Assembly: GCF_014217625.1 (NCBI RefSeq)
Contig: NZ_CP043641.1
Span: 3,658,001-3,722,000 of the forward strand
Direction of reading: 5' to 3'
DNA length: 64,000 nucleotides
Source of the DNA: Leifsonia shinshuensis
Lineage (GTDB): Bacteria; Actinomycetota; Actinomycetes; Actinomycetales; Microbacteriaceae
Shown in pieces: positions 1 to 64,000 of the stretch (its first letter is position 1; the number at the start of each line of letters is the position of its first letter). Below the pieces are notes generated by a model that worked only from the letters and a program-made list of their open reading frames with translations, made no database searches and had not been told where the DNA came from. The position numbers and the translations under genes are program-made.

Positions 1-1
1 G

Positions 2-847
2 CCGAGCTCCGGCTCGCTCTCCCGCGGTGCGGTGGAGATGCGCAGCGCGGGAAGCTACCGACATGTCCTGTCGGACACCCGGCCACGCTCCCTGCTGACC
101 GACGCCGACAGCATCATCGAGGCGGCCTCCCGGGTGCGCGATGACGACGAGCTGCGGCGGCTGAGGCAGGCGGCGAACCTGGCGGACATCGGGTACACCG
201 CGACCGTGGACCGCCTGCACCCGGAGCTCCGGGTGCTGGAGATCGTCCGCAACGTCGACCGTTCGCTGCGCTCCGCAGGCGGCAGCGGCTGGTGGAGCCC
301 GCTCGAGGACGACGCCGGCCTGACCGTGGACTCCTCCTATCCTCACGCGTCGGTCGCCGTGCTTCTGGGACGCAGGCGGGAGAGCGGCGTGCTCGATCGA
401 CGTGAGCCCCTGCCGTTCGCGATCTACCCGCTCAGCGAGTGCTATGCCGGCGCCGCCGGGACGACTGTCGTGCTGTCGGAGCCGGACGCCGGCCTGCGGT
501 CGCGGGCGTCGCTCCTGACGGACGCGCTGCGAGCGGTCATCGACGCCGCGAAGCCGGGGGCGACCGGCGCCGAGCTGCAGTCCGCCTTCCGGTCGGCGGT
601 CGGCGGCCGCGTGCCGGACGACGTCGCGGCCCAGAGTGTCGGCTATGGACTCGGCACCGGTGTGAGCCGGCCGTTCCTCTCGGCCGGCTCGCGCGACGTG
701 CTGCAGGAGGGCTCGGTCGTCTCGGTCCGGGCCTCCCTGCCGGGCGACGGGTCCGCACCCGTCGCGTATCAGACGACCGTCCTCATCACGCCGGAGGGGA
801 ACGACGTGCTCAACGTCGTGCCGCTGCGGATGATCGAGCTCTACTGA
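2..847 (+). CDS. M24 pita-bread-fold protein, 5' end outside window, metal ligands absent
   Basis: This resembles the creatinase/Xaa-Pro peptidase (M24) family by its C-terminal layout: a GYGLG stretch, then a VLQEGSVVSV stretch, then ITPEGNDVL. The frame is open to the left window edge, so the gene very probably starts upstream; the first internal start candidate is the GTG at 32. In active M24 metallopeptidases two Asp, one His and two Glu bind metal. Here the equivalent positions appear changed: GHG is GYG, the HE pair is VS, and the usual D-G/D-x-T motif region reads ECYAGAAGTTVVL. I infer a metal-free member, either creatinase-like or non-catalytic. It sits 16 bp upstream of an aldo/keto reductase gene on the same strand, so it is likely the first visible member of the catabolic operon. 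Confidence 0.6.
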   Translation, partial: PSSGSLSRGAVEMRSAGSYRHVLSDTRPRSLLTDADSIIEAASRVRDDDELRRLRQAANLADIGYTATVDRLHPELRVLEIVRNVDRSLRSAGGSGWWSPLEDDAGLTVDSSYPHASVAVLLGRRRESGVLDRREPLPFAIYPLSECYAGAAGTTVVLSEPDAGLRSRASLLTDALRAVIDAAKPGATGAELQSAFRSAVGGRVPDDVAAQSVGYGLGTGVSRPFLSAGSRDVLQEGSVVSVRASLPGDGSAPVAYQTTVLITPEGNDVLNVVPLRMIELY

Positions 848-863
848 AGGCGAGGCACAGCGC

Positions 864-1661
864 ATGACCACCATCACCGCTCCGGCGACACCGACCGTCA
901 CGCTGACCGCCGGGGCAGAGATGCCGCTCATCGGCTTCGGCACCTTCCCGCTCCGCGGAGAGGAGGCCGCCTCGGCCATCGTCGAGGCGCTCGACGTCGG
1001 CTATCGCAGCCTCGACACGGCGACGCGCTACCGCAACCAGGACGCCATCGGCGAAGGCCTGCGCCGTTCGCCCGTGGGGCGCGAGGACGTGTTCATCACC
1101 ACCAAGCTGCCCTCGGACTCCGTGCGCCACGAGCAGGAGGTGCTGGAAGACAGCCTCGCCCAGCTCGGCACCGACCACGTCGACCTCTGGCTGATCCACT
1201 GGCCACCCGGAGGCACCGCGAGCGTGACCGCGTGGAAGGAGATGGTCCGGCTGCGCGAAGCCGGCCTGGTCCGCGCGATCGGCGTGAGCAACCACGCCAT
1301 CCGGCTGTTCGACGAGCTGCACGCCGCGACCGGCGTGTACCCAGAGGTGGCCCAGCTGCAGTGGAGCCCCGTCCATTTCAGCGCGCGGTACCTCGCCGAG
1401 GCGCGCGATCGCGGGATCGTCGTCAGCGCGTACAGCCCGTTCAAGAGCGCGCGCCTCGACGACCCCACCCTCACGAGGATCGGCGAACGCCACGGCGTGA
1501 CGACGACGCAGGTCATCGTGCGCTGGAACATGCAGCACGGTGTGTCGGTGGTGCCGAAGTCCGCCAACCGCGAGCGTATGGTCCGCAACCTGGATGCTCT
1601 CGGTTTCGAGCTGAGCGACGAAGAGATGCGGGCGATCGATGACCTCAACGAGCTCGAGTAG
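864..1661 (+). CDS. Aldo/keto reductase
   Basis: This is an NAD(P)H-dependent aldo/keto reductase with a (beta/alpha)8 barrel, 265 residues, the normal family length. The catalytic tetrad is visible: Asp51 and Tyr56 in LDTATRYRNQ, Lys81 in ITTKLP and His112 in LIHWP. The nucleotide-binding C-terminal motif VPKSANRERM is present. It is cytoplasmic and probably reduces or oxidises an aldehyde, ketone or sugar hydroxyl. The start ATG follows a GAGG box. The 3' end overlaps the next gene by 23 bp, which suggests translational coupling. The substrate cannot be read from the sequence. Confidence 0.88.
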   Translation: MTTITAPATPTVTLTAGAEMPLIGFGTFPLRGEEAASAIVEALDVGYRSLDTATRYRNQDAIGEGLRRSPVGREDVFITTKLPSDSVRHEQEVLEDSLAQLGTDHVDLWLIHWPPGGTASVTAWKEMVRLREAGLVRAIGVSNHAIRLFDELHAATGVYPEVAQLQWSPVHFSARYLAEARDRGIVVSAYSPFKSARLDDPTLTRIGERHGVTTTQVIVRWNMQHGVSVVPKSANRERMVRNLDALGFELSDEEMRAIDDLNELE

Positions 1662-2520
1662 CGCGCCGCCTCGGCAAGTCGGCGTCATCGGGCTGGGACC
1701 GATGGGACTGCCGATCGCCGGGCACCTGGTGTCGGCAGGTCACGACGTGACGCTCTTCAACCGGACGCGGTCGGTCGCCGAGAGCGTCACCGGCGCGACG
1801 GTCGTCGGCTCGCCCGCCGATCTCGCGGCCGAGGTCGTGTTCTCGGCGCTGCCCGACATCGACCAGTTCGACGCGCTCGTGGACGACGCCACGTTGCATC
1901 GGTGGCGGGCGTCGGGGACCAGGACGCTCGTCGTGCTGTCGACGACCTCACCCGAGAAGGTCCGGACGCTCGAAGCCCGCGCGGCACGGGCGGGGATCGA
2001 CGTGGCGGACGCCCCGATGAGCGGCGGCGACGCCGGCGCTCGCGCCGGCACGCTCAGCCTGATGGTGGGAGCGTCCGATGAGACCTTCGAGCTGCTGCTC
2101 CCCCTGCTGCGCGGCTTCGCGACCACGATCGAGCACTTCGGTCCGCCGGGTGCGGGCAGCGCGGCGAAGCTGTGCAATCAGCTCGTTGTCGCCGGCACGC
2201 TGGCGGCGCTGGCGGAGAGTGTCGACCTCGGCCGGCGCGCGGGCCTGAGCGTCGAGCAGCTGATGACCGTGTTCCACGGCGGCCTCGCCTCCAGCCGGGT
2301 GCTCGACCTCAAGGAGGACAAGCTCCTCCACCGGGAGTACTCGCTCGGCGGCAGCACGGTCAACCAGCTCAAGGACCTGGACTACGCGGTGCGGCTCGCC
2401 GAGGAGGTCGGCGCACCGCTGGCCCACACCCGCGCGGCGCGCGAGCTGTACCGCCGAGCGGAGCGATCCGGCTATGGCCAGGCGGATCACTCGGCGGTGC
2501 AGGAGGTGGTCGGACCCTAG
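1639..2520 (+). CDS. 3-hydroxyisobutyrate dehydrogenase / tartronate semialdehyde reductase family oxidoreductase
   Basis: This beta-hydroxyacid dehydrogenase has 293 residues. Its Rossmann motif VGVIGLGPMG lies at residues 14-23 and its substrate-binding loop reads SGGDAGARAGTLSLMVG. The catalytic lysine is in GSAAKLCNQL (Lys177, Asn180), an arrangement like GarR/GlxR tartronate semialdehyde reductases. The neighbour on the opposite strand is a hydroxypyruvate isomerase, and the two together suggest glyoxylate/tartronate semialdehyde chemistry: hydroxypyruvate to tartronate semialdehyde to glycerate. The start ATG lies inside the end of the preceding aldo/keto reductase gene, and the 3' end overlaps the convergent hyi gene by 3 bp. 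Confidence 0.85.
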   Translation: MTSTSSSSAPPRQVGVIGLGPMGLPIAGHLVSAGHDVTLFNRTRSVAESVTGATVVGSPADLAAEVVFSALPDIDQFDALVDDATLHRWRASGTRTLVVLSTTSPEKVRTLEARAARAGIDVADAPMSGGDAGARAGTLSLMVGASDETFELLLPLLRGFATTIEHFGPPGAGSAAKLCNQLVVAGTLAALAESVDLGRRAGLSVEQLMTVFHGGLASSRVLDLKEDKLLHREYSLGGSTVNQLKDLDYAVRLAEEVGAPLAHTRAARELYRRAERSGYGQADHSAVQEVVGP

Positions 2521-3308
2521 GCCCGCTGCCGGTCGCCGCCCAGCAGCCCGCGCTCACGGAAGTAGCGGAAGCTGTCCGCCGTCGAGTCCTCCGGATGGTA
2601 CTCGAGGCTCACCCAGCCGTCGTAGACGCTCGCCTCGAGCTTCGCGAAGAAGCGGTCGAAGTCGAAGCCGCCCGTCCCCGGCTCGTGACGTCCCGGAACA
2701 TCCGAGATCTGGATGTGGTGGATGCGGTGGGCATACGCGTCGAGCACGGCGAACGGGTCTTCGGCCGCCCGCAGCGAGTGGTACACGTCGTACTGGATGC
2801 CGGCGCCGGGACTGCCGACCTCATCGAGCACGGCGACGCCCTCGGCGACGGTGTGGATGTAAGCTCCCGGCACATCGTCACGGTTGATCGGTTCGACGAC
2901 CAGGCCGGCGCCGGCAGCGTTCACCGCGGCGGCGGCCGCCGTGAGGTTGGCCACCAGGGTCGACCGCGACTCCGCGTCCTGCGGGGCGGGACCGGACGGG
3001 GTGTTCACCCGGAGCGGGTGCAGCCGTTCGATGGCGGCCACGGCGCGGGCGAGGTCGCCGCGGAATTCCGCTTCGCGCCCGGCCTGCGCCACATAGCCGC
3101 GCTCGCCCGCGTCCCAGTCGCCGACCGGCAGGTTGAACAGCACGAGCTGGAGGTCGTTGCGCTCGACGGCGTCCGCGATGCGCCCCAGGTCGTGGGCATA
3201 GGGGAAGAAGAACTCGACCCCGGTGAACCCGGCTTCGGCCGCGCGGTCGAACCGCTCGAAGAAGTCGTATTCCCGGAACAGCATGGTCAGGTTCGCGGCG
3301 ATCCGCAT
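2517..3308 (-). CDS. hyi: Hydroxypyruvate isomerase
   Basis: This is a TIM-barrel isomerase of the hydroxypyruvate isomerase/xylose-isomerase-like family, 263 residues (E. coli Hyi is about 258). It should interconvert hydroxypyruvate and tartronate semialdehyde. Recognisable motifs are MRIAANLTMLF at the N-terminus, VEPINRDDVPG (metal Glu), GIQYDVYH, HIQISDVPGRHEPG and SLEYHPE (metal Glu). I chose the ATG at 3308 because it has an AGAGGAGG box just upstream and begins at the conserved N-terminus; an in-frame extension to 3353 has no support. It is transcribed divergently from the aminotransferase at 3499 and converges on the dehydrogenase ending at 2520. Related barrel enzymes could act on another 2-keto sugar or acid. 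Confidence 0.82.
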   Translation of the reverse strand: MRIAANLTMLFREYDFFERFDRAAEAGFTGVEFFFPYAHDLGRIADAVERNDLQLVLFNLPVGDWDAGERGYVAQAGREAEFRGDLARAVAAIERLHPLRVNTPSGPAPQDAESRSTLVANLTAAAAAVNAAGAGLVVEPINRDDVPGAYIHTVAEGVAVLDEVGSPGAGIQYDVYHSLRAAEDPFAVLDAYAHRIHHIQISDVPGRHEPGTGGFDFDRFFAKLEASVYDGWVSLEYHPEDSTADSFRYFRERGLLGGDRQRA

Positions 3309-3374
3309 CGTGCCTCCTCTGGACGTCTGACTCCAGGCTAGGAGCGTGCACATCCCGGTCGCGAGCCGCCTTTA

Positions 3375-3397
3375 CGTATGCCTCCATAGCGAATACG
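3375..3397. promoter_or_regulatory. Interrupted palindrome between hyi and the aminotransferase
   Basis: CGTAT and ATACG arms are separated by 13 bp in the divergent intergenic region between hyi (minus) and the aminotransferase gene (plus). Its position suits an operator controlling both directions. No regulator gene lies nearby, so the binding protein is unknown and chance is possible. Confidence 0.3.
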
Positions 3398-3498
3398 GAT
3401 GCCCGATCCCGTGATCTCGCGCGGTCCTTTGCCTAGCGTGAAAGAGCGAAGCCGTCGCAGCCTGCGCCGGCCGCCGAACACGAAAAGGACGCACCATC

Positions 3499-4707
3499 AT
3501 GAGTCAGCTCGCCGTTGCGAACCGGGTCACCCGGATCCAGGAGTCAGCGAGCGGCGCCGCCGCCGAGCGAGTCCGGCAGCTGCGCGCCGCGGGCGAGGAC
3601 ATCCTCAGCCTCACCGTCGGCGAGCCCGACTTCGACACCCCCGACCACATCAAGCAGGCAGCCGTGGCGGCGCTCGACCGTGGCGACACCAAGTACACCT
3701 CGGTCAACGGGACCCCCGAACTGCAGCGGGCGATCCTCGGTCGCGTCGAGCGCCACACCGGCGTGCGCTACGCGACGAACGAGCTCACGGTCGGCGTCGG
3801 CGGCAAGCAGGTCATCTTCATGGCGCTGATGGCGACCCTGGACGCGGGCGACGAGGTCATCGTCCCTGCGCCGTACTGGGTGTCCTACCCGGACATGGTG
3901 CTCGCCAACGACGGCACCCCGGTGATCGTCGAGGCGACCGAGGACAACGGGTTCAAGCTGACCCCCGAGCAGTTGCGGTCCGCCATCACCGACAAGACCC
4001 GGTGGCTCGTCCTCAACACCCCGAGCAACCCGACCGGCGCGGTCTACTCCCGCTCGGAGCTGGCGGCGCTCGCCGACGTTCTCGCGGACTTCCCGCAGGT
4101 GTGGGTGCTCACCGACGAGATCTACGACGAGATCTACTTCGGCGACGGCAAAGTCGTCTCCCTCGTGGAGGCGGCGCCCGCCCTGCGCGACCGGACCTTC
4201 CTCGTCAACGGTGTCTCGAAGGCCTACGCGATGACCGGTTGGCGCATCGGCTACGGCGTCGGGCCCGCCGTGCTGGTCGGCGCGATCAACAAGCTGCTCT
4301 CGCAGATCTCGTCGTGCCCCGCCGCCGTCAGCCAGGCCGCGGCGGCTGCCGCGCTCGACGGCGACCAGAGCTTCATTCCGGAGACCGTCGCCGTCTACCG
4401 CCGTCGTCGCGACCTCTGCGTCGAGGGCTTCGGTTCCATCGAGGGCCTGAGCTGCAGCGCGCCGGACGGAGCGTTCTACCTCTACATCAACTGCTCCGGG
4501 GTGATCGGCAAGGTCACGCCGACGGGAGTCCGGCTGGACGACGACCAGGCCGTGACGCTGTACCTGCTCGAGGAGGCCAAGGTCGCCGCCGTCCAGGGAT
4601 CGGCCTACGGGCTCTCCCCGTACTTCCGGATCTCGTTCGCCACCGACGACGAGACACTGCACACGGCGATCGAGGCCGTGCGGGCCGCGGTCGCCAAGCT
4701 CCGCTGA
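3499..4707 (+). CDS. Class I PLP-dependent aminotransferase (aspartate aminotransferase-like)
   Basis: This fold-type I aminotransferase has 402 residues. Recognisable family motifs are LTVGEPDFDTP, KYTSVNGTPELQ, LNTPSNPTGAVYS and TDEIYDEI. The PLP Schiff-base lysine is Lys241 in NGVSKAYAMTGWRIGY. The C-terminal FRISFATDDETL provides the Arg that binds the substrate alpha-carboxylate. It should transfer an amino group from an amino acid such as aspartate to a 2-oxo acid. The start ATG is preceded by AAAAGGACG. It opens a plus-strand run through 9154/10592 that also includes an aspartase, so an aspartyl or other amino-acid moiety may be part of the substrate. Exact specificity is uncertain. 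Confidence 0.88.
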   Translation: MSQLAVANRVTRIQESASGAAAERVRQLRAAGEDILSLTVGEPDFDTPDHIKQAAVAALDRGDTKYTSVNGTPELQRAILGRVERHTGVRYATNELTVGVGGKQVIFMALMATLDAGDEVIVPAPYWVSYPDMVLANDGTPVIVEATEDNGFKLTPEQLRSAITDKTRWLVLNTPSNPTGAVYSRSELAALADVLADFPQVWVLTDEIYDEIYFGDGKVVSLVEAAPALRDRTFLVNGVSKAYAMTGWRIGYGVGPAVLVGAINKLLSQISSCPAAVSQAAAAAALDGDQSFIPETVAVYRRRRDLCVEGFGSIEGLSCSAPDGAFYLYINCSGVIGKVTPTGVRLDDDQAVTLYLLEEAKVAAVQGSAYGLSPYFRISFATDDETLHTAIEAVRAAVAKLR

Positions 4708-4752
4708 GACGGCGCGACTCACACGAACACAGGAAGACATCAAGGAGGATTC

Positions 4753-5520
4753 ATGTCGGCGAAGAACGACGCGGGCACTGCGTACATCACGGGAGCGGCG
4801 TCCGAGCGCGGGATCGGGCGCAAGCTCGCCGAGCGACTCGCGGAGGGCGGCTGGAACCTCGGCCTGCTCGACCTGAACGAGGAGCCGCTGCGCGAGTATG
4901 CCGCGTCGCTCGAGGAGCGCTTCGGCGTGCGGGCCGCCGGGGTCGCGGTCGACGTCTCCGACGAGGCGAGCGTCGACGCGGCGATCGAGCGGCTGGAGCG
5001 GGAGCTCGAACCCGCGACCGCGCTGGTCAACATCGCCGGCATCAGCTCGCCCGTGCCTTTCCTGGAGCTCGACCTCGCCACGTGGGAGCGCGTGATGCGG
5101 ATCAACGCCACGGGCACGTTCCTCACCACACGCCGAGTCATCCCGGGCATGATCGACCGCGGCCACGGCCGGGTCGTCAACCTCGGTTCGACCGCGATGC
5201 AGAACGGCGGCGGAACCTACAGCAAGTCGTCCTACGCCGCATCGAAAGGCGCCGTGGAGGCGTTCAGCCGGGCCGTCGCTCTCGAGACCGCACAGCACGG
5301 CGTGACCGTCAACGTCGTCGCGCCGGCGACGATCGACACCGACATCATGGGCGGCAGGATCACCGACGACCGCAAACCGCAGTTCCTCGCGCAGCTGCCG
5401 GTCGGCCGGCTCGGGACGACGGGCGAGGTGGCCGCACTCATCGAGTTCCTCATCGGCCCGGACGCCGGCTACATCACCGGCGCCACCTACAACATCAACG
5501 GAGGCATCCGAATTGGCTGA
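4753..5520 (+). CDS. SDR family NAD(P)-dependent oxidoreductase (copy 1)
   Basis: This classical short-chain dehydrogenase has 255 residues. The cofactor motif is TGAASERGIG, and LVNIAGISSP stands in place of the usual NNAG. Catalytic Tyr161 and Lys165 lie in SSYAASKGAVE, with the Ser in LGSTAMQ. The C-terminus TGATYNINGGIRIG is typical. The ATG has a perfect AAGGAGGA box. It is a clear paralogue of the SDR at 6548: both share IDTDIMGGR, the ASERGIG loop and the ISSPVPFLE/VSSPVPFLE stretch. Two such enzymes in one operon suggest successive oxidation and reduction, or epimerisation, of a polyol or sugar acid. The stop overlaps the next start. Confidence 0.88.
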   Translation: MSAKNDAGTAYITGAASERGIGRKLAERLAEGGWNLGLLDLNEEPLREYAASLEERFGVRAAGVAVDVSDEASVDAAIERLERELEPATALVNIAGISSPVPFLELDLATWERVMRINATGTFLTTRRVIPGMIDRGHGRVVNLGSTAMQNGGGTYSKSSYAASKGAVEAFSRAVALETAQHGVTVNVVAPATIDTDIMGGRITDDRKPQFLAQLPVGRLGTTGEVAALIEFLIGPDAGYITGATYNINGGIRIG

Positions 5521-6523
5521 CATCCTCGCCACGGAAGCCCCCGTCCGGCTGCACGACGAGCGTCCCTCGCTGCAGACCGCGCCCGTGCTCGAACCCGCCT
5601 ACGCGCCGGATGCGTGGCCCATCGCCGCCGCCATGCTGCAGTTCCCCGGGGTCGCCCATGACGGCCGCCCGATTGGCGAGCTCGCCCCCGACGAGTGGCG
5701 GGCGCTGCTCGAGCCGGTGCCCCGTGCCGGCTACACGGCGCTGGAGGTCCCCAGCTCCTGGATCCGCCTCGCCGACCTCGAATCGTCACGACGACGGGAG
5801 TTCGCGGACGTGCTCGCAAGCCTCGGCCTCTCGGTCCCCGGGCTCTCGGTCGTCCGCGAGAGCGTCATCCATCCGGTGAACGCGGCGCGGAACCTCGACT
5901 TCTCGCACCGCACCATCGACGCCGCCGCCGAACTGGGCGTCCCGCTGGTCTGCTTCGGTCTCCACGACAAGCTGCTCCCGCGGCAGCAGGAGGTCCAGTG
6001 GTTCTGGACCGTCGAGGGCACGCAGGAGTCACCCGACCCCGATGTGCGCGAACTCGCCGTGCGCAGCTACCGCGAGCTCGGGCAGCACGCCGCCTCCCTC
6101 GGCCTCCAGATCTCGTTGGAGCTGTACGAGGACGGCTACCTCGGATCGGCCGACGGAGCCGTTCGGTTCCTGGAGGACATCGACGAGCCGGCGGTCGGTC
6201 TCAACCCCGACCTCGGCAACCTCATCCGCCAGCAGCGACCGATCGACACCTGGGAGTACATGGTCGCGACGACGCTGCCGCACGCGAACTACTGGCACGT
6301 CAAGAACTACTCCCGGCTCGAGAATCCGGAGGCCGGCATCGTCCTCACGCATCCCACGCCGCTCGAGCTCGGCATCATCAACTACCGCGACGCCGTCCGC
6401 TACGCGATCGCGCACGGCTTCTCCGGCGCGTTCGTGGTCGAGCACTACGGCGGCGACGGGCTGAGCGTCGGCGCCACGAACGAGGCCTATCTGCGCTCCA
6501 TCCTCCCTCCCCAGACCGTCTGA
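5513..6523 (+). CDS. Sugar phosphate isomerase/epimerase-like TIM-barrel protein
   Basis: This AP-endonuclease-2/xylose-isomerase-like barrel has 336 residues. The probable metal ligands lie in conserved strand ends: Glu in ISLELYEDGYLG, Asp in GLNPDLGN, His in YWHVKNY and Glu in FVVEHYGGDG. It probably isomerises or epimerises a sugar or sugar acid in the cytoplasm. The start is a TTG at 5513, eight bases inside the preceding SDR gene and behind a GGAGG box, which points to coupled translation. It lies between two paralogous SDR genes. The specific reaction is not recognisable. Confidence 0.78.
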   Translation: MADILATEAPVRLHDERPSLQTAPVLEPAYAPDAWPIAAAMLQFPGVAHDGRPIGELAPDEWRALLEPVPRAGYTALEVPSSWIRLADLESSRRREFADVLASLGLSVPGLSVVRESVIHPVNAARNLDFSHRTIDAAAELGVPLVCFGLHDKLLPRQQEVQWFWTVEGTQESPDPDVRELAVRSYRELGQHAASLGLQISLELYEDGYLGSADGAVRFLEDIDEPAVGLNPDLGNLIRQQRPIDTWEYMVATTLPHANYWHVKNYSRLENPEAGIVLTHPTPLELGIINYRDAVRYAIAHGFSGAFVVEHYGGDGLSVGATNEAYLRSILPPQTV

Positions 6524-6547
6524 CCCCCCACCACTGGAGACTCCCTC

Positions 6548-7336
6548 ATGGCACTGCCGCCGTACCCCGCCACATCATTCCCCGATCAGAAGACCGCGAT
6601 CGTCACCGGCGCCGCCTCCGAGCGCGGCATCGGCCGCGCGATCGCGACGCGCCTCGGGCGCGAGGGCTGGTCGCTCCTCCTGATCGACCGCGACGCGGAC
6701 GCCACCTCCGCCGTCGCCGACTCCATCGCCCAGGAGCACGGAGTCCAGGCCATCGGGGTGGGCGCCGACATCACCGATCGCGACGCCGTCCAGGCGGCGG
6801 TCGACCGCGCCGACGCCGAGCTTCCGCAACTGGTCGCCCTCGTCAACAACGCGGGTGTGAGCTCGCCGGTCCCGTTCCTGGAGGTTGACGAGGCCGAGTG
6901 GCGACGGGTGATCGAAGTGAACCTCACCGGCACCTTCCACGTCACCCAGGCTGCTGCACGCGTCATGGCGCGCCACTCCCTCGGCCGCATCGTCAACATC
7001 TCGTCGGCCTCGGCGCAGCGCGGAGGCGGGGTCTACGGGCGGGCGGCCTACTCCGCGTCCAAGGCCGCCCTCCTCGGCATGGCACGCACCCTCGCCCGGG
7101 AGCTCGGCCCGCACGGCATCACCGCGAACTCGGTCTCCCCGGGCTCCATCGACACCGACATCATGGGAGGCCGGCTCAGCGACGAACGCAAGGAGTTCCT
7201 TCTCAAGGAGCTCCCGGTCGGGCGGGTCGGCACGACCGAGGACGTCGCGGCCGTCGTCGGGTTCCTGGTCGGCGCCGACGCCGGCTACCTGACCGGCGTC
7301 ACCTACGACGTCAACGGAGGGTCGCACATCGCATGA
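6548..7336 (+). CDS. SDR family NAD(P)-dependent oxidoreductase (copy 2)
   Basis: This classical SDR has 262 residues. It shows the cofactor motif TGAASERGIG, LVNNAGVSSP, catalytic Tyr168 and Lys172 in AAYSASKAALLG, and a C-terminal TGVTYDVNGG. It is closely related to the SDR at 4753, with the same ASERGIG loop and IDTDIMGGR, so this looks like a local duplication followed by divergence. A TGGAGA box precedes the ATG. The stop overlaps the next SDR start as ATGA, so copies 2 and 3 should be translated together. The substrate is unknown and is probably the same compound class as the rest of the cluster. Confidence 0.88.
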   Translation: MALPPYPATSFPDQKTAIVTGAASERGIGRAIATRLGREGWSLLLIDRDADATSAVADSIAQEHGVQAIGVGADITDRDAVQAAVDRADAELPQLVALVNNAGVSSPVPFLEVDEAEWRRVIEVNLTGTFHVTQAAARVMARHSLGRIVNISSASAQRGGGVYGRAAYSASKAALLGMARTLARELGPHGITANSVSPGSIDTDIMGGRLSDERKEFLLKELPVGRVGTTEDVAAVVGFLVGADAGYLTGVTYDVNGGSHIA

Positions 7337-8097
7337 GCACCATCGAGCAGACCCGCACCAAGAGCAGCCCGTTCGCTGTCGATCTGGCCGGCAAGACAGC
7401 CGTCGTCACCGGTGCGCGCGGCGGCATCGGACGCGCCATCTCCGAGCTGTTCATCGCCAACGGCGCGCGTGTCGTCGGCATCCAGCGCCGCCCGGCCGAA
7501 GGTCTCGGCGACCGGTTCGCCAACGTGGAGGCCGACCTGAGCGACCCGATCGCGCTCCGGCAGGCAGCCGACCAAGTGCTCCGGGAGAACGAGGTCGACA
7601 TCCTCGTGAACAACGCCGGCATCAACATCCGACACCGCTTCGAAGAGTTCCCGCTGGAGGACTGGAACGCCGTCCTCCAGCTCAACCTCGCCGCCGTCGT
7701 CGAGCTGACGCAGCTCTTCGGCCGGCCGATGCTGGAGCGCGAGCACGGCACGATCATCAACATCGCCTCGATGCTCTCGTTCACCGGCGGCTTCACCGCG
7801 GCGGCCTATGCCGCCTCGAAGGGCGCCGTCGGCCAGCTGACGAAGTCGATCGCGAACGAGTGGGCGCCGCGCGGTGTCACTGTCAACGCGATCGCGCCGG
7901 GCTTCATCGACACCGAGATGAACGTCGCGCTGCGCGCTGACGAGACCCGCAACCGTCAGATCCACGAGCGCATCCCCGCCGGCCGGTGGGGCCTGCCGAC
8001 GGACATCGCCGGCGCAGCGCTGTTCCTCACCTCGGACGGCGCCCGTTACATCCAGGGCGTGGTGCTGCCGGTCGACGGCGGATACCTCGCGCGATAG
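7333..8097 (+). CDS. SDR family oxidoreductase, KduD/gluconate dehydrogenase-like
   Basis: This third SDR of the operon has 254 residues. The cofactor motif is TGARGGIGRAI, and NNAGINIRHRFEEFP resembles KduD/Gno-type 2-deoxy-D-gluconate or gluconate 5-dehydrogenases. Catalytic Tyr159 and Lys163 lie in AAYAASKGAVGQLTK. APGFIDTEMN and VLPVDGGYLAR complete the family pattern. The start is the ATG of an ATGA overlap with the previous gene; a longer in-frame reading upstream is only a shadow of that gene. Together with the idonate-type dehydrogenase that follows, it suggests oxidation and reduction of an aldonic acid, as in the E. coli idonate pathway. Confidence 0.85.
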   Translation: MSTIEQTRTKSSPFAVDLAGKTAVVTGARGGIGRAISELFIANGARVVGIQRRPAEGLGDRFANVEADLSDPIALRQAADQVLRENEVDILVNNAGINIRHRFEEFPLEDWNAVLQLNLAAVVELTQLFGRPMLEREHGTIINIASMLSFTGGFTAAAYAASKGAVGQLTKSIANEWAPRGVTVNAIAPGFIDTEMNVALRADETRNRQIHERIPAGRWGLPTDIAGAALFLTSDGARYIQGVVLPVDGGYLAR

Positions 8098-8107
8098 GAG
8101 AAGGACC

Positions 8108-9125
8108 ATGAAAGCAGTCATCGCACACGGCGCAGGCGACCTGCGCGTGGAGGAAGTCGCCGAGCCGGAGTTGCCGGCCGAGCGCGTCGCCGTCGGGATC
8201 GTCTACGGCGGGATCTGCGGCTCCGACCTCCACTACGCCAAGAACGGAGCGAACGGCGCGTACACGATCGCAGAGCCCCTCACCCTCGGACACGAGGTCG
8301 TCGGGGTCGTCGAAGCCGTCGGCGCCGCAGTCGACGGCGGCCCGCCGGTCGGCACCCGGGTCGCCATCCATCCTGCGACGCCGACGCCCCAGCCCGGGCA
8401 GACCGACGGCGGCGGGCTCAACCTCGCCGTGGGCGGAACGTATCTGGGCAGCGCGTCCACCACCCCGCATACCCAGGGCGGCTTCGTCGGGGTGCTGCAT
8501 GTTACGCCGGACCAGCTGCGGCCGCTGCCCGAGTCCCTTCCGCTCGCACGGGCCGTCCTCGCCGAACCGCTCGCCGTCGCCATCCACGGTGTCTCCCGGC
8601 TCGGCGACCGCGTCCGCGGTGCTCGGGTGCTGGTGAGCGGGGCCGGGCCGATCGGCAGCCTCGCCGTCGCGGCGCTGCGTGCCGCGGGGGCCGCCACCAT
8701 CGTGGCGACCGATCTGCAGGACTTCCCGCTCTCCGTCGCCCGCGCGGTCGGAGCCGACGCCACCGTCCAGATCGGAGCGGACGCACCGATCGAGAGCGAG
8801 TCGTTCGATCTCGCCGTGGAGGCGGCAGGTGCCGTGCCGTCGCTGGTGACCTGCCTCGACGCGGTGCGTCGGGGCGGCGCCGTCCTCCAGCTCGGGATGC
8901 TGCCCGCCGGTCCCCTCCCCGTGCCGCTCGCCGGCCTCATCGCCAAAGAGGTCGCGCTCTTCGGCTCGCAGCGCTTCGACGTCGAGCTGGACCGCGCCAT
9001 CGAGTTGCTCGCCACCACCCCCGGCCTCGACGCCGTGGTGAGCGACACCTTCGGCATCGACGCTGCCTCCGAGGCGTTCGACCGCGCGGCCGACTCCTCT
9101 CGATCCGCGAAAGTGGTGATCGCCG

Positions 9126-9154
<29 letters not shown>
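8108..9154 (+). CDS. Zinc-type alcohol dehydrogenase, L-idonate 5-dehydrogenase-like, structural zinc lobe lost
   Basis: This medium-chain dehydrogenase has 348 residues. Catalytic zinc ligands are Cys37 and His42-region (GGICGSDLHY) with His62-Glu63 (GHEVVG). The Rossmann motif is GAGPIGSLAV. VLAEPLAVAIHGV and LQLGMLP resemble L-idonate 5-dehydrogenase (IdnD). The four-Cys structural zinc lobe normally found near residues 90-115 is missing: that segment has Pro, Thr and Gly and no Cys. An AGGAG-AAGGA box precedes the ATG. It probably oxidises a secondary alcohol of a sugar acid or polyol. The 3' end overlaps the aspartase start by 29 bp. Confidence 0.85.
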
Positions 9155-10592
<1,438 letters not shown>

Positions 10593-10631
10593 TGAGCTCC
10601 GGCCGCTCTTCGTGGGGGCGGCCGGCGGAAT

Positions 10632-10673
10632 CGCCCGCCTTCGCCCAGGCATGTCCTGGTGCGGGGGCGGGCG
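10632..10673 (+). terminator. Rho-independent-like hairpin after aspA
   Basis: CGCCCGCC pairs with GGCGGGCG, and inside it CCAGG pairs with CCTGG around a five-base loop. It lies 40 bp after the aspA stop. There is no U-tract, which is common for high-GC actinobacteria. It probably ends the 3499-10592 operon. Confidence 0.55.
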
Positions 10674-10729
10674 CTCGGCGTTGACCGGATGCGCTGTCCC
10701 CGACCATCGGGATACGCGTGGTAGCCATG

Positions 10730-10775
10730 TCTAAATATTATATAGAATCCGTTGACCGGGCTGTCCGAGCCCGGT
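10730..10775 (+). promoter_or_regulatory. AT-rich promoter and two palindromes upstream of the second aldo/keto reductase and ABC operon
   Basis: The AT-rich quasi-palindrome at 10730-10746 (TCTA..., ...TAGA ends) contains TATTAT, a good -10 candidate. Just downstream, 10755-10775 is a perfect 8-bp inverted repeat (ACCGGGCT / AGCCCGGT) with a 5-nt loop, ending 12 bp before the ATG at 10788. The sequence GTTGACCGG...GCTGTCC also occurs 70 bp upstream (10680-10697). This looks like a regulated promoter with operator sites. The regulator is not in the window. Confidence 0.5.
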
Positions 10776-10787
10776 TAGCGTCGCCGC

Positions 10788-11846
10788 ATGGTCGCTTACA
10801 GATACCTCGGACACAGTGGTCTGAAGATCACCGAGATCACCTACGGCAACTGGATCACCCACGGGTCGCAGGTGGAGAACGACACCGCCGTCCAGACGGT
10901 GCACGCCGCGCTGGACCTCGGGATCACGAGCTTCGACACCGCGGACGTCTACGCGAACACCGCGGCGGAGAGCGTGCTCGGTGCCGCCCTGAAGGGGCTG
11001 CGCCGCGAGTCCCTCGAGATCTTCACCAAGGTCTACTGGCCGATCGGCCCGAAAGGCGCGAACGACGCCGGGCTGTCGCGCAAGCACATCCACGACGCCA
11101 TTCACGGCTCGCTCCGCCGGCTCGGCACGGACTACGTGGACCTCTACCAGGCCCACCGGTTCGACTACGAGACACCGCTCGAGGAGACCATGCAGACCTT
11201 CGCCGACCTGGTGCGGCAGGGCAAGGTCCTCTACATCGGCGTCTCCGAGTGGACGGCTCCGCAGCTGCGGGCCGGTCACGCGCTCGCGAAGGAGCTCGGC
11301 ATCCAGCTCGTCTCCAACCAGCCGCAGTACTCGGGACTGTGGCGGGTGATCGAGGAGGAGGTCGTCCCCACCTCCCGCGACCTCGGCATCTCGCAGATCG
11401 TCTGGTCGCCACTCGCCCAGGGCGTGCTCACCGGGAAGTACCTCCCGGGCGCACCGCTGCCAGCGGGGAGCCGGGCCGCCGACGAGCGCACGGGCGTCCG
11501 GCCGCGCATCGAGGACTTCATGACCGACGAGATCCTCACCGCGGTGCAGAAGCTGCGGCCGATCGCCGAGGAGTCCGGGCTCTCCATTGCCCAGCTCGCC
11601 CTCGCCTGGGTGCTGCACAACGACAACGTCGCCGCCACCATCGTCGGCGCCTCGCGGCCCGAGCAGCTGGCCGAGACGGTGAAGGCGTCGGACGTCACCC
11701 TCGGCGACGACCAGGTTGCCGCCATCGACGAGGCCCTGCTCCCGGTCGCCGTCACGGACCCGGCGCTGACGTACGAGATCTCGTCGAAGACACGTCCGGC
11801 GGCGCGTGGGCCCGAAGCCCGCCAGCCGGTGCCGCAGACGGCCTGA
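10788..11846 (+). CDS. Aldo/keto reductase (YghZ/Kv-beta-like)
   Basis: This aldo/keto reductase of the larger Kv-beta/YghZ type has 352 residues. The catalytic residues are Asp50 and Tyr55 (FDTADVYANTAAE), Lys81 (IFTKVYW) and His123 (LYQAHRFD). SPLAQGVLTGKY and GASRPEQL are typical cofactor-site motifs. It should reduce a carbonyl with NADPH. It is the first gene behind a strong AT-rich promoter and 43 bp ahead of the ABC-transporter ATPase, so it is probably co-expressed with uptake. It is only distantly like the aldo/keto reductase at 864, so the two are not a recent duplication. Confidence 0.87.
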   Translation: MVAYRYLGHSGLKITEITYGNWITHGSQVENDTAVQTVHAALDLGITSFDTADVYANTAAESVLGAALKGLRRESLEIFTKVYWPIGPKGANDAGLSRKHIHDAIHGSLRRLGTDYVDLYQAHRFDYETPLEETMQTFADLVRQGKVLYIGVSEWTAPQLRAGHALAKELGIQLVSNQPQYSGLWRVIEEEVVPTSRDLGISQIVWSPLAQGVLTGKYLPGAPLPAGSRAADERTGVRPRIEDFMTDEILTAVQKLRPIAEESGLSIAQLALAWVLHNDNVAATIVGASRPEQLAETVKASDVTLGDDQVAAIDEALLPVAVTDPALTYEISSKTRPAARGPEARQPVPQTA

Positions 11847-11889
11847 GCCGCACGCCCACCCAGGTTCCACTGTCAGAGAGGACAGCCCC

Positions 11890-12765
11890 GTGAATCGACT
11901 TCCGCAGCAGCGCACCGCAGACGAGGCGATCGCCGTCGAGCGCTTCGCGGTGGCATACCGGACGGACGCCGGGCTCGTCCCGGCGGTGTCGGATGTCAGC
12001 TTCGCGCTGCGCCGCTCCGAGCGGCTGGCGATCGTCGGCGAGTCCGGCTCAGGCAAGACCACTCTCGCTATGGCGATCGCCGGCCTCCTCTCCCATGACA
12101 CGGCCCAGATCGACTACCGGATGGCCCGCGTCGCGGGCACGCCGGTCGACATGCGGGCCAGTTCGAGTGTCATCCCCGTCCGGCACGAAGGCGTCTCGAT
12201 GATCTTCCAGGACGCGATGACATCCCTCGACCCGGTCGCCACCATCGGCCACCAGTTCCGCTCGGTGCTCGGCGCGCACGGCGGCAGCCGCCGGTCGCGC
12301 ATCCGCTCGGAGTCGCTGCAGTGGATCGAACGCGTCGGCATCCCGAACCCGCAGCGGGTGCTCAAGCTCCGCCCTTACGAGCTCTCCGGCGGGATGCGAC
12401 AGCGCGTCATGATCGCCCTCGCGCTCTGCAGCGACCCGGCGGTACTGATCGCCGACGAGCCGACCTCGGCGCTCGACGTCGTGGTGAGCCGCCGGATCAT
12501 GGACCTCGTCCTCACGCTGGCGGTCGAGCTGGGGACGGCCGTCATCGTCATCACCCACGACATCGACCTGGCCCGCAAATACACCGACCGGATGCTCGTG
12601 CTCTACCAGGGCGAAGTGCAGGACCTCTGCGATACGGCCGGTCTCGCCGAAGAGGAGCACTCGCCGTACACGCGAGCACTGCTCGACTGCGTCCCGCGGC
12701 TTCACGATCACGACAGGGAGTCGCTTCCGACTCTCGCCCGCGCCGTCGGCAGGGAGGCGTCATGA
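11890..12765 (+). CDS. ABC transporter ATP-binding protein (DppD/OppD type)
   Basis: This is the first of two ATPases of a dipeptide/oligopeptide/nickel-class importer, 291 residues. Walker A is GESGSGKTTLAMAI, the Q-loop region is MIFQDAMTSLDP (the ExxxxLxP-type loop of the family), the signature is LSGGMRQRVMIA, and Walker B is VLIADEPTSALDV. The GTG at 11890 has a GAGAGGA box; an upstream in-frame reading from 11806 lies over the reductase end and is rejected. The protein is shorter than E. coli DppD (327) and lacks most of the C-terminal Cys-containing extension. The stop overlaps the next start as ATGA. Confidence 0.88.
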   Translation: MNRLPQQRTADEAIAVERFAVAYRTDAGLVPAVSDVSFALRRSERLAIVGESGSGKTTLAMAIAGLLSHDTAQIDYRMARVAGTPVDMRASSSVIPVRHEGVSMIFQDAMTSLDPVATIGHQFRSVLGAHGGSRRSRIRSESLQWIERVGIPNPQRVLKLRPYELSGGMRQRVMIALALCSDPAVLIADEPTSALDVVVSRRIMDLVLTLAVELGTAVIVITHDIDLARKYTDRMLVLYQGEVQDLCDTAGLAEEEHSPYTRALLDCVPRLHDHDRESLPTLARAVGREAS

Positions 12766-13577
12766 CCGCGAAGGGCACGGACTTCGAGCTGGTGCTCGAC
12801 GGCGTTCAGAAGGATTTCGGCCGCGGCCACCGCAAGGTCACAGCGGTCCAGCCGGTCGACCTCCGCGTCGACGCGGACTCCAAGGTCGGCGTCATCGGGG
12901 AGTCGGGGTCGGGCAAGTCGACCCTCGCCCGCATGATCGTCGGGTTGGAGCAGCCGACCCGCGGCACGATCTCCTACCGCGGTCGATCCGTCGCGGACTG
13001 GCTCTCCAACCGCACCGACCGGCTCGCCTACCGTCAGCAGGTCCAGTACGTGGCACAGGACACGACATCGTTCGACCCGCGCCAGACCTTCCTGGAGGCG
13101 ATCTCCGTCCCGCTGCGGATCCTGCGCGGAGTCACGAACCGGGCGGAGATCCGCGAGCGCCTCGACGCGATCGCCGCGGACCTCGCGCTCGACCCGGCGC
13201 TGTTCTCCCGCTATCCCCATCAGGTCTCCGGCGGGCAACGCCAGCGGTTCGCGCTCGCTCGCTCCCTCGTCGTCGAACCGCGCCTCCTGATCTGCGACGA
13301 GGTCGTCTCCGCACTCGACGTTTCGGTGCAGGGTGCGGTGCTCAACCTCATCAAGCGTCACGTCGACCGGCACAGGATGGGGCTCGTCTTCGTGGCGCAC
13401 GGACTCCCGGCCGTCACCTTCATCAGTTCGGACCTGCTGGTCATGCGCCACGGCGAGGTGGTCGAGCGCGGTGCCGTCGGGCGCGTGGTCGACGGGCCGG
13501 AGCACGCCTACACCCGGGAACTGCTCGACGCCTACGCCGACTCGTCGAGCCCTGAGCGACGGGAGGCCGCGTCATGA
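12762..13577 (+). CDS. ABC transporter ATP-binding protein (DppF/OppF type)
   Basis: This second ATPase of the importer has 271 residues. Walker A is GESGSGKSTLARMI, the signature is VSGGQRQRFALARSL and Walker B is LLICDEVVSALDV. YVAQDTTSFDPRQTF takes the Q-loop place. The Asp-Glu pair here is followed by Val rather than Pro, which is common in DppF/OppF-type subunits. It overlaps both neighbours as ATGA. It should form a heterodimer with the 11890 product at the cytoplasmic face of the permease pair. Confidence 0.87.
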   Translation: MTAKGTDFELVLDGVQKDFGRGHRKVTAVQPVDLRVDADSKVGVIGESGSGKSTLARMIVGLEQPTRGTISYRGRSVADWLSNRTDRLAYRQQVQYVAQDTTSFDPRQTFLEAISVPLRILRGVTNRAEIRERLDAIAADLALDPALFSRYPHQVSGGQRQRFALARSLVVEPRLLICDEVVSALDVSVQGAVLNLIKRHVDRHRMGLVFVAHGLPAVTFISSDLLVMRHGEVVERGAVGRVVDGPEHAYTRELLDAYADSSSPERREAAS

Positions 13578-14617
13578 GCTGGTACCGATCGAACCGGTGG
13601 TGGGTGCTCAGGCTCGCCCGGCTGCCACTGGACATCTTCGTCTTCGCGACCATCGCCTTCTTCCTCGTGCGTCTGTTGCCGGGCGACCCGGTCAGCGTTG
13701 CGCTCTCGTCCCGCTCGGGCACGGTGTCGGCCGCGTCGGCGGCCGCCGTCCGCACCCAGATGGGACTCGACGGCACCGTGTGGGATCAGCTGGTGCGTTT
13801 CTGGGGCGGCCTCCTGCACGGAGACCTCGGCCACTCACTTGTCACAGGCGCTCCGGTCCTCGACGAGGTGTTCTCCCGGCTCCCGTCCACGATCGAACTG
13901 ATCCTGCTCGGCCTCATCGGTTCGCTGCTCCTCTGCCTCGCCCTCGGATTCCTCTACCTGCGGTTCTCCAACCGGGCACTGCGCGGGGCGATCAGGACCT
14001 ATGCCTCGTTCGCGACGACCGTCCCTGTGTTCGTGGTCGCGATCTTCCTGATCGTGATCTTCTACGTCGTCCTCGACTGGTTGCCGGCACCACTGGGCAG
14101 GGTGTCATCGGGAGTCCTGCCGGTGGTCACCGGCTTCCCGCTGCTGGACGAGGCGCTGACCGGCAACTGGGGGATGCTCGGCGAGACGACCGTGCAGTAC
14201 ATCATGCCCGTCGCGGCGATGGTGCTCACCTACACGCCGAACCTGCTGACCCAGTTCATCGGCGGCCTCGACCGCGAGCTCGTCCAGCCGACCACCCGTT
14301 TCCAGGTCGCCGCCGGCGTGCCCCGCCGATGGATCTTCTTCAGCGTCTTCCGTCGGTCGCTGTCGAGCGTCGTGGTCGTCTTCGGCCTCTTCTTCGGGTC
14401 GCTCATCGGCGGCGCCGTCACCATCGAGAGCCTGTTCGGATTCGGCGGGATCGGCGCGCTCGGCGTCCGATCGGTGCAGGCGGTCGACTTCACGGCGCTC
14501 CAAGGCTTCCTGGTGGTGGTCGTCGCCGTCTGCCTGATCGCGATGCTCGCCGTCGACCTGGTGAACATGTGGCTCGACCCACGGCGTCGGCCCGGTATCG
14601 AGAGCGAGGCCAACTGA
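13574..14617 (+). CDS. ABC transporter permease (DppB type)
   Basis: This integral membrane permease has 347 residues. An N-terminal helix (IAFFLVRLLPGDP) precedes the family motif, and five further hydrophobic helices follow. The BPD_transp_1 coupling segment (QVAAGVPRRWIFFSVFRR) sits before the last helices. LPGDPV near residue 40 is diagnostic of DppB/NikB-type subunits. It pairs with the permease at 14620 to form the channel. It overlaps the preceding ATPase gene as ATGA and is separated by 2 bp from the next gene. Confidence 0.87.
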   Translation: MSWYRSNRWWVLRLARLPLDIFVFATIAFFLVRLLPGDPVSVALSSRSGTVSAASAAAVRTQMGLDGTVWDQLVRFWGGLLHGDLGHSLVTGAPVLDEVFSRLPSTIELILLGLIGSLLLCLALGFLYLRFSNRALRGAIRTYASFATTVPVFVVAIFLIVIFYVVLDWLPAPLGRVSSGVLPVVTGFPLLDEALTGNWGMLGETTVQYIMPVAAMVLTYTPNLLTQFIGGLDRELVQPTTRFQVAAGVPRRWIFFSVFRRSLSSVVVVFGLFFGSLIGGAVTIESLFGFGGIGALGVRSVQAVDFTALQGFLVVVVAVCLIAMLAVDLVNMWLDPRRRPGIESEAN

Positions 14618-14619
14618 TC

Positions 14620-15540
14620 ATGGCGCAGACCCTGGCGATCGCCGCCGTGAAGTCGCGGCCGGCTCGAGCACGCGTGAACTGGCTCCGAGTGACTCTGGCG
14701 TTCCTTCCGCTGGCGATCATCCTCGCCCTCGCGGTCTTCGCGCCCCTGATCGCGCCCTACGACCCGGTCACGACCGTCGCCGCCTCACGGCTGGCCCCGT
14801 CGGCGGACCACCTGTTCGGCACCGACTCGGTGGGGATGGACGTCTTCTCCCGCACGATCTACGGCGCGAGGGTGGCGGTGCAGTTCGGTGTGGCCGTGGC
14901 CGTATGCAGCACCGCCGGCGGCATCCTGATCGGGACCTTCATCGGCCTGTCCGAGAGCAGCCGGGGACTCGCCGGCTGGATCGGACGCTTCCTCAACCAG
15001 GTCAGCGACTACTTCATCGCGATCCCCTCCATCATCCTCGGCATCGTCGTCGTCGGAATCATGGGATCGTCGCCGGTCGCGCTCATCATCGCGATCACGC
15101 TGTGCCTGATCCAGGCGACGATCAAGCTCACCCGCGCCGAAGTGCTGCGGGTGCGCCGCGAGGGCTATCTGGAAGCGGCCGAGCTCGCGGGGGAGAGCCC
15201 GCTCCGAGCGGCGTTCGTACACGTCGTGCCCAACTCGATCGGCCCGGCCATGCGCAACATGCCGCTCGTCTTCGGCAACTGCGTGATCATCCTCGCCAGC
15301 CTCGGCTTCATCGGCGTCGGCGTCAAAGCGCCCACGCCGGAATGGGGCTACATGATCTCGTCCGGGATCTCCTCCCTCATGCTCGGTCGCTGGTGGCCGA
15401 CCGTGTTCCCCGCGATCTTCGTCGCGCTCTCCGTCCTCGCGATCGCCCACTCGTCGCGAGCGATCCCCCAGGTGTGGCCGTACCTAGCGGCACACGTCAA
15501 AAAGCGATATCGCACCGAAAGGAAGAGTCGTGCCCATTAA
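14620..15540 (+). CDS. ABC transporter permease (DppC type)
   Basis: This is the second permease, 306 residues. It has the N-terminal helix FLPLAIILALAVFAPLIAPYDP, the DppC-type periplasmic motif HLFGTDSVGMDVFSRTIYGAR, and the EAA coupling loop EAAELAGESPLRAAFVHVVP. The last helix region is followed by IPQVWPYLAAHV. The start ATG at 14620 is just after the DppB stop; a much longer in-frame reading beginning at 13333 only shadows the other genes. The 3' end overlaps the binding-protein gene by 11 bp, an unusual order and tight coupling for a lipoprotein. Confidence 0.87.
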   Translation: MAQTLAIAAVKSRPARARVNWLRVTLAFLPLAIILALAVFAPLIAPYDPVTTVAASRLAPSADHLFGTDSVGMDVFSRTIYGARVAVQFGVAVAVCSTAGGILIGTFIGLSESSRGLAGWIGRFLNQVSDYFIAIPSIILGIVVVGIMGSSPVALIIAITLCLIQATIKLTRAEVLRVRREGYLEAAELAGESPLRAAFVHVVPNSIGPAMRNMPLVFGNCVIILASLGFIGVGVKAPTPEWGYMISSGISSLMLGRWWPTVFPAIFVALSVLAIAHSSRAIPQVWPYLAAHVKKRYRTERKSRAH

Positions 15541-17170
15541 GAAGAGACTGGGAGGCCTCGTCGCTGTCGCCGTCGCCTCCCTGGCGTTGGCGGCCTGCAG
15601 CGGCCACGCCAGCACCGCCGACAAGAACGCCCCGGCCAAAACCTCGCTCACGGTCGCGGTCGCTGCGACGCCGACGAGCTACGACCTCGACGGGTCCTGG
15701 GCTGCGTCGAACGAGAACTACACGATGTGGTCGCAGACGCAGATCGGCTTGCTCAACTACAAGACCACGACGAAGAACGGGGTCGTGACCACCGACTTCA
15801 CACACTTCGTCGGTGCGCTCGCCGACGCGAAGAACCCGTACACCGTCAGCGACAACGGTCAGACCTATACCTTTCACCTCCGGACGGGTGTGAAATCCCA
15901 GGCCGGCAATCCGTTCACCGCGGAGGACGTCTACTGGTCGGTGGAGCGGAAGCTCAGCGACAAAGGTGTCGGGCTGACGCAGATCAAGAACTACTTCAAC
16001 TCGATGAGCCAGGTGCAGATCATCGACGACCACACGATCGCGTTCCACCTGCACAACGCCGGGAACGACAACGTCTTCCTGCCGATCTTCACTGGGCAGA
16101 CCGGCCGGATGTACGACAAGGTCGAGCTGCTCAAGCACGCGACCACCGACGACCCGTGGGCCGTCAAGTGGGCGGCTCAGAACACCGGTTGGGGCTACGG
16201 GCCGTACGTCGTGGACTCGGTCAGCGCAGGCCAGCAGGTCGTGTTGAAGGCGAACCCGAACTATCCGGTCGGCCACCCCGCGTTCACGACCATCACGATG
16301 AAGGTCGTGCCGGACTCCGGCACGCGCGCCCAGCTCCTCGCCTCCGGGAACGTGGACGTGGCCGAGGCGCTGACGCCGAGCGACCTCAACTCCATCAAGG
16401 ACTCGGCTAAGGTCACCGAGCCCTCCGTCGACCACCCGATCGAGTTCGACGACATCTCGCTGGTGCAGAACAAGGCGCCGTTCGACGACGCGCTCGTCCG
16501 TCAGGCGTTCAACTACGCGATCCCGTACGACAAGATCATCAGTCAGGTCTACGAGGGCTTCGCCGTTCCCAGCCCGGGCTGGTTCACCCCGACTATGGGT
16601 GTGCCCGGCCTCTCGACCAAGCCCGCCTACACCTACGACGCGAAGAAGGCGAAGGCGCTCCTCGCGAAGGCCGGCAAGTCCAGCGTCGACGTCACCCTGT
16701 CGATCTCGAATGCGAGCCCCGACATCGTCGACACCGCGATCATGATCGGCTCCTATGCCAAGAAGGCCGGCTTCAACGTCACGGTCGACCAGCTCAACCC
16801 GGCCGACTTCGCCACCGGGCGACTGAAGCAGACGTTCCAGGCTCTGATCGCATCCAACCGGGTGCAGGTGCAGGTGCCGTCGTTCGTCAACAACTTCTTC
16901 CTCCCCGGCGACCCGAGCAACAGCGGCGCGTTCATCCCGAACGATGAATGGAAGTCGCTGATGTCGACGGCCATCGCGGCGGGTACGGGCACCAGCAAGG
17001 AGGCAGCCCCGCACTGGCAGAAGGTCAACGACTACATCAACCAGGACGCCAGCCAGTTGCCACTGCTGTACAAGCAGCCGAACCAGGCCTACAGCAAGGA
17101 CCTCTCGAACCTGTCCTACCGCTACGACAGCACGGTGGACTATAGCATCCTCACGCCGGCCGGCGGCTGA
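15530..17170 (+). CDS. ABC transporter substrate-binding lipoprotein, family 5 (DppA/OppA type)
   Basis: This extracellular solute-binding protein has 546 residues. It has a lipoprotein signal (KKRLGG..., hydrophobic core, LAAC with lipidated Cys23). It contains typical SBP_bac_5 pieces: YDLDGSWAASNENYTMWSQT, YTFHLRTGVKSQAG, FTAEDVYWSVER and DDALVRQAFNYAIPYDKI. It should be anchored on the outer face of the membrane and deliver substrate to the permeases. Family 5 proteins bind peptides, nickel, glycosides, opines and conjugates, so the ligand cannot be read from homology. The start is a GTG overlapping the DppC end. A 14-bp stem terminator follows at 17261. Confidence 0.88.
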   Translation: MPIKKRLGGLVAVAVASLALAACSGHASTADKNAPAKTSLTVAVAATPTSYDLDGSWAASNENYTMWSQTQIGLLNYKTTTKNGVVTTDFTHFVGALADAKNPYTVSDNGQTYTFHLRTGVKSQAGNPFTAEDVYWSVERKLSDKGVGLTQIKNYFNSMSQVQIIDDHTIAFHLHNAGNDNVFLPIFTGQTGRMYDKVELLKHATTDDPWAVKWAAQNTGWGYGPYVVDSVSAGQQVVLKANPNYPVGHPAFTTITMKVVPDSGTRAQLLASGNVDVAEALTPSDLNSIKDSAKVTEPSVDHPIEFDDISLVQNKAPFDDALVRQAFNYAIPYDKIISQVYEGFAVPSPGWFTPTMGVPGLSTKPAYTYDAKKAKALLAKAGKSSVDVTLSISNASPDIVDTAIMIGSYAKKAGFNVTVDQLNPADFATGRLKQTFQALIASNRVQVQVPSFVNNFFLPGDPSNSGAFIPNDEWKSLMSTAIAAGTGTSKEAAPHWQKVNDYINQDASQLPLLYKQPNQAYSKDLSNLSYRYDSTVDYSILTPAGG

Positions 17171-17260
17171 GGCTCAGGAACGGCTGCGGTCAAAATCGGC
17201 TGACAGCAGCCCATCCGCCACGACAGGTCCGTCCCGATGGCGGGCAGGTGGTGTTCGGAG

Positions 17261-17291
17261 ATACGGCGGGGCGCAGTGCGCCCCGCCGTAT
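17261..17291 (+). terminator. Perfect 14-bp hairpin terminator after the ABC operon
   Basis: ATACGGCGGGGCGC pairs perfectly with GCGCCCCGCCGTAT around the loop AGT, about 90 bp after the binding-protein stop. It has the form of an actinobacterial terminator without a U-tract and would stop the 10788-17170 operon before the integrase remnant. Confidence 0.75.
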
Positions 17292-17302
17292 TCGGTGTTG
17301 AT

Positions 17303-17829
17303 CGATTCCACCTGTACAAATACGTCCTTCCGAGGTGGGGCAACGTCCGGCTCGTGGACCCGTCCGACGGATCGACAGAGCCCGAGCGGTCTCCGAACCG
17401 CGCGGAGTGATCGTGTGGGGAACGCCGAAGAATCACGAACGGCGCTCGGTTCCCTTCCCAGATCTGCTGACGGCTCCGCTCAAGGCTCGGTGCGCGGGTC
17501 GCGACCCCGAGGAGCCGGTCTCCGTCGGCCCCGACGGCGGTGTGCTTAGGGCCGGCAACTTCCGCAACCGGGTCTTCAACGCAGCAGTCGCCCGGTGCAT
17601 GGAAGCGGATGACACCTTTCCGCGCCTGACTCCCCACGACCTCAGACACACGGCCGCGTCACTCGCCGTCTCCGCCGGCGCGAACGTCAAGTCCGTCCAA
17701 CGGATGCTCGGCCACGCCTCCGCCGCGATGACCCTCGACGTCTACGCGGACCTCTTCGACGATGACCTTGACGACGTTGCCAACGCACTCGATGCCCAGG
17801 CTGCGAAATCAGTTGTAGTCAAAATGTAG
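17303..17829 (+). pseudogene. Tyrosine integrase remnant next to the tRNA cluster
   Basis: Two fragments of an actinophage/IME-type integrase remain. The first, 17303-17407, encodes RFHLYKYVLPRWGNVRLVD, matching RLHVAPRWENVRLTDV of the intact integrase at 49644. The second, in a different frame (about 17401-17829), encodes the catalytic C-terminus: VIVWGTPKNHERRSVPFPD, HDLRHTAASLAVSAG, MLGHASAAMTLDVYAD. Between them the middle of the protein, including the first catalytic Arg region, is deleted, and the frame is shifted. The remnant reads toward the 3' end of tRNA-Phe, the usual geometry of a tRNA-targeting integrase. Its C-terminus is strikingly similar to that of the integrase at 49644, so the two elements are related. 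Confidence 0.82.
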
Positions 17830-17834
17830 TCAAA
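17814..17834 (+). repeat. Tandem TGTAGTCAAA repeats at the end of the integrase remnant
   Basis: TGTAGTCAAA occurs twice with an 11-bp period, spanning the last integrase codons. The period matches one helical turn and suggests arm-type integrase binding sites. The reverse complement of the tandem repeats beside tRNA-Ser (47133-47154) has a similar GTNGNCAAATG-like form. Confidence 0.5.
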
Positions 17835-17863
17835 CGCCGATTCGGCCGCTTCTACGAGCCAAC

Positions 17864-17902
17864 AAAAAAACCCCCGGATTCCGATTGGGACCAGGGGTTT
17901 TT
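17864..17902 (-). terminator. Terminator of the tRNA cluster
   Basis: AAAAACCCC (17866-17874) pairs with GGGGTTTTT (17894-17902). Read on the minus strand, the hairpin is followed by a run of U residues and lies 3 bp beyond the CCA of tRNA-Phe. It could work in both directions and also serve the integrase remnant. Confidence 0.75.
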
Positions 17903-17904
17903 CT

Positions 17905-17980
17905 TGGTGGCTCCGACCGGCATCGATCCGGTGACCTTTCGATTTTCAGTCGAACGCTCTACCAACTGAGCTACAGAGCC
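17905..17980 (-). tRNA. tRNA-Phe (GAA)
   Basis: On the minus strand the acceptor GGCTCTG pairs with CGGAGCC, and the discriminator A and an encoded CCA are present. The anticodon stem TTCGA/TCGAA carries the loop CTGAAAA, giving anticodon GAA. It is the last gene of a Glu-Asp-Phe cluster and the likely att site for the neighbouring integrase remnant. Confidence 0.95.
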
Positions 17981-18012
17981 GGGAGGCGATGTGTTGTCGC
18001 CTACCTAGACGG

Positions 18013-18036
18013 AAGCCCTTCCATCCGGAAGGGCTT
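18013..18036 (-). terminator. 10-bp hairpin between tRNA-Asp and tRNA-Phe
   Basis: AAGCCCTTCC pairs with GGAAGGGCTT around a 4-nt loop. It lies in the spacer between two tRNAs of one cluster. It may be a processing signal or a partial terminator; no U-tract is seen. Confidence 0.45.
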
Positions 18037-18043
18037 GTCGCCG

Positions 18044-18120
18044 TGGCGACCCTGACGGGACTTGAACCCGCGACCTCCGCCGTGACAGGGCGGCACGCTA
18101 ACCAACTGCGCTACAGGGCC
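18044..18120 (-). tRNA. tRNA-Asp (GTC)
   Basis: On the minus strand GGCCCTG pairs with CAGGGTC, the discriminator is G, and CCA is encoded. The anticodon stem CCGCC/GGCGG with loop CTGTCAC gives anticodon GTC. Confidence 0.95.
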
Positions 18121-18157
18121 TAACAGTGTTGCTATTGAATTGTAGAGGATGCCATCG

Positions 18158-18230
18158 TGACCCCAACGGGATTCGAACCCGTGCTACCGCCGTGAAAGGG
18201 CGGCGTCCTAGGCCACTAAACGATGGGGCC
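18158..18230 (-). tRNA. tRNA-Glu (TTC)
   Basis: On the minus strand GGCCCCA pairs with TGGGGTC with discriminator A; CCA is not encoded, unlike the two tRNAs that follow. The anticodon stem CCGCC/GGCGG with loop CTTTCAC gives anticodon TTC. It is the first gene of the cluster. Confidence 0.95.
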
Positions 18231-18573
18231 GGATCGTCCCGAATCGCTTTCGCTTTTCGATGACCACCGACGCATAAGCATACGGAAGTCCCTGACAGAA
18301 AGCGAATCGGGGCTGCAGCCCGGGCGGGTCGGTCGGCTCCGTTCGCGCCACGCCCCGGTGAAATGCCCGGTGAGGGCCGGTGCGCGCAGGTAGATTGCGA
18401 GCGACGGCCCCCTGTCGTCCGTGCGAGCCGCACGTGGTCCCCGATCGAGCACAGCCGCCCTCCCCCCGACCCGGGCGGCGTATGGTGATGTTGCTAATGT
18501 TGCTCCTGGTGATGACGAGACCCGTGTGATTCGTGTGACAGCCGATGTTCCATCCGACGGGTTGAAGGTGACG
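18231..18573. other. Intergenic region between the tRNA cluster and the wall-hydrolase genes
   Basis: This 343-bp region must contain the divergent promoters for tRNA-Glu (minus) and the M23 gene (plus). The plus-strand frame is open across part of it, but the conserved protein start is at 18574. Actinobacterial wall-hydrolase genes are often preceded by a cyclic di-AMP riboswitch; I looked for its conserved GC-rich core and did not find a convincing match. Nothing else is recognised. Confidence 0.5.
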
Positions 18574-19833
18574 ATGAGATACGCGACGAGAGACGAGACG
18601 CTTCGGCGCAGGCCGCGCCGGGCGCTGCTGCGCCTCCTCGCCGTCGGCGCCATCGCCCTGACCGGGGTCGTCGGCTCCATCGCCGCACCGGCATACGCAG
18701 ACCAGTACCCGAGCTGGCAGGACGTCCAGAACGCCAAGGCCAACGAGGCTGCGGCGGCCGCGCAGGTGACGCGCATCACGACTCTGATCGCGCAGCTCAA
18801 CCAGGAGGTCTCCGACACACAGGCCGCAGCGGTCAAGCGCGGCGAGGAGCTGCAGGCCGCGGAGGCCGCCTTCGACGAAGCCGACATGAAGGCCAGGGAC
18901 CTGGAGTCGCAGGCCGCCGCGAGCCAGCAGAAGGCCGACAACGCGGGCGCCCAGGCGGGCAAGCTCGCCGCCCAGCTCTACCGCACCGGCGGCCGCAACC
19001 TCACGGCCAACCTCTTCCTGAGCGGCAACGGCGCCAGCGGCACGAACCCCGAGACCCTGCTGACCAGCCTCGGGAGCATGTCCAAGCTCACCGAGCAGTC
19101 CGACAAGGTCTACACCGACGCGAAGGTCGCGCAGAACACCGCGAAGGCGCTGTCGGCGCAGGCGGAGGTCGCCAAGGCCGAGCGCGAGAAGCTGCGCGTC
19201 GCAGCGACCGCCGCGCTCCAGGCCGCGGTCGCCGCCGCGAAGGCCGCCCAGGACAAGCTCGCCGAGCAGCAGAAGCAGATCGTGGTCATGCAGGCCCAGC
19301 TGGCCGCGCTGCGCGACGCCACGGCCAAGACCGTCTCGGGCTACGAGGCGGGCGTCGCGGCTGCGGCAGCGGCGGCAGCGGCGCGCGGCTCGGGAGGCCT
19401 CCCCGGCGGGTACGTCGGACCGCAGGGCTGGGCGGTTCCCGCGGCCGGCCCGATCACCGACGGCTTCGGCGCGCGCCCGTCGCCCGGCGGCGTCGGCAGC
19501 ACCTACCACATGGGCATCGACATCGGCGCCTCCTGCAACGCGCCCATCTACGCGGCGCACAGCGGCACGGTCATCTACGCCGGCCCGGACGGCAGCTACG
19601 GCAACTTCGTCCTCATCGACAACGGCGGCGGCATCAACACCGGCTACGCGCACATCCGCAACGGCGGCATCCTCGTCGGCATCGGCCAGAGCGTCGGCGC
19701 CGGACAGCCCATCGCCCACGTGGGAACCACCGGGGCGTCCACGGGCTGCCACCTGCACTTCGAGGTGCGGGTGAACGGTCAGAAGATCGACGGAATCCCC
19801 TTCATGAGAGCAAGGCAGGCACCCCTTGGCTAG
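18574..19833 (+). CDS. Secreted coiled-coil M23 peptidase (LytM-type endopeptidase)
   Basis: The protein has 419 residues. An N-terminal signal peptide (RRRPRRALLRLL..., cleavage after AYA) is followed by a long Ala/Gln/Lys-rich coiled coil (about residues 45-270). A C-terminal M23 domain has the zinc ligands His312 and Asp316 (YHMGIDIG) and His393/His395 (CHLHFEV). It should act outside the cell on peptidoglycan cross-bridges, or as a regulator of another hydrolase. The ATG at 18574 has a GAAGG box and starts the signal peptide. It overlaps the NlpC/P60 gene by 8 bp and shares with it the mature N-terminal motif YPSWQDVQNAKAN, so the two probably work together. Confidence 0.88.
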   Translation: MRYATRDETLRRRPRRALLRLLAVGAIALTGVVGSIAAPAYADQYPSWQDVQNAKANEAAAAAQVTRITTLIAQLNQEVSDTQAAAVKRGEELQAAEAAFDEADMKARDLESQAAASQQKADNAGAQAGKLAAQLYRTGGRNLTANLFLSGNGASGTNPETLLTSLGSMSKLTEQSDKVYTDAKVAQNTAKALSAQAEVAKAEREKLRVAATAALQAAVAAAKAAQDKLAEQQKQIVVMQAQLAALRDATAKTVSGYEAGVAAAAAAAAARGSGGLPGGYVGPQGWAVPAAGPITDGFGARPSPGGVGSTYHMGIDIGASCNAPIYAAHSGTVIYAGPDGSYGNFVLIDNGGGINTGYAHIRNGGILVGIGQSVGAGQPIAHVGTTGASTGCHLHFEVRVNGQKIDGIPFMRARQAPLG

Positions 19834-21151
19834 CGACACTTCGAAGAACTCCCGTACCCGCACCGGCCTCGCGATCGGCGCCGGCGTGATGGGGGCCGTC
19901 ACGGCCTCCATCGGCATCGTCGCGCCCGCGCACGCGGTCGACTACCCGTCCTGGAACGACGTCCAGCAGGCGAAGGCCAACGTCGCCAACCAGCAGGCGA
20001 TGATCACCAACATCACCACGCTGATCGGCGGCCTCCAGAGTAGCGTCGACGCGGCCAGGGTCGCGTCCGAGAAGGCGGCGGAGGCCTACTTCCAGGCCAA
20101 GGACGCCCTCACGGCGGCGACGGCCAAGCAGGCGGACCTCGAGAAGCAGTCGGCCGACGCGGCCGCGAAGGCGAAGACCTCGCAGATGCGCGCCGGGCTG
20201 CTCGCCTCCCATCTGGCCAAGGCCGGGGGAGGGACGGACGTCAGCACCGAGCTGCTGCTGAAGGGCGGCGGCACCGGCTCGAACGCCGACAAGCTGCTCT
20301 TCCAGCTCGGCACGATGAGCAAGCTCACCGAGCAGTCGAAGGCCGTCTACGACCAGGCGACCAAGGACAAGAACACCGCCGAGTCGCTGAACGCGCAGGC
20401 CAAGACGGCGAAGACCGAGCGCGAGAAGCTCGCGGCCGCCGCCGACCAGGCGCTGACCGCCGCGCAGAACGCGCAGTCCGCTGCGCAGGCGGCGCTCGTG
20501 GAGCAGCAGAACAAGTCGACGGAGCTGGTCGCACAGCTCGCCACCCTCAAGAACACCTCGACGCAGGTGGAGGCGGCGTACCTGCAGGGCGAGAAGATCC
20601 GGCAGGAGCAGGCTGCTGCCGCGGCGGCGGCCGCTGCGGCCGCGGAGGCCGCACGGCAGGCCGCGATCCGCCAGCAGCAGCAGCAGGCGGCGCAGCAGCA
20701 GCAGAGCAGCGGCGGCTCGTCCGGCGGTTCGTCGGGCGGTGGCGGCGGGGGCGGCCCGGTCGCCCCGCCGAACGGCAACGTCGTCCAGACCGCGATCGCG
20801 TACGCGAACGCCCAGCTCGGCAAGCCGTACATCTTCGGCGGCGAGGGCCCGACCGGCTACGACTGCTCCGGCCTCACGATGAAGGCGTACGCGTACGCAG
20901 GCGTCTACATCGGCTCGCACTCGGTCAACAACCAGTACTACACGGCCCTGAACCGCGGCCAGATCGTGCCGTACAGCCAGCGCCAGGCCGGCGACCTCAT
21001 CTTCTGGGGCGACGGCCCAGGCAACTTCTACCACGTGGGCATCTACATCGGCGGCGGCATGATGATCGCCGCGCCCACCGAGGGCGATGTGGTCAAGGTC
21101 CAGTCGGTCTGGGGCTCGCCCTGGGGTCAGGTGGCGCGCCCGTCCGCCTGA
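19826..21151 (+). CDS. Secreted coiled-coil NlpC/P60 peptidoglycan endopeptidase
   Basis: The protein has 441 residues. A signal peptide (ends APAHA) precedes the motif YPSWNDVQQAKAN, nearly the same as in the upstream M23 protein. A coiled coil (residues about 40-270), a Gln-rich stretch and a Gly/Ser linker lead to a C-terminal NlpC/P60 domain with catalytic Cys347 (GYDCSGLTMKAY) and His403 (FYHVGIYIGGG). It is like RipA/P60 hydrolases that cut D-Glu-meso-DAP or equivalent bonds during cell separation. The start is a TTG overlapping the previous stop, so translation is coupled. A strong terminator follows. Confidence 0.9.
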   Translation: MASDTSKNSRTRTGLAIGAGVMGAVTASIGIVAPAHAVDYPSWNDVQQAKANVANQQAMITNITTLIGGLQSSVDAARVASEKAAEAYFQAKDALTAATAKQADLEKQSADAAAKAKTSQMRAGLLASHLAKAGGGTDVSTELLLKGGGTGSNADKLLFQLGTMSKLTEQSKAVYDQATKDKNTAESLNAQAKTAKTEREKLAAAADQALTAAQNAQSAAQAALVEQQNKSTELVAQLATLKNTSTQVEAAYLQGEKIRQEQAAAAAAAAAAAEAARQAAIRQQQQQAAQQQQSSGGSSGGSSGGGGGGGPVAPPNGNVVQTAIAYANAQLGKPYIFGGEGPTGYDCSGLTMKAYAYAGVYIGSHSVNNQYYTALNRGQIVPYSQRQAGDLIFWGDGPGNFYHVGIYIGGGMMIAAPTEGDVVKVQSVWGSPWGQVARPSA

Positions 21152-21176
21152 TCAGGCGCCCCCCGAGCGCAACGAA

Positions 21177-21210
21177 GAACGTCCCCGGTCGCATTCGACC
21201 GGGGACGTTC
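21177..21210. terminator. Bidirectional terminator between the NlpC/P60 gene and ppa
   Basis: GAACGTCCCCGGTCG pairs perfectly over 15 bp with CGACCGGGGACGTTC around a CATT loop. It sits between two convergent genes, 26 bp after the NlpC/P60 stop and 20 bp from the ppa stop, so it can serve both. Confidence 0.85.
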
Positions 21211-21229
21211 TCGCGCGTGCGGGGAGGGG

Positions 21230-21721
21230 TCAGTGGCCCTCGGCGGCGAGCTTCGCGAAGCCGGCCTCGACGATGGCCTCGGCCTCCGCGGCGTCGCCCC
21301 AGCCCTCGATGTTGACGAACTTGCCCGGCTCCAGGTCCTTGTAGCGGGCGAAGAAGTGCTCGATCTCCTTGCGGGTCTGCTCCGGGATGTCGTTCACGTC
21401 CTGGATGTGCAGCCAGCGCGGGTCCTTGTGCGGCACGGCGATCACCTTGGCGTCGCTGCCGGCCTCGTCGGACATGTTGAGCACGCCGACCGGGCGCACC
21501 TTGACGCCGACGCCGGGAAAGACCGGGTGCTCGAGCAGCACCAGCGCGTCGACCGGGTCGCCGTCGAGGCCGAGGGTGTTCTCGAAGAAGCCGTAGTCGG
21601 TCGGGTACACGAAGCTGGTGAACAGCACGCGGTCCAGGTAGACCCGTCCGGTCTCGTGGTCCACCTCGTACTTGTTGTGGCTCCCCTTCGGGATCTCGAT
21701 GACGACGTCGTATGCGGCCAT
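21230..21721 (-). CDS. ppa: Inorganic pyrophosphatase
   Basis: This family I soluble pyrophosphatase has 163 residues, a normal bacterial length. The signature [14 protein letters not shown] holds the metal-binding Asp residues, and [13 protein letters not shown] is the conserved N-terminus with active-site Glu, Lys and Tyr-region residues. It hydrolyses PPi from biosynthesis and drives those reactions forward. It is monocistronic and divergent from tilS, with 44 bp between the start codons, the usual actinobacterial arrangement. Confidence 0.96.
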
Positions 21722-21765
21722 GCCGATGCTCCTTAGCTGTTGGAAATCTGCACTAACGTTACTGG

Positions 21766-22872
21766 ATGCGCCTCAACGGGTCCTCGGGTGAAGTGCCGGG
21801 TGGAGAGTCGGCGGCGGGGGTTCCGCGCCGGCCGCGCCTGACGCCCCCGATCGCCGACGCCCGCCGCGCGGTGCGGGAGGCCCTGGCCGACGCGGCCGCC
21901 CTGCCGCCCGTCGATCCGCACGACGACCACGGCCCGGCCCGGCCCGCGCCGCTCGCTCCCGGAGCGCTGGTGCTCGTCGGCCTGAGCGGGGGAGCGGACT
22001 CCCTCGCCCTCGCGGCGGCGACCGCGTTCGAGGCGCCCCGGCGCGGATACCTTGCCGGCGCGATCGTCGTCGACCACGGCCTCCAGCCCGGCTCGGCGGA
22101 GGTCGCCGAGGCGGCGGCCGCCCAGGCGCGCGACCTCGGCCTCGACCCCGTGCTCCTGGAGCGCGTCACCGTCGCGGCCGGAACATCCGGTCCGGAGGGG
22201 GACGCCCGCGCGGCTCGGCACGCCGCCTTCGAACGCGCCCGCGCCGCGACCGGCGCCGCCCGGATCCTGCTCGCCCACACCCTCGACGACCAGGCCGAGA
22301 CCGTGCTGCTGGGTCTCGCCCGCGGCTCCGGCCCGTCCAGCCTCCAGGGCATGCGCCCGGACACCGGCGCACTGCTGCGCCCGTTCCTCTGCCTGCGCCG
22401 CGGGACAACGCGCGCCTTCTGCGCCGACAGCGGCCTGACCCCGTGGGACGACCCGCACAACGACGACCCCTCCTACGCGCGCGTACGGGTGCGCACCCGG
22501 CTGCTGCCCGCGCTGGAGGACGAGCTCGGTCCCGGCGTGGCCGAGGCGCTCGCGCGTACCGCAGAACAGCTCCGCGAGGACGACGACGCGCTCGACGGGC
22601 TGGCCCTGGAATGGGCGCAGGAGCTGGTCAGCCAGACGGACGACGGCGCCGTCGCCCTGGACGTCCGCGGCCTCGCCGCCGACCCCGCGGCGCTCCGCCA
22701 GCGCATCATCCGGCTGGTCGTCTCGGCCGAGTTCGGGGTGTCGCTGAGCAGGGCGCACACCCTCGCCGTGGCCGAGCTGATCACGGGGTGGCACGGCCAG
22801 GGTCCGCTCAGCCTGCCAGGCGTTAGAGTTGTCAGGCAGAACGGCCTGCTCACGTTTCACCCCGACAGCTAA
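21766..22872 (+). CDS. tilS: tRNA(Ile)-lysidine synthase
   Basis: The protein has 368 residues. The N-type ATP pyrophosphatase P-loop SGGADS lies at residues 74-79. [13 protein letters not shown] and [22 protein letters not shown] are TilS-specific, as is [17 protein letters not shown]. It converts C34 of tRNA-Ile(CAU) to lysidine, changing its decoding from AUG to AUA. The first 50 residues (Pro/Ala/Asp-rich) are longer than usual, so the true start could be further in. The downstream hpt gene follows by 17 bp, the classic tilS-hpt-ftsH order here interrupted by accessory genes. Confidence 0.92.
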
Positions 22873-22888
22873 GGACAGCGCCTCCCCC

Positions 22889-23440
22889 ATGGAACTCACG
22901 GACGTTCACGACGACCTGACCGAGATTCTGATCACCGAGGAGCAGATCCGCTCCCGCATCGCCGAGCTGAGCCGGACGGTCGAGGCCGACTACGCCGGCA
23001 AGGACGTCCTGCTGATCGGCGTCCTCAAGGGCGCGGTCATGGTGATGGCCGACCTGTCCCGCGAGCTGCGCATCCCGGTCACGATGGACTGGATGGCGGT
23101 CAGCTCCTACGGCAGCGGCACAGCGTCGAGCGGCGTCGTGCGCATCCTCAAAGACCTGGACACCGACCTCAGCGGCAAGACCGTGCTGATCGTCGAGGAC
23201 ATCATCGACTCGGGCCTCACGCTGTCGTGGCTGCTCTCGAACCTCCGCAGCCGCGGCCCGGAGTCGATCGAGATCTTCACGCTCCTCCGCAAGCCGGAGG
23301 CCGCCCGCGTCGAGATCGACGTGAAGTACGTCGGCTTCGACATCCCCAACCAGTTCGTCGTCGGCTATGGCCTCGACTACGCCGAGCGCTACCGCAACCT
23401 CCGCGGCGTCGGCATCCTGGCGCCGGCCGTCTACAGCTAG
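22889..23440 (+). CDS. hpt: Hypoxanthine phosphoribosyltransferase
   Basis: The protein has 183 residues. The PRPP-binding loop LIVEDIIDSGLTLSWL (around residues 101-115) and VLKGAVMVMADLSREL are typical of Hpt. It salvages hypoxanthine and guanine to IMP and GMP using PRPP. I chose the ATG at 22889, which begins the conserved MELTDVHDDL; an in-frame extension to 22829 lies within tilS. In related genomes hpt is followed directly by ftsH; here about 1.5 kb with a DUF1801 gene, a toxin-antitoxin pair and a SnoaL-like gene intervenes. Confidence 0.95.
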   Translation: MELTDVHDDLTEILITEEQIRSRIAELSRTVEADYAGKDVLLIGVLKGAVMVMADLSRELRIPVTMDWMAVSSYGSGTASSGVVRILKDLDTDLSGKTVLIVEDIIDSGLTLSWLLSNLRSRGPESIEIFTLLRKPEAARVEIDVKYVGFDIPNQFVVGYGLDYAERYRNLRGVGILAPAVYS

Positions 23441-23447
23441 TCCCGTC

Positions 23448-23894
23448 GTGGCGGCCGAGCCGAGGACCACGCCGACCGGAGCGGACGTCTCCGCGTTCCT
23501 GGCCGCTGCGACTCCGGCGCGCCGCCGGGAGGACGGCCTGGTACTGGCCGACATCTTCGCCGAGGTGACGGGCACCGATCCGGTCATGTGGGGTCCGTCG
23601 ATCGTCGGCTACGGAAGCTACCGCTACGTCTCGCCGTCCGACCCCCGGCGGCAAGGCGACTGGCCGCGCGCGGGCTTCTCCCCGCGCAAGGCACAGCTCT
23701 CCCTCTACGGGCTCAAGGATCTCCCGGAGGGGGCTGCTCTCCTGCCGTCGCTCGGCCGGTACACGGAGGGCGCCGGCTGCGTCTACGTGCGCACCCTGGA
23801 CGACATCGACCTGACGGTGCTCCGGCGGCTGATCGCGATCGCGTGGCGGCGCGACGACGGCCTCGAAACGCCGGGTCAGACGAAGTCGCGGTAG
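23448..23894 (+). CDS. DUF1801 domain protein
   Basis: This small cytoplasmic protein has 148 residues and the DUF1801 (YdhG-like) pattern: a DVSAFLAAATPARRREDG start, WGPSIVGYGSYRY and FSPRKAQLSLYG. The family has no settled biochemical role. The best start is the GTG at 23448, 7 bp after the hpt stop. The 3' end overlaps the convergent RelE-type toxin gene by 19 bp. Confidence 0.75.
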   Translation: MAAEPRTTPTGADVSAFLAAATPARRREDGLVLADIFAEVTGTDPVMWGPSIVGYGSYRYVSPSDPRRQGDWPRAGFSPRKAQLSLYGLKDLPEGAALLPSLGRYTEGAGCVYVRTLDDIDLTVLRRLIAIAWRRDDGLETPGQTKSR

Positions 23895-24142
23895 ACCTCG
23901 CGCCGGTGCGCGACTCGCAGCACGAGGATGACGAGCCGGTCGTCCTCGATGTCGTAGACGATCCGGTAGTCGCCCACGCGGACGCGCCACGCGCCCCCGC
24001 TGGCGACCAGGGGCTTGGCGGCGGGAGGGCGCGGAACATCGGCGAGAATCTCGATCGCCGCCTGGATGCGGCGGCGCGCCGGAGGGTCGAGCTTTCGCAG
24101 TTCGCGGGCGGCCGCGGGTGCGACGTCGATCCGATACGTCAT
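23876..24142 (-). CDS. RelE/ParE-type toxin
   Basis: The protein has 88 residues, the normal size of RelE-superfamily toxins. MTYRIDVAPAAARELRKLDPPARRRIQAAI forms the N-terminal strand and helices, and WRVRVGDYRIVYDI then VLRVAHRREVYR form the C-terminal sheet with the basic residues that act on mRNA in the ribosome. The start ATG overlaps the stop of the antitoxin gene (ATGA), so the pair is coupled, with antitoxin first. A much longer in-frame reading continues across ftsH and the folate genes but is only a GC-rich shadow. It is a probable mRNA interferase; ParE-like gyrase inhibition is less likely. Confidence 0.87.
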   Translation of the reverse strand: MTYRIDVAPAAARELRKLDPPARRRIQAAIEILADVPRPPAAKPLVASGGAWRVRVGDYRIVYDIEDDRLVILVLRVAHRREVYRDFV

Positions 24143-24408
24143 GCCAGGCCGAGCTCCGCCTTCACGTCCTCCCACGGGATCGGCTCCGCCGCGGTCTCCT
24201 CCAGCTCGCGGCGGGCGGCGATCGCAGCCTGGGCGTCGTCGAGCTCCTCGAGCCGCTCGACCATGCGGTCGTAGTCGTCGGCGTCGACGAGGACAGCCAC
24301 ACGGCGGCCCCGCTTGCTCAGCGAGACGAGCTCGTGCTGGAGGTGTGCGCGATCGACGAGCGCGCCCAGGTGCTGCTTCGCTTCGGAGAGGGGCAGAACG
24401 GCAGTCAT
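24139..24408 (-). CDS. Phd/YefM-family antitoxin
   Basis: The protein has 89 residues. The N-terminal Phd/YefM DNA-binding fold is recognisable (MTAVLPLSEAKQHLGALVDRA, then ELVSLSKRGRRVAVLVDADDYDRM). The acidic C-terminus would wrap around the toxin. It is the first gene of the pair and should repress its own promoter and neutralise the RelE-type toxin encoded just downstream. The pair sits between hpt and ftsH, which are usually adjacent, so it is a small insertion into a conserved block. Confidence 0.87.
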   Translation of the reverse strand: MTAVLPLSEAKQHLGALVDRAHLQHELVSLSKRGRRVAVLVDADDYDRMVERLEELDDAQAAIAARRELEETAAEPIPWEDVKAELGLA

Positions 24409-24526
24409 GGGTCGATTCTAGCCCATATCGTCCGATTGGTTCGAACAGACCCATTGAATCCGTTCGACCTGAACGAGACCCACCGGTCGACTTGCGCCCG
24501 CCCGCCCCTCGTGGTCCGATGACTCC

Positions 24527-24877
24527 ATGCCCTACGAACCACCTGAGCTCTATCGACGCTGGCTGGCCGCCTGGACCGACAGGCACGCCGCGCTGGAGCC
24601 GATCGTGGCAGCCGACGCCGTCGGGCACTGGCCGGAGGGTGATGTCGTCGGGCCGCGCGGGTTCGCGCGGGCCATCGCCGAGACCGTGGACCAGTTCGAT
24701 CGCGTCGACTTCGACGTGCAGGCCGGCCCGCTCGTCGGGGACGGGTTCGTCGCCGCGCGCTGGATCCTGACTTGCCACATGGGCGACGAGACGATGTCGT
24801 TCGCCGGACACGACTTCGTCCGGGTGGAGGACGGCGTCATCGCCGAGTACTGGCCGGCCATCAGCCCGGCCTCCTGA
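24527..24877 (+). CDS. SnoaL-like/NTF2-fold protein
   Basis: The protein has 116 residues with the alpha+beta cone pattern of SnoaL/NTF2 proteins: an N-terminal helix YRRWLAAWTDRHAALEPIVA, then VGHWPEGDVVGPRGFARAI, and strands ending FAGHDFVRVEDGVIAEYW. The role is unknown; such proteins can be small isomerases or binding proteins. It stands alone between the toxin-antitoxin pair and ftsH. Confidence 0.72.
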   Translation: MPYEPPELYRRWLAAWTDRHAALEPIVAADAVGHWPEGDVVGPRGFARAIAETVDQFDRVDFDVQAGPLVGDGFVAARWILTCHMGDETMSFAGHDFVRVEDGVIAEYWPAISPAS

Positions 24878-24955
24878 CCAGCCCTCCAGCGGTAAGCGCG
24901 CCCAGAGCGAACACGCAGCCGACCCACAGCGCCCAGGCGGTACTGTGGTCGCACC

Positions 24956-26959
24956 ATGAACCTCAAGAAGATCTTCCGCGGCCCGATCCTGTACGTCGTG
25001 CTCGCGATCATCGCGGTGTGGATCGGCTCCAGTCTGATCACCATGTCGGGCTTCAAGAGCGTGACCACGCAGCAGGGCCTCGACCTGCTGCAGCAGGACA
25101 AGGTCTCGCAGGCGAAGATCGTCGACGGCGAGAACCGCGTGGACCTCACGCTCAAGCAGGCGGACGGCGCGAACGGCACGCAGGTGCAGTTCTACTACGT
25201 CACCCCGCGCGGCGCCGACGTTGTGAAGGCGATCGACGACGCCAACCTGCCCAAGGGCTACAACGACGAGGTTCCGCAGCCCAACTGGCTGGTCAACATC
25301 CTCGGCTTCCTCATTCCCGCGCTGCTGATCGGCGTCTTCTTCTGGATCATGATCTCCGGCATGCAGGGCGGCGGAAACAAGGTCATGCAGTTCGGCAAGT
25401 CGCGGGCGAAGCTCGTCACCAAGGAGACGCCGAAGGTCACCTTCGACGACGTCGCCGGGTCCGACGAGGCCATCGAGGAGCTGCAGGAGATCAAGGACTT
25501 CCTCAAGGAGCCCGCCAAGTTCCAGGCCGTCGGCGCGCGCATCCCCAAGGGCGTGCTGCTGTACGGCCCTCCCGGCACCGGCAAGACGCTGCTGGCCCGC
25601 GCCGTCGCGGGTGAGGCGGGCGTCCCCTTCTACTCCATCTCCGGTTCGGACTTCGTGGAGATGTTCGTCGGCGTCGGCGCCAGCCGCGTCCGCGACCTGT
25701 TCCAGCAGGCCAAGGAGAACTCGCCCGCCATCATCTTCATCGACGAGATCGACGCGGTCGGCCGTCACCGCGGCGCCGGCCTCGGCGGCGGTCACGACGA
25801 GCGCGAGCAGACGCTGAACCAGCTCCTGGTGGAGATGGACGGCTTCGACCCGAAGACCAACGTCATCCTGATCGCGGCGACCAACCGCCCCGACATCCTC
25901 GACCCCGCGCTGCTGCGCCCGGGCCGCTTCGACCGTCAGATCGGCGTGGACGCGCCCGACCTGCTCGGCCGCAAGAAGATCCTCGAGGTGCACGGCCGCG
26001 GCAAGCCGCTGGCGGCAAGCGTCGACCTCGAGGTGCTCGCCCGCAAGACGCCGGGCTTCACCGGCGCCGACCTGGCCAACGTGCTCAACGAGGCCGCGCT
26101 GCTGACCGCCCGCTCCAACGCGCAGCTGATCGACAACCGCGCGCTGGACGAGGCCGTGGACCGCGTCATCGCCGGCCCGCAGAAGCGCACCCGCGTGATG
26201 AAGGACCAGGAGAAGCTGATCACCGCGTACCACGAGGGCGGTCACGCCCTCGCCGCCGCGGCGATGCGCCACACCGACCCGGTGACCAAGATCACCATCC
26301 TCCCGCGCGGCCGCGCCCTCGGCTACACGATGGTCATGCCGCTGGAGGACAAGTACTCGGTCACTCGCAATGAGCTGCTCGACCAGCTCGCCTACGCGAT
26401 GGGCGGACGTGTCGCGGAGGAGATCGTCTTCCACGACCCGACCACCGGCGCCTCCAACGACATCGAGAAGGCGACCTCCATCGCCCGCAAGATGGTCACC
26501 GAGTACGGCATGAGCGCCGACATCGGCTCGGTCAAGCTGGGCCAGGCGAACGGCGAGATGTTCCTCGGCCGCGACATGGGCCACCAGCGCGACTACTCCG
26601 AGCGGATCGCCGAGCGCGTCGACGCCGAGGTGCGCGCCCTCATCGAGAAGGCGCACGACGAGGCGTGGGAGGTCATCAACGACAACCGCGCCGTGCTCGA
26701 CCGTCTCGCCGCCTCGCTGCTGGAGCACGAGACGCTCGACCACAACCAGATCGCCGAGATCTTCGCCGACGTGAAGAAGCTGCCGGAGCGCCCGCAGTGG
26801 CTCTCCAGCGACAAGCGCCCGATCTCCGACCTGCCGCCCATCGAGTTCCCGAAGGCGCCGATCGACTCCGGCGCCGTGGACGGTGGCGTCGACTCGGAGC
26901 CGCCGTCGTCCAAGCCGAAGCGTTCCCCCGCCATCAAGCCGCGGCCGGCGACGGCCTAG
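24956..26959 (+). CDS. ftsH: ATP-dependent zinc metalloprotease FtsH
   Basis: The protein has 667 residues. Two N-terminal membrane helices (about residues 7-30 and 112-133) flank a short external domain. The AAA domain has Walker A GPPGTGKT (204-211), Walker [12 protein letters not shown] and the [22 protein letters not shown]. The M41 protease domain has the zinc motif HEGGH (426-430). It forms a membrane hexamer that degrades misfolded membrane proteins and short-lived regulators. The C-terminal tail is Pro/Ser/Lys-rich and disordered. It heads the folate operon: folE starts 12 bp later. Confidence 0.96.
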
Positions 26960-26971
26960 GCCGCGCACCGC

Positions 26972-27547
26972 ATGACCGGATTCGATCGCGCACGCATCGA
27001 GGCGGCCGTCGCCGAGATCCTCGCCGCCATCGGCGAGGATCCGTCGCGTCCGGGCCTGACCGACACGCCGTCGCGCGTCGCCGACGCCTACGCCGAGTTC
27101 TTCTCCGGCGTGGGCGTCGACGCGCGTGGGCAGCTCGGTGAGCCGGTGGCGCTGGAGGACGCCCGTGCCGAGACCGTGATCCTGCGCGACATCGCGTTCC
27201 GGTCGGTGTGCGAGCACCACCTGCTGCCGTTCCTCGGCGTCGCGCACGTGGCCTACCTGCCCGGCGACGCCGTGATCGGCCTCGGCCGCATCCCACGCGT
27301 GATCGAGACCCTGTCGTCGCGCCCGCAGCTGCAGGAGCGCCTGACCGAGCAGATCGCGGACACGATCGAGGAGGGCGCACAGGCCCGTGGCGTGCTCGTG
27401 GTGCTGGACGCCTCCCACGAGTGCGTCACCACCCGGGGTGCGCGGCAGACGCGCGCCACCACCGTGACGATCGCCGCCCGCGGCGCCTTCAGCGACCCGG
27501 CCTCCCGCGCCGAGCTGATCGCGCTCATCGGCGGAGGCCTCGAGTGA
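26972..27547 (+). CDS. folE: GTP cyclohydrolase I
   Basis: The protein has 191 residues. Zinc and active-site residues are visible in VCEHHLLPFLGVAHVAY (Cys80, His82-83) and ASHECVTTRG. It converts GTP to dihydroneopterin triphosphate, the first step of folate synthesis. It follows ftsH closely and starts the series folE, folP, folB, folK. The 80-bp spacer to folP contains two palindromes described separately. Confidence 0.96.
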   Translation: MTGFDRARIEAAVAEILAAIGEDPSRPGLTDTPSRVADAYAEFFSGVGVDARGQLGEPVALEDARAETVILRDIAFRSVCEHHLLPFLGVAHVAYLPGDAVIGLGRIPRVIETLSSRPQLQERLTEQIADTIEEGAQARGVLVVLDASHECVTTRGARQTRATTVTIAARGAFSDPASRAELIALIGGGLE

Positions 27548-27552
27548 CGCGC

Positions 27553-27609
27553 ACATTCGTGCCGAATGTCGACTCTCGCGCGCTGAAAGCAGACATTCGT
27601 GCTGAATCT
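27553..27609. promoter_or_regulatory. Two ACATTCG-type palindromes 40 bp apart in the folE-folP spacer
   Basis: 27553-27569 is a perfect inverted repeat, ACATTCG-TGC-CGAATGT. 27593-27609 repeats it imperfectly as ACATTCG-TGC-TGAATCT. The centres are exactly 40 bp apart, close to four helical turns, so a protein could bind both on one face. The spacer is otherwise short, and folP starts 18 bp after the second copy. It could be an operator for an internal promoter or a small repeat element. Confidence 0.45.
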
Positions 27610-27626
27610 CCGACGGGGGAGCGGGC

Positions 27627-28430
27627 GTGACGCTCATCATGGGCGTCCTCAACGTGACGCCCGACTCCTTCAGCGACGGCGGCCTGTGGCTGGAGCCGGA
27701 GGCCGCGGTCGCGCACGCGCTCGAACTGGTGGCGCAGGGCGCCGACCTGATCGACGTCGGCGGCGAGTCCACCCGGCCCGGCGCGCTGCGCGTCGACCCG
27801 GAGGAGGAGCGCGCCCGCGTCGTCCCCGTCATCCGCACGCTCGCCGAGCACGGCGTGACCGTGAGCGTCGACACGCTCAACGCCTCCACCGCGCGCGCCG
27901 CCGCCGACGCGGGCGCCGCGATCATCAACGACGTCTCCGGCGGCCTGGCCGACGCGGGGATGCCGGACGCGGTGCTCGACACCGGCCTCCAGTACGTCGT
28001 CATGCACTGGCGCGGCCGGCTCGACGCGGCCGACTCGCGCGCCGTCTACAGCCACACCGTCGCGGAGGTGCGCTCGGAGCTGTCCGCCCGGGTCAGCAGC
28101 CTCGTCGATCACGGCATCGACCCGGCCAAGCTCGTGCTCGATCCCGGCCTCGGCTTCTCGAAGAACGCCGAGCACAACTGGCAGGTGCTCGCCGGCCTCC
28201 ACGAGTTCGAGACGCTCGGCTACCCTGTGCTCATCGGCGCCTCGCGCAAGCGGTTCCTCGGCACACTGCTCGGCGAGGGCGCCACGGTGGAGGACCGGGA
28301 CGCGCCGACCGCCGTCATCTCGGCGCTCGCCGCCCAGGCCGGCGTCTGGGCGGTGCGCGTGCACGACGTGGCGTCGACGCGGATGGCCCTGGATGTCGTG
28401 CAGGCGTGGCAAGCTGGACGCGATGACTGA
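27627..28430 (+). CDS. folP: Dihydropteroate synthase
   Basis: The protein has 267 residues. It starts with the hallmark LIMGVLNVTPDSFSDGG and contains GADLIDVGGESTRPGA, INDVSGG, LDPGLGFSKNAEHNW and GASRKRFLG. It condenses p-aminobenzoate with dihydropterin pyrophosphate and is the target of sulfonamides. The start is a GTG with a GGGGGAG box. Its 3' end overlaps folB by 8 bp. Confidence 0.96.
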   Translation: MTLIMGVLNVTPDSFSDGGLWLEPEAAVAHALELVAQGADLIDVGGESTRPGALRVDPEEERARVVPVIRTLAEHGVTVSVDTLNASTARAAADAGAAIINDVSGGLADAGMPDAVLDTGLQYVVMHWRGRLDAADSRAVYSHTVAEVRSELSARVSSLVDHGIDPAKLVLDPGLGFSKNAEHNWQVLAGLHEFETLGYPVLIGASRKRFLGTLLGEGATVEDRDAPTAVISALAAQAGVWAVRVHDVASTRMALDVVQAWQAGRDD

Positions 28431-28821
28431 TTCCGCTGCCGTGTCCGTCTCGCGCACGCCGACGGACGCGATCGTGCTGACCGGCTTGCGCGTGCGGGCG
28501 CACCACGGGGTGTTCGACTTCGAGCGCGAGAACGGCCAGGACTTCGTCGTGGACGTGACCGCGCACCTCGACCTGTCGCCGTCCGCGGCCTCCGACGACC
28601 TCGCCCGCACCGTCCACTACGGCGAGCTCGCGAACGAGATCGCCGACGCCGTCCGCCGCGACCCGGTCGACCTGATCGAGACCGTCGCGGAGCGGGTGGC
28701 GGGGGTGGTGCTCGCGCACGATCCGGTGCACTCGGTGGAGGTCACGGTGCACAAGCCGGACGCCCCGATCGAGGTGCCCTTCGGCGACGTGGCCGTACGC
28801 ATCCTCCGGGGCCGGTCATGA
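28423..28821 (+). CDS. folB: Dihydroneopterin aldolase
   Basis: The protein has 132 residues. Family motifs are LRVRAHHGVFDFERENGQDFVVDV, TVHYGELA and LIETVAERVA (catalytic Glu region), and VEVTVHKPDAPI. It converts dihydroneopterin to hydroxymethyl-dihydropterin. The ATG at 28423 lies inside the folP end. The stop overlaps folK as ATGA, so both are coupled. Confidence 0.95.
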   Translation: MTDSAAVSVSRTPTDAIVLTGLRVRAHHGVFDFERENGQDFVVDVTAHLDLSPSAASDDLARTVHYGELANEIADAVRRDPVDLIETVAERVAGVVLAHDPVHSVEVTVHKPDAPIEVPFGDVAVRILRGRS

Positions 28822-29381
28822 GGCCGCGGCCCGAGCGCCTGCGCGTGGGCGTGCCGGCGGTGCTCGCCTTCGGCAGCAACCTGGGCGACCGCGTCGCCAC
28901 GATCCGGGAGGCGCTGCGTCTGCTCGCGGACGACCCCGGCCTCCGCGTCGAGGCGGTGTCGCGGCTGTACGAGACGCCCGCGCTGAAGCCCGAGGGCATC
29001 GACCAGGAGGCGCCCGCCTACCTCAACGCCGTCGCGCTGATCAACACGATCCTCGACCCGCTGGCGCTGTTGGCCGCCGTCAACCAGGTGGAGGACGCCC
29101 TCGGCCGCGTGCGCGAGGAGCGCTGGGGGGACCGCACCATCGACATCGACATCGTCGACTACCAGGGGATCGTCGCGGACGACGACCCGCGCATCGTCCT
29201 CCCGCACCCGCGGGCGCACGAACGCGCCTTCGTCCTGGTCCCGTGGCTCGACGTCGACCCGGACGCCGTGCTGCCCGGTTATGGGCCGGTGGCCGCCCTC
29301 GCCGCACAAGCGACCGATCCGGTGACGCTCTTCGAGCCCGGCGACGACGACGGGGACGACAACGGGGACGGCGACGCATGA
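28818..29381 (+). CDS. folK: 2-amino-4-hydroxy-6-hydroxymethyldihydropteridine diphosphokinase
   Basis: The protein has 187 residues. LAFGSNLGDRVATIREAL, VSRLYETPAL, YLNAVALINT, NQVEDALGRVREERWGDRTIDIDIVDY and LPHPRAHERAFVLVPW are all HPPK motifs, with the Mg-binding DIDI pair. It pyrophosphorylates hydroxymethyl-dihydropterin for FolP. The last 15 residues form an Asp/Gly-rich tail. It overlaps folB by 4 bp and the next gene by 4 bp. Confidence 0.95.
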   Translation: MRPRPERLRVGVPAVLAFGSNLGDRVATIREALRLLADDPGLRVEAVSRLYETPALKPEGIDQEAPAYLNAVALINTILDPLALLAAVNQVEDALGRVREERWGDRTIDIDIVDYQGIVADDDPRIVLPHPRAHERAFVLVPWLDVDPDAVLPGYGPVAALAAQATDPVTLFEPGDDDGDDNGDGDA

Positions 29382-29857
29382 AGCGCACCCGTGCCACCTC
29401 CCTGATCGGCCTCGCCGTGCTCGGCGTCGTCGTGGGCTTCCTCGGCGAGTTCGCCGCCGCCGGAAGCGGTGTCGCCGTGTTCGTGCCGCCGCTGACCCTG
29501 CCGATCACACTGGTCGCAGTCGCGATCATCGTGGTCGCGTTCGCCATCCCGATCCGGCGTGCGGTGCGCGGCCGCAGCTCACGCCGCATCGACCCGTTCC
29601 AGGCGATGCGCATCGTCGTGTTCGCGAAGGCGTGCAGCCTGAGCGGCGCGTTGCTGACCGGAGCCGGCGTCGGCATCCTGCTCTACGTCCTCACCCGGGA
29701 TGTGCTGCCCGCGTCCAACGCCGTGCTGCTGACCGCGCTCGGCACGGCGGGAGCCGTCATCCTGCTCATCGCGGGCCTGGTCGCCGAGTTCTTCTGCACC
29801 CTCCCGCCCGACGACAAGGACGACGACCCGGAGACCGCCCGTGCCCGCTCGCATTGA
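29378..29857 (+). CDS. DUF3180 membrane protein
   Basis: The protein has 159 residues and four predicted membrane helices: LIGLAVLGVVVGFLGEFAAA, LTLPITLVAVAIIVVAFAI, SGALLTGAGVGILLYVLT and VLLTALGTAGAVILLIAGLV. The motif RIDPFQAMRIVVFAKACSLSG is the recognisable DUF3180 core, and this gene conventionally follows folK in actinobacteria. Its function is unknown. The C-terminus is acidic. The ATG at 29378 overlaps the folK stop as ATGA. Confidence 0.85.
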   Translation: MKRTRATSLIGLAVLGVVVGFLGEFAAAGSGVAVFVPPLTLPITLVAVAIIVVAFAIPIRRAVRGRSSRRIDPFQAMRIVVFAKACSLSGALLTGAGVGILLYVLTRDVLPASNAVLLTALGTAGAVILLIAGLVAEFFCTLPPDDKDDDPETARARSH

Positions 29858-30326
29858 CCTCAGCGTCGGGGAGTGGAACCGCGTCTCGCCGAAGTACGTG
29901 GTCGTGGTCGTCGTCAGCACCCTGCTCAGCGGGATCGTCCTGAGCGCCGGGTCCGTGTTCCTCTGGCTGGTCGCGGGCTGGTCGTGGGCGTGGATCCTCC
30001 TGGCCGTCGTGGTGGTGTCGACGCTGATCGGGCTGTTCATCGCCAACCGGCGCACCCGCTCGATCGGGTACATCCTGCGGGCCGACGATCTGCTGTTCCG
30101 GCGCGGGATCATGTTCCAGCGCTTCGTGTCGGTGCCGTACGGGCGCATGCAGCTCATCGACATCACGCGCGGGCCGGTCGGGCGGATGCTCGGGCTGGCC
30201 GACCTGAAGTTCGTGACCGCGGCGGCGTCGACCAACGTCGTCGTCCCCGGACTCCCCGAGCCGCAGGCCGCCGAGCTGCGCGACCGGCTGGTGGAGCTGG
30301 CGGAGAGCCGCCGGGCGGGGCTGTGA
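29841..30326 (+). CDS. PH domain membrane protein (bPH2, YdbS-like)
   Basis: The protein has 161 residues. Two N-terminal membrane helices (about residues 14-37 and 41-60) are followed by a bacterial PH domain: RTRSIGYILRADDLLFRRGIM, SVPYGRMQLIDITRGPVGRMLGLADLKF. The family resembles Bacillus YdbS, which works with YdbT. The start is a GTG, 17 bp inside the previous gene. The next gene is the matching YdbT-like partner and starts as GTGA, so the two are almost certainly translated together. Confidence 0.85.
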   Translation: MPARIDLSVGEWNRVSPKYVVVVVVSTLLSGIVLSAGSVFLWLVAGWSWAWILLAVVVVSTLIGLFIANRRTRSIGYILRADDLLFRRGIMFQRFVSVPYGRMQLIDITRGPVGRMLGLADLKFVTAAASTNVVVPGLPEPQAAELRDRLVELAESRRAGL

Positions 30327-31969
30327 CCGTCCCGGAGCCCGGGGCTCCCCTCCCCGGCGGACCGCTGAACGCCGCGGAGCGCGCAGCCGAGCGCTTCACC
30401 GACGGCGAGTGGCACCGCCTCCACCCCGCGACGCCGCTGCTGCGCGGCGGCATCGTGTTCATCGCCGTCCTGGGCTTCGTGCTGTCCAACCTGCGCGAGC
30501 GGCTGGTGAGCTTCTTCGTCGGCGCTCCCGACATCGGCGGCGATCCGATCGACGCGATCTACAACCACGGCTGGGAGGGCTGGGCGCTGCTCGGCGTCGC
30601 CGTGGTCCTGCTCGGCTGCCTGGCCGCCTTCTACGTGTCCTGGCGGATGCACAGCTTCCGGATCACCGACGACGCCGTGGAGGTGCGCAGCGGCATCCTG
30701 TTCCGCACGCAGCGCAAGGCGCGGCTCGACCGCATCCAGGGCATCAATGTCGTGCGGCCGCTGCTCGCCCGCATCTTCGGGGCGGCGAAGCTCGACATCT
30801 CGGTGGCCGGGCACGACGCGAACGTGACGCTGGCCTACCTCGGGTCGGTGCTCGCCGACGGCCTGCGGTCGGACGTGCTGCGGCTCGCGTCGGGGGTGCG
30901 GGAGGCCGAGGCCGCGGCGCCGGCCGGAGGAGTCGCGGCGCCCGCCTCCCGCGCCGCCCAGGTGGGCGACTTCGTCGGCCGCCGCATCGACGACTTCCTC
31001 GCGCCGGAGCTCGATCCGAACGCGGCGCCGCCCGAGTCGGTCGTGAAGATCCCGCCCGCCCGGCTGGCCGGCTCGCTCGTGCTGAGCGGGTTCACGCTGT
31101 TCGTGCTCGCCGTGATCGTCCTGCTGGTGATCGGCTCGGCCGGCGGCGCTCCCTGGCTGCTGATCGTCGTCCTGCCCGGCCTGCTCGGCTCGGCGAGCTT
31201 CTACATCAACCGGTTCACGAAGTCGCTGCGCTACTCGATCGCGGGCACGCCCGACGGCGTCCGGGTCGGCTTCGGCCTGCTCACGACCAGCAACGAGACG
31301 CTTCCGCCCGGCCGCATCCACGCGGTGGAGGTGCTGCAGCCGCTGCTGTGGCGCCCGTTCGGCTGGTGGCAGATCCGCATCGACACGGCCGGCCACTCGC
31401 GCGAGAAGGGCGCGGCGGGCCAGCCCAACACGACCATGCTGCCGGTCGGCGACCAGGCCGACGTGGCGAAGGTGCTGTCGCTGGTGCTGCCGTCGTTCAC
31501 AGACGAGCACGGCGCTGCGATCCTGGAGGGCATGACCTCCCGCGGCCACGACGCGTTCACGAGCAGCCCGCGCCGGGCGATCTGGCTGCGCCCGCTCTCC
31601 TGGCAGCGCACCGGCTTCCGGATGGTGGACGGCTCGGTGCTGCTGCGCCGCGGCTTCGTCTGGCGCAGCCTGGCCATCGTGCCGCTGGCCCGGCTGCAGA
31701 GCCTGGAGCTGCAGCAGGGCCCGCTCGACCGGCTGCTGGGCTTGGCCGAGGCGCGCTTCCACACGGTGTCCGGTCCGGTGCATCCCCGCCTCGGCGCGAT
31801 GGACGCGGCGACCGGCGAGCAGCTCTTCGAGACTGTCGCCGTCCGGGCGGTGGAGGCCGCGACGACCGACCGCAGCCACCGCTGGCGGGTGCAGCCGGAG
31901 GTCGTCGTGCGACCGGACGAACCCGCCGATCCGCCCATCGGACACCGACCCACCGGGGAGGACGCATGA
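30323..31969 (+). CDS. PH domain membrane protein (YdbT-like, multiple PH domains)
   Basis: The protein has 548 residues. Membrane helix pairs occur near residues 38-60 and 90-112 and again near residues 250-295. Three PH segments follow such helices: RITDDAVEVRSGILFRTQRK, LLTTSNETLPPGRIHAVEVL and SVLLRRGFVWRSLAIVPLARL. The proposed start is the GTG of a GTGA overlap with the YdbS-like gene. The partner pair is known in Firmicutes and Actinobacteria, where it has been linked to envelope stress or resistance to some bacteriocins; the exact role here is inference. Confidence 0.83.
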   Translation: MTVPEPGAPLPGGPLNAAERAAERFTDGEWHRLHPATPLLRGGIVFIAVLGFVLSNLRERLVSFFVGAPDIGGDPIDAIYNHGWEGWALLGVAVVLLGCLAAFYVSWRMHSFRITDDAVEVRSGILFRTQRKARLDRIQGINVVRPLLARIFGAAKLDISVAGHDANVTLAYLGSVLADGLRSDVLRLASGVREAEAAAPAGGVAAPASRAAQVGDFVGRRIDDFLAPELDPNAAPPESVVKIPPARLAGSLVLSGFTLFVLAVIVLLVIGSAGGAPWLLIVVLPGLLGSASFYINRFTKSLRYSIAGTPDGVRVGFGLLTTSNETLPPGRIHAVEVLQPLLWRPFGWWQIRIDTAGHSREKGAAGQPNTTMLPVGDQADVAKVLSLVLPSFTDEHGAAILEGMTSRGHDAFTSSPRRAIWLRPLSWQRTGFRMVDGSVLLRRGFVWRSLAIVPLARLQSLELQQGPLDRLLGLAEARFHTVSGPVHPRLGAMDAATGEQLFETVAVRAVEAATTDRSHRWRVQPEVVVRPDEPADPPIGHRPTGEDA

Positions 31970-32772
31970 ACGCCACCACCCGCCGCTCCGGCCGCCTCGG
32001 TCTGGGCATCGTCGGCGCCGGACGCGTCGGCCCCGTGCTCGGCGCCGCGCTCGCCGGGGCCGGCCACGCGATCGTCGGCATCACCGCCGTCTCCGCCGAG
32101 AGCCGCGAGCGCGCGCAGGCGATGCTGCCGCAGGCGCCGATCCTGGACGTCCCGACCCTCGTGGAGCGCAGCGAGCTCGTCATCCTCGCCGTCCCGGACC
32201 GCGAGCTGCCCGGCCTCGTCTCCGGCCTCGCGGCGACCGGCACCTGGCAGCCCGGCCAGCTGGTGCTGCACACCGCGCCCGGGTACGGCGTCGAGGTGCT
32301 GCGTCCCGCGGCGGAGGCCGGCGCCATCCCGCTCGCCGTGCACCCGGCCCTGGAGTTCACCGGCACCAGCCTCGACCTCACCCGGCTCGCGGAGAGCTGG
32401 TTCGCCGTCACCGCACCGACGCCGGTGCTGCCGATCGCGCAAGCCCTGGTGGTCGAGATGGGCGGCGAGCCGGTCGTGGTCGCGGAGGCCGACCGCCCCG
32501 CCTACGCCGAGGCGATCGCGACGGCGACCGCGTTCTCGCGCTCGATCGTGGAGCAGTCCACCGGCATCCTCGCCGGGATCGGCGTGGAGAACCCCGGCTC
32601 ATTCCTCAGCTCGCTGCTGCGCTCGGCCGTCGACAACGCGCTCACGCGCGCGGGCGCGCCGACCCCGCTCGACGTCGGCGATGTCCTGGAATCGCTCGGC
32701 GGTGTGGACGACGGTCCGGCCGAGGGCGATCCCGGCGACGACGGGCGTGGCTGGTTCCTCCGCGGCGAGTAG
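31966..32772 (+). CDS. Rossmann-like/DUF2520 oxidoreductase-like protein
   Basis: The protein has 268 residues. The N-terminal Rossmann motif LGLGIVGAGRVGPVLGAALAG and the DUF2520 segment (HPALEFTGTSLDLTRL, then EADRPAYAEAIATATAFSRSI) are present. It looks like a ketopantoate-reductase-related fold of unassigned function. This gene conventionally sits just before panC in actinobacteria and may assist pantothenate synthesis, but that is inference. The ATG overlaps the previous stop as ATGA. Confidence 0.85.
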   Translation: MNATTRRSGRLGLGIVGAGRVGPVLGAALAGAGHAIVGITAVSAESRERAQAMLPQAPILDVPTLVERSELVILAVPDRELPGLVSGLAATGTWQPGQLVLHTAPGYGVEVLRPAAEAGAIPLAVHPALEFTGTSLDLTRLAESWFAVTAPTPVLPIAQALVVEMGGEPVVVAEADRPAYAEAIATATAFSRSIVEQSTGILAGIGVENPGSFLSSLLRSAVDNALTRAGAPTPLDVGDVLESLGGVDDGPAEGDPGDDGRGWFLRGE

Positions 32773-32831
32773 CCTGGATGCGGCCGGCTCGCCCGCACAG
32801 CACCGCCTCCGCCCCACCCCGAAAGGACCTC

Positions 32832-33707
32832 ATGCCCGACGTCGTGACCACCATCGCCGAACTGCGCGAGCGGGTGGCGCACGCCAGGCGGGCGGCCGCG
32901 CTCGAGGGTCCCGCCGACGCTCCGGCGGGCCGCGTCGTGCTGGTGCCGACGATGGGCGCCCTCCACCGCGGCCATCTGCGCCTCGTCGGCCGGGCCCGCG
33001 ACCTGGGCGGCTTCGTCGTGGTGTCGATCTTCGTCAACCCGCTGCAGTTCGGCCCGAACGAGGACCTCGACCGCTACCCGCGCACCCTCGACGCCGACGT
33101 CGCCGCGCTCGACGGGCTGGCCGACCTCGTCTTCGCCCCGACCGCCGCCGAGATGTACCCGGACGGCCCGTCCTCCACGCGGGTGACCGCAGGCGAGGTC
33201 GGCCGGTTGTTCGAGGGCGCCTCGCGTCCCGGCCACTTCGACGGGATGCTGACCGTCGTCGCCAAGCTGCTCAACATCGTCCAGCCCGACGTGGCCGTGT
33301 TCGGCCAGAAGGACGCCCAGCAGGTCCACCTCGTCGGCCGCATGGTGGACGACCTCGACCTCCCGGTCGCCATCGCCGTGGTCGACACCGTCCGCGAGGA
33401 CGACGGCCTCGCGCTCTCCAGCCGCAACCGCTACCTGGACGACGACCAGCGCAGGGCCGCGCTCACGCTGTCGCAGGCGCTCGCGGCCGGCGCCGATGCC
33501 GCCGCCGGGGGAGCCGCCGCCGCCCTCGCCGCGGCGACCGCGCGCGTGGAGGCCGAGCCGGTCGTTAAACTGGACTATCTCGCGATCGTCGATCAGGACA
33601 CGTTCCTCGAAGCGGGTGCGGACCTCCACGGTCCAGCGCTCCTGCTGATCGCCGCTCGCGTCGGCTCCACCCGCCTGATCGACAACGCGCGCATCACGCT
33701 CGGCTGA
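32832..33707 (+). CDS. panC: Pantothenate synthetase
   Basis: The protein has 291 residues. VPTMGALHRGHLRLV carries the HIGH-like ATP site. VSIFVNPLQFGPNEDLDRYPRT, FGQKDAQQ and LSSRNRYL are diagnostic. It joins pantoate and beta-alanine with ATP. I chose the ATG at 32832 with its GAAAGGA box; an extension to 32778 has no box. The C-terminal part contains an Ala-rich insert (ADAAAGGAAAALAAATA). Confidence 0.95.
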   Translation: MPDVVTTIAELRERVAHARRAAALEGPADAPAGRVVLVPTMGALHRGHLRLVGRARDLGGFVVVSIFVNPLQFGPNEDLDRYPRTLDADVAALDGLADLVFAPTAAEMYPDGPSSTRVTAGEVGRLFEGASRPGHFDGMLTVVAKLLNIVQPDVAVFGQKDAQQVHLVGRMVDDLDLPVAIAVVDTVREDDGLALSSRNRYLDDDQRRAALTLSQALAAGADAAAGGAAAALAAATARVEAEPVVKLDYLAIVDQDTFLEAGADLHGPALLLIAARVGSTRLIDNARITLG

Positions 33708-33762
33708 GCCGCCCGAAGCACGCCGCCCTCCACGCACAGAACCGCCGGAACGGAAAGACACG

Positions 33763-35289
33763 ATGACCGAAGCGCCCGCCACCGACCTCAACGCCGACGG
33801 CGACCTCACCGCCGACGAGATCAGCGAGCAGAAGGCCGTCCGCCTGGCCAAGCGCGAGCGCCTGATCGCCGAGTCCGGCGACGCGGGCGGCGGCGCCTAC
33901 CCGGTGCAGGTGCCGGTGACGACCACCATCCCCGCGGTGCGCGCCGCCTGGGGGCAGCTGGAAGCCGACCAGACCTCCGGCGAGACCGTCGGCCTCGCCG
34001 GCCGCGTCGTCCACCAGCGCAACACCGGCAAGCTCTGCTTCGCCGTGCTGCAGGCCGGAGACGGCTCGCGCATCCAGGCCATGGTCTCCCTCGCCGAGGT
34101 GGGCGAGGAGTCGCTGGCCCGCTGGAAGGAGCTGGTCGACCTCGGCGACCACGTCTTCGTCTCGGGCGAGGTCATCTCCAGCCGCCGCGGCGAGCTGTCG
34201 ATCATGGTGCGCGGCTGGGAGATCGCGTCCAAGGCGATCCTGCCGCTGCCGAACCTGCACAACGAGCTCAACGAGGAGACCCGCGTCCGCTCGCGCTACC
34301 TCGACCTGATCGCGCGCGAGCAGGCCCGCCGCAACGTCCTCGACCGCGCGGCGGCCGTCGCGAGCCTCCGCAGCACGTTCGCCGGCCAGGGCTTCGTGGA
34401 GGTCGAGACGCCGATGCTGCAGGTGATGCACGGCGGCGCCTCCGCCCGCCCGTTCGTCACGCACTCCAACGCGTTCGACACGGACCTGTTCCTGCGCATC
34501 GCGCCGGAGCTGTACCTCAAGCGCGCCGTCGTCGGCGGCATCGACCGGGTGTTCGAGATCAACCGCAACTTCCGCAACGAGGGCGCGGACTCCACGCACT
34601 CGCCCGAGTTCGCGATGCTGGAGGCCTACCAGGCCTACGGCGACTACAACTCCATCGCCGACCTGACCCAGCAGCTCATCCAGGACGCGGCGCTCGCCGT
34701 CTCCGGATCGCACGTGGTCACCTGGGCCGACGGCACCGAGTACGACCTCGGCGGCCAGTGGGACCGCATCCGGATGTACGACAGCCTGTCCGAGGCGATC
34801 GGCGAGGAGATCACGCCGGAGACCCCCATGTCGCGCCTGCGCGAGCTGGCGGCCGAGGCCGAGATCGAGGTGCCGCACCCGCTGCCCGGCAAGTACGTCG
34901 AGGAGCTGTGGGAGCACCACGTGAAGTCGGGGCTCGTGCGCCCGACATTCGTCATGGACTTCCCGGTCGACACCAGCCCGCTCGTCCGCGCGCACCGCTC
35001 GCGCGACGGCGTCGTGGAGAAGTGGGACCTCTACACCCGCGGCTTCGAGCTGGCGACGGGCTACTCCGAGCTGATCGACCCGGTCGTGCAGCGCGAGCGC
35101 TTCGTGGAGCAGGCGCGCCTGGCGGCCGCGGGCGACGACGAGGCGATGCGCCTGGACGAGGAGTTCCTGCGGGCGCTCGAGTTCGGCATGCCGCCGACGG
35201 GCGGCATGGGCATGGGCATCGACCGCCTGCTCATGGCCCTCACCGGCCTCGGCATCCGCGAGACGATCCTCTTCCCGCTGGTCAAGTAA
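33763..35289 (+). CDS. lysS: Lysyl-tRNA synthetase, class II
   Basis: The protein has 508 residues. An N-terminal OB-fold (GLAGRVVHQRNTGKLCFAVLQ) binds the tRNA-Lys anticodon. Motif 2 is RVFEINRNFRNEG and motif 3 is GMGMGIDRLLMALTG, with EYDLGG and MDFPVDTSPL between. It charges tRNA-Lys in the cytoplasm. It follows panC by 55 bp, the usual order in Micrococcales, and converges on the CtaG-like gene, whose stop lies 7 bp away. Confidence 0.96.
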   Translation: MTEAPATDLNADGDLTADEISEQKAVRLAKRERLIAESGDAGGGAYPVQVPVTTTIPAVRAAWGQLEADQTSGETVGLAGRVVHQRNTGKLCFAVLQAGDGSRIQAMVSLAEVGEESLARWKELVDLGDHVFVSGEVISSRRGELSIMVRGWEIASKAILPLPNLHNELNEETRVRSRYLDLIAREQARRNVLDRAAAVASLRSTFAGQGFVEVETPMLQVMHGGASARPFVTHSNAFDTDLFLRIAPELYLKRAVVGGIDRVFEINRNFRNEGADSTHSPEFAMLEAYQAYGDYNSIADLTQQLIQDAALAVSGSHVVTWADGTEYDLGGQWDRIRMYDSLSEAIGEEITPETPMSRLRELAAEAEIEVPHPLPGKYVEELWEHHVKSGLVRPTFVMDFPVDTSPLVRAHRSRDGVVEKWDLYTRGFELATGYSELIDPVVQRERFVEQARLAAAGDDEAMRLDEEFLRALEFGMPPTGGMGMGIDRLLMALTGLGIRETILFPLVK

Positions 35290-35295
35290 GGGCGT

Positions 35296-36207
35296 TCAGC
35301 CGCGCTGGTGGAGGTGCGCCTGCGTGAGCGCCTCCATCTCCTCGTCGCTCAGCTCGTCCAGCTTCTTGCCCTCGCGGCGGTCCAGGCGCATCCACCGGAC
35401 GAACAGGATCACCAGGATCGGCACGTCCGCGATTTCGGCGATGAACCACAGGAAATCGCCGGACAGGTGCTGGTCGTGCAGCGCGTTCGGGAACCAGAAC
35501 GGCATCCGGCCGACGATCGCCGGCGCGTGGTCGAGCACCGCGTCGTTGAGCCGCAGCAGCAGCCCGGGGATGGCGTCGAGCAGCAGAGCGACGAACGCCA
35601 GCAGGAACTCGACCGTGATGAAGAAGCTGGTGTGCGTCACGGAGTGCGCCGCGATCGGCAGCACCATCAGCAGGCCGGCGAGCGGGACCAGCACCGAGAT
35701 GGTCCACTCCGACCACGGTGAGTCGCGCAGGACGGCGGCGACCGGCGTCAGGAAGATCATGAACGCAGCGCACGCGAACACCGTCGCGAAGATCGCGTTG
35801 CCGAACAGCTTCACCGGCCGCGACTGCAGGAACCGGTCGGTGCGGGCCTGACCTGTGCCGCCGAGCGCCACGCGGGCGAGCGCGATCGGCCTCCCGAGGC
35901 TGACCAGCGCCGGGACGACGAACAGCAGCAGCGCGATCCGGGTCGTGAACGCCCAGCGCAGCTGGGTGCTCTCGGCGCCGAGGAAGCCGAACGAGATGAC
36001 CGCGTACGAGCCGAGCCCGAGCAGCAGGTACATCGCCGTCAGCCGCTTCGGCCAATGGTGGCCGCGCCGCCGGAGTGACAGCACACCGCCGAGGTAGAGG
36101 CCCGCGGCGGCGATCAGCATGGCCGCGGCCGCCGGGTCGAACGACCAGGTGGAGAGGAAGACGAGGAAGGGAGGCGTGGTGCTGCTTTCGGGGGAGTCGG
36201 GTTTCAC
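35296..36207 (-). CDS. Cytochrome c oxidase assembly factor CtaG-like membrane protein
   Basis: The protein has about 303 residues and seven hydrophobic segments. It has the caa3_CtaG family pattern: an N-terminal WSFDPAAAAMLIAAAGLYLGG, and LLLDAIPGLLLR, then FWFPNALHDQHLSGDFLWFIAEIADVP near the C-terminus. It probably helps copper insertion into oxidase. Two starts are possible: ATG at 36225 or GTG at 36207. I prefer the GTG because the ATG would lie only 10 bp from the divergent gene start and would overlap a -10-like GATAAT. The alternative gives six extra residues. The C-terminus is charged. Confidence 0.82.
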   Translation of the reverse strand: MKPDSPESSTTPPFLVFLSTWSFDPAAAAMLIAAAGLYLGGVLSLRRRGHHWPKRLTAMYLLLGLGSYAVISFGFLGAESTQLRWAFTTRIALLLFVVPALVSLGRPIALARVALGGTGQARTDRFLQSRPVKLFGNAIFATVFACAAFMIFLTPVAAVLRDSPWSEWTISVLVPLAGLLMVLPIAAHSVTHTSFFITVEFLLAFVALLLDAIPGLLLRLNDAVLDHAPAIVGRMPFWFPNALHDQHLSGDFLWFIAEIADVPILVILFVRWMRLDRREGKKLDELSDEEMEALTQAHLHQRG

Positions 36208-36217
36208 ATGTGCGCGA

Positions 36218-36234
36218 GGTACCATTATCCCGCT
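36218..36234. promoter_or_regulatory. Very short divergent promoter region with overlapping -10 candidates
   Basis: The segment ACCATTATCCC can be read as CATTAT for the plus-strand gene starting at 36235 and as GATAAT for the minus-strand CtaG-like gene. The spacing leaves almost no 5' leader on either side, so both mRNAs may be leaderless or nearly so. The -35 elements are not clear. Confidence 0.35.
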
Positions 36235-36408
36235 ATGGGAGACATCATCGGTGGAATCGTCTGGTCGCTGGCCCCGACCGTGCTCGTCGGCCTGCTGTTC
36301 TGGATGATCATGCGCGCGATCGTGCGAGCCGACCGCACCGAGCGCAAGGTGTACTCCCGCATGGAGAACGAGGAGCGCGCCCGCCGCGGCCTCGCGCCCA
36401 AGTCCTAG
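36235..36408 (+). CDS. Small single-span membrane protein
   Basis: The protein has 57 residues. One membrane helix (IVWSLAPTVLVGLLFWMIMRAI) is followed by a basic, Arg/Glu-rich cytoplasmic tail ending RARRGLAPKS. The start is the ATG at 36235, which may be leaderless. Similar short proteins precede cardiolipin synthase in related actinobacteria. Its function is unknown; a link to the cls gene 68 bp downstream is inference. Confidence 0.7.
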   Translation: MGDIIGGIVWSLAPTVLVGLLFWMIMRAIVRADRTERKVYSRMENEERARRGLAPKS

Positions 36409-36475
36409 CGCCCACTACGGTTAGCGGAGAGGGCGCACATCCCGGTCCTCGACGCCAGACGCCGGAGGGGGCTGG

Positions 36476-37954
36476 ATGGACGCGGGTTTCCTGACCACGA
36501 CGATCGTCGTGCTCGCGCTGCTGCTCGACTTCGTCATCCGCGTCATCGCCATCATCGTCGTCCCGCGCAACCGCAAGCCCACCTCCGCCACGGCCTGGCT
36601 GCTGGCCATCTTCCTCATCCCGTACATCGGCGTCCTGTTCTTCCTGCTGATCGGCAGCTACAAGCTCCCGAAGAAGCGCCGCGAGAAGCAGGACGAGATC
36701 AACCGGTTCATCATCGACAGCACCGAGGGCATCGAGCGGGTGCGCCGCGACCACCCGTGGCCGGCGTGGCTGGAGTCGGTGGTCGAGCTCAACCGCAACC
36801 TCGGCGCGATGCCGCTGGTCGGCGGCAACCGGGCCACCCTCGACGGCCACTACGACGAGTCGCTGGCCGCGATGACGGCCGCGATCGCCGCTGCGAAGCG
36901 GTACGTGCACGTCGAGTTCTACATCCTCACCCTGGACAAGACGACCGCCCCCTTCTTCGACGCGATGGAGGCCGCGGTCGCCCGCGGCGTCGTCGTGCGC
37001 GTGCTGCTCGACCACATCGCGTCGGTGCGGACGCCCGACTACAAGGCCACGGTCAAGCGGCTCACCGCGATGGGCGCGAAGTGGCACCTGATGCTGCCGG
37101 TGCAGCCGTTCAAGGGCAAGTACCAGCGGCCCGACCTGCGCAACCACCGCAAGCTGCTGATCGTGGACGGCCGGGTGGCGTTCATGGGGTCGCAGAACGT
37201 CATCGACCGGAGTTACAACAAGAAGTCGAACATCCGGCGCGGCCTCAAGTGGAAAGAGCTCATCGTCCGCCTGGAGGGCCCGATCGTCGCCGGTCTCAAC
37301 GCGATCTTCATCACCGACTGGTACAGCGAGACCGACGAACTGCTCCGCCGCGAGACCGAGCCGATCACCGACGAGGACGTCCAGAACGCCAACGACCCGG
37401 AGGAGCTGGACGCCCAGGTCGTCCCGTCCGGCCCGGGGTTCGCCGGCGAGAACAACCTCCGGCTGTTCCTCGCGCTGCTGTATTACGCGCAGGAGCGCAT
37501 CGTCATCACGTCCCCGTACTTCGTGCCGGACGAGGCCATGCTCACGGCCATCACGACAGCCACCCAGCGCGGCATCGCCGTCGACCTGTTCGTCTCCGAG
37601 ATCGGCGACCAGGCGCTGGTCTACCACGCCCAGCGCTCCTACTACGAGGCGCTGCTGCGCGCGGGCGTGCGGATCTGGATGTACAAGGCGCCCTACATCC
37701 TCCACGCCAAGCACTTCACGATCGACGACGACGTCGCCGTGATCGGGTCGAGCAACATGGACATGCGCTCGTTCCTGCTGAACATGGAGGTCTCGCTGAT
37801 GGTCCGCGGACGCTCGTTCGTGGAGCAGATGCGCGAGGTGGAGGACGGCTACCGCCGCGACAGCCGGGAGCTGACCCTGGACGAGTGGATGAAGCAGCCG
37901 CTCCGCTCCACCGTGCTCGACAACCTCGCGCGCCTCACCTCCGCCCTCCAGTAG
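36476..37954 (+). CDS. cls: Cardiolipin synthase (PLD family)
   Basis: The protein has 492 residues. Two N-terminal membrane helices (about residues 5-24 and 38-58) precede two phospholipase D domains with HKD motifs: NHRKLLIVD (His224, Lys226) and HAKHFTIDD (His410, Lys412), each followed by a GSxN motif (GSQN, GSSN). It makes cardiolipin from phosphatidylglycerol at the membrane. The ATG follows a GGAGGGGG box. The gene ends beside a repeat element and converges on the pirin gene. Confidence 0.93.
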   Translation: MDAGFLTTTIVVLALLLDFVIRVIAIIVVPRNRKPTSATAWLLAIFLIPYIGVLFFLLIGSYKLPKKRREKQDEINRFIIDSTEGIERVRRDHPWPAWLESVVELNRNLGAMPLVGGNRATLDGHYDESLAAMTAAIAAAKRYVHVEFYILTLDKTTAPFFDAMEAAVARGVVVRVLLDHIASVRTPDYKATVKRLTAMGAKWHLMLPVQPFKGKYQRPDLRNHRKLLIVDGRVAFMGSQNVIDRSYNKKSNIRRGLKWKELIVRLEGPIVAGLNAIFITDWYSETDELLRRETEPITDEDVQNANDPEELDAQVVPSGPGFAGENNLRLFLALLYYAQERIVITSPYFVPDEAMLTAITTATQRGIAVDLFVSEIGDQALVYHAQRSYYEALLRAGVRIWMYKAPYILHAKHFTIDDDVAVIGSSNMDMRSFLLNMEVSLMVRGRSFVEQMREVEDGYRRDSRELTLDEWMKQPLRSTVLDNLARLTSALQ

Positions 37955-37963
37955 CGCGTCGCC

Positions 37964-38090
37964 AACGGAGGAGATCCGCCCCGACGCCCCTCCAAATGCC
38001 GGTCAACGGAGGAGATCCAGGCCCTGCGGGGCCCAATCTCCTCCGGTAGCTGTCGAGGGGCGGCGTGTCTGGCCGGATCTCCTCCGCTAG
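37964..38090. repeat. GGAGGAGATCC interspersed repeat element, copy A
   Basis: The spacer between cls and the pirin gene is filled by boxes of one motif. GGAGGAGATCC occurs at 37967 and 38008, ATCTCCTCC at 38036-38044, and GGATCTCCTCC at 38075-38085, running to the pirin stop. The 38008 and 38036 boxes form a hairpin with an inner GGCCC/GGGCC stem. The three-box unit 38008-38085 recurs at 45003-45081 with the same 30-bp gap before the last box. No gene is encoded. It may act as a convergent terminator. Confidence 0.7.
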
Positions 38091-39070
38091 CCCCGCGGCT
38101 TCAGCCGCACCGTCGGCAGCGCCGGCGCCGGCAACGCGCCCCCGTCGTACCCGCGCACCGTCCCGAACCGCCCGTCCGGATCCTCCCCGTCGATCACGTC
38201 GCGCTGCCACTCGGCCCGTGCCGCCACGACATCCTCGTGGCTGCGCCCGATGAAGTTCCACCACATCACGATCTCCTCGCCCATTGGCTCGCCGCCGAGC
38301 AGCAGGAGGCGCGCCGGCCCCGCGTCGCCGGCCTCCACCTCCACGGCGTCCCGCCCCGGGCAGAGGTACGCGAGATGCGCGACGGGGACCGCCGCGCCCG
38401 CGACCGTCACCTCGCCCGCGTCGACCAGCACGCCGTGCTCGAACGCGGGGTCGAGCGGAACGGTCACGCGCGTCCCGGCCGGCACGTCGAGCTCGGCGCC
38501 GACCAGCGGCGAGAACACCGTCGCCGCTGTGCCGCTCCCGGCCAGCGCGCCGACGAACGTCCGCACCGTCGCGTCCCCGAGCGGCGCCGGAGCCGGGACG
38601 TGGTGCTCGAAGAACGGGTCGACCTCCCGGGACGCGCTCGGCAGCGCCACCCAGAGCTGGACGCCGTGGAGCCGCTGCGTGCCCGGCGTGGAGACCTCCG
38701 AGTGGCTGATCCCGCGCCCCGCGGTCATCAGGTTGAGCTCGCCCGGCCGCACCAGCGCGTGGCTGCCCACGCTGTCCCGGTGGTCGATCTCGCCCTCGAA
38801 CAGCCAGCTCACCGTCTGCAGCCCCGTGTGCGGATGCGGAGGCACCTGCATCCCGCCGGTCAGCGAGACGTCGTCGGGGCCGTAATGGTCGACGAAGCAC
38901 CAGCCGCCGATCAGCGAGCGCCTCCGCTGCGGGAGGGTGCGCCGGACCGTCATCGCGCGCGGTCCGCCGAGCGGCACCTCGCGCGGCTCCAGGATCTCCA
39001 CGCCCGCGTCCGCGACGACCACATCGTCGCCCGCGAGGACCTCCACCGGGTCGCGCTCGAGGTTGCTCAT
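38087..39070 (-). CDS. Pirin family protein
   Basis: The protein has 327 residues with the bicupin pirin fold. The N-terminal cupin carries the metal motif VPPHPHTGLQTVSWLFEGEI, and MTAGRGISHSEVSTPG and HGVQLWVALP follow. The C-terminal domain has LGGEPMGEEIVMWWNFIG. Pirins bind iron and some have quercetinase or regulatory roles, so the role here is open. The stop codon lies within copy A of the repeat element. The ATG at 39070 is the first plausible start. Confidence 0.9.
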   Translation of the reverse strand: MSNLERDPVEVLAGDDVVVADAGVEILEPREVPLGGPRAMTVRRTLPQRRRSLIGGWCFVDHYGPDDVSLTGGMQVPPHPHTGLQTVSWLFEGEIDHRDSVGSHALVRPGELNLMTAGRGISHSEVSTPGTQRLHGVQLWVALPSASREVDPFFEHHVPAPAPLGDATVRTFVGALAGSGTAATVFSPLVGAELDVPAGTRVTVPLDPAFEHGVLVDAGEVTVAGAAVPVAHLAYLCPGRDAVEVEAGDAGPARLLLLGGEPMGEEIVMWWNFIGRSHEDVVAARAEWQRDVIDGEDPDGRFGTVRGYDGGALPAPALPTVRLKPRG

Positions 39071-39161
39071 AGCGGCATCCTAGGCGCGCGCGTCCGCCAG
39101 ACGGCATCCCGGATCCGGCCCAAGTGACGCCCCTGCCGAACTCAGGATCGCCGCCCATAGA

Positions 39162-39602
39162 ATGGCCACCGTGAACCGTGCAGCGCGCCCCCGGACGTCC
39201 GTCGTCGCCTCCGCCGCCCTCGTCGCCGTGGCCCTGCTGCTCGCGGGATGCACGAGCACCCAGGTGAAACCCACGAAGGACTACGCGGGCGAGCCGCAGG
39301 GCGTCCAGCCGCCGGCCAGCAGCGCGGGCGGCGCCTCCTGGGCGACCTGGCTGCAGGACGGCAAGCAGTTCGGGATCGTGCTCAACGGCAGTTCGACCTG
39401 CCCGCCGACGGTGCAGTCCGTCAAGGTCGTCGCCTCCAACCAGCTGGAGGCCACCCTCGCCCCCGCGTCGGGCGGCGTCTGCACGCACGACATCGTCCCG
39501 CACACCACCGTGTTCGACACCCCGAGCGGCCTGACGACCACTTCGGACGTCACCGTCAAGCTCCCCGACACGACCCTCACGATCGCCGCGATCCGCGGCT
39601 GA
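39162..39602 (+). CDS. Small secreted lipoprotein
   Basis: The protein has 146 residues. A lipoprotein signal (RAARPRTSVVAS..., hydrophobic core, LLAGC lipobox) precedes a mature domain of about 115 residues with two Cys besides the lipidated one (STCPPT, GVCTHD) that could form a disulfide. It probably folds as a small beta domain on the outer membrane face. I recognise no known function. It stands alone between the pirin gene and clpC. Confidence 0.75.
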   Translation: MATVNRAARPRTSVVASAALVAVALLLAGCTSTQVKPTKDYAGEPQGVQPPASSAGGASWATWLQDGKQFGIVLNGSSTCPPTVQSVKVVASNQLEATLAPASGGVCTHDIVPHTTVFDTPSGLTTTSDVTVKLPDTTLTIAAIRG

Positions 39603-39705
39603 CACGGCGTCACGCCTCCAGCGAACATGACTCCGCGGCACCGGATGCCGCGGTTACTCTCGATGTATCGGCGCCGACCCTGCAACGGCGTCGCGAGGAG
39701 TAGAC

Positions 39706-42228
39706 ATGTTCGAGAGATTCACCGATCGCGCTCGCCGCGTCGTCGTCCTGGCCCAGGAAGAGGCCAAGATGCTCAACCACAACTACATCGGGACGGAGCA
39801 CATCCTGCTCGGCCTGATCCACGAGGGTGAGGGTGTCGCCGCCAAGGCGCTGGAATCGCTCGGTATCTCGCTGGACGCCGTCCGCGAGCAGGTCCAGGAC
39901 ATCATCGGCCAGGGCCAGCAGCAGCCGACCGGGCACATCCCGTTCACCCCGCGGGCCAAGAAGGTCCTCGAGCTCAGCCTGCGCGAGGCACTCCAGCTCG
40001 GCCACAACTACATCGGCACCGAGCACATCCTCCTCGGCCTGATCCGCGAGGGCGAGGGCGTCGCCGCCCAGGTGCTCGTCAAGCTGGGCGCCGACCTCAA
40101 CCGCGTGCGCCAGCAGGTCATCCAGCTGCTCTCCGGCTACCAGGGCAAGGAGCAGGTCCAGGTGGGCGGCAACGATCAGGCGACCGCGCAGGCCGGCAGC
40201 CAGATCCTCGACCAGTTCGGCCGCAACCTCACGCAGGCCGCGCGCGACAACAAACTCGACCCCGTGATCGGGCGCGAGAAAGAGATCGAGCGCGTCATGC
40301 AGATCCTGTCGCGCCGCTCCAAGAACAACCCCGTGCTGATCGGCGAGCCCGGCGTCGGCAAGACCGCCGTCGTGGAGGGCCTGGCCCAGGCGATCGTCCG
40401 CGGCGACGTGCCGGAGACGCTGAAGGACAAGCAGCTCTACACGCTCGACCTCGGTTCGCTCATCGCCGGCTCCCGCTACCGCGGAGACTTCGAGGAGCGC
40501 CTGAAGAAGGTCACCAAGGAGATCCGCACCCGCGGCGACATCATCACCTTCATCGACGAGATCCACACCCTCGTCGGCGCGGGGGCTGCGGAGGGCGCGA
40601 TCGACGCCGCCAGCATCCTGAAGCCGCTGCTGGCCCGCGGCGAGCTACAGACCATCGGCGCCACGACGCTCGACGAGTACCGCAAGCACTTCGAGAAGGA
40701 CGCAGCGCTGGAGCGCCGGTTCCAGCCCATCCAGGTGGCCGAGCCGTCGCTGCCGCACGCGATCAACATCCTGAAGGGCCTGCGCGACCGCTACGAGGCG
40801 CACCACAAGGTGTCCATCACCGACGGCGCCATCGTCGCCGCGGCGAACCTCGCCGACCGCTACATCCAGGACCGCTTCCTCCCGGACAAGGCCATCGACC
40901 TGATCGACGAGGCCGGCGCCCGCCTGCGCCTGTCGATCCTGTCGGCGCCGCCGGAGCTGCGCGAGTTCGACGACAAGATCGCCGCCGTCCGCTCCCAGAA
41001 GGAGGCCGCGATCGAGGACCAGGACTTCGAGAAGGCCGCGTCCCTGCGCGACGAGGAGAAGAACCTCCTCGGCGAGCGGCTGCGCCTCGAGAAGCAGTGG
41101 CGCTCGGGTGACGTCAAGACGACGGCCGAGGTCGACGAGGGCCTGATCGCTGAGGTGCTGGCGCAGGCCACGGGCATCCCGGTGTTCAAGCTCACCGAGG
41201 AGGAGTCGGCCCGCCTGGTCTACATGGAGAAGGCGCTGCACCAGCGCGTGATCGGCCAGGAGGAGGCCATCGCGGCCCTCTCGCGGACGATCCGCCGTAC
41301 GCGCGCCGGCCTCAAGGACCCGAAGCGCCCCTCCGGCTCGTTCATCTTCGCCGGCCCCACCGGTGTCGGAAAGACCGAGCTGGCCAAGGCGCTCGCCGAG
41401 TTCCTGTTCGACGACGAGTCGGCGATGATCTCGCTCGACATGTCCGAGTACGGCGAGAAGCACACGGTCTCCCGCCTGTTCGGCGCCCCTCCCGGGTTCG
41501 TCGGCTTCGAGGAGGGCGGCCAGCTCACCGAGAAGGTCCGCCGCAAGCCGTTCAGCGTCGTGCTGTTCGACGAGATCGAGAAGGCGCACCCGGACATCTT
41601 CAACTCGCTGCTCCAGATCCTGGAGGAGGGACGTCTGACGGATGGCCAGGGCCGCGTCGTCGACTTCAAGAACACCGTGATCATCATGACCACGAACCTC
41701 GGCACGAAGGATATCTCCGGCGGCCCCGTCGGCTTCCAGATCGAGGGCGACCCGACCACCGGCTACGACCGGATGCGCGGCAAGGTCTACGAGGAGCTCA
41801 AGAAGAACTTCAAGCCGGAGTTCCTCAACCGCGTGGACGAGATCATCGTCTTCCCGCAGCTGAACAAGGCGGAGCTGCTGCAGATCGTCGACCTGTTCAT
41901 CAAGCGCCTCTCCGACCGGCTGCTCGACCGCGACATGACGATCGAGCTGGCGGTCCCCGCCAAGGAGCGCCTGATCGAGGTGGGCTTCGACCCGACGCTG
42001 GGAGCCCGGCCGCTGCGCCGCGCCGTCCAGCACGAGATCGAGGACCGTCTCAGCGAGAAGATCCTCCACGGCGAGCTGAACGCGGGCGACCACGTGCACG
42101 TCGACTTCAAGGACGGCGACTTCGTCTTCACGACGACGGCCCGCCAGGAGTCGGTCGGCGCCGGGGTCAACGCTGCCGCAGCGATCGGCACGGGCCCGGC
42201 GACGCCCGACCTCGCCGCGAACGACTGA
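39706..42228 (+). CDS. clpC: ATP-dependent Clp protease ATPase subunit ClpC
   Basis: The protein has 840 residues. It has two N-terminal Clp repeats (the [16 protein letters not shown] and [16 protein letters not shown] stretches), AAA-1 with Walker A GEPGVGKT from residue 213, a UVR-type middle domain ([19 protein letters not shown]), AAA-2 with Walker A GPTGVGKT from residue 550, and a ClpP-binding loop region. It unfolds substrates for ClpP and refolds aggregated proteins. A GAGGAG box precedes the ATG. It is monocistronic with a hairpin terminator 16 bp after the stop. Confidence 0.97.
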
Positions 42229-42243
42229 CGCGTCACGCGTCCC

Positions 42244-42275
42244 AGGGCCGGCTCCGCTTCTGCGGGGCCGGCCCT
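42244..42275 (+). terminator. Terminator after clpC
   Basis: AGGGCCGGC pairs with GCCGGCCCT, with an inner CCGC/GCGG stem and a TTCT loop, starting 16 bp after the clpC stop. Confidence 0.8.
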
Positions 42276-42314
42276 TCGTCATGTCCGGTCGTCTGCGATC
42301 GATAGGGTGGGTAG

Positions 42315-42830
42315 GTGAGTTCTGAGGGCAGCGCGTACGTCATCCGGAGGGCGCGGACCGGCGACGTGCCCGGCATCCGGGAGCTCGTGGAGCCGCTCGT
42401 GCAGCGACGCATCCTGCTCGGCAAGGAGGCCGTGACGTTCTACGAGTCGGTGCAGGAGTTCCGCGTCGCCGAGACCGCAGACGGTCAGCTGATCGGCTGC
42501 GGCGCGCTGCACGTCATGTGGAGCGACCTCGCGGAGGTGCGCACCCTCGCCGTCGCCGACCCGTGGCTCGGACGCGGCGTCGGCCGCGCGCTGCTCGGCC
42601 GGCTGGAGGGCGACGCCAGGGAGCTAGGCCTCAGCAGGCTGTTCTGCCTCACCTTCGAGGTCGGCTTCTTCGAGCGCAACGGCTTCGTGGACATGGGCTC
42701 GGAGACCGTCGACCCCACCCTCTACGCCGAGCTCGTCCGCTCCCACGACGAGGGCGTCGCGGAGTTCCTCGACCTCGCCCGCGTGAAGCCCAACACCCTG
42801 GGAAACACGCGCATGTTGAAGCGTCTCTGA
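42315..42830 (+). CDS. GNAT acetyltransferase, actinobacterial N-acetylglutamate synthase-like
   Basis: The protein has 171 residues. The GNAT acetyl-CoA site is VRTLAVADPWLGRGVGRALL. YVIRRARTGDVPGIRELVEPLVQRRILLGK and FYESVQEFRVAE resemble the short ArgA-type N-acetylglutamate synthase of mycobacteria (Rv2747 type). It may start arginine synthesis by acetylating glutamate. LFCLTFEVGFFERNGF is typical of this subgroup. The start is a GTG. Its position after clpC and before radA is typical of Micrococcales; the acceptor substrate is inferred. Confidence 0.78.
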   Translation: MSSEGSAYVIRRARTGDVPGIRELVEPLVQRRILLGKEAVTFYESVQEFRVAETADGQLIGCGALHVMWSDLAEVRTLAVADPWLGRGVGRALLGRLEGDARELGLSRLFCLTFEVGFFERNGFVDMGSETVDPTLYAELVRSHDEGVAEFLDLARVKPNTLGNTRMLKRL

Positions 42831-42874
42831 GCGCGCCTCCCCGGCGTGTCGCGGGTCGGCGCTAACCTTCGGGC

Positions 42875-43510
42875 ATGTCGACGTTCAAGCACCCTGTCGG
42901 CCCTCAGCCGAGCGGCGTCTACTGGCGCCGCCGGCTCATCGTCCTGATCGGCCTCGTCGCCGTCGTCGTGGTCATCGTCCTGATCGTGGTCCGTCCGGGT
43001 TCCTCGAGCGGCGAGCCGGCGAAGGGCGTCGTCACGACCAACACGCCGAAGCCGACCGCCGCCGTGGCCACCAGCATCCCGACCTCCAGCGCCAGCGCGA
43101 GCGGCCAGCCGTGCAAGCCGGCCGACGTCAAGGTGGAGGCCGTGACCGACGCCTCCAGCTACTCCGCGGGCCAGCTCCCACAACTCTCGGTCGCGCTGAC
43201 CAACACCGGAGCGAACGCGTGCGTCATCGACGCGGGCACCGCCCAGCAGGTGTTCACGATCACCAGCGGCTCGGAGGTCTACTGGAAGTCGACCGACTGC
43301 CAGAGCTCGAAGGTCGACGCCCAGGTGCTGCTGCAGCCGGGCAAGACCATCTCGTCGCAAACGCCGATCACCTGGGACCGCACGCGCTCGGATCCGACGA
43401 CGTGCCAAGCGCAGCGTTCGCAGGTGCCGGCGGCGGGCGCGTCGTACCACCTGCAGGTGTCGGTGGCCGGGATCACGTCGGCGACGACGAAGCAGTTCTC
43501 GCTGAACTGA
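42875..43510 (+). CDS. Membrane-anchored extracytoplasmic protein of unknown function (DUF4232-like)
   Basis: The protein has 211 residues. A short cytoplasmic head and one membrane helix (LIVLIGLVAVVVVIVLIVVRP) lead to a Ser/Thr/Pro-rich linker and an external beta domain of about 130 residues with four Cys (QPCKP, ANACVI, TDCQSS, TTCQAQ), which probably form two disulfides. YSAGQLPQLSVALTNTGANAC has the look of an immunoglobulin-like DUF4232-type fold. The function is unknown. It precedes radA by 116 bp. Confidence 0.7.
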   Translation: MSTFKHPVGPQPSGVYWRRRLIVLIGLVAVVVVIVLIVVRPGSSSGEPAKGVVTTNTPKPTAAVATSIPTSSASASGQPCKPADVKVEAVTDASSYSAGQLPQLSVALTNTGANACVIDAGTAQQVFTITSGSEVYWKSTDCQSSKVDAQVLLQPGKTISSQTPITWDRTRSDPTTCQAQRSQVPAAGASYHLQVSVAGITSATTKQFSLN

Positions 43511-43626
43511 GCGGTCGCGTTTCTCCTGCACAGCTCTGGCCTTGCTCCGACTCCTCCACCACTTCCGCGATCCTCCCGTGGATGACGGTGGCCGACCGTA
43601 GTGTGGAGCCCGACTGAGGAGGTTCC

Positions 43627-44988
43627 GTGGCAAAAGCCGCTGTGACGTATCGCTGCACCGAGTGCGGCTGGACGACGGTGAAGTGGGTCGGCCGCTGCGG
43701 CGAATGCCAGGAGTGGGGCACGGTCACCGAGGCGTCGGCGCCGACGGGCGTGCTGCGCGCCCTGAAGCCGGTGGTCGTCGGCGCCGACAGGGCTGCGCGG
43801 TCGATCACCTCGATCGGCACGGAGTCGACGGAGCGCCGGCCGAGTGGGATCGGCGAGTTCGACCGGGTGCTCGGCGGCGGCATCGTGCCAGGCGCGGCCA
43901 TCCTGCTGAGCGGCGAGCCCGGGGTCGGCAAGTCCACGCTGCTGCTGGAGGTGGCCTCCCGGGCCGCGCGCGACGGCAACCCCGTGCTCTACGTGAGCGC
44001 CGAGGAGTCGGTGAGCCAGGTGCGGATGCGTGCCGAGCGCACGGGCGCCCTCCACGACCAGCTCTTCCTCGCCTCCGAGACGGACCTGGCGACCATCGTC
44101 GGCCAGATCGACGCCGTTCGCCCGTCGCTCGTGATCGTGGACTCGGTGCAGACCGTCTCGAGCGGCTCGGCCGAAGGCATCGCGGGCGGCCCGAGCCAGG
44201 TGCGCGAGGTGGCGAGCACGCTCATCCGGGTGGCCAAGGAGCGCGACCTCCCGGTGCTGATCGTCGGGCACGTCACCAAGGACGGCTCGATCGCCGGCCC
44301 GCGCCTGCTGGAGCACCTGGTCGACGTGGTCTGCCAGTTCGAGGGCGACCGTCAGACGGCGCTGCGGTTCGTGCGCGCGCTGAAGAACCGGTTCGGCCCG
44401 ACCGACGAGGTCGGCTGCTTCGAGATGGCCGGCGACGGCATCGCCGAGGTGCCGGACCCGAGCGGCCTCTTCCTCAGCCGCACGACGACGCCGGTGTCCG
44501 GCACCTGTGTCACGGTGGCGATGGAGGGCCGTCGTCCGCTGCCGGTGGAGGTGCAGGCGCTCGTGGTCGCCACCACAGCGCCCAACCCGCGGCGCGTGAC
44601 GAACGGGGTGGACTCCTCCCGCGTCGCGATGCTGCTCGCCGTGCTGGAGCGCCGCGCCGGCATCCGCCTGGGCGACAAGGACGTGTACGTGTCCACGGTC
44701 GGCGGCGTGCGGCTGGCCGAGCCGGGAGCGGACCTGGCCATTGCGCTGGCGGTGGCGTCTGCCGCGACGGACCGCGCCATCCCGCACACCCTCGCGGCGT
44801 TCGGTGAGATCAGCCTGGCGGGGGAGATCCGCCCCGTGTCGAGCGGCAAGCAGCGCGCGACCGAGGCGTCGCGCCTCGGCTTCGCGACCCGCATCGACGA
44901 GCGCGCCGCGACGGTGCGCGAGGCGCTGAGGGTGGCGTTCACGGCGGCCGCGCCGCCGCGCGAGCGCGAGCTCGACGCCGCGTTCTAG
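43627..44988 (+). CDS. radA: DNA repair protein RadA (Sms)
   Basis: The protein has 453 residues. The N-terminal zinc finger has Cys10, Cys13, Cys24 and Cys27. The RecA-like core has Walker A GEPGVGKST, the RadA motif KNRFGPTDEVGCFEM and SVQTVSSG. The C-terminal Lon-protease-like domain starts near GVDSSRVAMLLAVLERRAG. It helps branch migration in recombinational repair. The start is a GTG with a GAGGAGG box. In relatives radA is often followed by disA; here a repeat element and a hydrolase gene follow. Confidence 0.95.
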   Translation: MAKAAVTYRCTECGWTTVKWVGRCGECQEWGTVTEASAPTGVLRALKPVVVGADRAARSITSIGTESTERRPSGIGEFDRVLGGGIVPGAAILLSGEPGVGKSTLLLEVASRAARDGNPVLYVSAEESVSQVRMRAERTGALHDQLFLASETDLATIVGQIDAVRPSLVIVDSVQTVSSGSAEGIAGGPSQVREVASTLIRVAKERDLPVLIVGHVTKDGSIAGPRLLEHLVDVVCQFEGDRQTALRFVRALKNRFGPTDEVGCFEMAGDGIAEVPDPSGLFLSRTTTPVSGTCVTVAMEGRRPLPVEVQALVVATTAPNPRRVTNGVDSSRVAMLLAVLERRAGIRLGDKDVYVSTVGGVRLAEPGADLAIALAVASAATDRAIPHTLAAFGEISLAGEIRPVSSGKQRATEASRLGFATRIDERAATVREALRVAFTAAAPPRERELDAAF

Positions 44989-45002
44989 CGGCCGCCGCTA
45001 CC

Positions 45003-45081
45003 GGAGGAGATTCCCGGCCGACACGCCGGCGGGATCCTCCCGAAGCTGCTCGCGCACGGCGCGTCGCACCGGATCTCCTCC
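45003..45081. repeat. GGAGGAGATCC interspersed repeat element, copy B
   Basis: Boxes GGAGGAGATTCC (45003), GGGATCCTCC (ending 45040) and GGATCTCCTCC (45071-45081) repeat the three-box layout of 38008-38085, with the same 30-bp gap before the last box. A GGCCG...CGGCG stem lies inside the first pair, and a GAAGCTG/GTAGCTG match lies in the gap. It lies 15 bp after the radA stop and 53 bp before the next start. No gene is encoded. Confidence 0.7.
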
Positions 45082-45133
45082 GCTCGCGACGGCGGGGTTT
45101 TCGCCGTCGGGCGTGCGGGCCACAATGGGCGGC

Positions 45134-46078
45134 ATGGCCAACCTGACCTTCACCCTTCGTTCGGGCCGACGTGTCGGCGTCACCACGTTGGGCGACGCGG
45201 TCGCCGCCCGCGTCGTCGTGTTCTGCCATCCCGCGCCCGGATCGTCGGTGTTCGACCCCGATCCGGACGCGTCGGCGAACCGCGGCGTCCACATCGTCTC
45301 GCTCGACCGGCCGGGCTACGGCTCCAGCGACCCGTGGCCGGCGGGCTCCTGGCCGAGTATCGTGGCCGCCGCCGACGACATCGCGGAGTACATCCGCGAG
45401 ATGAAGCGCCTGGAGTCGCCGATCGGCGTGAACCGTCCGCCGAGGATCGGCATCGCCGGCTGGTCCGCCGGTGGACGCGTGGCCCTCGCGTTCGCGGCGC
45501 GGCATCCCGAGCTCGTCGACCGGGTCGCGGTGGTGGCCACGCCCGCGCCGAACGAGGACGTGCCCTGGATCCCGCCCGAGCTGCAGAAGCAGTCCGACGA
45601 GCTGGGCCGGTTGTCGCCCGACGAGGCGCGGAGCCGGCTGTCGACCATGCTGCAGCCTCAGGCCGAGGAGGTGCGCGCGTCGGATCTCGAGAGCGGCGTC
45701 CCGCTCGACGCCCTCGGCGTGGGCCCGGTGGACACCGACGTGCTCGCCCGCCGCGGCCTGGAGGACCGCCTCGGGCGGATGCTGAAGGACGCCTACCGCC
45801 AGGGCCCTGACGGCGTGGCCTCCGACATCCTGAGCTACACCGCCCGCCCGTGGGGCTTCGATCCGTCAGCGGTGCAGGCGAAGACGCTCATCATCGGCGG
45901 CCAGGCCGACCGGATCGCGGGTCACGCGCACGCCGCCTGGTATCAGAAGGCCATCCCGAACGCCCGGATGGAGATGTTCCCGGGTGCAGGCCACCTCGTC
46001 ATCGCGCCGGCGTGGGAGCGGGTGCTGTCGTTCCTCGCGCCACACCCCGAGCCGCTGCACGACGCCGACGCCGTCTAG
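45134..46078 (+). CDS. Alpha/beta hydrolase
   Basis: The protein has 314 residues. The oxyanion stretch is VFCHPAPGSS, the nucleophile elbow is GWSAGG (Ser), LIIGGQAD provides a likely acid Asp, and GAGHLVIAP holds the catalytic His. It is cytoplasmic, with no signal peptide. The substrate is unknown; the family includes esterases, epoxide hydrolases and haloperoxidases. ATG at 45125 is an alternative start. It converges with the SGNH hydrolase with a 4-bp overlap. Confidence 0.82.
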   Translation: MANLTFTLRSGRRVGVTTLGDAVAARVVVFCHPAPGSSVFDPDPDASANRGVHIVSLDRPGYGSSDPWPAGSWPSIVAAADDIAEYIREMKRLESPIGVNRPPRIGIAGWSAGGRVALAFAARHPELVDRVAVVATPAPNEDVPWIPPELQKQSDELGRLSPDEARSRLSTMLQPQAEEVRASDLESGVPLDALGVGPVDTDVLARRGLEDRLGRMLKDAYRQGPDGVASDILSYTARPWGFDPSAVQAKTLIIGGQADRIAGHAHAAWYQKAIPNARMEMFPGAGHLVIAPAWERVLSFLAPHPEPLHDADAV

Positions 46079-46842
46079 AGCGCGGCCCGCCGCGGGAACT
46101 TCGCCGTCGCCTGCTCGATCACCGCGGGCAGGAACGCGGACGCCCACACCCGGTAACCGCGATCGTTGGGATGGAACCAGTCGTCCGCGAACTGCTGCAT
46201 GACCCCGCGCCACCCCTCCCGCCGCATCGCCTCGTGCAGCGGGACGACCGTCAGCCCACGCTCGGCGGCCGCCTCACGGAGGATCCCGTTCGCGACCGCG
46301 ACCTTGCGCTCGTTGCGCGGAAGGTAGAAGTAAGGGAGGTCGGCGACGATCGCGTCCGGCGGCACCGCATCGAGCACCCGACGGATGCCCTCCCGGAACC
46401 GCTCGGCGTCGAAGTCCCCGATGTCGTTGGCCCCGATCGAGACGGTGACGATGTCGGGCGCGTGGTCGGCGAGCCGCGGCAGCTGATCGGCGACGGCCAG
46501 CGCGACGGTCGCCCCGGACACGGACAGGTTGACGACCTGGACGCTGCGCCCGGTCGCGGACCGGATGTGGTCGGCGATGACACCGACGTAGCTGTTGCGG
46601 GGCGCGGAGGCGCCGATCCCCTGCGCGGCGCTGTCCCCGATGGCGACGTACAGGATCTCGCCCTCCGTCTTGGCGTGGTCGCGCCACCACGCGGAGTGCA
46701 CGGGCAGGGTCTGGTTGATGCGCTCCTTCCCGGCGGCGAGCGAGGCGCGCTGCTGCGCCACCCACGCCCGCCCGGCCACTGCGCCGGCGGCGACCGCCAC
46801 GGCTGCGCCACCCACCCAGAACACCGGCTTCAGGAACCCCAT
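46075..46842 (-). CDS. Membrane-anchored SGNH/GDSL hydrolase
   Basis: The protein has 255 residues. An N-terminal hydrophobic anchor (VFWVGGAAVAVAAGAVAG) is followed by a GDSL-type esterase domain. Block I is AIGDSAAQG (Ser), block III is GANDIG (Asn), and block V is DDWFHPNDRGY (Asp and His). It probably deacylates a lipid or wall substrate outside the cell. The ATG at 46842 was chosen because it starts the anchor segment; upstream in-frame codons to 46905 lack signals. Confidence 0.85.
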   Translation of the reverse strand: MGFLKPVFWVGGAAVAVAAGAVAGRAWVAQQRASLAAGKERINQTLPVHSAWWRDHAKTEGEILYVAIGDSAAQGIGASAPRNSYVGVIADHIRSATGRSVQVVNLSVSGATVALAVADQLPRLADHAPDIVTVSIGANDIGDFDAERFREGIRRVLDAVPPDAIVADLPYFYLPRNERKVAVANGILREAAAERGLTVVPLHEAMRREGWRGVMQQFADDWFHPNDRGYRVWASAFLPAVIEQATAKFPRRAAL

Positions 46843-46978
46843 CCGGGCAGCGTACCGCGCGCCCCCTGCGCTTCCCTGGGCTTCCCTGGATGCTGCCGCC
46901 CCCATCCGCGCGCTGCCGACGCGCCCGGTCGCCCGCCCCGATTCGCGGTGCTCGCGAGCATCCAGTAAACTCGTCCGC

Positions 46979-47068
46979 GGTACCGTGTCCGAGCGGCCGA
47001 AGGTGCAACTCTCGAAAAGTTGTGTGGGTGAAAGCCCACCGTGGGTTCAAATCCCACCGGTACCGCCA
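46979..47068 (+). tRNA. tRNA-Ser (CGA)
   Basis: The acceptor GGTACCG pairs with CGGTACC, with discriminator G and encoded CCA. The anticodon stem CAACT/AGTTG with loop CTCGAAA gives anticodon CGA, and a long variable arm (TGGG...CCCA) is typical of tRNA-Ser. Accessory DNA with an integrase starts right after it, so it is the likely att site. Confidence 0.96.
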
Positions 47069-47071
47069 CGA

Positions 47072-47114
47072 AAAACCCCCGGGATCCCAGTGTTTATGAG
47101 GAATCCGGGGGTTT
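47072..47114 (+). terminator. Terminator after tRNA-Ser
   Basis: AAAACCCCCGG (47072-47082) pairs with CCGGGGGTTTT (47104-47114), ending in a T-run on the plus strand. Its outer arms resemble the terminator next to tRNA-Phe at 17864. Confidence 0.8.
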
Positions 47115-47132
47115 TCGTTTTCCCAGAAAGGG

Positions 47133-47154
47133 CCATTTGCCCACCATTTGCCCA
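47133..47154 (+). repeat. Tandem CATTTGCCCAC repeats beside tRNA-Ser
   Basis: CATTTGCCCAC occurs twice back to back (11-bp period) 65 bp after the tRNA. A similar 11-bp-period pair lies beside the integrase remnant at 17814. These are plausible arm-type sites for the integrase at the left attachment junction. Confidence 0.5.
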
Positions 47155-47268
47155 CACTTCAAAGCCGTGTACTTCTAGGTATGGCACGATTCTCGCCATT
47201 CGCGTTGCGGCTCGGTGTCGCCGGTCGCTTGTAGCGTCGCCATGGATAGGACGATTGAGGAGAGGCCC

Positions 47269-47982
47269 ATGGCGTCTGAGACCTACCGGTACCCGACGGC
47301 GATTTCGCGACTTAGCGAAGGGGAGATGTCACGCGAGCCCCAAAACGCTCGCGCCCTCAGGTGGCTTCTCGACCAGTCGGGAGGACCGGTGGTTCTCGTC
47401 ACACCTCGGAAGCAGGTACCGGGGGAGGTGCTGAGTCGCTTTGCGACGAGTTCCGGGATTGTCCACCGAAGTTGGCGAGGATTCTCGAGCCAGTCGCTGG
47501 CCGGCGGCCGGGTGGTCTACGCCTGGCCAGATCGTCAGCACCTGAACGATCTTTATGGAGTCGACCTTGATGCGCTCGTGGTCATTGAGTGGAACGAACT
47601 TGAGACGGCAGAATGGATCGAGGACGCGAACCCTGTTCCGCTTCTGAATGGCTCGACGATCCAGCCGTCCGCGCGGGACCGGGAATCGCCCGCATCTGAT
47701 CACCTCCCGAATGGTGTTGAGGCGATATTGAAGCACATCGCCGATATGGCTGCCGGTTATTCTTCGGGATTGAAGTGGAACGAAGAGGACAAGCTCAAGG
47801 CTGACATGATGAACCGGCCTCAGAGATGGGAACCGATCACGGTCGAACAGGTCCGTTCCAAATGCCGCGAGCTAGGAATGCGGCCCAATGATGTCGATAC
47901 GGTCGCTGCCCTCGTCCGACGGCGGAAGGACGGCGGTCGATTCAACGTGCGCAGCTCCTATCGGACCTTCCATTTCAATTGA
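47269..47982 (+). CDS. Hypothetical protein of the mobile element
   Basis: The protein has 237 residues. I do not recognise a family. It contains a Rossmann-like stretch (PVVLVTPRKQVPGEVLSRF), a VVYAWPDRQHLNDLYGVDLDALVVIEWNE segment, and a basic C-terminus (RRRKDGGRFNVRSS). The central WPDRQHL...LVVIEW pattern suggests an alpha/beta domain, possibly a nucleic-acid-related cargo protein. The ATG at 47269 has a GAGGAGAGG box; ATG at 47242 is also in frame. Base composition is lower in GC than in the core genes. Confidence 0.65.
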   Translation: MASETYRYPTAISRLSEGEMSREPQNARALRWLLDQSGGPVVLVTPRKQVPGEVLSRFATSSGIVHRSWRGFSSQSLAGGRVVYAWPDRQHLNDLYGVDLDALVVIEWNELETAEWIEDANPVPLLNGSTIQPSARDRESPASDHLPNGVEAILKHIADMAAGYSSGLKWNEEDKLKADMMNRPQRWEPITVEQVRSKCRELGMRPNDVDTVAALVRRRKDGGRFNVRSSYRTFHFN

Positions 47983-48082
47983 TCTTCGTCGCGCACCTGT
48001 AGAAGCCTGATGCTGGCCGACGTTTTCCAGGACTCGGCGAATGAAGTGAGGGCCCTGCGGACGCGATCAGTAAGCTCACACG

Positions 48083-48403
48083 GTGAATGCTTCCACGTGC
48101 TCTGCGCTTAGTGCGGTCTTTCCCCTGATTCTTATTACCGTCGTGCTTGAGCGCTCGCGCATAAGCATCAAGATCCGTAGAACACGATGGTTTCGTCGGC
48201 TGGTCCTGACTACCGTAGCTGCCTCTCTGATCGGGACAGTCGTGGCGGTGGTGGGGGTGCAGCTAAGGGGCCTCGGATTGGTGGCGGGGTCGGTTGCGTG
48301 GGTGATCCTAATTGTCGCGTTGGTGGGGCTTGGCGCGATGGCTCTCATGATTGTCGCGACCGACGAGGTGGAAGAGGACCGCCCCGTTGAATCTGCTGAG
48401 TAG
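48083..48403 (+). CDS. Small two- or three-span membrane protein
   Basis: The protein has 106 residues. Hydrophobic segments are ALSAVFPLILITVVL, LVLTTVAASLIGTVVAVVGV and LVAGSVAWVILIVALVGLGAMALMI, with a basic loop (IKIRRTRWFRR) after the first. The C-terminus is acidic. The start is a GTG without a strong box. It is a hypothetical gene of the element; the function is unknown. Confidence 0.55.
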   Translation: MNASTCSALSAVFPLILITVVLERSRISIKIRRTRWFRRLVLTTVAASLIGTVVAVVGVQLRGLGLVAGSVAWVILIVALVGLGAMALMIVATDEVEEDRPVESAE

Positions 48404-48421
48404 CCACGAGTGTAGGTCGCG

Positions 48422-49027
48422 CTATTGCCCAAGATCCGGGCGCGGCGGCGCTGGAGGCTTTGGGGAGTGAAGATTGAGCACAGCTTGGATGATGCTTGCC
48501 GTGCGTGGGGTGAGCTCGTCACCCGGGTAGAACGACTCGAAGAGCTCCTCGACTTCGTCGACAGTGGTAAGTCCGATCGCTGGGATAAGCACCTCGAGAT
48601 CTTCGAGTTCGCGGCGTCCTCGCTTCTGCGCAGCGAAAACCTTCATTGCGAGAAGGGTCTCGGCATCCGCGACCTGCACAGTCACGCCGTCTGCGTCGTA
48701 GATTGTCAACCAACCTGCCGAGCGACCATAGCCCGACGGCACGAACTGTGCGGCGGCGTCGTTCAGCCAGTCGCTTCGCCAATTCCGCTCGGACGCGATC
48801 TGCTCGGCCAGCGCGAGTACGACACCGGGTGGAGACACAGGGCCGTCGATATCGGCGGTGGCCGAGCGGTGCTCGTTCAGAGTGAGAGCGATAGCTGCGC
48901 CGCCGACTATCTGGATGCGTGACGGTTGTCCGATTCCGCGAAGACGGCTCACCAGATCGCGGAGACCTTCGATCATCTCCTGCCGAGTGAATTCGGCTCG
49001 CGCCGGTGGGCGAAGGTTATCCGTCAT
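48422..49027 (-). CDS. Nucleotidyltransferase-like protein (DUF6036/AbiEii-like), candidate toxin
   Basis: The protein has 201 residues. The nucleotidyltransferase-like signature is IVGGAAIALTLNEHRSATADID (GG at the start, Asp-x-Asp at the end, here DID). DAETLLAMKVFAAQKRGRRELEDLEVL is the conserved AbiEii/DUF6036 helix, with Lys and Asp in the usual positions. The start ATG overlaps the HTH gene stop as ATGA. A DNA-binding partner followed by such a protein is the layout of AbiE-type type IV toxin-antitoxin systems. The assignment as toxin is inference from fold and context. Confidence 0.72.
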   Translation of the reverse strand: MTDNLRPPARAEFTRQEMIEGLRDLVSRLRGIGQPSRIQIVGGAAIALTLNEHRSATADIDGPVSPPGVVLALAEQIASERNWRSDWLNDAAAQFVPSGYGRSAGWLTIYDADGVTVQVADAETLLAMKVFAAQKRGRRELEDLEVLIPAIGLTTVDEVEELFESFYPGDELTPRTASIIQAVLNLHSPKPPAPPRPDLGQ

Positions 49028-49605
49028 GCGCTTGCAAATTCGTCGGCTTCGATGAGCACGCCACGCTTGCGGAGCGGACCAGGGACATTCTCGATGTCCA
49101 CCGGAATGAAGGAAGAGGCCGCCGAGAGTGGGGGAGTCCAATTCCAGCCCTGGTTGCCGTGCTCGTCGACGACCCAGCTTGGAAGCGGAAGCTGCGCTTG
49201 GCTGAGCCGCCATTCGGTGACGCCGGCTAGCGCCGCATCCCATTCCGGGCTGATCTGAGCCGGTGGCTCAATCGCTAGGACGAATCGGTCTGCGGGATTA
49301 GGTGCTGTGAGGTCGTTGGCGACTTGGGCGAGCACACGGTACGCACGCCGGATGTTGTTCTGCTGCACAGCGTCTGCCAGGACGGCCGAGGCTTCCGCGA
49401 CCGTGGTCTTCCCGTCGCTCGTCACGGGGATGAGGCGAACGCGTGCCGCGTTCGCGATCTTTTGAATCGTGGACGCGGTCGGGTCGCGGCGACCGTTCTC
49501 GATGGCGGCGATGTTTGAGCGCTGGATGCCGCTCTTCTTAGCAGCGTCGCTGAGGCTGAGTCCGGCTCGCACGCGCGCTTGTTTGAGAGAGCTCTGAATC
49601 GTCAT
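49024..49605 (-). CDS. XRE-family HTH protein, candidate antitoxin of the nucleotidyltransferase
   Basis: The protein has 193 residues. The N-terminal XRE/HTH_3 domain (LKQARVRAGLSLSDAAKKSGIQRSNIAAIENGRRDPTAS, residues about 7-50) precedes a domain of about 130 residues (VLADAVQQNNIRRAYRVLAQ, then WRLSQAQLPLPSWVVDEHG). It likely represses its own operon and is coupled to the downstream nucleotidyltransferase-like gene. A GAGGTGAG box precedes the ATG at 49605. The pair may stabilise the mobile element or give phage protection. Confidence 0.75.
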   Translation of the reverse strand: MTIQSSLKQARVRAGLSLSDAAKKSGIQRSNIAAIENGRRDPTASTIQKIANAARVRLIPVTSDGKTTVAEASAVLADAVQQNNIRRAYRVLAQVANDLTAPNPADRFVLAIEPPAQISPEWDAALAGVTEWRLSQAQLPLPSWVVDEHGNQGWNWTPPLSAASSFIPVDIENVPGPLRKRGVLIEADEFASA

Positions 49606-49643
49606 TGCTCACCTCCGCCTAGTGTCGTATTCGATACTACCAC

Positions 49644-50720
49644 TCAGATCGAACGAGCTCTCGCTTCGTGGAGAGCGGTGGAAACTGCATCGAGGTCATC
49701 GTCAAAGAGATCGGCATAGACGTCCAGCGTCATCGCGGCGGACGCATGGCCGAGCATCCGTTGCACGGCTTTGACGTTCGCGCCCGACGCGATCGCGAGG
49801 CTGGCGGCCGTGTGCCGGAGGTCGTGAATCGTCAGCTCGGCGGGCACGCCGGAGCGCTTCTTCGCATAGACGAACCAGCCCTTCCGCTGATCCGGCCGGC
49901 GCTGGTGGGTGAACCCATCGCCGAAGACGAGCGCCCTGCTCTGCTTCCCGGCGCACAGCTGTTCGAGCGGTTCGACGAGGAACTCCGGGAACGGGACGCT
50001 CCGTCGCTTGTGCGACTTCGGCGTTCCGACGACGATCTCGCCGCCGACCATGACCGCGTTCTCGTCGACTTGGAGCCGGCGTCGTTCGATGTCGATGTTG
50101 TCGACTCGAATTGCGACCGCCTCGCCCCAGCGGAGTCCGGTGTACGCGAGCAGGCGCACGAGCGGCCCGTGGTCGCCGGACTCGACCGCGAGTGCTTCGA
50201 CCTGCTTGTGAGAGAGGTAAACGTGACGCTTCTTGTTCTTGCGGGGCAGCACGACGCCACGAGCCGGGTTGCTCGGGATCCGTCGGTCGCGGACGGCGAC
50301 GTCGAGGATGCCGGCCAGAATGCCGTAGGCCCGGAGCGTGACTGTAGCGCTTCGCTTTTCAGCGAGCTCGGTCAGCCAATCCTGGACATCGCTGTAAGCC
50401 ACGTCGGTGAGCCGCACGTTCTCCCATCGTGGGGCGACGTGCAGGCGCCATGTGATTTCAAGGACCCGAAACGCTGACGGCTTCATCGCCGCCTTGCGAG
50501 CATTGAGCCAGGTCTCGTGCCGCTGGCCCACAGTCGCGCGCGAGAGGGCCGGGTCGATGTACTCACCAGTCGCGATCTTCATCTGCACCGACGCCAAGTA
50601 GATCTCGGCGGCGTGCTTGGTGCGAAGACCGCGCTTCTCCTTCTGCGTGTGGTCAGGCGCCCGCCAGCGGACGCGATAGCGCCGCCCACCTGCCGTCTCG
50701 TAGGGGGTGATGCTTCCCAT
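49644..50720 (-). CDS. int: Tyrosine-type integrase
   Basis: The protein has 358 residues. The N-terminal arm-binding domain (RYRVRWRAPDHTQKEKRGL), the core-binding SAM-like domain (RVLEITWRLHVAPRWENVRL) and the catalytic domain are complete. Catalytic residues: Arg in YTGLRWGEAVAI, His-x-x-Arg in HDLRHTAASLA, His in MLGHAS, and Tyr in LDVYADLF. It should excise and integrate the element, probably at tRNA-Ser (3' end 2.6 kb away). Its C-terminus is nearly the same as that of the remnant at 17303-17829. No excisionase gene is recognised nearby. Confidence 0.93.
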   Translation of the reverse strand: MGSITPYETAGGRRYRVRWRAPDHTQKEKRGLRTKHAAEIYLASVQMKIATGEYIDPALSRATVGQRHETWLNARKAAMKPSAFRVLEITWRLHVAPRWENVRLTDVAYSDVQDWLTELAEKRSATVTLRAYGILAGILDVAVRDRRIPSNPARGVVLPRKNKKRHVYLSHKQVEALAVESGDHGPLVRLLAYTGLRWGEAVAIRVDNIDIERRRLQVDENAVMVGGEIVVGTPKSHKRRSVPFPEFLVEPLEQLCAGKQSRALVFGDGFTHQRRPDQRKGWFVYAKKRSGVPAELTIHDLRHTAASLAIASGANVKAVQRMLGHASAAMTLDVYADLFDDDLDAVSTALHEARARSI

Positions 50721-50816
50721 GGGCAGAACCTACCTCCCGCCACCGACGAGGTCGGATCGCAGTGAGAAACGCGACCGACCTGAGCGGGTATCTGAAGATG
50801 GGTGCACTCTTGACGT

Positions 50817-51218
50817 GTGATAGAGACGCCTGAACCAAGACCGTGGGGAGCCTCGGACGATGAAGCGGTCGAGCTTTGTCGGGAGTGGATGCATTACCTC
50901 GGTGTCACGGACGTAGTTGTCGCAGTAGGTGAAGCGCGACAGGTCTGTGATCTGTACGGGTCTCGCTATCTCGGCTGGGTCATGAACAAGCGAGGGAATC
51001 TGGAAGTGGAGCTTGTTGAGCGTGCGGCGACCGTCGCCGCTGCTGATGGTCGTAGAGGATTGGTCTTCGCTCGTCGTGGTGTGATGCCGGACGCGCGGAT
51101 GAGGGCTGACGAGCTGGGGATCGCCATCTTTGGGTTCGATCCTCAGGGTGGAACTCTGGATGGCGTCAATTTGCTTGGCCGCGAGCTGTTCGCGAACGCT
51201 CAGACCAGGCAGGACTAG
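50817..51218 (+). CDS. Small Mrr/restriction-endonuclease-like domain protein, probably inactive
   Basis: The protein has 133 residues. AVELCREWMHYLGVTDVVVA, then CDLYGSRYLGWVMNKRGNLEVELVERA, and ARMRADELGIAIFGFDPQGG follow the order of a restriction-endonuclease-like (Mrr-cat) domain. One Asp equivalent remains, but the QxK catalytic pair reads as WVMNKRG, so nuclease activity is doubtful. The start is a GTG with a weak box. It is transcribed between the integrase and the relaxase and may be an accessory or immunity factor of the element. The assignment is tentative. Confidence 0.55.
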   Translation: MIETPEPRPWGASDDEAVELCREWMHYLGVTDVVVAVGEARQVCDLYGSRYLGWVMNKRGNLEVELVERAATVAAADGRRGLVFARRGVMPDARMRADELGIAIFGFDPQGGTLDGVNLLGRELFANAQTRQD

Positions 51219-51226
51219 CGACCTGT

Positions 51227-53953
51227 TCATTGAAGGCCGAGTCGAGTGAGTTGACGATCTGGCGCAGCGATAGTCGGTCCGGTGGGCGACTCGGCTGCCC
51301 GTCTGAGTTCGGTCAGGGCTGCCGCTCGCGACTTCTCTATCGTCTCTTCCAGCGTGCGGCGTTGCATCATCTCGACCAGCTGCGACTTCGCGGACTCAAA
51401 CGAGGGTGCCACTAGTACTGCGGCGTTTTGTTGCTTACCGCGAGTGAGTCCGACGTAGAGGCCCGCGGCGTCGACTCCGGGCCCGACAAGGGCGCGGTCG
51501 GTGGTCTCGCCCTGAACCCCGTAGACCGTTGTGGCGTAGGCGAGGTGCATGTGCGATTCGGCGTAAGCGAGGCTGACTTTCCGCAAATCGGTGGAGTCGG
51601 TGCTCGCAGCGAGGATTGCGTAGTCCTTGCCGATCGTTCGTACGATCCAGTTCTGGCGGTTCTGGACGTCAGCAGCACTGTCGTTACGTCGGGTCTGGAC
51701 AACGTCACCAATGTAAATCGCCTGATCCGACTGCCCGGAAATAGCACGCCCACTGCTAATCGCCCCGGATCCGAGTCGGCGGCGTTGGATCGCTTCGCTG
51801 ATCTCCTGCGCTTCCGTGTGCGTTGCCGTGATTAGTGCGATCGTCTCGTGACGACAGCTGGCGTCGAACCATCCTTCGACCATTGCCTCGCGCGCGGCGA
51901 CGTCGTTATCGGTCGTCATTACATGATCGGTTCGGATGAGATCCTCTGCGATCTCGTGCATTTCATCCTTGCCTTGGGGGTCGCGCAGTCGAAGTGTGAG
52001 GTCCGCCCACGCCGGATCTTTGAAGCGGTGGGTAGCCGTGAGCTCAAATCGATCTGGCGAGCGGTGCCAGAAGAGTGCCATGGCTCCCGAGTGCCCGACC
52101 GGTAGGGCTTGTCTCTGGTCACCGACGAGGGCGACTCCCGCTCCGGCGGCGTACGCAACGTCGAGCAGTGCTGACGCGGCCTCGAGGTCCAGCATTCCAG
52201 CCTCGTCCACGACGACGCGATCTCCAGGGTTGATACTGATCCGGGGACCGCTGTAGCCACGTCCTGTAGTCGGATCGATCTCGCCGATCGAGAGCCGTCG
52301 CCATTCGGTTGCACCAGACATGGTAGGCGCCCAACGCCATCCGTAATCGTGCAAAAGCTGGTGGAGTGACGACGACGAGCTCATCGTCTCGCGGCCCGCA
52401 ACAGCGGAAGCCTTCTTGGTCGGCGCGACGATGATCATTTTGTGACCGTGTCGACGCAGAGCTGCGCCAGCCACCTTGAGCATCGTGGTCTTGCCAGTGC
52501 CGGCCGGGCCGGAGATGACGACGTTGCGGGACGTGCCACCGATCGCGGCCGCACCAGCGAGCTGGCCTCCATCGAGCGTGCGATCGGGCTCGAGAGCGTG
52601 AGCGATCGCGGCGACCTCGTCTGTGTCGAGGATCTGTCCGGGCGCAGAGAACGCATCAACCTTTTGAGCGAGGGTGGCCTTCAGCGTGGCGGTGGAGACC
52701 GCCATGAGGTGCTTGACGTGCTTCGGGGCGTCCGGTTCGGAGATCAAGGTCACCGTGCGCGTTCGAGCCACGACTTCCTCAGCGAGCGTCGTAAGGACGC
52801 CGCGGGCGGCGACGACGCCAGTCTCCGCGATTGCGCGGAGCGCGCCGGCCCGCACGTCCATCACGCTGAAGCGACCACCGCTGCCGGTCGAGCGGGCATC
52901 GGCGTCGACAACGGCCTTGGCTGCCAGCAACTCGATATCGAGATCCTCGACGGCGACAGAAGGCAGCGGTGCGGGAGAACGCTGCATGCCGAGCGTCGGA
53001 TCAGCGGTGTGCAGTTCCTCGCGGACGAGCGCGGCCCACCCGTCCTCGTCCAGCTCGCCAGGCTTGTTGGGTCGGCCAACAGCCCACGCCCAATTGTCGA
53101 TTTGACTGAGCACATCGTGGGACGGTTCCTGCCCGGGGTGTTGCTGCTTCCACCAAAGGGTGCGGGTGATCTTGTTGGCTTCGATCTGCGCGGACCGCTT
53201 CGACAACGGTCGCACCAGATGCTGAAGTTGGGAGATCTCCCCGTCCGCGTTGAGGGTGAACCCTTTGGCGGCGAGAGCGTGGATCCAGGCGGGGTCGGTG
53301 CGGGAGGCGAGGTCACCTTCGGCGTTGATCACGTTCTGAAACCGCAACGCCACCCTCGTGTCGATGTTGGACCATTTGCCGTCTTGGCCTTGGACTTTGA
53401 CGTTGAGCCAGAGGTGGCGGTGTTTGTGCGGGTCCAGGGAGCGGGAGCGTTCGTGGCGGAGTTCGACGACCTCGGCCCGGGCCAGGTCTTCGCGAATGGC
53501 GCCGCCTTTGCCGCGGCGGGCGTTCAGCTCGGACTGCCACAGCTTGATGATCCGGTCCCGGAGCCGGTCTTGGAGGTCCTCATACGCGGCAGCCAACTCG
53601 GGGTCGAGCATCGCGGCGATCGAGAACGACTTCGGTGCGTTGATCGTCGCATCCAGGACCAGGTCCGCAACGGGGGACTCGAGGTCACGCCCGCGACGTT
53701 CCCCAGTGATCGGGTCGAGTCCGTCGACCCAGTCCTTGAGTTGGTCCTTGGTGAGGAGGTCGTCGCGGATGGCACCGTTCTCCACGACGTACCGGGTCAT
53801 CACCGCGTCCGCATAGCCGGCCGCGGCGATCACACCGTCTGCGGTCTTAGCAGTGAGGGTGGCGTCACAGACCCCGCTGAAGGCGTAGTTGACCGCTTGC
53901 TTGACACCGTGGGAAGACTGTCCCCGCTTCCACCTCGCTACTCCACCTCGCAC
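51227..53953 (-). CDS. MobF-type relaxase with fused helicase (TrwC/TraI-like)
   Basis: The protein has 908 residues. The N-terminal TrwC relaxase domain has a candidate nicking Tyr54 (DAVMTRYVVENG) and the three-His metal motif in SLDPHKHRHLWLNV. A linker region follows. The C-terminal SF1B (RecD/Tra) helicase has Walker A GPAGTGKTTML, Walker B VVVDEAGMLD, then LVGDQRQALP and ATTVYGVQGETTDRA. It nicks at oriT and unwinds the strand during conjugative transfer. The start is a GTG with a GGGAGGTGA box. The first helix is shorter than in TrwC (YYxxxD-type double Tyr not seen), so initiator residues should be checked. Confidence 0.9.
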   Translation of the reverse strand: MRGGVARWKRGQSSHGVKQAVNYAFSGVCDATLTAKTADGVIAAAGYADAVMTRYVVENGAIRDDLLTKDQLKDWVDGLDPITGERRGRDLESPVADLVLDATINAPKSFSIAAMLDPELAAAYEDLQDRLRDRIIKLWQSELNARRGKGGAIREDLARAEVVELRHERSRSLDPHKHRHLWLNVKVQGQDGKWSNIDTRVALRFQNVINAEGDLASRTDPAWIHALAAKGFTLNADGEISQLQHLVRPLSKRSAQIEANKITRTLWWKQQHPGQEPSHDVLSQIDNWAWAVGRPNKPGELDEDGWAALVREELHTADPTLGMQRSPAPLPSVAVEDLDIELLAAKAVVDADARSTGSGGRFSVMDVRAGALRAIAETGVVAARGVLTTLAEEVVARTRTVTLISEPDAPKHVKHLMAVSTATLKATLAQKVDAFSAPGQILDTDEVAAIAHALEPDRTLDGGQLAGAAAIGGTSRNVVISGPAGTGKTTMLKVAGAALRRHGHKMIIVAPTKKASAVAGRETMSSSSSLHQLLHDYGWRWAPTMSGATEWRRLSIGEIDPTTGRGYSGPRISINPGDRVVVDEAGMLDLEAASALLDVAYAAGAGVALVGDQRQALPVGHSGAMALFWHRSPDRFELTATHRFKDPAWADLTLRLRDPQGKDEMHEIAEDLIRTDHVMTTDNDVAAREAMVEGWFDASCRHETIALITATHTEAQEISEAIQRRRLGSGAISSGRAISGQSDQAIYIGDVVQTRRNDSAADVQNRQNWIVRTIGKDYAILAASTDSTDLRKVSLAYAESHMHLAYATTVYGVQGETTDRALVGPGVDAAGLYVGLTRGKQQNAAVLVAPSFESAKSQLVEMMQRRTLEETIEKSRAAALTELRRAAESPTGPTIAAPDRQLTRLGLQ

Positions 53954-54459
53954 CCGAACTCACCTCCCACTAACCTCGTCTTGAGCTTCCCGAAACTGGA
54001 CGGTCTTGTCCTTTCGAAAAAGACTCCCTCTACTTATTACTTCCGGTTCGGCGAGCGTTTTGGCGCGCAGATGGCGCGCGCTGCTGCTTTTTCCCGAATC
54101 CGCTCTGTCCCTGGCCAACGGTGACCGGCCAGATCCGGCCTGTGTTTCCGGGTGTCTGAGCGTGCAAACCACCCTCTGCTGGGAATTTGCTAGCCGTGAC
54201 GATTCCGACGAGCACACCGGGTGCAGACGCGCCCGCCTGGCAACGGCGGAAGTTCACGACAGGGGCGTCCGACAGGCTCGCCGGCGAGCTGCGCTGGAGT
54301 TCGGTGTCCGAAACGATTGCCTTCATATCTACACGTTGTGTTTCCCGGCCGAATTTGACGCGCGAACCCCTCAAATGTCCGAAACCCGCTAGGAATTCGC
54401 GGGAATCGTGGCGGACCTTCGGCTCGAACCGTGCCGAGGACCGCACGGCCATCGTGCGA
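53954..54459. other. Non-coding region upstream of the relaxase gene, candidate oriT
   Basis: This stretch of about 500 bp separates the relaxase start from a small minus-strand gene. It holds the relaxase promoter and several repeats: CTGGCC...GGCCAG (54111-54132), a direct GGCGCGC pair at 54062 and 54073, and a locally AT-rich stretch (54020-54050). MobF oriT sites normally lie next to the relaxase gene and contain an inverted repeat before the nic site, so this is the best candidate; I cannot identify a nic sequence. Confidence 0.35.
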
Positions 54460-54747
54460 CTAACCAGCGACGCTGGCGCGTGCTGACTGCGGCTCACTCT
54501 CTTCGATGGCCAGGCGGGTGAGGTTGATGAAGGGCACGCCCGCCGTCTCCGCAGTGAGGGCGGTGAGCCATCCGATCGGGGTGGACGGGTCGGCGGCGAT
54601 CGCCCACCCGTCCATCACGTACGTGCTGACGGTCTCCACGCACTCCTGTTTCTCGGCTGCGGTCGGGTTGTCTGAGCCTTCCACGCCGATGAGTCCGCCC
54701 TGTAGTTCCGGTGCCATGTTGCTGGTGTCGATGATGAATACCCGCAT
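54460..54747 (-). CDS. Small hypothetical protein of the element
   Basis: The protein has 95 residues: an N-terminal beta strand (MRVFIIDTSNM), then a soluble alpha/beta region with MDGWAIAADPSTPIGWLTAL. I recognise no family. A GAGGG box lies 10 bp before the ATG at 54747, and codon usage looks genuine. Its place upstream of the relaxase suggests a mobile-element cargo or transfer accessory protein. The function is unknown. Confidence 0.55.
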   Translation of the reverse strand: MRVFIIDTSNMAPELQGGLIGVEGSDNPTAAEKQECVETVSTYVMDGWAIAADPSTPIGWLTALTAETAGVPFINLTRLAIEESEPQSARASVAG

Positions 54748-55409
54748 CCCGCTCACTCCCTCGTAGGGTCGATCGTTTTTGAGTGCCTTTCCGGCGGGCG
54801 ATTGAGAGCGAGTGGGAGGTGTGCAGTGCCGGGACCGTGGAGTACCGGAGGGGAGCGCAGCGGAGTGAGGATACGCCGCGAAAGCCCGGGATGGAGCACC
54901 GGCAGGGAGCTACGATCGGGCGACGGAAAGGCCCTCAAATCCCAAAGGGCAGCGCCGCATGCGGCGTCCGCGACTGGTGGCACGCGGGGACATGGATGTG
55001 GCCCCGTCATCGTCTCGGGTTACGACGCGGGGCCAGTACCAAGACGCCCTGCATCCGAACGCTGAACGCTCGCAAGTAGACATCCTTGTCCACGTGGATC
55101 GGAGCTGCGGAGTACGGATCGCTCGACTCTAGACGCCGCTCGCTTCACCGCAACCACGTTGACGCGAGACCCCAGTGAAACCTGGGTCGACGGACGCCGT
55201 CCCACTTAAGTGCCTACGTGCATTCGCTCTCTTCTCTCTCGTCTCTCCTTACGTCCCTTCTCTCATCGTCTCTTCTCCTTCCTGCCCTCTGTCTCCTTCA
55301 TTCCTTGCTCCATCTGTCTCTTCTCCCTTTCGCTCTTTCCTTTCTCGCCGCTTCTCTCGCATGCCCTTTACCGGCGCCCTGTTCACAACGAGCCCGGTTA
55401 CCAGAACTG
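54748..55409. other. Long non-coding stretch downstream of the ardC remnant
   Basis: In about 660 bp I find no convincing gene. Features are a GAGCGCAGCGGAGTGAGG segment near 54856, a GCATGCGGCGTCCGC stretch near 54957, and the extreme pyrimidine tract 55225-55360 listed separately. Short open frames here have unlike-protein composition (Ser/Leu/Phe runs from the CT tract). The region may carry transfer or replication sites of the mobile element. Confidence 0.5.
55225..55360. repeat. 136-nt pyrimidine tract (plus strand), purine-rich on minus
   Basis: I count only 16 purines in 136 bases of the plus strand, scattered singly or in pairs, so the tract is 88 percent C+T. It lies 50-185 bp downstream of the ardC stop; on the minus strand the transcript would be GA-rich. 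It is neither a simple repeat nor a coding sequence. Such a tract could favour triplex or unpaired structures. Confidence 0.7.
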
Positions 55410-56124
55410 CTAGCCGTGGAGCTCGATGATCTCCGCGAGGGTATGGGCCACCTTCAGGACGAGTGCTGCGGTGTCTCGAATGACCGTGACGTCTTCGTCC
55501 GCCCACCCGGTGATGTATCCGACGCTGTATGCGCTGGTGTCGAATCCGGTGAGACCGGAGACGATGTACGCGACCGATTCGGCTTCGACTTCCATCTGGC
55601 CGCGGTGAGCGCGGTACTCGTCGACGTCGTCGATGTGGCGCAGTTCGATGTGTGCGGTTTCGTGAATGAGCGTCTTCGCGGCCTGCTCAATGGCGAGGTT
55701 TTCAGCCAAGGTCACCCGGCGCGACTTGGGGTCGGTGTACCCGCTAGCATTTCCGATCGCCGCGCGGTGAACCGTCCATCCGTGCGTCGCGAGGTGCGCG
55801 GTGAGGGAAGGGATGACGCCGTGGTCGTCGTCGCCGGTCAGCTGGTGGGTCGGGTTCTCTGGCAGTGGCTCGGCCCCTTCGATTGGGTCCGTCTGCGCAA
55901 TGTCGAACACCGACAACGTCGGGAAATACCGAATCACGCGCTTAGCCTCTTGGGCTGCTTCATCAGCGCCCTCAACGGGTTCGTTCTTCTTCTCGTGGTA
56001 CCCGAAGATCTTGATCGACTTCTCGCCTCTGCGCACCTGACGTCCTTTCGCCTGCCACTGCCGGAACCCAGCGACCATCGTCGCTTCTGGGTTCTGGGCG
56101 AGGATCAGGAGGAGGTTGTTCAGG
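55410..56124 (-). pseudogene. ardC-type antirestriction gene, C-terminal part (split by insertion)
   Basis: This is the C-terminal 237 codons of an ArdC-like protein. The start fragment LNNLLLILAQNPEATMVAG joins GRQVRRGEKSIKIFGY (the ssDNA-binding ArdC/DUF1738 domain). A zincin domain follows with HETAHIELRH as HExxH and a downstream Glu in MEVEAESVAYI. ArdC proteins protect incoming DNA from host restriction during conjugation. The N-terminal 50 codons are found at 59239-59390, with a three-gene recombinase element between. Without the insertion both parts give one 288-residue protein. As it stands the protein is disrupted. Confidence 0.85.
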
Positions 56125-56137
56125 AAGGCTGGGGAAT

Positions 56138-56150
56138 TGCATCTGATGCA
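56138..56150. promoter_or_regulatory. Perfect palindrome TGCATCTGATGCA near the element's left end
   Basis: This 13-bp palindrome lies 14 bp inside the element. Its left part, TGCATCTGATG, is repeated at 56270-56280. It could be a recombinase or regulator binding site. Confidence 0.4.
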
Positions 56151-56269
56151 GGATTCAGGGATTCGAGACCGGCCGAGGCTGCGTCGCCTCGGGCCCTGTG
56201 GTCGCTGCGTAGAAACGCCACATGAGGTGCTGCGGTGCGGAAACGAGGAGCGAACCTCACCCCGGATCG

Positions 56270-56295
56270 TGCATCTGATGAATGATATCATCATC
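56270..56295 (+). promoter_or_regulatory. Operator-like palindrome ahead of the element's recombinase gene
   Basis: ATGATATCAT (56282-56291) is a perfect 10-bp palindrome inside a longer imperfect one (GATGA...CATC), and is preceded by a second TGCATCTGATG. It lies 45 bp before the recombinase start and is AT-rich against the surrounding DNA. It is a likely promoter-operator, perhaps for the XRE-type protein of the element. Confidence 0.45.
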
Positions 56296-56339
56296 GGGTG
56301 TCGGTGCGAGGTGCGGATGGTCCCGAGGAGGAGCGGTCG

Positions 56340-57431
56340 GTGCGCGTTGCTCAAGGCAGCCCAGCGGCGCGGCTGCTCACACCGGGCGTGGCGCTGTTCG
56401 CCGCCGAGGAGACCGTGCTCGCGGCGATGCTGGAGGGCTGGGAGCTGCAGCAGCGGTCCCGAATGCTGTCGGGGTTGACGATCGAGCGTCGGCTGTTGAC
56501 GGTTCGCCGGTTCGCGTCGTTCACGAACGACTACCCGTGGCACTGGACGCCGGGCGATGTCGAGGCGTGGACGGCGGAGATGGTCTCGGCGGGGATGGCG
56601 CACTCGACGGTGCGGAACTACCAGATGGCGGTGTCGCTGTTCTGCGGCTACCTCTCCGATCCCCGTTATCAGTGGCACGAGGTCTGCGAACGGCACTTCG
56701 GAGACGTGCCGGTGCAGGTGTTCCACGAGTGGAACACGGTGATCCATCGCAGCGACTACGAGGGGCGGCCGGGCAACCGGCCGCTGTCGCGCGACGAGCT
56801 CCAAGCGTTCTTCGACTATTGCGACCAGCGCGTCTCCCAGGTGCAGTCGACGGGCCGCAAGGGCTGGCTGGCGGCGTTCCGCGACGCGACACTGTTCAAG
56901 ACGATCTACGCCTGGGGTCTGCGCCGGCGGGAAGCCTCCAAGTTGGAGACGGTTGACTGGTCGGGCAACGCTGCGGCTATCGGGTTCGGCCGATACGGGG
57001 CGCTGGCCGTCCGCTACGGCAAAGCACTGCGCGGCAGCCCGCCCAGGCGTCGCACCGTTCTGACCACGATGGGGTGGGCGGCCGAGGCCGTCGCGGAGTG
57101 GACGGAGGAGCTTCGCCCGCTCTACGACGCGACAGGCACGGCGTTGTGGCCGACTGAGCGGCGCGCCCGCGTCAGCGCGGATGCGATCTCGCGACGGTTC
57201 GCCGAGTACCGGGACGCGATCGGTCTGGACCGGAACCTCGGCCCGCACTGCCTGCGCCACTCGTATGCGACGCATCTGCTCGAAGACGGCTTCGACCACT
57301 TGTTCGTGCAGCAGCAGCTCGGCCATTCCTGGGGCTCGACGACCGCGATCTACACGACCGTCGGCGCCGACTACAAGAACAAGGCGCTGCGCCGAGCCCT
57401 CGACCGCGCCTTCCAGCCCGAGACCGAGTGA
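56340..57431 (+). CDS. Tyrosine recombinase of the ardC-inserted element
   Basis: The protein has 363 residues. An N-terminal SAM-like DNA-binding domain (LTIERRLLTVRRFASFTNDY) precedes the catalytic domain: Arg in YAWGLRRREASKLE, Lys in the beta-hairpin region, HCLRHSYATHLLEDG (HxxR), QQLGHSWGSTT (His), and Tyr in TAIYTTVGADY. All active-site residues are present, so it should be catalytic. I chose the GTG at 56340 because of the GAGGAGGAG box; GTG at 56298 is also in frame. It is the first gene of the three-gene unit and 19 bp upstream of the HTH gene. Confidence 0.9.
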   Translation: MRVAQGSPAARLLTPGVALFAAEETVLAAMLEGWELQQRSRMLSGLTIERRLLTVRRFASFTNDYPWHWTPGDVEAWTAEMVSAGMAHSTVRNYQMAVSLFCGYLSDPRYQWHEVCERHFGDVPVQVFHEWNTVIHRSDYEGRPGNRPLSRDELQAFFDYCDQRVSQVQSTGRKGWLAAFRDATLFKTIYAWGLRRREASKLETVDWSGNAAAIGFGRYGALAVRYGKALRGSPPRRRTVLTTMGWAAEAVAEWTEELRPLYDATGTALWPTERRARVSADAISRRFAEYRDAIGLDRNLGPHCLRHSYATHLLEDGFDHLFVQQQLGHSWGSTTAIYTTVGADYKNKALRRALDRAFQPETE

Positions 57432-57450
57432 GACCCCGAGGAGGAACACG

Positions 57451-57801
57451 ATGGCACGCACACCCCAGCCCCGCCTGGGATACCGATGGCACCTGCGACG
57501 GCTGATGGCCGCCCAGGAGATGTTCGCCACCACGACACTGGTTCCGCTGCTCGCCGAGCGCGGCATCGTCCTGTCTGAAGCGCAGGTATATCGGCTCGTC
57601 ACCGGCACCCCCGAGCGGTTGAGCCTGCGCACTCTGACCGCGCTCTGCGACATCCTCGGCTGCACCCCGAACGACCTCATCGAGCCCGTCGCCGAGACCG
57701 CAGCCGTCAAAGCTACCGGCACCACCGGGAAACCCACTGCCGTCTCGGCCACGGCGAAGACCCGCACCCCGCGGCGCGCGGATATCACCCGCAGCAAGTG
57801 A
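57451..57801 (+). CDS. XRE-type HTH protein of the three-gene element
   Basis: The protein has 116 residues. The HTH domain LVPLLAERGIVLSEAQVYRLVTGTPERLSLRTLTALCDILGCTPNDLIEPV resembles the Cro/C1 (HTH_26) type. The tail is Ala/Thr/Lys-rich and basic (RTPRRADITRSK), suiting DNA contact. It may regulate the element or act as a directionality factor. Its stop overlaps the next start as GTGA, so both are coupled. Confidence 0.8.
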   Translation: MARTPQPRLGYRWHLRRLMAAQEMFATTTLVPLLAERGIVLSEAQVYRLVTGTPERLSLRTLTALCDILGCTPNDLIEPVAETAAVKATGTTGKPTAVSATAKTRTPRRADITRSK

Positions 57802-59195
57802 CGGGACAAACCTGTCAGCTCTGCGACCGCGCCGCGATGCCCGGCCGTGGGCTCTGCTCGCGTTGCAGCAAGGGCGTCGGTCGAGTGCGCGGCGACTGCT
57901 CCCGCTGCGAGAAACCGGATCGGCTGCTCGACTTCGAGGGCCGCTGCCGATGGTGTCGTGAACGAGCCAGGAAACACTGCCAGGACTGCAGCCGCAGTGA
58001 CGTCCTCCTCGTCGGCATCGACGGGAACCGTGTCTGCAATCCCTGCGCGCTGCGGCGGCACCTTGACCGCGTGCTCACCGGAGACGGCGTGCTCGCCCCG
58101 CTGCACGCGTCGGTCCTCGCCGCGGAACCCCTCACGACCCGCCGCTGGCTGACCCGCACCCGCGACCTGCTGCGCGACCTCGACACCGGCCGCATCCCGC
58201 TCAGCCACGACACCCTCGACCGGTTCCCGCAACGCCGAGCAGCCGAGCATCTGCGCGCGCTGCTGATCGCCGCTGGGCTCCTCGAGCCGGACCCTCATCG
58301 AAGCCTGCGCCGCCTCGAAGCCCGCGTCCTGGATCTGACCGCACCGCTGGATCACGAGCACCGGCAGCTCGCGACGCGCTGGCTCAACTGGAAAGTCCTG
58401 CCACGGCTGCGGACTCTGGACGAGCAACAGCGCGTCGACATCAGCGCGCGCAACGCTACCCGCCAGATCGAACAGGTCGTCGCCTTCCTCGCTGGACTGC
58501 AAGACGTCGACCGGCATCTGGACGAGGCAACCCAGCACGATATCGATTCGTGGTTCGCGGGCCCCGGCGCCATCCGACACGTCGTCCGCCCGTTCCTCAC
58601 CTGGGCACGCCAGAACCGTCAGCTGCCCCGAGAGATCGAGCTCCCGCCCACCTACGTCGGACAGCCCGTCACCCCGATGGACACCGAACAGCGTTGGCAG
58701 ATCGCCCGGCGACTGATCACCGACGACACCCTCGATCCCGCCGACCGGATCGCCGCCGCGCTCATCGTGCTCTACGCGCAACCGGTGAACCGGGTCGTTG
58801 CGCTCACGACCGACGACGTGACCGTCACCGAGACCGGCACGAACCTCGCCCTCGGCACTGACGCGCTCGAACTGCCCGAGCCGTTCGCGACCGTGATCCG
58901 CCAACTCCCGGTCCGCCGCCGCGCCGGCACGGCCGAGCAGCTCCCGACCCGATGGCTGTTCCCCGGAAACCACGCCGGCACCCACATCACCCAGAACGCT
59001 CTAGCGAACCGGCTGCGCCGAACACTCGACATCCAGCCGAGGCAACTGCGCCTGGCCGCAGCCGAGCAGCTCACCCGAGAGATCCCGCCCGCGATGCTCG
59101 CCAGCATCCTCGGACTGCGCCCACTCACCATCGTCCGCATCAGCGCGAACGCTGGCGGCTCGTGGGCGAACTACGCCGCCGACCGGCAGACCTGA
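57798..59195 (+). CDS. Zinc-ribbon protein with a degenerate tyrosine-recombinase domain
   Basis: The protein has 465 residues. The first 85 residues hold six CxxC pairs (6/9, 20/23, 34/37, 50/53, 61/64, 80/83), probably three zinc ribbons. A helical core-binding-like region (RWLNWKVLPRLRTLDEQQRVD and RHVVRPFLTWARQNRQLP) and a recombinase-like C-terminal domain follow. There the usual active-site motifs appear changed: RLAAAEQL in place of the HxxR box, SILGLRPLT in place of LGH. I infer a non-catalytic partner that binds element ends with the true recombinase. It is the last gene before the right end. Confidence 0.75.
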   Translation: MTGQTCQLCDRAAMPGRGLCSRCSKGVGRVRGDCSRCEKPDRLLDFEGRCRWCRERARKHCQDCSRSDVLLVGIDGNRVCNPCALRRHLDRVLTGDGVLAPLHASVLAAEPLTTRRWLTRTRDLLRDLDTGRIPLSHDTLDRFPQRRAAEHLRALLIAAGLLEPDPHRSLRRLEARVLDLTAPLDHEHRQLATRWLNWKVLPRLRTLDEQQRVDISARNATRQIEQVVAFLAGLQDVDRHLDEATQHDIDSWFAGPGAIRHVVRPFLTWARQNRQLPREIELPPTYVGQPVTPMDTEQRWQIARRLITDDTLDPADRIAAALIVLYAQPVNRVVALTTDDVTVTETGTNLALGTDALELPEPFATVIRQLPVRRRAGTAEQLPTRWLFPGNHAGTHITQNALANRLRRTLDIQPRQLRLAAAEQLTREIPPAMLASILGLRPLTIVRISANAGGSWANYAADRQT

Positions 59196-59201
59196 CAGCG
59201 A

Positions 59202-59222
59202 GTATTCACGGGGTTCGAATAC
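59202..59222 (+). repeat. GTATTC-N9-GAATAC inverted repeat near the element's right end
   Basis: This dyad lies 16 bp inside the right boundary. The inner sequence ATTCACGGGGTTCGAA resembles ATTCAGGGATTCGAG at 56153 near the left end, in the same orientation. The pair may be the core sites that the recombinase joins on excision. Confidence 0.45.
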
Positions 59223-59238
59223 GCCAACCCTGCCAGTC

Positions 59239-59390
59239 CTGTAGTTGTGGAAGGAGCGGGCGAACTCCAGGAATGCCCGCCACTGGCCGCTGTCGGCGAG
59301 CTGTTGGACCTGGTCCATGATCGACGCGTGCAGTGCCTCCGCCTCCGCCTGTCGTTCCTCTGCACTTCGAGAGTTGTGGGTGGGGACCAT
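59239..59390 (-). pseudogene. ardC-type antirestriction gene, N-terminal part
   Basis: The first 50 codons of the ArdC-like protein lie here, ending FLEFARSFHNY, just where the family continues with S-LNN. The ATG at 59390 has an AGGAGG box 9 bp upstream. After residue 50 the frame runs into the inserted element (RTGRVGV...) and stops being ArdC-like. The other 237 codons lie at 55410-56124. Confidence 0.85.
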
Positions 59391-59797
59391 GATGCTTGCC
59401 TCCTGATCGTTCTTGTTGCCGTTCCGGCACAGAGATCGAGAGCGGGCGGAGGCGGCGTAGTGCCCGGAGGGAGCGGTTGCTAAGCGCAACGAGCGTAGCG
59501 AGTGGAGTCTGCAAATAGCGCATCAAGGGAACGGAGCTGATGGAGCTCGCTATGATCGGCTGCCGGATCGGAAAGAAGACCGCCGATACGACAAGACGCT
59601 GGTGCCCTGCCATCACCCCCGCAGGTTAGGACCCGGCTTTGTTTGACCACGAGGGCTCGAGACGATCACAACCGTGTCCGACGAAACACTGCGAAGAGCC
59701 AGCGGGCTAAGCTCACAGGCAGGTGGTGGGGCTCACCCCGAACGAAACTGCGCCGTGCGGCGACAACGGTCCCTGAGGTGACGATGAGGAGCGCCCA
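59391..59797. other. Intergenic region between ardC start and the Cys/His-rich gene
   Basis: This 407-bp region includes the ardC promoter (minus) and the promoter of the gene at 59798 (plus). I see an AGCGCAACGAGCGTAGCGAG segment at 59481-59500, like the GAGCGCAGCGGAGTGAG segment at 54856, and the leader motif at 59722-59774 listed separately. No gene is supported. Confidence 0.5.
59722..59777 (+). promoter_or_regulatory. Leader motif shared with the ABC-F leader, inverted copy
   Basis: GGTGGTGGGGCTCACC at 59722-59737 and CGACAACGGTCCCT at 59761-59774 match two blocks of the ABC-F leader on the minus strand (63803-63788 and 63771-63758). A short reading GTG-GTG-GGG-CTC-ACC ... CCC-TGA could encode a 17-residue peptide starting VVGLTPNET. 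It ends 21 bp before the GTG start at 59798. The function is unknown; shared regulation with the ABC-F operon is inference. Confidence 0.45.
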
Positions 59798-60583
59798 GTG
59801 ACCAAGAGCAACGGTGATGCGTTGACCCTGCGGGGGAGAGAGATTTTCGGCCCGAGCAGCGACGCGAACCTCCTACCGGAGGAGGTGCGGATCCTCTGGG
59901 ACTTCGTCCACGGCGACATCATGGACGGGACGACCAGGCGGCGACTGCTGGCGAACCGGGGTATGTGTACCCGCCATGCGTGGGCGTACGCCACCGTGGA
60001 GATCGAACTCTGGCACGACGGAGCCGGCGCCCGCGGCGGGCATCAACCGTTCGATGTGTCCGTCCTCTACACAGCGTTGCTCGAGGATGTCCGGTGGGCG
60101 CTGCACGGGCCCCCGAAGGCGATGCGGCGTCACTTGGCCAGCGGTGGTGTTTGCGTGGTCTGCGCGGATTTGAAGGGTCCGGCCCTGACGGGGATCATCG
60201 TCACACATGCGGGGATGGACCTTGCCGAGCTGACGGTGGAAGCGAACCGGATGGCGTACATTGCCGAATGGTTCACGGAGACTGCGCCGCTGTGGTCTCG
60301 CGTCGTTTGCGCTCAGTGCGCCGGCGATCATGGTGAGGCTGCCCCGGAGGCGTCGATCCGCTGCCGTCGGCACCTGCTGGATGGGGCACCGCCGGAACCG
60401 ACAGAGTTCGCCGTACTCGCCTCCTACCTCGGCAGGTTGCAGCAGGAGTTGTCGCTGCTGACCGCGTCGATGACTCAGTCGGGTACGCCGGCAACTTCAG
60501 CTGTCGACGCATCCTGGGTGGAGACGCTGGGCTGGTTTCATGGTTGGGCGTTCCCGTTGACGCTGTCGTCGCAGCTGGAGTAA
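59798..60583 (+). CDS. Cys/His-rich protein, DUF6062-like
   Basis: The protein has 261 residues. It repeats a C..H/CxxC layout: RGMCTRHAW, GGVCVVCADL, VCAQCAGDH and IRCRRHLLDG. This is like DUF6062 proteins, which have paired GFCxxH and CxxC motifs that probably bind metal. No signal peptide or membrane helix is seen. The start is a GTG with a GAGGAG box. The 3' end overlaps the convergent phosphatase gene by 46 bp. The shared leader motif suggests co-regulation with the ABC-F operon. The function is unknown. Confidence 0.65.
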   Translation: MTKSNGDALTLRGREIFGPSSDANLLPEEVRILWDFVHGDIMDGTTRRRLLANRGMCTRHAWAYATVEIELWHDGAGARGGHQPFDVSVLYTALLEDVRWALHGPPKAMRRHLASGGVCVVCADLKGPALTGIIVTHAGMDLAELTVEANRMAYIAEWFTETAPLWSRVVCAQCAGDHGEAAPEASIRCRRHLLDGAPPEPTEFAVLASYLGRLQQELSLLTASMTQSGTPATSAVDASWVETLGWFHGWAFPLTLSSQLE

Positions 60584-61191
60584 CCGGTGGCGGGGATGTT
60601 CCAGCTGATGATGACCGGGTGCCCGTGCTCGTATCCGAGGATGCTTACAGTCCCGGTGTGCAGGGCGAGTTTGCGTCCGTCGATCACGGGGAGGTCCACC
60701 CAGGCGGCGCCGAGGGATCGCAGAAAATGGCCGTGCGCGACTAGTGCGACGTTCCCGCCGTCCCGCACGATGTTCTTCACCTCGGTTAGCACGGCGCGGG
60801 CGCGGGCATAGACGTCGGCTGCGTGTTCTCCGGGGGTGGCGCCGCCGACAACTCCGTCGATCCAGAGGTCCCAGCCGTCGCCGCGGGCTTGCAGGATTTC
60901 GGCGGTGGTGAGTCCTTCAAATCCGCCGTAGTCCCACTCGACGATGTTGGGTTCGATGACGGCCTGCTGGCTGAGTCCGGCTAGCTCTGCGGTTCGCTGG
61001 GTGCGTTGGCGTGGGCTGACCAGCACCAACTCGAACGTCACATGTGCCAGCGCGACACCGATGGCTTTCGCCTCGTCCTCTCCAGCCGGGGTGAGGGGAA
61101 TGTCGGTGACAGACGTGTGCTGTCCGGTGATCGTCCACGGTGTCTGCCCGTGTCGGATCAGGTACACGCGGCCCGGCGTCGGCGATGTCAT
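60538..61191 (-). CDS. Histidine phosphatase family protein (copy 1, last of ABC-F operon)
   Basis: The protein has 217 residues. LIRHGQTPW holds the RHG motif with the phosphorylated His14, SPRQRTQRTAELAG the second Arg, and LVAHGHFLRSLGA the second catalytic His. VEWDYGGFEGLTTAEI is typical of phosphoglycerate-mutase-like/SixA-type phosphatases. It starts at the ATG of an ATGA overlap with the next phosphatase, so they are co-translated. The substrate is unknown. It is a clear homologue of the 61188 product, but identity is modest. Confidence 0.88.
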   Translation of the reverse strand: MTSPTPGRVYLIRHGQTPWTITGQHTSVTDIPLTPAGEDEAKAIGVALAHVTFELVLVSPRQRTQRTAELAGLSQQAVIEPNIVEWDYGGFEGLTTAEILQARGDGWDLWIDGVVGGATPGEHAADVYARARAVLTEVKNIVRDGGNVALVAHGHFLRSLGAAWVDLPVIDGRKLALHTGTVSILGYEHGHPVIISWNIPATGYSSCDDSVNGNAQP

Positions 61192-61769
61192 CGGCTGACA
61201 GCCTCCGGGTTCTGGTCGTATTTCAGCACCGTCCATGAGCTGTCGTGGCGCACGAGCTCGTTCCAGGAACCTGTTCTCGCTTCGATAGGTCCGATCCGCG
61301 GGTCGATCGTTGTCAGGATTGGGCGGATCAGAGCGTCATGGGTGACCACGGCGATGGGGACACCAGCGTGGGCGCGCATCACCTCGTCGAGCGCCGGCCA
61401 GACCCGTTTGAGGACATGGTCGATCGGTTCGACCCCGGGGGCGTCGTCGATTGAGCCGAACTGGGCTTCGACCTCCGCTTTCACCTGCCCGGTCCACGGT
61501 CCGTAGTCGCGGTCGTTGAACTCCGGGACTACATCGAAGTCGCAGTCGAGGTGGTGGGCGATGATTTGCGCGGTGCGGAACGCCCGCTCTAGTGGGCTGC
61601 AGTAGACGATGTCGATCCCTCGCCCAGTCAACGCGACCGCGGTCTCCTCGGCTTCGGCACGACCCACCTCGTCAAGCGGCGGGTTCGCTAGTCCTCGAAG
61701 TCGTCCTTCGGCGTTGAGCGCGGTCTGTCCGTGCCGGATCAGGAACAGGTGTTGCGGTTGGTCAGTCAT
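61188..61769 (-). CDS. Histidine phosphatase family protein (copy 2)
   Basis: The protein has 193 residues. LIRHGQTALNAEGRLRG carries His13, SPLERAFRTAQI the second Arg, and VVTHDALIRPIL the second His. FNDRDYGPWTGQ is typical of cobC/phosphoglycerate-mutase-like phosphatases. The start ATG overlaps the upstream small gene as ATGA. Two phosphatases in tandem in one operon suggest a metabolite phosphatase cascade or different nucleotide substrates; neither is known. Confidence 0.88.
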   Translation of the reverse strand: MTDQPQHLFLIRHGQTALNAEGRLRGLANPPLDEVGRAEAEETAVALTGRGIDIVYCSPLERAFRTAQIIAHHLDCDFDVVPEFNDRDYGPWTGQVKAEVEAQFGSIDDAPGVEPIDHVLKRVWPALDEVMRAHAGVPIAVVTHDALIRPILTTIDPRIGPIEARTGSWNELVRHDSSWTVLKYDQNPEAVSR

Positions 61770-62101
61770 CCTGGCTTCCTCTCTGCGTGTTCGGCGAGTG
61801 TGACGATGATGTTGGCTGCGGCCTCGGGGGAACGGAACGGCCCTCGCGGATGGTGAGTTCCCTGTGGTATGGCGACCCATCGCGCCGGCAGGAAACGGGG
61901 GTACTCGCGTCGAACTCGGCCAATCACGGTCTGGTTGCGGACCACGAGTTGGACGACGTCGCTACCGGGGAACATCGGCACGAGACACACGCCATGCGCG
62001 CATGCTGTCGCGACCGCGTTCTCTTCCAGCACGGTGAGGGTGGCACGGGCGATGATGTTCTCAGCGACACGGATAATGGTGGGCTCCTCCACCGTCCTCA
62101 C
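61766..62101 (-). CDS. Small hypothetical protein in the ABC-F operon
   Basis: The protein has 111 residues. I recognise no family. Visible are an N-terminal helix (TIIRVAENIIARATLTVLEE), a hydrophobic strand segment (VCLVPMFPGSDVVQLVV) and a basic surface (RVRREYPRFLPARW). The start is the GTG of a GTGA overlap with the ABC-F stop, and the stop overlaps the next gene as ATGA. Such strict coupling suggests a stoichiometric partner. An in-frame extension into ABC-F (to 62272) is not needed. Confidence 0.68.
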   Translation of the reverse strand: MRTVEEPTIIRVAENIIARATLTVLEENAVATACAHGVCLVPMFPGSDVVQLVVRNQTVIGRVRREYPRFLPARWVAIPQGTHHPRGPFRSPEAAANIIVTLAEHAERKPG

Positions 62102-63726
62102 CCCCGGACCATCCGCCGGCGAGGGCCGACCGCCTGCACCAGTACCGGGAGACGTTGCGTGCGGTTCTCCTCGTAGTCTGCGAGGTTGCCTTCGTACCAG
62201 TACCAGTGGCCGGGGTCGTCCGTTGCGCCTTCCCAGGCGAGGATATGGGTGGCGACACGGTTCAGGAACCACTGGTCGTGTGAGGTGATCATCGCTGAGC
62301 CGTCGAAGTCGAGCAGCGCCTGCTCGAGCGCGATCAGCGTCTCTGTGTCCAGGTCGTTGCTCGGTTCATCCAACAGCAGAACGTTGCCGCCCTGCTTGAG
62401 CGTCAGGGCGAGGTTCAAACGGTTGCGTTCGCCGCCTGAGTAGTCCTTCACTGGCTTCTCCTGGGATTGGCCGGTGAACCCGAACCGGGCAACGTACGCA
62501 CGGGCTGGCACCTCCGTGTCCCCGAGACGGACGGTTGCTTCTCCGTCAGCGACGGCCTCCCACGCGGTGCGAGCCGCGTCGATGCCGCTGCGTGCCTGAT
62601 CGACGTATGAGATCCGGACGGTCTCCCCGACATGGACCGCCCCGGAATCCGGTGCAAGACGACCGCTGATGATCTCGAACAGCGTGGTCTTGCCGACACC
62701 GTTAGGACCGAGCACTCCAACGATGCCGCCTCGAGGGACCGTGAAGGAGACATGGTCCAGGACGACGCGCTCGTCGAACGCTTTCGAGACGGAGTCGAGC
62801 TCGATCACGTTCGTTCCAAGCCGCGGGGGAGGCGGAATGAGCAGCTCACCAACCGGGACCTGCGAGTCACCATCCGGACGACGGCGGGCGTCGTCTTCGC
62901 TGAGCGATGCGAACTCGCGTTCCAGCAACCGCAGGCGCTGCACGTCCCGCCGCCCATCCACACGGAAGTCAGCCAGCCGTCTCGCCAGGTAGTCGCTGTA
63001 ACCTCCGGCGAACACGTGGACCCGGCCATGTTCCACCTCGATGATTCGCCTGGCGACCATGTCAAGGAATGACCGGTCGTGGGTGATCGCGATGACGGTT
63101 CCTGGGTAGGCGGCCAGATGCTCCTGAAGCCAGTTGGTGCTGTCCGTGTCCAGGTGGTTCGTCGGCTCATCCAGTAGCAGCAGATCCGGCTGGGCCAGCA
63201 GCAGCCGACAGAGAGCAACGCGTCGACGTTCACCACCGGAGAGCGATGCGACGAACACCGGTCCGGGTGGGCAGCGCAGTGCGGTCATCGCCTGTTCAAC
63301 GCGGGATGCGACATCCCAACCGTCCACCCGGTCCAGGTACTCCTGCAGATCACCGAGTTCTGCCAGCGCTGCCTCAGACCCATCCGCTGCGAGCCGTCGC
63401 GCGGCGTCGTCGTAGAGGGCACGGGCGGTGATCGTGTCCGAGATCGCGTCCTCGATGTTCTCCAGGACCGTCTCGTCGTCACGAAGGACCGGTTCCTGCA
63501 TCAGGACGCCGACGCTGATGTCCGGAGCGGTCATTGCGCTTCCGGCCGTCAACGTGTCGGTACCGGCGATCACCCCCAGAAGTGTGGATTTACCGGCGCC
63601 GTTTGGACCGATGACGCCGACACGATCGTGCTCACTGATGGTGAGGTTGACGTTCTCAAGGATGTGTTTCGTACCGCGGGTGATCGTCGCGTTCTCGACC
63701 CGTGCGACCCAGTGTTCTCCTGACAT
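62098..63726 (-). CDS. ABC-F family ATPase (EttA-like)
   Basis: The protein has 542 residues with two ABC domains and no membrane segment. Domain 1: GPNGAGKSTLL, LSGGERRRVAL, LLLLDEPTNHLD. Domain 2: GPNGVGKTTLFEI, YSGGERNRLNLAL, VLLLDEPSNDLD. The linker (SEDDARRRPDGDSQVP) and TNWLQEHLAAYPGTVIAITHDRSF are EttA-like. ABC-F proteins work on ribosomes; some protect against antibiotics and others throttle translation. The C-terminal end is shorter than in antibiotic-resistance types. It heads a four-gene overlapping operon and is preceded by a leader ORF and hairpin, so its translation may be inducible. Confidence 0.9.
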   Translation of the reverse strand: MSGEHWVARVENATITRGTKHILENVNLTISEHDRVGVIGPNGAGKSTLLGVIAGTDTLTAGSAMTAPDISVGVLMQEPVLRDDETVLENIEDAISDTITARALYDDAARRLAADGSEAALAELGDLQEYLDRVDGWDVASRVEQAMTALRCPPGPVFVASLSGGERRRVALCRLLLAQPDLLLLDEPTNHLDTDSTNWLQEHLAAYPGTVIAITHDRSFLDMVARRIIEVEHGRVHVFAGGYSDYLARRLADFRVDGRRDVQRLRLLEREFASLSEDDARRRPDGDSQVPVGELLIPPPPRLGTNVIELDSVSKAFDERVVLDHVSFTVPRGGIVGVLGPNGVGKTTLFEIISGRLAPDSGAVHVGETVRISYVDQARSGIDAARTAWEAVADGEATVRLGDTEVPARAYVARFGFTGQSQEKPVKDYSGGERNRLNLALTLKQGGNVLLLDEPSNDLDTETLIALEQALLDFDGSAMITSHDQWFLNRVATHILAWEGATDDPGHWYWYEGNLADYEENRTQRLPVLVQAVGPRRRMVRG

Positions 63727-63733
63727 GGCGGGC

Positions 63734-63762
63734 TCCCTACCGTTGCATCTAACAGGTAGGGA
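63734..63762 (-). promoter_or_regulatory. Hairpin that hides the ABC-F ribosome-binding site
   Basis: On the minus strand TCCCTACC (63762-63755) pairs with GGTAGGGA (63741-63734), with a 13-nt loop. The 3' arm is the Shine-Dalgarno region of ABC-F (GGTAGGGAG, 6 nt before the ATG). The 5' arm overlaps the last codons of the leader ORF (63805-63749). A ribosome paused on the leader could open the hairpin and free the ABC-F start. Confidence 0.6.
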
Positions 63763-63805
63763 CCGTTGTCGACGTTCGCCGCGTTGTGGTGAGCCCCTCC
63801 ACCAT
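63749..63805 (-). CDS. 18-codon leader peptide upstream of ABC-F
   Basis: The frame MVEGLTTTRRTSTTVPTC starts at the ATG at 63805, with a GAGGT box 6 bp upstream, and ends with TAG at 63749, 22 bp before the ABC-F start codon. It is rich in Thr and contains an Arg-Arg pair. Its last codons form the 5' arm of the SD-masking hairpin. Leader peptides of this kind let drugs that stall ribosomes switch on downstream resistance genes. No database match is claimed; the frame is short and could be chance. Confidence 0.5.
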   Translation of the reverse strand: MVEGLTTTRRTSTTVPTC

Positions 63806-63945
63806 CGCCGACCTCACACGATACTCCGGCCGAAACGAGGGGGCTAGAGTGACGATCACGGCGATGGACCCCGCCGGAACGGCAACGTTCGAACCGCAAC
63901 GCACGCTGATGGGCCTACACGCTTTCGTTAACGTGGAGGTCACTC

Positions 63946-64000
63946 ATGCCTATCCGCCGGCTTGCGATGGATGTCGACAAGGTCGTCGACCGCCCAGACA
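63946..64000 (+). CDS. Start of a gene, possibly DUF211, cut by the window end
   Basis: Only 18 codons are visible: MPIRRLAMDVDKVVDRPD. A GGAGGT box stands 6 bp before the ATG, so the start is good. The beginning resembles DUF211 proteins (xRRLxLDVxKxxxRP), small ferredoxin-like-fold proteins of unknown function. The gene is divergent from the ABC-F operon with about 140 bp between the leader ORF and the start. Confidence 0.45.
   Translation, partial: MPIRRLAMDVDKVVDRPD

Follow-up and report, generated by a model that had tools for sequence, protein, structure and literature searches.

Background

Insertion without duplication of the target is a trait of Tn554, and it is also seen for the element described here. 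According to the accessible parts of the papers cited, Tn554-like elements have two recombinase-fold proteins and often a small third protein, use few targets and occur as identical copies on chromosomes and plasmids (PMC3414803, PMC10214605). The strand-biased circularizing integrative elements (SEs) and the GInts combine a catalytic recombinase with a recombinase-fold protein devoid of the catalytic motif (PMC10214605, PMC5385486), and in RIT elements three adjacent genes encode proteins that all have a possible catalytic motif (PMC3414803, PMC8138268). The gene order of the present element was reported in 2018, under the name ‘XER modules’, from Arthrobacter plasmids of Antarctic origin such as pA2H2, pA8H1 and pA40H2. 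The core of these modules consists of a tyrosine recombinase (‘XerD’), an XRE regulator and a recombinase (‘XerC’), and which carry 4 or 14 further genes, between umuC and umuD (PMC6305408). The accessible text of that paper gave us no ends, target motif or mechanism and no mention of a circle, of zinc ribbons or of lost catalytic residues, and the literature searched yielded no description of the mechanism of this widespread actinobacterial element.

The window analysed here is a 64,000-nucleotide stretch of the Leifsonia shinshuensis genome (the source genome). It contains what is, with all parts of the statement taken together, quite probably a minimal and recently active actinobacterial tyrosine-recombinase transposon that has the gene order of the XER modules and moves via a circle. 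New are the exact ends, the target motif, the finding that the second recombinase is degenerate, a deposited circle of 4,712 bp from a relative and the proximity of relatives to dif-like sites.

Extent of the element and the interrupted ardC gene

The mobile unit spans 56125–59238 on the plus strand (3,114 bp), starting with AAGGCTGGGG (56125–56134) and finishing with CCTGCCAGTC (59229–59238). Both ends and the length are the same in all five copies of the source genome, four of which lie on a chromosome-sized contig and one on a 52.7-kb contig that is probably a plasmid. The copies are 100% identical over a 3,106-bp query and each measures 3,114 bp; five such copies of equal length place the unit beyond chance, and the four further ones suggest, at the level of sequence, recent movement. 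In two copies of Paenarthrobacter sp. YJN-D the left end is AAGGCCGGGG and the right end CCTGCCAGTA. Locus L007 has the right end of the window element and lacks the left one, perhaps owing to an assembly break. Close to the left end, on the plus strand, is a palindromic motif, TGCATCTGATGCAGGAT (56138–56154), with a second copy, 88% identical, directly before the recombinase gene (56270–56286). The motif is a possible accessory site for the HTH protein or the recombinase, and some relatives, though by no means every one, have a similar motif 15–20 bp in from their left end. Scans for promoters and terminators found none, and PADLOC gave no match at E 0.01.

The element separates the 3′ part of an ardC gene (55410–56124, minus strand; ArdcN PF08401, 1.1e-10) from its 5′ part (59239–59390, minus strand), which was identified from the joined flanks and from empty sites; the 50-residue N-terminal part alone has no Pfam match. 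The earlier note had proposed a discrete 3,114-bp element splitting ardC, and this is borne out: joining the flanks by script gives a single 867-bp frame reading ...FHNYSLNNLL..., with the Ser codon of FHNYS at the join. The uninterrupted ardC that the note suggested looking for exists in relatives, without the 56125–59238 segment in the homologues examined, and the uninterrupted site reads ...AG(G/A)CTGTAG in 9/9 loci from nine genomes of the same genus.

Genes of the element

The three plus-strand genes encode the proteins that had been read from the window at the outset, a tyrosine recombinase, an XRE-type protein and a third product in which zinc ribbons accompany a degenerate recombinase domain; Pfam matches, a predicted fold and inspection of residues by eye all agree with that reading. 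The first (P0001, 377 aa, 56298–57431) matches Phage_integrase (PF00589, 1.8e-18) and by eye has the catalytic residues (R, HxLRH, LGH and Y), so that it looks active. The second (P0002, 116 aa, 57451–57801) is an HTH_26/XRE-type protein (PF13443, 5.3e-16). The third (P0003, 465 aa, 57798–59195) has six CxxC pairs, whose 12 Cys residues are also kept in relatives, followed by a degenerate tyrosine-recombinase fold. P0003 has no match in a Pfam search and its family profile does not match P0001; the recombinase fold is that of the predicted model, which matches XerH, XerA, Tn1549 Int and Cre. None of the usual catalytic residues is recognisable by eye across the aligned relatives, many of which have an Arg two places past the expected catalytic Arg. 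The model and the alignment suggest that the third protein may be a recombinase-like helper without an active site.

These proteins bear on whether the element is a transposon of the Tn554 type with an altered gene order, in which both recombinases would be active and the HTH protein would act as TnpC. Such an origin would account for the two recombinase-fold proteins, the small protein, the lack of target duplication, the few targets and the identical copies on chromosome and plasmid, and Tn554-related elements with long recombinases have been described in Actinobacteria, in the accessible part of PMC3414803. We consider it unlikely. Tn554 requires two competent recombinases, TnpA and TnpB, whereas here the third protein shows, by eye, no recognisable set of the usual catalytic residues in the aligned rows; by description, both Tn554 recombinases have the catalytic motif, one is long and the gene order is another. 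On Rhodococcus pDK3, moreover, recombinases of 812 aa and 381 aa, presumed to be a pair of the Tn554-like kind, flank a trio, and the gene-3 profile, P0001 and P0002 match the genes of the trio and neither flanking protein.

RIT elements likewise have three adjacent genes, but of the three products of the window element one belongs to the HTH proteins and another is degenerate. The resemblance to SEs and GInts lies in an active recombinase with a motif-less partner, a probable circular intermediate and target specificity. Those elements, however, have a core of four genes and two recombinases that are active, with tfp and srap in SEs, whereas the present element has three genes and one product with catalytic residues; the four-gene gin operon of GInts encodes three recombinase-like proteins, compared with two here.

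Relatives and distribution

Matches to gene 3 occur in 31/398 genomes of the family and in 237/72,556 plasmid records. As the earlier note had suggested, the three genes were searched for as a linked set and they are found as such beyond the source genome: the order tyrosine recombinase, HTH gene, third gene is kept at 25/29 family loci and at 6/7 further loci. The other copies, compared on the same suggestion, have different neighbours yet the same ends; the unrelated ends that would have spoken against a unit did not occur. The trio was also said to be free of cargo, which is correct for the copies in the source genome and does not extend to a close relative on Paenarthrobacter pYJND-1, which is 12,044 bp long with about 9 kb of cargo. 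The ordered three-gene core is shared with the XER modules, a likeness by description and gene order only; these have variable cargo beside the core, as does the pYJND-1 relative, whereas the window element has none. The pYJND-1 relative is inserted into yet another ardC, at the very codon used in the source genome, which brings the number of different ardC genes with an insertion at this codon to three (two in the source genome, one in Paenarthrobacter).

Target sites and empty sites

The five copies in the source genome occupy two ardC genes and three other genes (read as those of a desaturase, a permease and a lipoprotein), and uninterrupted versions of all five are present in relatives. 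Compared with these empty sites, none of the five shows duplication or loss of target bases; the exact ends and the lack of duplication first claimed for the window copy hold for every copy. For the second ardC the joined flanks have 0 mismatches at 6/7 loci in other genomes. The lipoprotein empty site is taken from 5/14 loci (L064, L065, L066, L068 and L069), the other nine loci found with that query being different matches that were left out. A 3-bp duplication, considered because AAG is common to the desaturase and lipoprotein sites, is excluded by the other three sites.

The left target flanks of the four unrelated targets agree at 101/180 pairwise positions, against 51 ± 7, and 0/20,000 random draws were as alike. 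The shared motif covers about 30 bp of the left arm, which in the window is 56095–56124, within the 3′ part of ardC. Being a homologue of the first, the second ardC was left out of this test. Exceptions to the motif are seen at sites other than the four tested, T at -7 in the second ardC and A at -7 and -1 in the pYJND-3 site. A repeat with no mobility of its own, carried around passively by other elements or by homologous recombination, would explain the repetition and nothing further; with five targets (four unrelated genes), exact ends, no duplication and a common target motif, its probability is negligible.

Mechanism of movement

Movement most likely proceeds through a recombinase-made circle. 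Acting with the HTH protein and the degenerate zinc-ribbon partner, the recombinase would join the left and right ends, and the circle would then recombine at a point just to the right of the target arm. The degenerate partner would probably sit on one arm of the synapse, its zinc ribbons helping to choose the target. The element’s AA would be kept at the left junction and the target’s bases at the right one, so that reversal would restore the target exactly. The exact ends, the targets and the natural empty sites make this reaction directly testable.

The side on which the element’s AA is kept is readable at only 3/5 sites, and the partition is the same at all three. Such constancy would also fit strand-biased copy-out of the kind found in SEs or GInts, by which no empty donor site would arise and ardC would not be restored in the same cell. 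SEs and GInts likewise have a recombinase-fold partner lacking the catalytic motif (accessible text of PMC10214605), and for one strain the sequence records include a tandem pair as well as a circle. The 6-bp footprint of SEs, however, switches from one junction to the other with each move, whereas the left end here is constant in 5/5 copies. We regard copy-out as a serious possibility, though less likely than not.

The tandem pair and the circle belong to a relative of the window element. A deposited circular record from P. ureafaciens AT, pD (4,712 bp), joins both ends of the relative’s element and shows 100% identity to a unit of which pA, in that strain, has two tandem copies. By alignment the tandem period on pA is 4,714 bp, and the join in pD is 2 bp shorter than the tandem junction. 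We read pD as a circle of the relative; it could also have arisen from the tandem copies during assembly. ACTA follows the right end in pA and in both YJN-5 copies, which leaves the right end there uncertain by a few bases.

dif-like sites

A dif-like site (at least 15/18 arm bases) in the expected orientation is present in 9/31 stretches upstream of relatives, with shuffles giving at most 13; 21/31 have no such site and 1/31 has one on the other strand. The count is without L157 (77 bases), L146 and L175 are short, and since some members are truncated, not every upstream stretch holds an element end. Some relatives insert close to the XerD arm of a dif-like site, and the clade of the window element uses ordinary genes, three different ardC genes among them. 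The clade’s own targets show a weak likeness to dif, suggestive only: the summed score of the five sites has p 0.00075 at a 2-bp offset, which gave the best result among six, and for the pYJND-3 site a different offset fits (12/18 at offset 0).

A broader proposal, which we put forward tentatively and as a whole rate below an even chance, is that the elements form a separate class in which a dead zinc-ribbon partner selects the target and one recombinase cuts, that the ancestral target was the XerD side of dif and that the present clade was re-targeted to ardC, gaining a host-to-host route. If this is true, ardC on conjugative plasmids would, as a target, give the element its route between hosts. 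The minimal, cargo-free member of 3.1 kb is a handy system for studying the role of the degenerate partner and the change of target from dif to new sites. At individual loci, the third copy in genome G352 (L161) has no dif-like site, and a distant member in the source genome has one that agrees at 16/18 arm bases.

Precise insertion at five sites

The element at window positions 56125-59238 (plus strand), inside a minus-strand ardC gene, is present in five copies in the 4.61-Mb Leifsonia shinshuensis genome, four on the 4.4-Mb contig C1 that holds the window and one on C3 (52.7 kb), which is taken to be a plasmid. The copies are 100% identical over a 3,106-bp query, and alignment of their flanks, proposed in the earlier note as a way to fix the ends, gave the same start (AAGGCTGGGG), the same end (CCTGCCAGTC) and the same length of 3,114 bp in all five. 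A search of 27 further genomes of the genus found no close copy; the best match is a 1.2-kb stretch at 69% identity in genome G023. We infer that the element came from outside and then multiplied recently.

Insertion is precise. Each of the five targets occurs without the element in relatives of the same genus, and the net gain per insertion is exactly 3,114 bp, with no base lost and none duplicated; the lack of a target duplication, remarked on from the window alone, holds against the empty sites of all five targets. The search for uninterrupted ardC in relatives found the window gene without the element at all nine loci examined [...AG(G/A)CTGTAG], and the joined 57-base flanks of the second ardC, on C3, match six of seven loci with no mismatch and the seventh with two. 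The other targets, which from protein context we take to be desaturase, ABC permease and lipoprotein genes, are empty at 14/14, 14/14 and 5/14 loci respectively, the remaining lipoprotein loci being different matches of the query. Joining the window flanks in silico restores the single 867-bp ardC frame that the earlier note had described, with FHNYSLNN at the join. Three insertions, those in the two ardC genes (CT) and the permease (AT), are informative: AA at the left junction belongs to the element, and the two bases at the right junction come from the target. In the remaining two insertions the target itself starts with AA, which makes them uninformative on the partition.

Target choice

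The target motif lies mainly to the left of the insertion point. Pairwise comparison of the left 30 bases of four unrelated target genes gives 101 agreements out of 180, against 51 ± 7 for random 30-mers from the window; 101 was reached in none of 20,000 draws, nor in 20,000 draws from a null that keeps codon phase. Counting leftward from the insertion point, G-1, G-7, T-8, T-9, A-15, G-17, A-18, G-22 and T-30 are common to all four arms. These positions are not absolute: -7 is T in the second ardC, and both -7 and -1 are A in a site on pYJND-3, a plasmid of Paenarthrobacter sp. YJN-D. To the right of the insertion point, agreement over 20 bases is weak (48/120, p 0.014).

A relative of the element on another YJN-D plasmid, pYJND-1, lies at the same ardC codon (HRYS), so that, with the two L. 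shinshuensis genes, three different ardC genes have been struck at one codon. This relative is 12,044 bp long (core DNA identity 81%) and carries a sigma factor, a glycoside-hydrolase-domain protein and transposases as cargo; the YJN-D copy on pYJND-3 starts within an annotated aminotransferase gene. Five other genomes of the genus (L177-L181) share 520 bp of the second ardC at 100% identity, a sequence match which suggests that its replicon or region travels between species. Near the window ardC, positions 49644-53953 encode a phage-type integrase and a TrwC-type relaxase with a helicase domain, and a tRNA-Ser lies at 46979; this neighbourhood may be an integrated mobilizable element.

A conserved trio of proteins

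Searched as a linked set, as had been suggested, the three proteins are all encoded, in the same order, at 25 of 29 loci and at six of seven further ones. Three of the four exceptions (L094, L105, L109) are at contig ends and L113 is not; the seventh further locus, L020, has no gene-3 match in the available stretch. Gene-3 homologues occur in 31 of 398 family genomes (1e-30) and in 22 of 396 drawn from the phylum (1e-20, some of them fragments), L. shinshuensis included in both counts, and in 237 of 72,556 plasmid records; the listed genera of these plasmid matches (10 of 25) are all actinobacterial.

Gene 1 matches PF00589 (1.8e-18) and by eye has the usual catalytic residues; gene 2 matches HTH_26 (5.3e-16). 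In an alignment of the gene-3 protein, P0003, with 35 relatives, 12 cysteines (six CxxC pairs) are retained in 33 to 35 of the 36 rows. Inspection by eye recognises neither the first catalytic Arg nor the His residues of HxxR and LGH. In many rows an Arg stands two places beyond the position expected for the first catalytic Arg; towards the end, an Arg is present in 30 rows and a Tyr likewise in 30. A domain scan of 26 members (E up to 1) finds Phage_integrase in five (best 1.3e-6), a double zinc ribbon in ten (best 5.1e-4) and no domain in P0003 itself. The AlphaFold2 model of P0003 (26-row alignment, mean pLDDT 84.2, pTM 0.61) is predicted to share the tyrosine recombinase fold: the 50 listed of 121 matches are all tyrosine recombinases, including XerH, XerA, the Tn1549 integrase, an integron integrase, lambda integrase and Cre, and 29 matches have E of 0.001 or better (best 3.9e-5), with query-normalised TM at most about 0.4.

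The trio shares its gene order with the ‘XER modules’ described in 2018 on plasmids of Antarctic Arthrobacter, according to the available text (PMC6305408). Actinobacterial Tn554-like elements, as far as the accessible sections describe them (PMC3414803), seem to differ: in Rhodococcus pDK3 (L132, 5688-13419) the trio lies between 381-aa and 812-aa recombinases, neither of which matches the trio profiles, and may have inserted into a Tn554-like element. Among the matches listed in openly licensed literature, the accessible passages give no ends, target or circle for such trios.

Relatives at dif-like sites

The pattern CCGATA-N7-TTATGTCA marks the recombinase-side end of distant trio members in two genomes, in four copies in G229 and two of three in G352. 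The exact pattern occurs nowhere else in these genomes and is absent from L. shinshuensis; the central bases vary between copies (L120-L123, L124, L125). The predicted dif of Frankia alni is CACGCCGATAATGCACATTATGTCAAGT in the available text (PMC3025954). Among 31 stretches upstream of other members, nine have at least 15 of 18 arm bases with the XerD arm facing the element, one (L162) has all 18 on the opposite strand, and the remaining 21 have no such site; shuffled stretches reach at most 13. A distant member in L. shinshuensis itself (C1:760157-761620, L184) has a site with 16 of 18 arm bases, beginning 119 bases ahead of the recombinase open frame. The nine stretches and L184 thus place part of the trio family at dif-like sites. 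The window clade is not among this part; with a 2-bp offset, the best of six tried, its targets bear a faint likeness to dif (p 0.00075).

A probable circular form and a proposed model of movement

‘Plasmid pD’ of Paenarthrobacter ureafaciens AT (L140, NZ_CP094493.1) is a 4,712-bp circle with the trio and three hypothetical genes, and its incomplete gene table holds no replication gene. Its sequence agrees at 100% identity with that of a unit which plasmid pA of this strain (L141, NZ_CP094490.1) carries as two tandem copies, next to a dif-like site. The pD join is the union of the two ends seen in pA, with two extra bases at the tandem junction; because the bases next to the right end are ACTA in pA and also in the two YJN-5 copies, that end is uncertain by a few bases in this type. 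The simplest reading is that pD is a free circle of a trio element. It is possible that pD is an assembly product of the pA tandem, but that tandem also fits a circle inserted next to a resident copy.

The intermediate of movement would probably be a circle made by the recombinase. Rather more tentatively, the analogy with Tfp and GinC, in which the catalytic motif is likewise missing according to the part of the source available (PMC10214605), suggests that the gene-3 protein might serve as a structural partner that selects the target. A motif, GCATCTGATGC, lies some 15 bp in from the left end of the element and is repeated ahead of gene 1. Similar motifs are similarly placed in pYJND-1, pA, YJN-5 and G352, and not in G229 or the distant member of L. 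shinshuensis; GCATCTGATGC may be a binding site of the HTH protein.
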